From Blautia sp. (GTDB lineage Bacteria > Bacillota > Clostridia > Lachnospirales > Lachnospiraceae): DNA of 22,452 nucleotides. The translations under genes were made by a program, and so were the position numbers. Positions within the stretch are counted from its first letter, which is position 1. Each line of letters starts with the position of its first letter. Positions 1-22,452 of this stretch are shown one piece after another. The stretch spans positions 1 through 22,452 of the forward strand of contig JAFOJB010000365.1 in NCBI GenBank assembly GCA_017420455.1, given 5' to 3'. The notes beneath the pieces are model-generated. The model did no database searches. It was not told where the DNA came from and saw nothing but the letters and a program-made list of their open reading frames with translations.

Positions 1-29
1 GACACATCAAAAAAACAGGAAAAGAGTTC

Positions 30-57
30 TTGACAATGCCTGAAAAACTGGTATACT
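30..57 (+). promoter_or_regulatory. Promoter of the sodium:solute symporter gene
   Basis: A -35 box TTGACA (30-35) and a -10 box TATACT (52-57) are separated by 16 bp, a near-consensus housekeeping promoter. The roughly 95-nt leader that follows carries several GCG-centred inverted segments, including AAAGCGT near 82 paired with ACGCTTT near 105, and a TTACA (121-125)/TGTAA (137-141) pair just before the ribosome binding site. These could be an operator or a leader hairpin, but I cannot name a regulator. Confidence 0.75.
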
Positions 58-159
58 AGTATTTGCGATTTAACACATAAAAGCGTAAAAGTTCATAGCG
101 TAACGCTTTAATGCGCTAAATTACAATAGTATGATATGTAAAACAGGAGGAACAAAAGA

Positions 160-1701
160 ATGGCGATCAAACTGACCTTGTTATTTGCTTTTTTTGCAGT
201 GATGGTGATAGTCGGGGTCCTTTCCAGAAAATCCGCGAAATCTGTGGAAGGCTTCGTCCTGGGCGGACGTAACGTGGGACCGTGGCTTACGGCCTTTGCT
301 TTTGGTACCTCTTATTTTTCAGCGGTTGTATTTGTCGGATATGCGGGACAGTTTGGCTGGAAATATGGTCTTGCCACCACCTGGGTCGGTATCGGAAACG
401 CCGTGATCGGCAGTCTTATGGCCTGGGTTATCCTTGGCAGAAGGACCCGTATCATGACCCATCACCTGGGCGCTGCTACCATGCCGGATTTCTTCGGCAA
501 GCGCTTCGACAGCAACGCTCTTCGGATTGCGGCTTCGGCGATTGCCTTCGTTTTCCTGATTCCCTATACCGCATCCCTCTACAACGGACTTTCCAGGCTT
601 TTCGGGATGGCTTTTGATATTCCGTACGCAGCCTGCGTGGTCATGATGGCGGCCCTGACAGGAGTGTACGTGATTCTGGGCGGCTACATGGCTACCGCCA
701 TCAACGATTTCATCCAGGGAATCATTATGATCTTCGGTATCGTCGCCGTAATCGGAGCCGTTCTGAACGGACAGGGCGGTTTTATGGCAGCTGTAGGAAA
801 GCTGGCGCAGTTTTCCAGCGACATTCCCATCACGGAGGGACAGCCGGGAGCCTTCACCTCCTTCTTCGGACCGGATCCTGCAAATCTGGTGGGTGTCGTC
901 ATACTGACATCCCTTGGTACCTGGGGACTTCCCCAGATGGTGCACAAATTCTATACCATCAAGAACGAGAAGGCTGTCAAGACCGGTACCGTGATCTCTA
1001 CGATCTTTGCCATTATCATCGCAGGCGGCTGCTATTTCCTGGGCGGTTTCGGAAGACTTTTTGACAATCCTTCCATCTATAATGCAAATGGAACCATTGC
1101 CTACGATGCGATCATTCCTTCCATGCTTTCTACACTGCCGGATATCCTCATCGGTGTTGTGGTCATCCTGGTGCTTTCCGCCTCCATGTCCACCCTGTCG
1201 TCTCTGGTGCTGACCTCCAGCTCCACCCTGACACTGGACTTCCTGAAGGGGAATTTCGTCAAGGATATGGACGAAAAACGGCAGCTGTTCATCATGCGGG
1301 TGCTCATCGTGTTCTTTATCGCGATCTCCGTCATCCTTGCCATCAAGCCGCCGACCTTCATCGCGCAGCTGATGGGTATTTCCTGGGGAGCTCTGGCCGG
1401 AGCCTTCCTTGCGCCTTTCTTATATGGGCTGTTCTGGAAAAAGACTTCCAAAGCTTCTGTATGGGCAAGCTTTATCGTGGGTGTCGGCATTACGGTCCTG
1501 AACATGTTTATCAAGTTCATCGCTTCTCCCATCAATGCCGGAGCGGCGGCCATGATCGCAGGCCTGATCGTGGTACCCATCGTAAGCATTGTGACGCCTT
1601 CTCCGAATAAGAAAATGGTGGACGAAGTCTTCGCCTGCTATGATGAAGAGGTATATGTAAAACGGAAAATCGCCCTGCCGGAGGAGGACAGGAATTATTG
1701 A
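160..1701 (+). CDS. Sodium:solute symporter (SSS/SLC5 family)
   Basis: This 513-residue integral membrane protein is a member of the solute:sodium symporter family, which uses the sodium gradient to import solutes such as proline, pantothenate, sugars or organic acids. The sequence shows about 12-13 hydrophobic segments, a GGRN motif after the first segment, and the family-typical GGYMATAINDFIQG stretch in the middle. The length is normal for the family. The ATG is chosen because AGGAGG stands 9-10 bases upstream and the first helix starts at once. It is monocistronic: its own promoter lies at 30-57 and a strong hairpin follows at 1755-1785. The substrate cannot be decided from sequence; the next operon handles amino acids, which only weakly suggests an amino acid or organic acid. 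Confidence 0.93.
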   Translation: MAIKLTLLFAFFAVMVIVGVLSRKSAKSVEGFVLGGRNVGPWLTAFAFGTSYFSAVVFVGYAGQFGWKYGLATTWVGIGNAVIGSLMAWVILGRRTRIMTHHLGAATMPDFFGKRFDSNALRIAASAIAFVFLIPYTASLYNGLSRLFGMAFDIPYAACVVMMAALTGVYVILGGYMATAINDFIQGIIMIFGIVAVIGAVLNGQGGFMAAVGKLAQFSSDIPITEGQPGAFTSFFGPDPANLVGVVILTSLGTWGLPQMVHKFYTIKNEKAVKTGTVISTIFAIIIAGGCYFLGGFGRLFDNPSIYNANGTIAYDAIIPSMLSTLPDILIGVVVILVLSASMSTLSSLVLTSSSTLTLDFLKGNFVKDMDEKRQLFIMRVLIVFFIAISVILAIKPPTFIAQLMGISWGALAGAFLAPFLYGLFWKKTSKASVWASFIVGVGITVLNMFIKFIASPINAGAAAMIAGLIVVPIVSIVTPSPNKKMVDEVFACYDEEVYVKRKIALPEEDRNY

Positions 1702-1719
1702 TCATAATGTTGACACATG

Positions 1720-1752
1720 CAGTCCCCGGCCAGTGAGACCGTGAACTGTAAC
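1720..1752 (+). repeat. Dispersed intergenic repeat, copy A
   Basis: This copy reads CAGTCC, then CAGTGAGACCGTGAACTG, then TAAC, starting 18 bases after the symporter stop codon. CAGT and ACTG at its ends can pair. The same core recurs at 8748-8779 and 18631-18660 and in weaker form at 21888-21917. It is not part of any reading frame I can support. Confidence 0.6.
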
Positions 1753-1754
1753 AA

Positions 1755-1793
1755 TGCGGGGACGCTGAGCAGCAGCGTCCCTGCATCTGTCTT
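1755..1793 (+). terminator. Strong hairpin after the symporter gene
   Basis: Positions 1755-1767 pair with 1773-1785 in a 13-bp stem (one G-T wobble) around the 5-nt loop AGCAG. The following TCTGTCTT is only moderately T-rich, so this is a probable rather than textbook rho-independent terminator. The tail runs into the -35 box of the next promoter. The left arm overlaps CGGGGAC (1757-1763), which could instead pair with GTCCCCG (1722-1728) around repeat copy A. Confidence 0.55.
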
Positions 1794-1820
1794 GACCGGA
1801 AATGGATATTTTATTATAAT
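1792..1820 (+). promoter_or_regulatory. Promoter of the ACT-azlCD operon
   Basis: TTGACC (1792-1797) and a perfect TATAAT (1815-1820) are separated by 17 bp. The operon's first ribosome binding site follows at about 1840-1845. Confidence 0.8.
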
Positions 1821-1858
1821 AAAGCAGTAAAATCCAGAAGAGGAGCATAAGTGGGAAT

Positions 1859-2287
1859 ATGATCAGACAGAATATCGTATTTGTGGAAAACAAAGCCGGA
1901 AGCCTGAAGAAGGTGACCGATCTTCTGAAGGCGGAAAGCATCAATATCTTTGCCTTTGCCTGCTTCGATACGCCGGAATTCGCCATTTTCAGAATGGTCT
2001 GCAATGCGCCGGAAAAGGCGGAGAGGATATTGAATGAGAAGGGGTATATGAACAGGATCACCTCCGTGATCGTGGTAAACCTGAAGGATGAGGTGGGACG
2101 ACTGGATGAACTGCTGGGGATTCTGGCAGAAAGAAATGTCAGCCTGAACTACATCTATACCTCTTTCCACCGTGAATCCCTGACCCCGGTGATCATCCTT
2201 CATTCCGAGGATCTTTTTGCCACGGAGAGCATACTTCAGGGAAATGGTTTTTCATTACTAAGCAGACTGGAGGACTTTGAAAAATAA
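1859..2287 (+). CDS. Tandem ACT-domain amino acid-binding protein
   Basis: This small soluble protein of 142 residues is built of two ACT-type ligand-binding halves. The first half (about residues 1-70) begins IVFVENKAGSLKKVTDLL and the second (about 71-142) begins VVNLKDEVGRLDELLGIL. Both show the beta strand, glycine turn and helix typical of ACT modules. Such stand-alone proteins are thought to sense amino acids but have no catalytic part. The gene is read from the promoter at 1792-1820 and ends directly against azlC, so an amino acid-responsive role linked to branched-chain amino acid export is a fair inference. The ATG at 1859 is used with AGGAG about 13 bases upstream; a GTG at 1851 is out of frame. 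Its direct ligand is unknown. Confidence 0.85.
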   Translation: MIRQNIVFVENKAGSLKKVTDLLKAESINIFAFACFDTPEFAIFRMVCNAPEKAERILNEKGYMNRITSVIVVNLKDEVGRLDELLGILAERNVSLNYIYTSFHRESLTPVIILHSEDLFATESILQGNGFSLLSRLEDFEK

Positions 2288-3013
2288 GTGAGTCATGAGA
2301 TGAACAGAACAACAGACAGAAAACAGGAGTTCCGAAGCGGACTGAAGGACGGAATTCCCATTGCGCTGGGCTATTTCGCGGTTTCCTTTACCTTTGGGAT
2401 CAAGGCGGTGGACGGAGGACTGTCCATCTGGCAGGCTGTCCTCATTTCCCTGACGAATCTGACTTCGGCCGGACAGTTTGCAGGGCTGGATATCATCATC
2501 GCCATGGGTTCTTACTGGGAGATGGCTCTGACGCAGCTTGTCATCAACCTGCGGTATTGCCTGATGTCCTTCTCCCTTTCCCAGAAGCTCCGGAGAGATG
2601 TGCCCTGGGTCCACCGGTTCTTCGTCTCCTTCGGGGTTACGGATGAGATCTTCGGAGTCAGTGCCTCAAGAGAGGGAAAGGTCCACCCCTTCTACAGCTA
2701 TGGAGCAATGTGTGTGGCTGTACCGGGATGGACGCTGGGAACGCTGGTCGGCGGCTTTTTTGGCAGTATCCTGCCGGAATTCATATTGAGCGCTCTTTCC
2801 GTGGCGATCTATGGAATGTTTCTGGCGGTCATCATTCCGCCGGCCAGGAAAGAGAAGGCTGTCCGTTTTGTGGTGATCGGCGCCATGGCTGTCAGCACTC
2901 TTTTTGCGGTGGTGCCTTTTCTGAAGAAGGTATCCTCCGGCTTTGTCATTATCATCACCACGCTTCTGGTGGCCGGAGCCGCCGCTTATCTGGCTCCGAT
3001 CAAGGAGGAATAA
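2288..3013 (+). CDS. azlC: Branched-chain amino acid exporter, large subunit AzlC
   Basis: This 241-residue membrane protein has the AzlC pattern: GIPIALGYFAVSFTFGI near the N-terminus, LTNLTSAGQFAGLDII and RYCLMSFSLSQKL in the first half, and a conserved FGVTDEIFGVS stretch. AzlC works with the small AzlD protein in the efflux of branched-chain amino acids and toxic analogues (established for the Bacillus and related LIV-E systems). The reading frame opens with GTG at 2288, directly after the ACT gene's stop codon; an ATG four codons later (2300) is an alternative. GGAGG at 2269-2273 is rather far from both, so translational coupling is likely. The azlD start follows 7 bases after the stop. 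Confidence 0.92.
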   Translation: MSHEMNRTTDRKQEFRSGLKDGIPIALGYFAVSFTFGIKAVDGGLSIWQAVLISLTNLTSAGQFAGLDIIIAMGSYWEMALTQLVINLRYCLMSFSLSQKLRRDVPWVHRFFVSFGVTDEIFGVSASREGKVHPFYSYGAMCVAVPGWTLGTLVGGFFGSILPEFILSALSVAIYGMFLAVIIPPARKEKAVRFVVIGAMAVSTLFAVVPFLKKVSSGFVIIITTLLVAGAAAYLAPIKEE

Positions 3014-3020
3014 TGCGCTT

Positions 3021-3338
3021 ATGGAACAGAATGTGTATCCTTATATTCTTGTAATGGCAGGTGTCACCTATCTCATCCGCATGCTTCCCATGGTGCTGTT
3101 CAAGAGAGAGATCCAGAGCACCTACGTAAAATCATTTCTTTACTATGTTCCCTATGCCTGCCTGGCGTCCATGACCTTCCCCGCCATTCTGACGGCAACC
3201 GGCAGCATCATTTCCGCCGTAGTCGGGTTCGGGGCAGCTGTGCTGGCAGCCTGTAAGGAAAAGAGCCTTCTTACGGTTGCGCTTATTGCCTGCGCCGCGG
3301 TCTTCATCACAGAGAGGGTCCTGCAGTTTGTGGTCTGA
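3021..3338 (+). CDS. azlD: Branched-chain amino acid exporter, small subunit AzlD
   Basis: This is a 105-residue hydrophobic protein with four likely membrane segments. It has the AzlD features TYLIRMLPMVLFKR near the N-terminus and YVPYACLASMTFPAIL in the middle. It pairs with AzlC to form the exporter. The frame is open further upstream inside azlC, but the ATG at 3021 is preferred: AGGAGG lies at 3003-3008, overlapping the end of azlC, and the family starts there. The gene is the last of the operon. Only 40 bp separate it from the convergent dapF, and I see no clear terminator hairpin in that gap. Confidence 0.9.
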   Translation: MEQNVYPYILVMAGVTYLIRMLPMVLFKREIQSTYVKSFLYYVPYACLASMTFPAILTATGSIISAVVGFGAAVLAACKEKSLLTVALIACAAVFITERVLQFVV

Positions 3339-3378
3339 AAAGGACAGGCAGATTCGGAAGGTATTTCTTTACTATGCT

Positions 3379-4236
3379 TCAGGACTGCTCCAGGAAGGAA
3401 AGATCGATCTCGCCGTGGAATACTTCCGTGGCGGGGCCGGTCATATAGAGCTGATTTTTACTGCGGTCCCATTCAATGGAAAGATCTCCGCCCAGCAGAT
3501 GAACAGTGACAGGAGAATCGCCGTCAACCAGCCCGTTTACGATGGCTGCGGCGGCACTTGCGCAGGCGCCGGTGCCGCAGGCCATGGTTTCTCCCGAACC
3601 CCGCTCCCACACCCGCATTTCCAGCGTGTGCCGGTCCAGAACCCTGATAAATTCCGTATTTACCCGGTCCGGGAAGAACGGGTGGTTTTCAAAGGAGGGC
3701 CCGATCTTTTCCAGGTCCAGAGTACTGACCTCCGGGAGAAATACCACGGCATGGGGATTTCCCATGGACACCCCTGTAAAATGATATTCTGTACCATCTG
3801 CGGTAATGGGGGTATCGATCGCTTTTTCAGTCCCGCAAAGAACCGGGATTTCTGCCGCCTCGAATACAGGAGCCCCCATATTGACGCGGACGGATGAAAC
3901 CTTTCCGTCCTGGACGGTCAGGTCCAGATATTTGATGCCGCTTTTTGTGGCGATGGAAAGAGTATTTTTATTCACAATTTTATGATCATATGCATATTTC
4001 GCGACACAGCGGATGCCATTCCCGCACATGGAGCCCTGGCTGCCGTCGAGATTATACATATCCATCTCACAGTCCGCCGTATCGGAGGGACAGATGAGAA
4101 TGAGCCCGTCGGAGCCGATGCCGAAATGGCGGTCGCTTACAAAGCGGGCAACAGCGGATGGGTTTTTTACGGTTTCCTCAAAACAGTTGACGTATACATA
4201 ATCATTTCCGATGCCGTGCATTTTTGTAAATTTCAT
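3379..4236 (-). CDS. dapF: Diaminopimelate epimerase
   Basis: DapF converts LL-diaminopimelate to meso-diaminopimelate, the last shared step before lysine synthesis and peptidoglycan cross-linking. The 285-residue protein starts MKFTKMHGIGNDYVY, the family N-terminus. Both catalytic cysteines are present: Cys71 in GSMCGNGIRC and Cys220 in MACGTGACA. The length is normal. The frame is open for 54 more codons upstream, but the start at 4236 is chosen because GGGAGG stands just before it, the family begins there, and the promoter's -10 box (4401-4406) would put the transcript start at or after the upstream ATG. A murE of meso-DAP type and a DapL-like aminotransferase occur further along. Confidence 0.96.
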   Translation of the reverse strand: MKFTKMHGIGNDYVYVNCFEETVKNPSAVARFVSDRHFGIGSDGLILICPSDTADCEMDMYNLDGSQGSMCGNGIRCVAKYAYDHKIVNKNTLSIATKSGIKYLDLTVQDGKVSSVRVNMGAPVFEAAEIPVLCGTEKAIDTPITADGTEYHFTGVSMGNPHAVVFLPEVSTLDLEKIGPSFENHPFFPDRVNTEFIRVLDRHTLEMRVWERGSGETMACGTGACASAAAAIVNGLVDGDSPVTVHLLGGDLSIEWDRSKNQLYMTGPATEVFHGEIDLSFLEQS

Positions 4237-4395
4237 AGAGCCTCCCATAGCGGCAGGAACCGTTCCCTGCACGGAAGAGGGCAGAAAAACGGCGCCTGGA
4301 ACGTTTTTTACCATGTGAACATTTTCGCAGGGGACAGTCAGAAAAAGTCCCTGCGGATCCGGAAAACAGGTCTTTTGTATTTTCCGGACATTTCC
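4237..4395 (-). promoter_or_regulatory. Structured 5' leader of dapF
   Basis: About 160 nt lie between the likely transcription start and the dapF ATG. In the transcript order I see TCCGGAAAA paired with TTTTCCGGA (9 bp, near 4388-4356), CGCAGGGAC paired with GTCCCCTGCG (one bulged C, near 4354-4327), and GCAGG with CCTGC (near 4278-4250), just before the ribosome binding site. This is enough structure for an attenuator or riboswitch-like control. I do not recognise the conserved core of the lysine riboswitch or of any other known class. Confidence 0.4.
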
Positions 4396-4400
4396 CATGT

Positions 4401-4430
4401 ATTATAGAATACAGAACGGTATATTAGCAA
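4401..4430 (-). promoter_or_regulatory. Promoter of dapF
   Basis: On the minus strand, TTGCTA (4430-4425) and TATAAT (4406-4401) are separated by 18 bp. The -35 box is identical to that of the divergent ABC transporter promoter, and 25 bp lie between the two -35 boxes. ATACCG occurs next to both, in opposite orientation, at 4417-4422 and 4448-4453. Confidence 0.65.
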
Positions 4431-4455
4431 GGTAAAGTTTTAAAAAAATACCGGA

Positions 4456-4490
4456 TTGCTATTGCAAATATGAATAAATATAATTATAAT
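4456..4490 (+). promoter_or_regulatory. Doubled, overlapping promoter of the ABC importer
   Basis: Two complete promoters are interleaved with a 6-bp offset. TTGCTA (4456-4461) pairs with TATAAT (4479-4484), and TTGCAA (4462-4467) pairs with TATAAT (4485-4490). Both spacers are 17 bp. The ribosome binding site of the binding protein gene (AAGGAG, about 4516-4522) follows. Confidence 0.7.
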
Positions 4491-4530
4491 GGGAAAAGCA
4501 TCAAAAATAACTACGAAGGAGATTACTATT

Positions 4531-5442
4531 ATGAAAAAAGTATTCGCAGCGTTTCTTGCTTCTGCACTTTGCCTCTCCGCAGCCGTGGTTCCTGCCATGG
4601 CAGAGGAGATCTCTACCGTTGCTCCCGGAAAGCTTACCGTCGCTACCAGTCCGGATTTCGCGCCTTATGAGTTCTACGCCATCGCAGAGGATGGAACTCC
4701 TTCCCTGGCAGGCTTTGACATGGCCCTTGCCCAGTATATCGCGGATTATCTGAAGCTGGAGCTTGAGGTAGTGACCGTGGATTTCGACGGTGTTCTTTCC
4801 GAGCTGCAGACAGGCTCCGTAGACCTCGGTATCGCAGGGCTTTCTCCGGACCCTGCACGGGAAGGGATCATGGATTTCTCTGATCTGTATTATATCGGCG
4901 GTCAGTCTCTGGTCACCACCACGGAGAAAGCGGATTCCATCACCTCTTTTGACGATATCAACAGCTCTGATTTCACCATCGGCGCCCAGACCGGTTCCAT
5001 TCAGCTGGACCTGGCAAACCAGTATACGCCGGATGCCAGCATCGTCTCCATGCCGAAGGTCACCGATATTGTCTCCGAGCTCCTGGCAGACAAGGAATAT
5101 GCGGCCTTTATCGAGACAGATGTCGCGAAATGCTATCAGAAGCTTCATCCGGAGCTTGCCATTGTACTGGATGTTCCCTACGAGCAGGCCGGCTCTGCCA
5201 TTGGCGTAAACAAAGGAAATGAAGCCCTTCTTGCAGCGGTCAACGAAGCGATCGCGGCTGCGAAGGAGGATGGCTCCATGCAGCAGTTCGTAGCGGACGC
5301 CAACGAGCTGGCAACCGGCGAGAAGTATGAAGGTCTTCTCGACGCACAGGAAGAGGTTCCTGCAGAAGAGGAAGCTCCTGCAGAAGAGGAAGCTCCCGCA
5401 GAAGAGGAAGCTGCCGCAGAAGAGGAAGCTCCCGCAGAATGA
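4531..5442 (+). CDS. Polar amino acid ABC transporter, substrate-binding protein
   Basis: This is an exported solute-binding protein of the family 3 type, 303 residues, which captures an amino acid-like ligand for the permease and ATPase downstream. Residues 1-24 form a signal peptide ending in AMA, cleaved before EE. The mature part opens KLTVATSPDFAPYEF, the family's first ligand-binding strand, and contains VDFDGVLSELQTGSVDLGIAGLSP and DFSDLYYIGGQSLV. There is no proper lipobox: the only signal-region cysteine (Cys14) is preceded by Leu, which is unusual for a Gram-positive binding protein. Residues 274-303 are five acidic hexads of EEAPAE type. The start at 4531 has AAGGAG upstream. A hairpin behind the gene probably keeps its expression above that of the permease. 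Confidence 0.93.
   Translation: MKKVFAAFLASALCLSAAVVPAMAEEISTVAPGKLTVATSPDFAPYEFYAIAEDGTPSLAGFDMALAQYIADYLKLELEVVTVDFDGVLSELQTGSVDLGIAGLSPDPAREGIMDFSDLYYIGGQSLVTTTEKADSITSFDDINSSDFTIGAQTGSIQLDLANQYTPDASIVSMPKVTDIVSELLADKEYAAFIETDVAKCYQKLHPELAIVLDVPYEQAGSAIGVNKGNEALLAAVNEAIAAAKEDGSMQQFVADANELATGEKYEGLLDAQEEVPAEEEAPAEEEAPAEEEAAAEEEAPAE
5350..5439 (+). repeat. 18-bp tandem repeat, five in-frame copies
   Basis: Five consecutive 18-bp units of GAAGCTCCCGCAGAAGAG type encode five hexapeptides: EEVPAE, EEAPAE, EEAPAE, EEAAAE and EEAPAE. They end exactly at the stop codon of the binding protein. Copy number could change without breaking the frame. Confidence 0.85.
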
Positions 5443-5533
5443 AAAGAGTGAACCGGGCAGTCATGGTAAAAAGCCCGGCTTCATGAGCAGACAGCAGAAT
5501 GGTCCGAAAAGGACCGTTATTGTAAGGCCTGGC

Positions 5534-5570
5534 AGGCCGGACAGCATTGTCTGTCCGGCCTTTCCTGTTT
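5534..5570 (+). terminator. Intra-operon hairpin after the binding protein gene
   Basis: AGGCCGGACAG (5534-5544) pairs perfectly with CTGTCCGGCCT (5551-5561) around a 6-nt loop, followed by TTCCTGTTT. It sits in the 279-bp gap between the binding protein and permease genes and looks like a partial terminator or mRNA-stabilising stem. A weaker stem, CCGGGC (5453-5458) with GCCCGG (5473-5478), precedes it. No gene is visible in the gap. Confidence 0.65.
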
Positions 5571-5721
5571 ATACTCGCGGACGGATTTACCCTCCGTCTA
5601 CAGTTCTTCCCTGCGGTATATACAGTATAACACAAAGAATGGATTCCGGATCGGGCGGCGTCTTAAACGGCGGCGGGCCTGCAGGGAAATCCATGAGCAT
5701 CTGTTTTTTAAGGAGCATGAT

Positions 5722-6507
5722 ATGAAAAGTTTTATCCGTCTGGAAAATTTTCCGGTCGTTATGAAATACTGGCAGCTGTTCTTACAGGGAATCCTGGTCA
5801 CCGTGCTGCTGTCTGTGAGTACGGTTGTGATCGGATTTGTGCTGGCAATGGTGCTGGCGATCATGCGTATGTCTACGATACGCCCATTCTATTCCCTTGG
5901 TCTTGACAAGGATGGACATGAAAAGGAATACGGGATCGGGCATACGATCAGTAAATTCAATCCGGTTTCCTTTCTTGCCACGGCTTATGTGGAAATCCTC
6001 CGGTCTACCCCGGTCATCGTACAGGTATTCATCATCTATTATGGAGTGTTCGGCCTGATCAAGCTGCCCTCCTTTGCCATGTTCGGCTTCATCAAATTCG
6101 ACCGCTTTTTTCCGGGCGTCGTTGCGCTGGGAATGAACTCCGGCGCCTATCTGTGCGAGATCATCCGCTCCGGGATCCAGTCGGTGGACGGAGGCCAGAC
6201 AGAAGCAGCAAGGTCCCTGGGAATGAGCTCCGTGCAGAATCTCCGCTACATCATCCTGCCTCAGGCCATCAAAAATATCCTTCCGGCCATAGCCAACGAG
6301 TTCGTTGTCATCATAAAGGAATCGGCCATCACCTATACGATCGGTGTGCAGGACATCATGTCTGCTGTAAATGCGGTAAAGGGAGCAACCTTTATCATTA
6401 CGGAACCGCTGCTTGTTGCCACAGCCATATATTTCTGCCTGTGTTTCCCAACATCCAAGCTGATCGCGTATTTTGAAAGGAAGATGAGACGTGGAGACAA
6501 GAGATAA
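5722..6507 (+). CDS. Polar amino acid ABC transporter, permease
   Basis: This 261-residue inner subunit forms the membrane channel of the importer. It shows the HisM/GlnP pattern: a first helix at about residues 22-48, [11 protein letters not shown] at 91-101, [15 protein letters not shown] at 141-155, and the ATPase-contacting EAA loop [10 protein letters not shown] at 161-170 followed by [12 protein letters not shown] charged stretch of about 20 residues (62-80, [10 protein letters not shown] and on) sits in the loop after the first helix and looks like an insertion relative to typical family members. AAGGAG stands 6 bases before the ATG. The 3' end overlaps the ATPase gene by 17 bp, so the two are translationally coupled. 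Confidence 0.94.
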
Positions 6508-7270
6508 CGTACTGATCCGTGTGAAGGATCTGAAAAAATACTATAATCGCGGCGCCATAAAAGCTCTGGACGGAATCACAGTGGATATCAACAAAGGGGA
6601 CGTGATGGCGGTCATCGGGCCTTCCGGCTCCGGAAAATCCACCTTCCTCAGAAGCCTCAATCTTCTGGAACAGCCTACCGGCGGAAATATCGAGTTTGAC
6701 GGCGTGGATATCACAAAGAAAAAGATTCCCGGACCTGATGGCAGAATGGTCAGGATGAATATCGATATACATCGTCAGAAAATGGGAATGGTCTTCCAGC
6801 ATTTCAATCTGTTTCCTCATAAGACCATTCTGGATAATATGACGCTTGCGCCGATGAAGGTGAAGAATATCCCCAGAGGCCAGGCGGAGGAAAAAGCTCT
6901 GCAGCTGCTTGACAGAGTAGGCCTGAAGGATCGGGCTTCGGCTTATCCCATCCAGCTTTCCGGCGGGCAGAAGCAGCGTGTCGCCATCGTAAGGGCACTG
7001 GCGATGGAGCCGGAGGTCATGCTTTTTGACGAACCCACCTCCGCCCTGGACCCGGCGATGGTGGGGGAGGTTCTGGATGTTATGAAGGAGCTTGCTCAGG
7101 CGGGAATGACGATGATCTGCGTGACGCACGAAATGGGCTTTGCCCGGGAAGTGGGAAACCGCGTCCTCTTTCTGGCGGACGGCCGTCTTCTGGAGCAGGG
7201 ACCGCCTTCGGAGATGTTTGACCATCCGCAGAATGCAAGGCTTCAGGATTTCCTGAGTAAGGTGCTGTAA
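6491..7270 (+). CDS. Polar amino acid ABC transporter, ATP-binding protein
   Basis: This 259-residue protein is the ATPase that drives the importer. Visible motifs are the Walker [10 protein letters not shown] (43-51), the Q-loop FQHFNLFPH (102-110), the signature LSGGQKQR (156-163), Walker B VMLFDEP (176-182) and the switch-region His in VTHEMGFA. About ten extra residues, around [12 protein letters not shown] (79-90), separate the first sheet from the Q-loop; a similar insert is seen in some clostridial GlnQ-like proteins. The start is GTG at 6491, inside the permease gene, with AAGGAAG about 8 bases upstream. The amidohydrolase start follows 2 bases after the stop codon. Confidence 0.95.
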
Positions 7271-7272
7271 GG

Positions 7273-8733
7273 ATGGAAGACTGGAACGATCTGAAAAGAA
7301 AAGCAATTCGTCATATTGAGGAAAAAAGCCCGCTGATCACAGAGACCGCGGACAGGATCTGGGAGTACGCAGAGCTTTCCCTGAAGGAATATCGGTCTGC
7401 AGACTGGTACTGCGCACTTCTGGAGAAGGAAGGCTTTGTGGTGACAAAGGGGATCGGAGGAATAGAGACCGCTTTTTCGGCCAACTTCGGAAAAGGAAGG
7501 CCATATATCGGGCTGCTGGCAGAATACGATGCTCTTTCCGGACTTTCCCAGAAAAAAGGAAAAACGCAGAAGGAGCCTCTGGAATCGGGCAGGAGCGGCC
7601 ATGGCTGCGGACACAATCTCCTGGGAGCCGGGGCACTGGCTGCGGCGCTGGGAGTGAAGGAATTCCTTTCCAGGTCCGGGAGCGAAGGAACCGTGATCCT
7701 GTACGGATGTCCCGGGGAGGAAGGCGGCGCGGCCAAGGCATTTATGGCCAGAGATCATGTCTGGGAGGAACTGGATGCCGCGCTTACCTGGCATCCGGAT
7801 GAGGCAAACGAGGTGGTCACCGGTTCCAGCAATGCCTGTATTCAGGTACAGTACCTGTTTCATGGGATCGCAGCCCACGCTTCTTCGGACCCGGACCGGG
7901 GCAGAAGCGCGCTGGACGCGGTGGAGCTGATGAATCTCGGCGTTCAGTTCCTCAGAGAGCATATGAGCGACGATGCCCGGATCCACTATGCCATTACAGA
8001 TTCCGGGGGAGTCAGCCCCAATGTGGTGCAGCCGGAGGCGGCAGTCCTGTATATGGTACGGTCGAAGCATGTGGCAGAAGCGGCGGCGCTCCAGAAACGG
8101 GTGGATAAAATCGCCGAAGGCGCCGCCCTCATGACAGAAACCACCTTTACGCGGAAGTTTATCGATGGAACCGCAGATACCGTCACCAACCATACCCTGG
8201 AAAGGCTGCTGTACCGGAACTTCGAAGAGCTGGGCGTTCCATCCTATACAGAGGAAGAGCATCTCTTCGCAGACCGGCTGTCCGGGACCTATCCGGGAAG
8301 GGAAGGGCTGCCCGGCTTCGGAGCGGAATTCGACCCGGTCGTGGCGAAAAAGGTAAAAGAGCTTCGGGAGAAGGCCGGCCATGCCATGGACGATTTCCTG
8401 CTTCCCCTGTTTACCGGTGAGATTTTCCGGCCGGGGTCTACAGATGTTGGCGATGTGAGCTGGGAATGTCCCACAGCCCAGATCCATGTGGCTTCCTGGC
8501 CGAATGGCTGTCCGGGTCATTCCTGGCAGAACGTGTCCTGCGGCGGCACTTCCATCGGCCACAAGGCAGCCATCCACGCAGGGAAGGTACTCTGCGCTGC
8601 TGTCATCGATCTTTTTACGGACCCGGAGATTCTGAAAGAGGCGAAAGAAGAATTCAAAGAGAGAACTGCCGGCGGGTATGTCTGCCCCATCGAGGAAGGC
8701 GCTGTCCCTGTCATACCGGAAGGATTGGAATAA
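7273..8733 (+). CDS. M20-family amidohydrolase, AbgB-like
   Basis: This 486-residue zinc-dependent hydrolase resembles the B subunit of p-aminobenzoyl-glutamate hydrolase and related M20 amidohydrolases, which cut amide bonds of N-acyl or aromatic amino acid conjugates in the cytoplasm. Metal-site motifs are SGHGCGHNLLG (108-118), YGCPGEEGGAA (144-153, with the catalytic and ligand glutamates) and LTWHPDEAN (171-179). The C-terminal part has the STDVGDVSWECP stretch typical of the group. It starts 2 bases after the ABC ATPase, so transporter and hydrolase are one operon and the hydrolase probably acts on the imported compound. AbgA, the partner subunit of E. coli AbgB, is not adjacent, so the exact substrate is open. 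Confidence 0.9.
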   Translation: MEDWNDLKRKAIRHIEEKSPLITETADRIWEYAELSLKEYRSADWYCALLEKEGFVVTKGIGGIETAFSANFGKGRPYIGLLAEYDALSGLSQKKGKTQKEPLESGRSGHGCGHNLLGAGALAAALGVKEFLSRSGSEGTVILYGCPGEEGGAAKAFMARDHVWEELDAALTWHPDEANEVVTGSSNACIQVQYLFHGIAAHASSDPDRGRSALDAVELMNLGVQFLREHMSDDARIHYAITDSGGVSPNVVQPEAAVLYMVRSKHVAEAAALQKRVDKIAEGAALMTETTFTRKFIDGTADTVTNHTLERLLYRNFEELGVPSYTEEEHLFADRLSGTYPGREGLPGFGAEFDPVVAKKVKELREKAGHAMDDFLLPLFTGEIFRPGSTDVGDVSWECPTAQIHVASWPNGCPGHSWQNVSCGGTSIGHKAAIHAGKVLCAAVIDLFTDPEILKEAKEEFKERTAGGYVCPIEEGAVPVIPEGLE

Positions 8734-8747
8734 ACGGCGGATCGTCA

Positions 8748-8779
8748 CAGTCCTCAGCCGGTGAGGCGTGAACTGTATC
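8748..8779 (+). repeat. Dispersed intergenic repeat, copy C
   Basis: This copy reads CAGTCCTCAGCCGGTGAGG, then CGTGAACTGTATC, starting 14 bases after the amidohydrolase stop. CAGT pairs with ACTG, and CCTCA with TGAGG inside. GGATC upstream (from 8739) and GATCC downstream (from 8783) could enclose the copy in an outer stem. Confidence 0.5.
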
Positions 8780-8857
8780 AGCTGATCCCCGAGACGGCTT
8801 CCATATAGCGGCAGTGTGCAGGGTCTCTCCTGATTCACTGTCCAGAGGAATGGCAGG

Positions 8858-8914
8858 AAACGGCCCCGCCTTTCTGTCCGCGTAACTGCGGTCGGAAAGG
8901 CGGGGCCGTTTTAT
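8858..8914. terminator. Terminator between convergent genes
   Basis: Positions 8858-8874 (AAACGGCCCCGCCTTTC) pair perfectly over 17 bp with 8895-8911, and CCGC/GCGG in the loop can extend the stem. TTTTATTT follows on the plus strand, ending the ABC/amidohydrolase operon. It lies just behind the stop codon of the minus-strand CBS gene, so it probably serves both directions, although the T-run is shorter on the minus strand. Confidence 0.9.
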
Positions 8915-9337
8915 TTACATGGTTTCGGAGCGGCTTTTTTTCAGCTCGCCATAGCAATACTTCATGATCACCTTTCTGGTGATGATGCCGATGAAATTGC
9001 CGGTATCGTCCACTACAGGAACGAAATTCTGGTTGATGGCGCAGTCCAGGAGATCCTCCATGTCGGCACTGGCTTTCATGGCCTTGTAGGTGGCCCTTCT
9101 GGGAATTGCCAGAATGGAAACTTCCTCCATATCCCTGATATCCGACAGGTGCAGATGCCGCATTCCCCACAGAAGATCTCCTTCGGAGATGGTTCCGGCA
9201 TATTTACCCTCTGTACTCAGAAGGGGAACGCAGGAATATTTGCGGTGCTCCATTTTCTCCAGAGCCTGCCGGAGAGATTCATCCTCCTGGATATAGGCGA
9301 CCTCGCTTTTCGGCGTCAGAAAGAAAAGAATATTCAA
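8915..9337 (-). CDS. CBS-pair domain protein
   Basis: This cytoplasmic protein of about 140 residues consists almost entirely of two CBS domains, a fold that usually binds adenine nucleotides and acts as an energy or redox sensor. The first CBS runs from SEVAYIQEDESLRQALEKM to GKYAGTISEGDLL, the second from RRATYKAMKASADMEDLL to DTGNFIGIITRKVIM. The frame is open 29 codons further upstream, but the TTG at 9337-9335 is preferred: GGAGG stands 8 bases before it, and the resulting start MNILFFLTPKSEVAYI matches the N-terminus I recall for related clostridial proteins. It follows asnA by 102 nt and may share its transcript. No enzymatic domain is attached and its partner is unknown. Confidence 0.85.
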   Translation of the reverse strand: MNILFFLTPKSEVAYIQEDESLRQALEKMEHRKYSCVPLLSTEGKYAGTISEGDLLWGMRHLHLSDIRDMEEVSILAIPRRATYKAMKASADMEDLLDCAINQNFVPVVDDTGNFIGIITRKVIMKYCYGELKKSRSETM

Positions 9338-9397
9338 TATGAGTACCTCCACGATCCCCGGCTCCGGATACAGAGCAGCTCCTGCGCTTTTCCTGCA

Positions 9398-9411
9398 CGG
9401 GAATATTCCCG
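9398..9411. repeat. 14-bp perfect palindrome between asnA and the CBS gene
   Basis: CGGGAATATTCCCG is its own reverse complement, flanked by GCA and CAC. It lies midway between the asnA stop (9440) and the CBS start (9337). It could be a protein-binding site or a transcript hairpin; there is no T-run that would make it a terminator. Confidence 0.6.
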
Positions 9412-9439
9412 CACTCCGGGACATTGCCGGGGGAAAAAG

Positions 9440-10453
9440 TCATAACAGCGGTATATGATGCTCGGCAGCGCGTTTCTGCACACCCTCCGGCCACAGAGAA
9501 ACATGGACCTCGCCGATATGCGCTTTTCTTAAATAGAACATACAGATCCTGGACTGGCCGATGCCGCCTCCGATGGTGTAGGGAAGCTCCCTGTTCAGGA
9601 TAGCCTGCTGGAAGGGGAGAGCGCGGCGGTCGTCGCAGCCTGCCTCGGTAAGCTGGCTGTCCAGAGAGTTTTCGTCTACACGGATCCCCATGGAGGAAAG
9701 CTCCAGGGCGATGTCCAGCACAGGGTAGTAGACAAGGATATCTCCGTTCAGTTCCCAGTCGTCATAGTCCGGGGCACGTCCGTCATGCCGTTCCCCGTTG
9801 GAGAGGGTCTTTCCTACCTGCATAAGGAAGACGGCTCCCTTTTCCTTTACGATCCGGTATTCCCTTTCCTTGGGGGTGAGATCCGGATACATGTCGACCA
9901 GCTCCTGGGTGCTGACAAAAGCGATTTCCCGGGGAAGGATCTCCTCGATATAGTCATACTGGACCGCCATGAATTTCTCCGTCTTTCTAAGGGCGCTGTA
10001 AATGGCGCGGACGGTAAAGATGAGAGTATCCATGTTGCGGTCCTCTTTGGAGATGATCTTTTCCCAGTCCCACTGGTCCACATAGATGGAGTGGATGTTG
10101 TCCACATCCTCGTCCCTGCGGATGGCAACCATATCCGTGTACAGACCTTCGCCCTCCTGGAAGCCGTATTTTTTCAGCGCATAGCGTTTCCACTTTGCCA
10201 GAGAATGCACGATCTCCGCATTGCCGGTGAACCCCTTTATATCAAAGCTTACAGGACGCTCCACTCCGTTCAGGTTATCATTAAGGCCGGATGTGGGATC
10301 TACAAAAACAGGAGCTGAAACACGAAGCAGGTTCAGCTTCTGTGCCAGCGTCTGCTGGAAAAAGTCTTTTACGGTTTTGATGGCTACCTGGGTATCATGC
10401 AGGCTGAGATCCGGCTTATACCCGATGGGAATGATAAACTTTTCTGAATTCAC
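9440..10453 (-). CDS. asnA: Aspartate--ammonia ligase (asparagine synthetase A)
   Basis: AsnA makes asparagine from aspartate and ammonia with ATP, by a class II aminoacyl-tRNA synthetase-like fold. The 337-residue protein is full length. It shows the family sequence along its whole length, for example FFQQTLAQKLNLLRVSAPVFV near the N-terminus, LNDNLNGVERPVSFDI, ALKKYGFQEGEGLYTDM, DQWDWEKII, and the C-terminal TIGGGIGQSRICMFYL. The start is GTG at 10453, with GGGAGG about 8 bases upstream. It is read from its own promoter at 10532-10560 and may continue into the CBS gene. Confidence 0.96.
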   Translation of the reverse strand: MNSEKFIIPIGYKPDLSLHDTQVAIKTVKDFFQQTLAQKLNLLRVSAPVFVDPTSGLNDNLNGVERPVSFDIKGFTGNAEIVHSLAKWKRYALKKYGFQEGEGLYTDMVAIRRDEDVDNIHSIYVDQWDWEKIISKEDRNMDTLIFTVRAIYSALRKTEKFMAVQYDYIEEILPREIAFVSTQELVDMYPDLTPKEREYRIVKEKGAVFLMQVGKTLSNGERHDGRAPDYDDWELNGDILVYYPVLDIALELSSMGIRVDENSLDSQLTEAGCDDRRALPFQQAILNRELPYTIGGGIGQSRICMFYLRKAHIGEVHVSLWPEGVQKRAAEHHIPLL

Positions 10454-10483
10454 GTTAAAACCTCCCTGAGAATGAAGAACTCC

Positions 10484-10550
10484 GGCGGTTTCTTACGTGA
10501 CATGGCAAAACCGCCTTATGAAGCAGACCTTATTATAACAGGAAACCGCC
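10484..10550 (-). promoter_or_regulatory. GGCGGTTT repeats around the asnA promoter and leader
   Basis: GGCGGTTT occurs three times: on the minus strand at 10550-10543, between the -35 and -10 boxes; again at 10515-10508; and inverted at 10491-10484. The last two can form an 8-bp hairpin with a 16-nt loop in the leader. The copy inside the promoter spacer is where a repressor would act. This could be an operator set, but the regulator is unknown. Confidence 0.4.
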
Positions 10551-10560
10551 CACATTGCAA
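10532..10560 (-). promoter_or_regulatory. asnA: Promoter of asnA
   Basis: On the minus strand, TTGCAA (10560-10555) and a perfect TATAAT (10537-10532) are separated by 17 bp. The start codon is about 80 nt downstream. Confidence 0.8.
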
Positions 10561-10611
10561 CGATACTGTTCAGATCCCCTTTTCTCCCCCTTTCCTCCCA
10601 GCTGGTTTTTC

Positions 10612-10640
10612 TTTACAGAAGAAGAAAAAAAAGGTAGAAT
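10612..10640 (+). promoter_or_regulatory. Promoter of the zinc-ribbon membrane protein gene
   Basis: TTTACA (10612-10617) and TAGAAT (10635-10640) are separated by 17 bp. AGGAGG follows at about 10655-10660, in front of the ATG at 10668. It is divergent from the asnA promoter, with about 50 bp between the two -35 boxes. Confidence 0.6.
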
Positions 10641-10667
10641 AAAGAAAAAAGAAAAGGAGGCGGTCAG

Positions 10668-11018
10668 ATGCGGGGCAGGAGAAAATGTCAGATCTGCGAC
10701 GGGCCGATCGTCAATGGACGGTGTAAATACTGCGGGATGCCCTATCGCAGCGATGAAGAGCTTTATCATTTAAATGAGAACAGAAGAGAGCACTACCGCC
10801 ATGTGAGCAGCAGTGTTCGCCAGAAGCTGAGGGAATCGGAGATTCCGCTGAGCGACAGGAACAGTAATGCTTACATAGAGCAGATAAAAACCGGAAACAG
10901 AAAGCCGCAGCAGAAAAGACAGGGAAAGAAAAGCACGAACATCCTGTCAAAGGCAGGCATTGCATATGTGATATTTTTACTCTTCGTTGTGCTCGTGAAT
11001 ATGGGAGGGTGCAGGTAG
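10668..11018 (+). CDS. Small zinc-ribbon protein with C-terminal membrane anchor
   Basis: This is a hypothetical protein of 116 residues. A four-cysteine zinc ribbon opens the protein (Cys7, Cys10, Cys19, Cys22; CQIC and CKYC). A basic, helical middle (about residues 27-95) contains RREHYRHVSSSVRQKLRES and many Lys/Arg/Gln residues. A single hydrophobic segment (about 97-113, ending VLVNMGGCR) can anchor it in the membrane, leaving the ribbon on the cytoplasmic side. The ribosome binding site AGGAGG is well placed. It is the first gene after its promoter and lies upstream of nrdD. No function is known to me; zinc-ribbon-plus-anchor proteins of this kind are common in clostridia. Confidence 0.8.
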   Translation: MRGRRKCQICDGPIVNGRCKYCGMPYRSDEELYHLNENRREHYRHVSSSVRQKLRESEIPLSDRNSNAYIEQIKTGNRKPQQKRQGKKSTNILSKAGIAYVIFLLFVVLVNMGGCR

Positions 11019-11030
11019 ACTCTCCGGGAT

Positions 11031-11134
11031 ACGGATAAGAGGAGGATTTTGCTGCCGGCCGTGGTCCGGCCGGCTCTGCAAAGCCCCCATCCGGCAATTA
11101 TTGTATGTCAGTATATTCTTACGAATAAGAGGAG
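11031..11134 (+). promoter_or_regulatory. Leader element of nrdD (copy 1 of a repeated leader)
   Basis: From 11041 to 11134 this leader aligns with 18746-18838, in front of a different gene. The last 28 nt, ending in the ribosome binding site AGAGGAG, are identical, and the 70 nt from 11065 differ at about nine places. A hairpin is formed by GCCGGCC (11054-11060) and GGCCGGC (11068-11074) with a 7-nt loop. The 20 nt at 11031-11050 also resemble the 3' end of the other copy (18826-18845) with one substitution and one insertion, as if a second partial copy lay in tandem. I recognise no known riboswitch core and no NrdR-type box. Confidence 0.6.
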
Positions 11135-11141
11135 CAGTGAT

Positions 11142-13283
11142 ATGTCCGAACTGTATGTGATAAAAAAGGACGGAACCCGGGAGGAGTTCCGGCCGGAGAA
11201 GATTCTCACCGCGGTGAACAAATCCGCGGCCAGAATCCTTTACACCTTTACGGAAGAGGAAAAGGAGTTCATCTGCCGCTTTGCCAGGGAGCGGGCTTCT
11301 TCCCTGGGAAAGAGCGGGATCCGGATCCAGGAGATGCACAACATTGTGGAAGGAGCGCTGGAGCAGGTGAATCCGGCTGTGGCCAAGAGCTACCGGGACT
11401 ACCGGAACTATAAGCAGGATTTCATCCACATGATGGACGATGTATACACCAAAAGCCAGACGATCCGCTATATCGGGGATAAGAGCAACGCCAACACGGA
11501 CAGCGCTCTGGTAGCCACCAAACGGAGCCTGATCTTTAACGAGCTGAACAAGGAGCTTTACCGGAAATTCTTCATGAACCGGAATGAACTGCAGGCCTGC
11601 AAGGACGGTTACATCTATATTCACGACCAGTCCGCCAGGCTGGATACCATGAACTGCTGTCTTTTTGATGTGGCGAACGTTCTTTCCGGCGGCTTTGAGA
11701 TGGGAAATGTCTGGTATAACGAGCCAAAATCCCTGGATACCGCCTTCGATGTCATGGGAGACATCATCCTGAGCACGGCAGCCCAGCAGTACGGCGGTTT
11801 TACGGTGCCGGAGGTGGACAAGATCCTGGCGCCCTACGCGAAGAAAAGCTACGACAGGTACATCCGGGAATTCATGAAATATACGGACGACAGCCTGAAG
11901 GGCCGGGAGGAAAAGGCGATCGTGTACGCCCTGGACAAGGTAAAACGGGAGTATGACCAGGGCTGGCAGGGAATCGAATATAAGCTGAATACCGTAGGCT
12001 CTTCCCGGGGAGATTATCCCTTTGTCACCGTCACCATGGGACTCGGCACAGGACAGTTCGAGAAAATGTGCAATCTTTCCCTGCTGAAGGTACACCAGGG
12101 AGGGCAGGGGAAGGAAGGCCATAAAAAGCCGGTCCTGTTCCCGAAGATCGTCTTCCTTTATGACGAAAACATCCATGGAAAGGGAAAATGCTGCGAGGAT
12201 GTATTTGAGGCGGGAGTGGACTGCTCCTCCAGGACCATGTATCCGGACTGGCTTTCCCTCACCGGAGAAGGCTATATTGCCAGTATGTACAAAAAATACG
12301 GGAAGGTGATCAGCCCCATGGGCTGCAGGGCTTTTCTGAGCCCCTGGTACGAACGGGGAGGTATGGAGCCGGCAGATGAGAAGGATGTTCCGGTGTTTGT
12401 AGGAAGGTTCAACATCGGCGCCGTAAGCCTCCATCTTCCCATGATCCTGGCAAAGGCAAGGTCCGAAAGCAGAGATTTCTACGAGGTGCTGGATTTCTAT
12501 CTGGAGATGATCCGTTCCCTTCATATCAGGACCTACGAATACCTGGCCCAGATGCGGGCTTCCACGAACCCTCTGGCTTACTGCGAGGGAGGCTTCTATG
12601 GCGGGAATCTCCAGCCTCATGAGAAGATCGGCAGGCTCCTTCGGCCGGCTACGGCTTCCTTCGGCATTACGGCTCTGAATGAGCTGCAGGAGCTGTACAA
12701 CGGAAAGTCCATTGCGGAGGATGGGCAGTTTGCCCTGGAGGTGCTGCAGTATATCAATAAGAAGATCGCGCAGTACAAAAAAGAGGACGGCCATCTTTAT
12801 GCGATCTACGGAACGCCGGCGGAGAGCCTTTGCGGTCTGCAGGTGGAACAGTTCCGCAGAATGTACGGAATCGTCGCAAAGGTTTCCGACCGCCCTTATG
12901 TGAGCAACAGCTTCCACTGCCATGTGACAGAGGATATTACTCCCATTGAAAAACAGGATCTGGAGGGAAGGTTCTGGGAATTGTGCAACGGCGGGAAGAT
13001 CCAGTATGTGCGATATCCCATCAGCTACAACAAGGAAGCGGTGAGGACACTGATCAGGCGCGCCATGAAGCTGGGATACTATGAAGGAGTGAATCTTTCT
13101 CTGGCCTATTGCGATGACTGCGGTCACGAAGAGCTGGAAATGGACGTTTGCCCGGTGTGCGGCTCAAGGAATCTGACCAAGATCGACCGTATGAACGGGT
13201 ATCTTTCCTATTCGAGAGTCCATGGCGACACCAGGCTCAACGATGCCAAGATGGCAGAGATCGCGGAGAGAAAATCCATGTAG
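11142..13283 (+). CDS. nrdD: Anaerobic (class III) ribonucleoside-triphosphate reductase
   Basis: NrdD reduces ribonucleoside triphosphates to deoxyribonucleotides under anoxic conditions, using a glycyl radical installed by the radical-SAM activase NrdG. The protein has 713 residues. Domains in order: an N-terminal ATP-cone (about 3-95, VIKKDGTREEFRPEKI), the catalytic barrel with the cysteine pair Cys172/Cys173 in DTMNCCLFD, and a C-terminal zinc site (Cys657, Cys660, Cys670, Cys673) followed by the glycyl radical segment RMNGYL with Gly686. The ATG at 11142 has AGAGGAG 7 bases upstream; the frame is open further upstream only by chance. No nrdG lies beside it. The leader is repeated elsewhere in the window. 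The next gene starts 28 bases after the stop codon. Confidence 0.96.
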   Translation: MSELYVIKKDGTREEFRPEKILTAVNKSAARILYTFTEEEKEFICRFARERASSLGKSGIRIQEMHNIVEGALEQVNPAVAKSYRDYRNYKQDFIHMMDDVYTKSQTIRYIGDKSNANTDSALVATKRSLIFNELNKELYRKFFMNRNELQACKDGYIYIHDQSARLDTMNCCLFDVANVLSGGFEMGNVWYNEPKSLDTAFDVMGDIILSTAAQQYGGFTVPEVDKILAPYAKKSYDRYIREFMKYTDDSLKGREEKAIVYALDKVKREYDQGWQGIEYKLNTVGSSRGDYPFVTVTMGLGTGQFEKMCNLSLLKVHQGGQGKEGHKKPVLFPKIVFLYDENIHGKGKCCEDVFEAGVDCSSRTMYPDWLSLTGEGYIASMYKKYGKVISPMGCRAFLSPWYERGGMEPADEKDVPVFVGRFNIGAVSLHLPMILAKARSESRDFYEVLDFYLEMIRSLHIRTYEYLAQMRASTNPLAYCEGGFYGGNLQPHEKIGRLLRPATASFGITALNELQELYNGKSIAEDGQFALEVLQYINKKIAQYKKEDGHLYAIYGTPAESLCGLQVEQFRRMYGIVAKVSDRPYVSNSFHCHVTEDITPIEKQDLEGRFWELCNGGKIQYVRYPISYNKEAVRTLIRRAMKLGYYEGVNLSLAYCDDCGHEELEMDVCPVCGSRNLTKIDRMNGYLSYSRVHGDTRLNDAKMAEIAERKSM

Positions 13284-13311
13284 TTCAGAGGAGAAAAGGA
13301 AGGGAGAATTA

Positions 13312-14880
13312 ATGAAGAAAGGCAATTATGGAATATGCAGGGCTTTGGCGCTTTGCATCCTCCTGCTGGCTGTCCTTTTCGCGCTGCCGGCAGCTGCAGC
13401 GCAGACCATTCCGATGGAGGGACCTGCGGATATCACCTTAAAGATCGGCGAAACAAAGGCTTTGGGGGTTACCACCTCTGTAGAAGGCGCTCATTTTACC
13501 TATTCGTTATCGGATGCCTCCGTTGCCACGGTGGATGAAGAAGGAAATATCACCGGCCTTTTTGCCGGCGAAGCGAATCTGATGGTGAAAGCGGACAGAA
13601 GCGGATACTCGGATACGCTGAAGCTGATCAGGGTCAGCGTCAGCAGAGGAGACCAGGTCATAGAGGCAGAGGACAGGATCAGCCTGTTTGTAGGAGACAC
13701 TGCAGGCATCGGCTCCAAAGCGAAAACTACGATGAGCTATACCTCCTCCGATCCCTCTGTGATAACGGTGGATGACGCAGGAAACCTGGAAGCGGTTGCA
13801 AAAGGCCAGGCAGTGATCACCATCGACGCAAAGGGAACCTCAAAATTCAATCCTGCCCACAAGGAAGTACAGGTTGAAGTAAACAGGAGAAAGCAGCAGA
13901 TTCTGACCGGCAGCCTTGCGCTTCAGGTGGGGGAAACGGGAAACCTGAGAGTAAAAACCAGAACCTCCAGGACCTACAGCTCGTCCGACGAATCAGTAGC
14001 CAGAGTTTCCGGGGACGGGGATGTGACAGGATACCGGGAAGGCACCGCTGTGATCACCATAAAAGCGAAATCAACCTCCATCTTTGACAGCGCCGAAACG
14101 CAGGCTTTGGTCACAGTCTCTTCTAAAGGACAGAAGATCGACGCGGAAGATATGCGCATCGGTATCGATGAGACGGTTCCTCTGAATGTGGTGTCCAGCA
14201 CCTCCAGAAGCTATACCTCTTCTGATCCGGAGATTGTCCAGGTGGATGAAAAGGGAAATGTGACAGGAGCTGCCCTGGGGAAGGCCTATATCATTATTAA
14301 GGCAAAGGGGACGACAAAATACAACAGCGCCTCGACAATCTGCGAGATCACCGTAGTGAAGAGGACCCAGAACCTGACTCTCCAGGATTTCGAGATGACC
14401 GTGGGAGAAGAGAAGGGTCTCTCTGTAAAAGCAAATACCTCGCTGACATTCGTTTCCTCGGATGAAAATATCGTGTCTGTGGATAAGAACGGGACTGTGA
14501 CGGGGCTTTCTCCCGGTACTGCCAGGATTTCCGTGACCGCCAGGGAGACATCCCGGTTTGAGCGTGCCGAGACAGACGCGATGGTAACGGTAAAGAGAGA
14601 AAGCCAGACGATCAAAGGAAAGAATCTGGAGCTTTTCGAAGGAGATTCTGCTGTTCTGGATGTTTCTACGGCTACTTCCAGGACCTATACTTCTTCCGAC
14701 CCGTCCATTGCCACTGTCAGTGAAGATGGGGTGGTGACTGCAGTATCCAGGGGAACTGCCATTATTACGGTTCAGGCGATGGAAACCAGACGGTACGAAG
14801 GCGCGGAGGGATCTTTTACAGTGACGGTAACGGGGTTTGAGATCATTCCCTCCGGAAGTCAGAGGTCTGTATTTGCCTGA
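13312..14880 (+). CDS. Secreted protein of six tandem Ig-like (Big_2-type) domains
   Basis: This exported 522-residue protein has a signal peptide (1-30, cut after AAAA) and six consecutive domains of about 75-80 residues each (roughly 31-112, 113-190, 191-268, 269-346, 347-423, 424-505). Each repeats the pattern: hydrophobic strand, GE or GD turn, TSRTYTSSDPSIATV, DEEGNVTG, GTAIITIKAKGT. This is the bacterial Ig-like fold used as spacer or adhesion module on cell surfaces. There is no LPXTG sorting motif, no transmembrane anchor and no catalytic domain, so it is probably released or wall-bound without a covalent anchor. GGGAG stands just before the ATG at 13312. It follows nrdD by 28 bp and may ride on its transcript. 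The function is unknown. Confidence 0.88.
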   Translation: MKKGNYGICRALALCILLLAVLFALPAAAAQTIPMEGPADITLKIGETKALGVTTSVEGAHFTYSLSDASVATVDEEGNITGLFAGEANLMVKADRSGYSDTLKLIRVSVSRGDQVIEAEDRISLFVGDTAGIGSKAKTTMSYTSSDPSVITVDDAGNLEAVAKGQAVITIDAKGTSKFNPAHKEVQVEVNRRKQQILTGSLALQVGETGNLRVKTRTSRTYSSSDESVARVSGDGDVTGYREGTAVITIKAKSTSIFDSAETQALVTVSSKGQKIDAEDMRIGIDETVPLNVVSSTSRSYTSSDPEIVQVDEKGNVTGAALGKAYIIIKAKGTTKYNSASTICEITVVKRTQNLTLQDFEMTVGEEKGLSVKANTSLTFVSSDENIVSVDKNGTVTGLSPGTARISVTARETSRFERAETDAMVTVKRESQTIKGKNLELFEGDSAVLDVSTATSRTYTSSDPSIATVSEDGVVTAVSRGTAIITVQAMETRRYEGAEGSFTVTVTGFEIIPSGSQRSVFA

Positions 14881-14917
14881 CAAAGCGGACCGTCGAACAG
14901 AAAGGAACAAAGACAGG

Positions 14918-16081
14918 ATGAAATTTGCAGACAGGCTACAGAATTTCGGAGAAGAGATTTTCGCGTCATTAAATGTAAAAAAGCTGGAGCTGGAGAAGCA
15001 GGGCAGGAAAATATATAATCTGAGCATTGGTACGCCGGATTTTCCGGTACCGGAGCATATTCGAAAGGCGCTTACGGAAAGCGCACAGGATCCGGAAAGC
15101 TGGAAGTATTCCCTGAGGGACCTGCCGGAGCTTCTGGATGCGGTATGTGCGTATTATAAGAAACGATTTCAGGTAGATCTGCATCCGGAACAGATCATGA
15201 GCTGCTACGGAACCCAGGAGGGAACAGGCCATCTGGCTCTGGCTCTCCTGAATCCGGGGGATCTTATCCTGCTCCCGGATCCCTGCTATCCCGTGTTTCA
15301 GGCCGGCGCGTTTCTTGCCCAGGCGTCTCCCTGGTATTATCCCATGGTGAAGGAGAACGGCTTTCTTCCCAGGGTATCGGATATCCCGGAAGAGATCGCC
15401 AAAAAGGCGAAGCTGATGATCGTCAGCCTTCCCGCGAATCCGGTGGGAGCCGTGGCCAGGGAGGATACCTATCAGGAGATCGTGGCATGGGCGAAAAAGT
15501 ATGATGTCTTTATTGTCCATGACAATGCCTACAGCGATATCATCTTCGACGGAAACGAGGGAAAAAGCTTTCTGGCAGTTCCCGGAGCCATGGAGATCGG
15601 AGCGGAGTTTTTCAGCCTTTCCAAATCCTTTAATGTCACGGGGGCCAGGATCAGCTTCCTGATCGGGCGAAAGGATGTGGTGGACGCGGTACGTCTGCTG
15701 CGCAGCCAGATTGATTTCGGAATGTTCATTCCGATTCAGAAGGCAGCCATCGCAGCGCTTACAGGACCGACGGAGAACGTAAAAAAGCAATGCATGGAAT
15801 ACCAGGAGAGAAGAGACGCCCTTTGCGGCGGAGCCCGCGCCATCGGGTGGGAGATCCCGGACGCGAAGGGAAGTATGTTCGTATGGGCGCCGATCCCTGC
15901 CTCCTACAGCTCCAGTATGAAATTCTGCCTGGATCTTCTGGAGAAGGCCGGGGTTCTCTGTACCCCCGGCAGCAGTTTCGGTCCCCATGGGGAAGGATAT
16001 GTCAGGTTTGCTCTGGTGCTTCCCCCGGATAAGATCAGAGAAGCCCTGAACGCCGTAAAACAAAGCGGGATCCTGGAATGA
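14918..16081 (+). CDS. PLP-dependent aminotransferase, class I/II fold (DapL-like)
   Basis: This cytoplasmic transaminase of 387 residues is of normal length. PLP-site motifs are visible: Asn174 in LPANPVG, Asp202 and Tyr205 in HDNAYSDIIFDG, the Schiff-base Lys236 in SLSKSFNVTGAR, and a substrate-carboxylate arginine near the C-terminus in GYVRFALV. The overall style (YSDIIFDG, SFLAVPGAMEIGAEFFSLSKS) is that of the LL-diaminopimelate/aspartate aminotransferase branch. With dapF and murE in the window, DAP synthesis is a tempting role, but substrate assignment from sequence is not safe. The ATG at 14918 is 37 bp after the Ig-like gene, with AAAGGA upstream; a two-way terminator follows at 16104. 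Confidence 0.88.
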   Translation: MKFADRLQNFGEEIFASLNVKKLELEKQGRKIYNLSIGTPDFPVPEHIRKALTESAQDPESWKYSLRDLPELLDAVCAYYKKRFQVDLHPEQIMSCYGTQEGTGHLALALLNPGDLILLPDPCYPVFQAGAFLAQASPWYYPMVKENGFLPRVSDIPEEIAKKAKLMIVSLPANPVGAVAREDTYQEIVAWAKKYDVFIVHDNAYSDIIFDGNEGKSFLAVPGAMEIGAEFFSLSKSFNVTGARISFLIGRKDVVDAVRLLRSQIDFGMFIPIQKAAIAALTGPTENVKKQCMEYQERRDALCGGARAIGWEIPDAKGSMFVWAPIPASYSSSMKFCLDLLEKAGVLCTPGSSFGPHGEGYVRFALVLPPDKIREALNAVKQSGILE

Positions 16082-16103
16082 GCTCCTGAAAAAGCCGGAA
16101 AAA

Positions 16104-16154
16104 GTACCCTTCCTGAACCTGCGCGCTTTCGCAGGCCGGAAGGGTACGTTTTTT
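16104..16154. terminator. Bidirectional terminator
   Basis: GTACCCTTCC (16104-16113) pairs perfectly with GGAAGGGTAC (16138-16147), and CCTGCG/CGCAGG extends the stem inside. GTTTTTT follows on the plus strand and CTTTTTCC on the minus strand. It separates the aminotransferase gene from the convergent secreted-protein gene. Confidence 0.9.
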
Positions 16155-16158
16155 ATGC

Positions 16159-17307
16159 TTATTTTGAGAGACGCAGGCTCTTTGGGGTGCTCCACTCGGA
16201 ATAATATTTTTTTCCGCCGACGGACTTGTAGGTGCGGATCCTCACATAGATCCGGAGCCATTTCGTCAGATTCTTCCTGGTGCAGGTCGTGGTATTCTGA
16301 TTGCTGACGGTGATGCTTCTGGCGCCGCTGAAATTGGGCAGATAGCTGACGCTGATCTGATAGCCGGTGACGCCCTCGGTCTTTCGCCAGCGTACCAGAA
16401 GGGAACCGGGTTCCGGATTGGTGAGACTGGAGATGGAGGTGCTTTTTGGCAGGACGGTAATGGTAAAGGTGGCTTTGGCGGCCTTATAGTCCCTGGTGGC
16501 CTTTGCAGTGGCAGTGACCGTTGCCTTTCCTACGCCCTTAATGGTGACCTTTCCGTTTTTGGCCACCTTTACGACAGAGGTGCTGCTGCAGGAATAAGTA
16601 CAGCTGGAGCCTTTGCTGCCTTCTACGATCTTCGCCTTCAGCTGGAAGGATGCACCGCCCATTTTCTTTTCCAGGTCCGGTGCTTCGATCTTCTGTTCTC
16701 CCTTTGTGATGTTGTAGCTTTTGGTTGTTGTTCCGGAATAGCTGCCCTTCAGACGGATGGTGACCTTGTAGGTACCGACCTTGCTGCAGGAGGCAGGATA
16801 AGAGAGGGTATACATGGAAGCATCCAGCTTTTTGCCTTTGGCGTCTTTGACCGTGACCTCCGGCTTCTGGTTTTTGCCGTTGCAGGGAAAGCTGGTTCTG
16901 GAAAGAACGATGGTCTTTACGCGGGAGATCACCTTTTTGTTTTTTTCGTCTTTGCAGATTCTGCACACATCAGAGATGCTGCCGTCCTTCGTCAGGGTCG
17001 CCGGGACGATCTTCTGCTGGTATTCATGAGTATGTGCCTTGGCAGAGCTTTCTTTGGCCGCCCCGCTCTTCCCGCCGGTATCCTTCGCAGTTCCCTTTGC
17101 GGTGCTCTTTGCGGTGCTCTTTGCAGTCCCTTTTGTGGTACCCTTTGCGCTTTCCTTTGCAGCATCCTTCGCGGTGCTCTTTGTGGTTTCCTTTGCATTC
17201 TCCGCGGGTTTTGAAGCTGCCATCTGCCGGGTGGCTGCGCCTGCCGGAAGGACAAACAGGAGAGCGGCCAGAAGCATGATGCACAGGCTGCGTTTTTTCT
17301 GTTTCAT
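16159..17307 (-). CDS. Secreted Lys-repeat, Ig-like and fibronectin III-like protein
   Basis: This exported 382-residue protein has no visible enzyme domain. Residues 1-24 are a signal peptide (AGA cut site). Residues 39-78 are a low-complexity tract in which Lys stands at every fourth position (39, 43, 47 and so on to 75), with Thr, Ser, Ala and Gly between. Residues 92-200 are a clostridial Ig-like module opening HTHEYQQK and holding a CRIC pair. Residues about 205-290 are a second Ig-like module related to the repeats of the 13312 gene (GEQKIEAPDL, VVKVAKNGKVTIKGVGKATV). Residues about 293-382 resemble fibronectin type III (SLLVRWRKTEGVTGYQISVS, YYSEWSTPKSL). AGGAGG precedes the ATG. A polycationic tract next to wall modules suggests binding to teichoic acids or other anionic polymers (inference). 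Confidence 0.87.
   Translation of the reverse strand: MKQKKRSLCIMLLAALLFVLPAGAATRQMAASKPAENAKETTKSTAKDAAKESAKGTTKGTAKSTAKSTAKGTAKDTGGKSGAAKESSAKAHTHEYQQKIVPATLTKDGSISDVCRICKDEKNKKVISRVKTIVLSRTSFPCNGKNQKPEVTVKDAKGKKLDASMYTLSYPASCSKVGTYKVTIRLKGSYSGTTTKSYNITKGEQKIEAPDLEKKMGGASFQLKAKIVEGSKGSSCTYSCSSTSVVKVAKNGKVTIKGVGKATVTATAKATRDYKAAKATFTITVLPKSTSISSLTNPEPGSLLVRWRKTEGVTGYQISVSYLPNFSGARSITVSNQNTTTCTRKNLTKWLRIYVRIRTYKSVGGKKYYSEWSTPKSLRLSK
17074..17193 (-). repeat. 12-bp tandem repeat encoding Lys every fourth residue
   Basis: Ten degenerate 12-bp units encode tetrapeptides of K-S/G/D/E-T/A-A/T type (residues 39-78 of the secreted protein). The DNA is a GC-rich minisatellite, so its copy number may vary between strains. 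Confidence 0.8.
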
Positions 17308-17365
17308 GGAAGTACCTCCTTCACAGATCTTTCTGCCTTAGGATGGATCCGGAAATTCAGGAGCC

Positions 17366-17381
17366 GTTCACAGCTGTGAAC
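17366..17381. repeat. 16-bp perfect palindrome in an intergenic gap
   Basis: GTTCACAGCTGTGAAC is its own reverse complement. It sits in the 80-bp gap between the DUF4428 gene stop (17388) and the start of the Lys-repeat gene (17307). It is not followed by a T-run. GTGAACAGTTC at its edge resembles the core of the dispersed repeat family, so it may be a derived copy; otherwise it may be an operator. Confidence 0.6.
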
Positions 17382-17387
17382 AGTTCC

Positions 17388-18152
17388 TCACTGGATCACG
17401 CTGCCGCAGTATTCGCAGCATCCGTTTGCGTCCGGTATTGTGGCGGCATGGCAGAAGGGGCATTCCACTGTTTTTTTCGGCGCGTTCGAAGCCGCTTCGG
17501 CTTCCTTCATGGCTTTTTTGTTTCCAAGCAGCGCTTCCTTGATCTCCTGCCCCAGTTCTTTGTATTCCTGATACTCCACATTCATTTCAGGATGGGGAAG
17601 CCTGGAATCCGGACCGCCTGTATAGGGCGGGGTGATTTCGATGGAAGAATCATTAAGAGGGAACTTCATTTCATCGAAATAAGGATGGTTGACCCGGATC
17701 AGAGCCTGGAACCTGTAAGTGTACTCGTATCTGGGCGGATTATAGCTGACGTTTTTCCCCTCGCTGTCCTTGCGGTAAAGCTCGGATCTGTTTTCGTCTA
17801 CACTGATATCCACGCCGGTCACCTGAGAGAAGGAAAGGACATCCGGATTTGCCTCCTCCAGATTATGAGAGGAGGTCACCATGAATTTCCCGGCATCCTC
17901 ATCCAGGATCACCCGGGTCCTTTTTCCGAGGACCTGCGTTGTGTGGAAGTTTTTTACCTCCTGTAGATTTTCTTCTCTGTACGCAAGCTGTTCCTTGATC
18001 TCCTCCAGAGAGGTATGACGCCTGCCTGTAAACCAGGGAGAAAGCTTTTTCTCGCAGTTCTTGCAGAGATTCGCGTCCTCCAGCTTTTTGTTTCCGAACA
18101 GCCCTATTTTCTCACCGCATACGTCGCAATATTTTTTGTCAAACAGACCCAT
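17388..18152 (-). CDS. DUF4428-type zinc-ribbon protein
   Basis: This soluble protein of 254 residues has a zinc-binding module at each end. The N-terminal DUF4428-like domain (about 7-41) has Cys9, Cys12, Cys30 and Cys33 with KIGLFGNKKLEDANLCKNCEKKLSPWF. The middle (about 70-200) is a beta-rich region of unknown type containing VILDEDAGKFMVTSS and FPLNDSSIEITPP. The C-terminal ribbon has Cys231, Cys234, Cys246 and Cys249. The PH-like middle suggests a sensor or membrane-lipid role, but nothing is established. GGAGGGGG stands before the ATG at 18152. The leader holds tandem 12-13-bp repeats and a promoter at 18264-18292. Confidence 0.85.
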   Translation of the reverse strand: MGLFDKKYCDVCGEKIGLFGNKKLEDANLCKNCEKKLSPWFTGRRHTSLEEIKEQLAYREENLQEVKNFHTTQVLGKRTRVILDEDAGKFMVTSSHNLEEANPDVLSFSQVTGVDISVDENRSELYRKDSEGKNVSYNPPRYEYTYRFQALIRVNHPYFDEMKFPLNDSSIEITPPYTGGPDSRLPHPEMNVEYQEYKELGQEIKEALLGNKKAMKEAEAASNAPKKTVECPFCHAATIPDANGCCEYCGSVIQ

Positions 18153-18180
18153 CTGAATCCCCCTCCATTTTTTTTCGAGA

Positions 18181-18231
18181 CAAATCTCTGAAACAGATCT
18201 TTGAACAGATCTCTGAAATATATCTCAGAAA
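18181..18231 (-). repeat. Four tandem 12-13-bp repeats in the DUF4428 leader
   Basis: On the plus strand the units are CAAATCTCTGAAA (18181-18193), CAGATCTTTGAA (18194-18205), CAGATCTCTGAAA (18206-18218) and TATATCTCAGAAA (18219-18231). They lie between the promoter and the start codon of the DUF4428 gene. Regular spacing near one helical turn fits cooperative protein binding, or a degenerate minisatellite. Confidence 0.7.
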
Positions 18232-18263
18232 TACACCTTTAAATAGTAACTTTCTACAGTTTC

Positions 18264-18292
18264 ATCCTAACATATATTCGTTTTTTTGTCTA
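18264..18292 (-). promoter_or_regulatory. Promoter of the DUF4428 gene
   Basis: On the minus strand, TAGACA (18292-18287) and TAGGAT (18269-18264) are separated by 17 bp. The -35 box covers the stop codon of the upstream 59-codon gene. Confidence 0.5.
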
Positions 18293-18469
18293 TATTATTC
18301 TGGAGAGATCGGAGAGCAGTCCCGCAAGCAGATGGATGGCTCCACTGTATTCGGTCTCGCTTTCCTCCATTGCTCTGCTGACTGCCAGGAGTGCTTCCGT
18401 GATCTCACGAAGCCGCAGTTCGATCAGATTCCGCCTGTCCTGTTCTTCCGGACTGGGATCGCTATTCAT
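18290..18469 (-). CDS. Small hypothetical protein, 59 residues
   Basis: This is a short open frame starting MNSDPSPEEQDRRNLIEL and ending LLSDLSRII before TAG. The ATG at 18469 has AGAGGTG 7 bases upstream, and an extended -10 promoter lies at 18533-18541. Residues about 8-58 are predicted to be almost wholly helical and amphipathic, with charged residues at regular steps (LRLREITEALLAVSRAMEES), so a coiled-coil or helical-bundle protein is likely. It stands upstream of the DUF4428 gene in the same direction. No function is known to me. Codon use matches the neighbours, and the ribosome binding site makes a chance frame unlikely. Confidence 0.65.
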   Translation of the reverse strand: MNSDPSPEEQDRRNLIELRLREITEALLAVSRAMEESETEYSGAIHLLAGLLSDLSRII

Positions 18470-18532
18470 TGTCTTTCACCTCTGTTCGGGTACTTTGCGT
18501 ATGATATTTCTCATAAACCGGTTATTGCGGGA

Positions 18533-18541
18533 ATTATAGCA
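18533..18541 (-). promoter_or_regulatory. Extended -10 promoter of the 59-residue gene
   Basis: On the minus strand TGCTATAAT forms a perfect extended -10 element. The expected -35 region is poor, which is usual for this promoter type. A palindrome AACCGGTT (18516-18523) lies just downstream and could be an operator. Confidence 0.55.
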
Positions 18542-18630
18542 TACCGAACCGGAAACGGGCTTTTTTCGATAAAAGAAGAGATTATTCTGCCTCAAAAGAG
18601 CCTTTTCGACAGGATGGATAGAAGGAGGGC

Positions 18631-18660
18631 CAGTCAGACGGTGAGACCATGAACTGTTAC
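18631..18660 (+). repeat. Dispersed intergenic repeat, copy B
   Basis: This copy reads CAGTCAGACGGTGAGACC, then ATGAACTGTTAC. CAGT and ACTG can pair, as in copies A and C. CCAGT from 18630 and ACTGG from 18680 could form an outer stem. It lies about 40 bp upstream of the promoter of the secreted-protein gene. Confidence 0.6.
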
Positions 18661-18699
18661 CACCTAAGGCTTTATGTCAACTGGGAGGACGCTTGCATC

Positions 18700-18729
18700 T
18701 TGACGCTTCCGAGCCGTGTGTTGTAAAAT
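18700..18729 (+). promoter_or_regulatory. Promoter of the repeat-rich secreted protein gene
   Basis: TTGACG (18700-18705) and TAAAAT (18724-18729) are separated by 18 bp. The transcript would start shortly before the repeated leader element at 18746. Confidence 0.6.
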
Positions 18730-18740
18730 AAAAGCATGTC

Positions 18741-18838
18741 AGGGAGGCGGATCCTGGTTTCGGCTCTGTTCCGGCCGACTTTGCAAAACCGCCGTCCGAC
18801 AACATTGTAAGTCAGTATATTCTTACGAATAAGAGGAG
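18741..18838 (+). promoter_or_regulatory. Leader element of the secreted protein gene (copy 2)
   Basis: This element is homologous to the nrdD leader (11041-11134). Its hairpin is TCGGCT (18760-18765) with GGCCGA (18773-18778) and a 7-nt loop. Compared with nrdD, one pair has changed from C-G to T-A on both sides and the closing pair from C-G to T-G. GGCGG (18746-18750) can also pair with CCGCC (18789-18793). TTGTAAG (18805-18811) can pair with CTTACGA, which would place a stem directly before AGAGGAG (18832-18838). Confidence 0.6.
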
Positions 18839-18847
18839 ATTTTCCAG

Positions 18848-20356
18848 ATGAATAACAGAAAAAGGCTTTTGTGTATTTTCTTATCCGGTATGCTGTCCGT
18901 CTCCTGTCTTACTGCAGGTGCAGAGGAGAATAAAGGAAAACGCGAATTAGGAGATATTTTCAGCGCCTTGTCCGCCCGGAACAGAGAACTGGCAGCAGCG
19001 GAATCAGATACAGTGCCGGAGGAATCAGATACAACGCCGGAAAAATCAGATACAGCGCCTGAGGAATCAGATACAGTGCAGGAGGAAGGGGGAAGCGGGG
19101 AGACAAAGAAGGGATCTCCTTTTGAATCCCTGTTTTCGTTTGAGGATGCCAAAAATATCGACATCCTGAATCCGGTGAAGAAGAAACCCTCTCCGGCAGA
19201 AGAAGATCAGGGAGAGAATGGCAGAGCTTCCGAAGAAAGCAAGGGTCAGTCCGATGGGACAGACGGCGGAGCGGGCCAGACAGCCGCAGCAGACAGCGAA
19301 GGCCCCAAGGCAGGAGAAGCCGCGGGAAGTGAAGGCTCCAAGGCAGGAGAAGCCGGAGGAAGTGAAAGCCCGGAGGCAGGAGAAGCCGGGAAGAGTGAAG
19401 GTCCGGAGGCAGGAGAAGCCGTGGGCGTCGAAGGCCCGAAAACCGGAGAAGCCGCGAGCGGCGAAGAACCGAAGGCAGGGGATGCCGGGAACGGCGAAAC
19501 ACCGTCTGCGGGAACCGATACCTCTGCGGTTCAGGACATGACGACGGTTTCCGGGGAGGCAGAGTACTATTTCCGGAAAAACAGCATGGATGTCTTTCTC
19601 CGGGACCACACCTCTCTTTCGGCATCGGCCGCCTATTACCTGAACGGAAGGATGCTCAGCTATTCTACCAGATACTACGCGGGAAAGGACATTCTTTCCT
19701 ATGAAAGCAGCGATGGGGACATCCTGGTGGTCACGCCGGGGGACATCTACGGATTTGACGGCGCGGCAAAAACCCCGTACCGGGACGTTTTCCTGGACGA
19801 TCAGTCCAGAGAAAAAGAGAGCGCCTTCTGGTATCAGCTTTACGATCCCTCCCGGGAGGCGGAGATCCTGGAGATTTCCAAAAAGGGTTCGGAAGTCGTC
19901 ATCACCCAGAGAAAAACAGACAGAGCAGGAGCCGGAATGATCGAGAGCGCCTTCTTCCCGTACATGGGGGAGACGGACGCCTGGGTGGAGGTACACCATT
20001 TTTCCATGGAGACCGGGCTTCGCACCTCTACAGAATGCTATATCGAAAAGGAAGACGGAGAGAGATCCCTGGCGGTGGATACTGTTTTCAGCGCAGACGC
20101 GGCGGAAGCCTTTAAACCGCCGAAAAGCCTGACAGAACGTCTTAACGCGCCGGACGGCAGGTCTCTTCACATCCTTCTGAATCCTCAGACGGAGGAAGAA
20201 GCCTGGATCAGTTCCGAGGTGGGAACAGGGTGTTATTTCAATATCTTTTACACCGACGAGTACACAGAGCTGTATACGGATGTCTCCTGCAGAAATGCAG
20301 CCGAAGCTTTCGCCAACAAAGAAGGAGATGTGACGCTGTTCGGCAGAAAGGCATAA
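18848..20356 (+). CDS. Secreted protein with acidic repeats and a C-terminal domain
   Basis: This exported 502-residue protein has a function I do not recognise. Residues 1-25 are a signal peptide (AGA before EE); Cys20 is preceded by SVS, a poor lipobox. Residues 52-79 are four heptads of ESDTVPE type. Residues 151-222 are about six and a half copies of an 11-residue unit EGPKAGEAAGS, strongly acidic and flexible. Residues about 229-502 form a folded, strand-rich domain (SGEAEYYFRKNSMDVFL, DILVVTPGDIYGFDG, WVEVHHFSMETGLRTSTECYIE). It faintly recalls lipoprotein carrier (LolA/RseB-like) folds, but that is only an impression. AGAGGAG precedes the ATG. murE starts 35 bp after the stop, probably in the same transcript. 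Confidence 0.82.
   Translation: MNNRKRLLCIFLSGMLSVSCLTAGAEENKGKRELGDIFSALSARNRELAAAESDTVPEESDTTPEKSDTAPEESDTVQEEGGSGETKKGSPFESLFSFEDAKNIDILNPVKKKPSPAEEDQGENGRASEESKGQSDGTDGGAGQTAAADSEGPKAGEAAGSEGSKAGEAGGSESPEAGEAGKSEGPEAGEAVGVEGPKTGEAASGEEPKAGDAGNGETPSAGTDTSAVQDMTTVSGEAEYYFRKNSMDVFLRDHTSLSASAAYYLNGRMLSYSTRYYAGKDILSYESSDGDILVVTPGDIYGFDGAAKTPYRDVFLDDQSREKESAFWYQLYDPSREAEILEISKKGSEVVITQRKTDRAGAGMIESAFFPYMGETDAWVEVHHFSMETGLRTSTECYIEKEDGERSLAVDTVFSADAAEAFKPPKSLTERLNAPDGRSLHILLNPQTEEEAWISSEVGTGCYFNIFYTDEYTELYTDVSCRNAAEAFANKEGDVTLFGRKA
18998..19083 (+). repeat. 21-bp tandem repeat, four copies
   Basis: Four 21-bp units of GAATCAGATACAGTGCCGGAG type encode ESDTVPE, ESDTTPE, KSDTAPE and ESDTVQE. They lie in frame near the 5' end of the secreted-protein gene. 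Confidence 0.8.
19298..19513 (+). repeat. 33-bp tandem repeat, about six and a half copies
   Basis: 33-bp units built on GGCAGGAGAAGCCG encode an 11-residue repeat of EGPKAGEAAGS type (residues 151-222 of the secreted protein). The copies have diverged most at the 3' end. Confidence 0.8.
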
Positions 20357-20391
20357 AAAACAGGCCGGAAGAGCGGGGAAGGAAACTTATT

Positions 20392-21858
20392 ATGAAATTA
20401 TCTTATTTACTGGAAAAACTGGAATATACCTGTCTGCAGGGAAATGAGGAGGCGGAAGTCACTTCGGTGGTCTACGATTCCCGGAAGGTAACGGAGGGTT
20501 CCCTGTTTCTCTGCATCCGCGGCGCGGTTTCGGATGGACACAGATATGTTCCGGACGTAATACAGAAAGGCGCCCGGGTACTGGTAGTGGAGGAAGAAGT
20601 ACAGGCGCCTGAAAACGTGACGGTGGTCCGCGTGCAGGATACCCGTTACGCCATGGCGTTCATCTCGGCCGCCTGGTTCGGACATCCCGCGGAAAAGATG
20701 AAAACCATCGGAATTACCGGGACAAAAGGGAAAACCACTACCACCTATATGGTAAAATCCATCCTGGAAAATGCAGGCTACAAGGTCGGCCTGATCGGGA
20801 CGATCGAGGTGATCATAGGGGAAAAGCATATCCCCGCCGCCAATACCACGCCCGAATCCTATCTGGTTCAGGAATACTTCCGGGAAATGGCCGACGCCGG
20901 CTGCGACGCCGTAGTCATGGAGGTATCCTCCCAGGGGCTCATGCTTCACAGAACCCAGGGCTTTGTGTTTGACTACGGAATATTTACCAATATTGAACCG
21001 GACCATATCGGACCGAATGAGCACAAGGACTTTGACCACTACCTTCACTGCAAGGCCATGCTTCTTTCCCAGTGCAGAGTGGGAATCGTGAACCGGGACG
21101 ACGAGCATTTCGAGGCAGTCACCGCGGGACATACCTGCGCTCTGGAAACCTACGGCTTTTCCGGCCAGGCAGACCTGCGCGCAGAGAACGCCCGCCTGAT
21201 TACCGGAAAGGGATACCTTGGGGTTGCCTATCAGGTGAAGGGACTCATGGATTTTCCGGTGGAAATCGACGTCCCGGGAAAATTCAGCATCTATAATTCT
21301 CTGACGGCCATCGCTATCTGCCGGCATTTTCATGTGGAAACGGAAAATATCCAGAAAGCCCTGTCTGTCGCGAAGGTAAAGGGAAGAATAGAGATGGTGA
21401 GGGTATCGGACGAATTCACCCTGATGATCGATTATGCCCACAATGCCATGGCGCTGGAAAGCCTTCTTACCACACTGAAGGAGTATCATCCGCACCGTCT
21501 GGTCTGCCTTTTCGGCTGCGGCGGCAACCGTTCCAGGCTGCGGCGCTTCGAGATGGGAGAGGTTTCCGGACGGCTGGCGGATCTGACCATCATCACCTCC
21601 GACAATCCCAGGGATGAGGAACCGCAGGCCATTATCGATGATATCCGCACCGGGATCGAAAAAACCAGCGGAAAATATGTGGAAATCCCGGACAGGAAAG
21701 AGGCGATCGCCTACGCAATCCACCATGGGGAACCGGGAGATATCGTGGTACTTGCAGGAAAAGGACACGAAGATTACCAGGAGATCAAAGGGAAAAAGTA
21801 TCCCATGGACGAAAGAGTCCTGATCGCCGAGATTCTGGAGGAAGATAAAAAACAGTGA
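20392..21858 (+). CDS. murE: UDP-MurNAc-tripeptide synthetase, meso-DAP type
   Basis: MurE adds meso-diaminopimelate to UDP-MurNAc-L-Ala-D-Glu in the cytoplasm. The 488-residue ligase has the Mur fold: an N-terminal UDP-binding domain (1-105, with YDSRKVTEGSLFLCIRGAVSDGH), the ATP-binding P-loop GTKGKTTT (110-117), the central domain with EVSSQGL (177-183), and a C-terminal domain carrying DNPR (404-407), the signature of DAP rather than Lys specificity. In most MurE proteins the middle motif reads SSH; here a Gln replaces the His, as in a clostridial sub-branch I recall. GGAAGGA precedes the ATG at 20392; the frame is open upstream but inside the previous gene. priA follows after a 200-bp gap. 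Confidence 0.93.
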   Translation: MKLSYLLEKLEYTCLQGNEEAEVTSVVYDSRKVTEGSLFLCIRGAVSDGHRYVPDVIQKGARVLVVEEEVQAPENVTVVRVQDTRYAMAFISAAWFGHPAEKMKTIGITGTKGKTTTTYMVKSILENAGYKVGLIGTIEVIIGEKHIPAANTTPESYLVQEYFREMADAGCDAVVMEVSSQGLMLHRTQGFVFDYGIFTNIEPDHIGPNEHKDFDHYLHCKAMLLSQCRVGIVNRDDEHFEAVTAGHTCALETYGFSGQADLRAENARLITGKGYLGVAYQVKGLMDFPVEIDVPGKFSIYNSLTAIAICRHFHVETENIQKALSVAKVKGRIEMVRVSDEFTLMIDYAHNAMALESLLTTLKEYHPHRLVCLFGCGGNRSRLRRFEMGEVSGRLADLTIITSDNPRDEEPQAIIDDIRTGIEKTSGKYVEIPDRKEAIAYAIHHGEPGDIVVLAGKGHEDYQEIKGKKYPMDERVLIAEILEEDKKQ

Positions 21859-21887
21859 CGTTCCCCGGAGAACACCGCAGCTCTGCG

Positions 21888-21917
21888 GTCCCGGCGGGTA
21901 AAGCATGGAACTGCGGC
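21888..21917 (+). repeat. Possible decayed copy D of the dispersed repeat
   Basis: GTCCCGGCGGGTAAAGCATG followed by GAACTGCGGC aligns with copy A (GTCCCCGGCCAGTGAGACCG and TGAACTGTAAC) with several mismatches. It starts 29 bp after the murE stop, the same kind of position as copies A and C. Nearby hairpins are CCGCAG/CTGCGG (21875-21888) and CTGGA/TCCAG around 21950-21963. Confidence 0.3.
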
Positions 21918-21969
21918 CTGAAAGCCGGAGAAGACAACGCTGCAGATATACTGGATCAATCCAGGGTAA

Positions 21970-21997
21970 TTGCCACAGGCAGCTGGTTCAGTATAAC
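21970..21997 (+). promoter_or_regulatory. Possible promoter of priA
   Basis: TTGCCA (21970-21975) and TATAAC (21992-21997) are separated by 16 bp, about 60 bp before the priA start. No better candidate is visible in the 200-bp murE-priA gap. Confidence 0.4.
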
Positions 21998-22058
21998 TGC
22001 ATATGCCGCGGGGAAGAATGATGAACGGCAGTCAGATCTGCCCGGAATATAATTTGAT

Positions 22059-22452
22059 ATGTATGCAGATGTAATCATAGATATTTCCGCCGGAGAGCTG
22101 GACCGCAGCTTCTCCTACAGGGTGCCCCGGGAGATGGAGCAGCTGCTCCGGCCGGGAATGGTGGTAGAGATTCCCTTTGGAAAGGGAGATGCCAGAAGAA
22201 CCGGGTATGTGATCGGTCTTACCGGCGAAAGTTCCTGTGAAGAAGCAAAAGTAAAGGAGATCCTGAAGATCAGGAGTACGGAGGAGACCACGCAGAGCCG
22301 CCTGATCTCCCTGGCCTTCTGGATGAAGGAAACCTATGGAGGCACTATGCTCCAGGCCCTGCGGACCGTCTTTCCCATCCGGGAGAAAAAGAAGATCCAG
22401 TCGGACCGGTATCTTCGCCTTGCCATTTCCAGAGAGAAGGCAGAGGAGCTGC
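22059..22452 (+). CDS. priA: Primosomal protein N' (replication restart helicase), 5' part
   Basis: PriA recognises stalled forks and reloads the replisome. Only the first 131 codons are in the window; the frame runs off the edge. The visible part is the N-terminal DNA-binding region: YADVIIDISAGELDRSFSYRVP, then GMVVEIPFGKGDARRTGYVIG, and WMKETYGGTMLQALRTVFP. All are typical of the 3'-end-binding domain of PriA. The helicase motifs and zinc sites lie beyond the window. The start is fixed by an in-frame TAA at 22050-22052; the ATG at 22059 is the first possible start. The ribosome binding site is weak. murE followed by priA is an arrangement I recall from Lachnospiraceae. Confidence 0.9.
   Translation, partial: MYADVIIDISAGELDRSFSYRVPREMEQLLRPGMVVEIPFGKGDARRTGYVIGLTGESSCEEAKVKEILKIRSTEETTQSRLISLAFWMKETYGGTMLQALRTVFPIREKKKIQSDRYLRLAISREKAEEL

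Follow-up and report, generated by a model that had tools for sequence, protein, structure and literature searches.

A putative mobile repeat at Shine-Dalgarno sequences in Blautia and other Lachnospiraceae

Described repeats and leaders, and the element in the window

REP/RAYT elements and the IS200/IS605-derived PATEs have a short fixed motif at the 5' edge and hairpins near their ends, and they insert without target duplication. Rickettsia palindromic elements (RPEs) are also hairpin-forming, and we know of no mobiliser for them. RPEs are described as small repeats of approximately 150 bp which insert in frame into protein-coding genes (PMC10969869). BOX, RUP, SPRITE and MITEs occur in many copies, are structured if transcribed and are thought to be non-autonomous, and boxC is able to supply a start codon (PMC3049150). 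Targeting of the Shine-Dalgarno is not described for BOX, RUP, SPRITE, MITEs or RPEs in the accessible parts of these two papers (PMC3049150; PMC10969869). A literature search, with most subscription papers outside its coverage, returned no report of a repeat inserted at the Shine-Dalgarno in Lachnospiraceae.

The leader of nrdD studied here very probably belongs to a mobile repeat, lineage-specific and non-autonomous, whose copies target ribosome-binding sites and take their place, and our best reading is that this family of miniature mobile elements is new. Like RPEs, the element occurs in frame within genes (of the relatives G036 and RGIG2469) and its hairpins (P1/P2 and P3) covary; unlike them it is 90-98 nt long across the family, is found in Lachnospiraceae and has as its main niche the Shine-Dalgarno which it appears to replace. 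It is multicopy and structured, as are the pneumococcal BOX, RUP and SPRITE repeats and MITEs, but differs from MITEs in having neither terminal inverted repeats nor a target-site duplication, and stands at the Shine-Dalgarno in the orientation of the gene, whereas BOX, RUP and SPRITE are over-represented between convergent genes. With REP/RAYT and PATE elements it shares a position 3' of a fixed short motif, hairpins close to the ends and the lack of duplication (a GGA flank at 4 of 6 sites known in the empty state). It is set apart from them by its right end, AGAGGAG, which is placed as a ribosome-binding site, and the loci searched yielded no cognate transposase whose ends match. Riboswitches and protein-binding leaders are similar in being structured 5' leaders that reach up to the ribosome-binding site and have alternative helices, but the element occurs in lineage-specific bursts, ahead of unrelated genes and also within coding regions, and has no Rfam match.

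Two copies are present in the window, the whole 22,452-nt stretch of Blautia sp. DNA that was analysed. Copy 1 (11041..11134, +) lies directly 5' of nrdD (11142..13283, +; matches to the NRDD and ATP-cone domains). Copy 2 (18746..18838, +) precedes a 502-aa ORF (18848..20356, +). This ORF has acidic repeats, a stretch of hydrophobic residues at the N-terminus and no Pfam match; that the N-terminus is signal-like was judged by eye only. A sequence-only reading of this DNA had proposed that the two leaders are homologous, and this is borne out by alignment, BLAST and covariance searches with two models, R1 and R2. The 3'-terminal 28 nt (11107-11134 and 18811-18838) are the same in both copies, 9 differences fall between 11065 and 11134 (70 nt), as had been claimed, and there are 18 across all 94 nt. 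The changes reported in paired positions are also present: the C and G at 11055 and 11073 are T and A at 18760 and 18778, and the C-G pair 11060/11068 is a T-G wobble in copy 2. The earlier reading was silent on 11054, a G which is T at 18759 and there faces C18779, so that the outermost P2 pair is lost in copy 2. The spacer from element end to ATG is 7 nt for nrdD (ATG 11142) and 9 nt for copy 2 (ATG 18848).

The resemblance is not accidental. Searched with cmsearch and R2, the two copies in the window give E-values of 1.2e-20 and 1e-19 (next best 0.95), which are biased upward in significance because the 60 training copies of R2 include both. Model-independent BLAST of copy 1 against its own genome finds 42 places (E<=1), one of which is copy 2 (E 4.1e-18). 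Elsewhere in the window, an ORF at 13222-14880 overlaps the end of nrdD and has six matched Big_2 immunoglobulin-like stretches, and a match to the Rfam family rnk_leader at 16095-16211 (-) is below threshold (30.7 bits, gathering 50) and is probably due to chance.

Structure of the element and its placement before genes

The consensus runs from GACWGATTYTG through P2, CARAATCGTCATCCG, a variable part and P3 to AGAGGAG, and its two ends form no terminal inverted repeat. In copy 1, P1 (11045-11051 with 11079-11085) encloses P2 (11054-11060 with 11068-11074), the whole spanning 11045..11085 (+) according to alignment A3 and pair counts, with window positions mapped by hand. P1, the outer stem counted for the family, is distinct from the GGAT/ATCC pairing described previously. 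The 3' hairpin P3 (11114..11127, +; 11114-11118 with 11123-11127), which also rests on pair counts, stands immediately 5' of AGAGGAG (11128..11134, +), the 3' end of the element and, by its spacing from the ATG, positioned as the nrdD Shine-Dalgarno. Comparison of subfamilies and pair counts point to an alternative helix B (11049..11097, +; 11049-11054 with 11092-11097), which joins the 5' arm to the sequence following CATCCG and is kept in subfamilies by different letters, not in every copy. Helix B competes with P2 and might engage the remainder of P1 in a pseudoknot.

Across 60 sequences, 83.7% of cells are paired in P1, P2 and P3 together, against 69.5% in shuffled and 28-47% in slid versions, and the covariation score for P1-P3 is 0.339 as compared with 0.123 in shuffles; none of 500 shuffles was equal or higher in covariation score or cells paired. 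For helix B 75.0% of cells are paired, against 68.0% in shuffles, and here too none of 500 shuffles reached the observed covariation score or share of paired cells. On weaker measures, pairs changed on both sides were as high in 45 of 500 shuffles for P1-P3 and in 461 of 500 for helix B, and further pair types in 17 and 201 of 500 respectively, so that two of five covariation measures are not clearly above shuffles. The covariation partly reflects subfamilies, so that alignment cells are not independent events. Support from covariation appeared only after subfamilies from other genomes had been added: the model R1, built from the genome's own copies only, was set aside as evidence of covariation, since RNAalifold gave 7 pairs with a covariation term of almost nil. 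A conserved reading frame was also rejected as a general feature, as by eye it is open in the consensus of the window's genome, G036 and RGIG2469 and closed in the variants of G364 and G292.

In the window's own genome (G000, 77.9% complete), where 150 of 1299 candidates were scored, R1 gives at least 111 matches at E<=1, and 101 of these were examined (the 9 weakest were dropped and 1 was not fetched). A start codon opening an ORF that has 50 or more codons, or one running off the contig, lies 4-12 nt 3' of the element in 81 of these 101, one placement depending on a TTG within a following copy, and in 73 of 87 in a stricter set (E<=0.001). The same placement was seen at 788 of 5050 random places (16%) and at 164 of 686 other AGGAG sites (24%). 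Among the 20 exceptions, at least 3 are the upstream copy of a tandem pair. Copies usually terminate in AGAGGAG. The genes that follow are mutually unrelated (YebC, PyrE, iPGM, YbaB, PFL, a response regulator, permeases and an SSB-like protein; 20 of 34 candidate proteins scanned). Of the 16 downstream proteins with a family match, 11 have a match that begins no more than 20 residues after the chosen start codon, which supports these starts. At one locus (G000:C509:2341-2431; L008, L047) a long inverted repeat (GACCGAGTCATGGATCGC...GCGATCCATGACTCG) stands in place of the AGGAG end, ahead of the next AGGAG, and resembles a second element or a terminator within the Shine-Dalgarno.

The sequence-only reading had taken the leader for a translational switch or protein-binding leader. 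A true regulatory leader of this kind (a riboswitch or protein-binding RNA) would steer a large regulon at the level of translation, and the constant distance to the start codon, the covarying helices and the mutual exclusion of P2 and helix B are all as expected of one. Part of that reading stands: the element is conserved and structured, ends at the ribosome-binding site, keeps its distance to the start codon in 81 of 101 copies (random placement was not what was found) and covaries; no described class fits, with no Rfam match at the element at E<=5. What is not supported is the switch or regulon joining nucleotide and envelope functions. The two downstream genes are indeed unrelated, and this holds across the 20 of 34 proteins scanned; in place of the supposed link between deoxynucleotide synthesis and an envelope protein there is a dispersed repeat of at least 111 matches that precedes functionally unrelated genes. 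Nor does folding point to sequestration of the Shine-Dalgarno: in a thermodynamic model of 40 copies the mean unpaired probability of the Shine-Dalgarno is 0.37, equal to shuffled controls (0.38), with values for the window copies of 0.42 and 0.43 against 0.21 and 0.20 in their controls. These results are compatible with an effect of the element on translation, which it may have. Against a regulatory leader there are, in addition to the unrelated target genes and the shuffle-like accessibility, the patchy presence, the in-frame copies within coding regions and the empty orthologous sites described below, and we regard it as very improbable. Copy number, the lack of relation among the genes and the empty orthologous sites led us to reject a regulon.

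Distribution in relatives, empty sites and flanks

The family is patchy, with genome-specific subfamilies. R1 was run on relatives with stricter filters and 70 scored candidates per genome. It finds matches in 5 of 61 genomes, or in 4 of 60 once the window's own is left out: 55 in G036, which belongs to the same genus and appears to be Blautia sp. RGIG5147, 4 in G032 and one marginal match each in G006 and G016. G032 gives 16 matches with R2 once more candidates are scored. Across the family Lachnospiraceae, at least 7 of 397 genomes match R2 at E<=0.001, the window's own included (10 candidates scored per genome), and of the six others four are convincing by eye (G421, G413, G292 and G364). 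An exact-pattern scan of named genomes returned 72 stretches; distinct copies number 56 in the goat-gut MAG 'Clostridia bacterium' RGIG2469 (G084), 23 in Blautia sp. RGIG5147 and 1 in Blautia sp. RGIG5706, and one exact pattern found no viral carriers. Diverged subfamilies of the same plan occur in RGIG5147, RGIG2469 and other Lachnospiraceae genera. In G364, of another genus, there are 28 BLAST matches, and a start codon follows 16 of the 18 right ends inspected. A longer variant in this genome has about 36 nt, hairpin-like by eye, separating the left and right parts (L387, L388, L392), and in G036 a second subfamily (GACATATTTTGCCCACGG...) is present alongside the first (L138, L141, L146, L150, L153).

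No copy adjoins nrdD in 24 congener loci with orthologs of this gene; the one R2 match there (E 0.46) lies more than 1 kb from nrdD, and one locus (L239) is almost without upstream DNA. The congener upstream regions (L235-L258) differ in having repeated motifs like ACACCAGATATGG and TAGATATAGTAT, which we take to resemble NrdR boxes; such motifs were not seen in window 11019-11040, where nrdD closely follows another ORF. As the congener upstream regions are not alignable by eye, they provide no empty site for the nrdD copy. Empty sites come instead from the comparison of RGIG2469 with G093, and none is shown for the window's own two copies.

G093 (738 kb of it used) is 80-89% identical to RGIG2469 where compared, and the two differ greatly in copy number, with one R2 match in G093 (150 of 1507 candidates scored) against at least 48 BLAST matches in RGIG2469 (40 of 301 candidates scored). 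One copy is common to both, with flanks 98.5 and 99% identical. Of 10 RGIG2469 sites aligned to G093, 7 are without the element there and 3 are inconclusive. An ordinary Shine-Dalgarno stands ahead of the same start in G093 at 6 of the 7 empty sites, the seventh lying just after a stop codon, and on the filled RGIG2469 side of those 6 a GGA flank is present at 4 and the AGGAG end at 5. At 80-89% identity small flank changes are inseparable from insertion. The 105 regular-expression items in this comparison included chance matches in coding DNA, and all six that were checked because both flanks occur in G093 were chance.

Insertion is usually 3' of (A)GGA and without target duplication. In RGIG2469, GGA forms the 5' flank of 54 of 72 scan items and, under a stricter pattern with chance matches dropped, of 54 of 69; the corresponding figures for G036 are 46 of 68 and 41 of 55. 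The less strict search pattern did not cover those bases. In the window's genome the GGA flank is kept in only 19 of 35 scored copies. Copies with another flank nonetheless mostly end in AGGAG (12 of 15 in RGIG2469, 11 of 14 in G036, 15 of 16 in the window's genome), which argues that no target-site duplication is made. Tandem copies have AGGAG in common, as if the newer copy had entered the Shine-Dalgarno of the older one. Having AGGAG at both edges of copies could also suggest that a leader was duplicated together with genes by ordinary recombination, but the genes downstream are unrelated, flank homology between copies was read only where the flanks held element sequence, and the empty sites in G093 largely contradict it; the probability of this explanation is close to negligible.

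Copies whose orientation could be assessed mostly run with the gene. Among 33 RGIG2469 right ends with a nearby conserved gene, 31 are sense and 2 antisense; the other 49 of 82 right ends are uninformative, as no conserved gene lies within 200 nt. Thirteen of the informative ends were called 'start', of which 3 depend on a TTG in the following tandem copy, so that 10 remain. There are also in-frame copies within coding regions of RGIG2469 and G036: two in FtsK/SpoIIIE, before the alpha domain, and one after the C-terminal domain of BirA, with further inserts in a BadF/HGD-D protein, a permease and a putative glycosyltransferase labelled by eye (no Pfam match). The 30-aa insert of the G036 BadF protein is absent from 11 aligned homologs. 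The preference for gene starts could result from selection after insertion at any GGA.

Routes of spread and meaning for the host genomes

What can be read from the genomes is the copies and where they lie, which orthologous sites are filled in RGIG2469 and empty in G093, what flanks the copies and, on alignment statistics, that P1, P2, P3 and helix B covary. We propose that the element inserts 3' of (A)GGA, often the Shine-Dalgarno of a gene, in the gene's orientation and without duplication, and that its constant 3' end AGAGGAG would then take over the Shine-Dalgarno role at normal spacing. Insertion would be tolerated because translation can continue from the element's own AGGAG, which we infer to be a working Shine-Dalgarno, and harmless landing at such sites would explain the spread. 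Transposition would be enzymatic and act in trans on single-stranded, hairpin-bearing DNA or on an RNA copy.

As a special case of such a mobile repeat, the element may be REP-, MITE- or PATE-like and owe its mobility to a single-strand transposase, namely a Y1 (HUH) enzyme of the IS200/IS605 or RAYT type; we hold this possibility tentatively. The absence of duplication, insertion 3' of a short fixed motif which also ends the element, and subterminal hairpins at both ends without terminal inverted repeats are consistent with this. The two ends of an IS605 element resemble each other, but P2 and P3 are dissimilar. The Y1 matches in G000 and G036 are contig-edge pieces that look like typical IS200 TnpA. 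In the genomes covered by this search (G000, G036 and G032) the Y1 genes and fragments have no element nearby, and a transposase with matching ends was not among them. As element ends were not found at these Y1 loci, the Y1 transposases detected there were set aside as the mobiliser.

Mobility through RNA was considered too. Here reverse transcription of an RNA copy, primed at AGGAG, would write it into the site and give 5'-truncated copies with intact 3' ends. The left end is indeed absent from 29 of 92 RGIG2469 right ends, and 11 of 79 left ends are without a right end, some of them spurious; several G364 copies lack the left end, with abrupt 5' junctions and well-kept right ends, the RNA is able to form a pseudoknot, and reverse transcriptase matches exist in G084 (RGIG2469; 4) and G036 (7). 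The truncated copies are more diverged on average (2.3 against 1.3 mean mismatches in 21 and 58 non-tandem copies; p=0.007), and so truncation is more likely decay of a dispensable 5' part. Truncated copies seen by eye in G364 are without GGA at the 5' junction, and searching G093 for orthologous sites of truncated copies gave one weak alignment. Reverse transcriptase matches are missing in the carriers G000 (77.9% complete) and G032 and in G093, yet occur in G001 (6) and G005 (1), where R1 found no element. No element was found in the Y1 and reverse transcriptase loci tested, which come from incomplete MAGs, and reverse transcriptase was dropped as a candidate mobiliser as the search gave no link to the element. 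We consider the retro-type route unlikely, and it is rather improbable that the family represents a class of RNA-borne elements in which a pseudoknotted RNA of 90-98 nt recognises the Shine-Dalgarno and is copied in via reverse transcription, leaving truncated copies and posing as the ribosome-binding site of the host gene.

The preferred reading, a mobile repeat replacing ribosome-binding sites, carries a caution for the interpretation of leaders: those that are homologous although their genes are unrelated may belong to a transposon family instead of marking a regulon. Since RGIG2469 has undergone a burst and one copy was found in G093, both the mechanism and the fitness effect are directly testable. 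Many mobile elements harm the genes they enter, while this one appears to target a short motif found ahead of most genes in bacteria of this kind and to bring a replacement for it, and dozens to about 100 copies stand ahead of ordinary genes, presumably with little harm. The Shine-Dalgarno would thus be a new insertion niche for selfish DNA, and the spread of such an element would naturally re-tune translation initiation across the genome.
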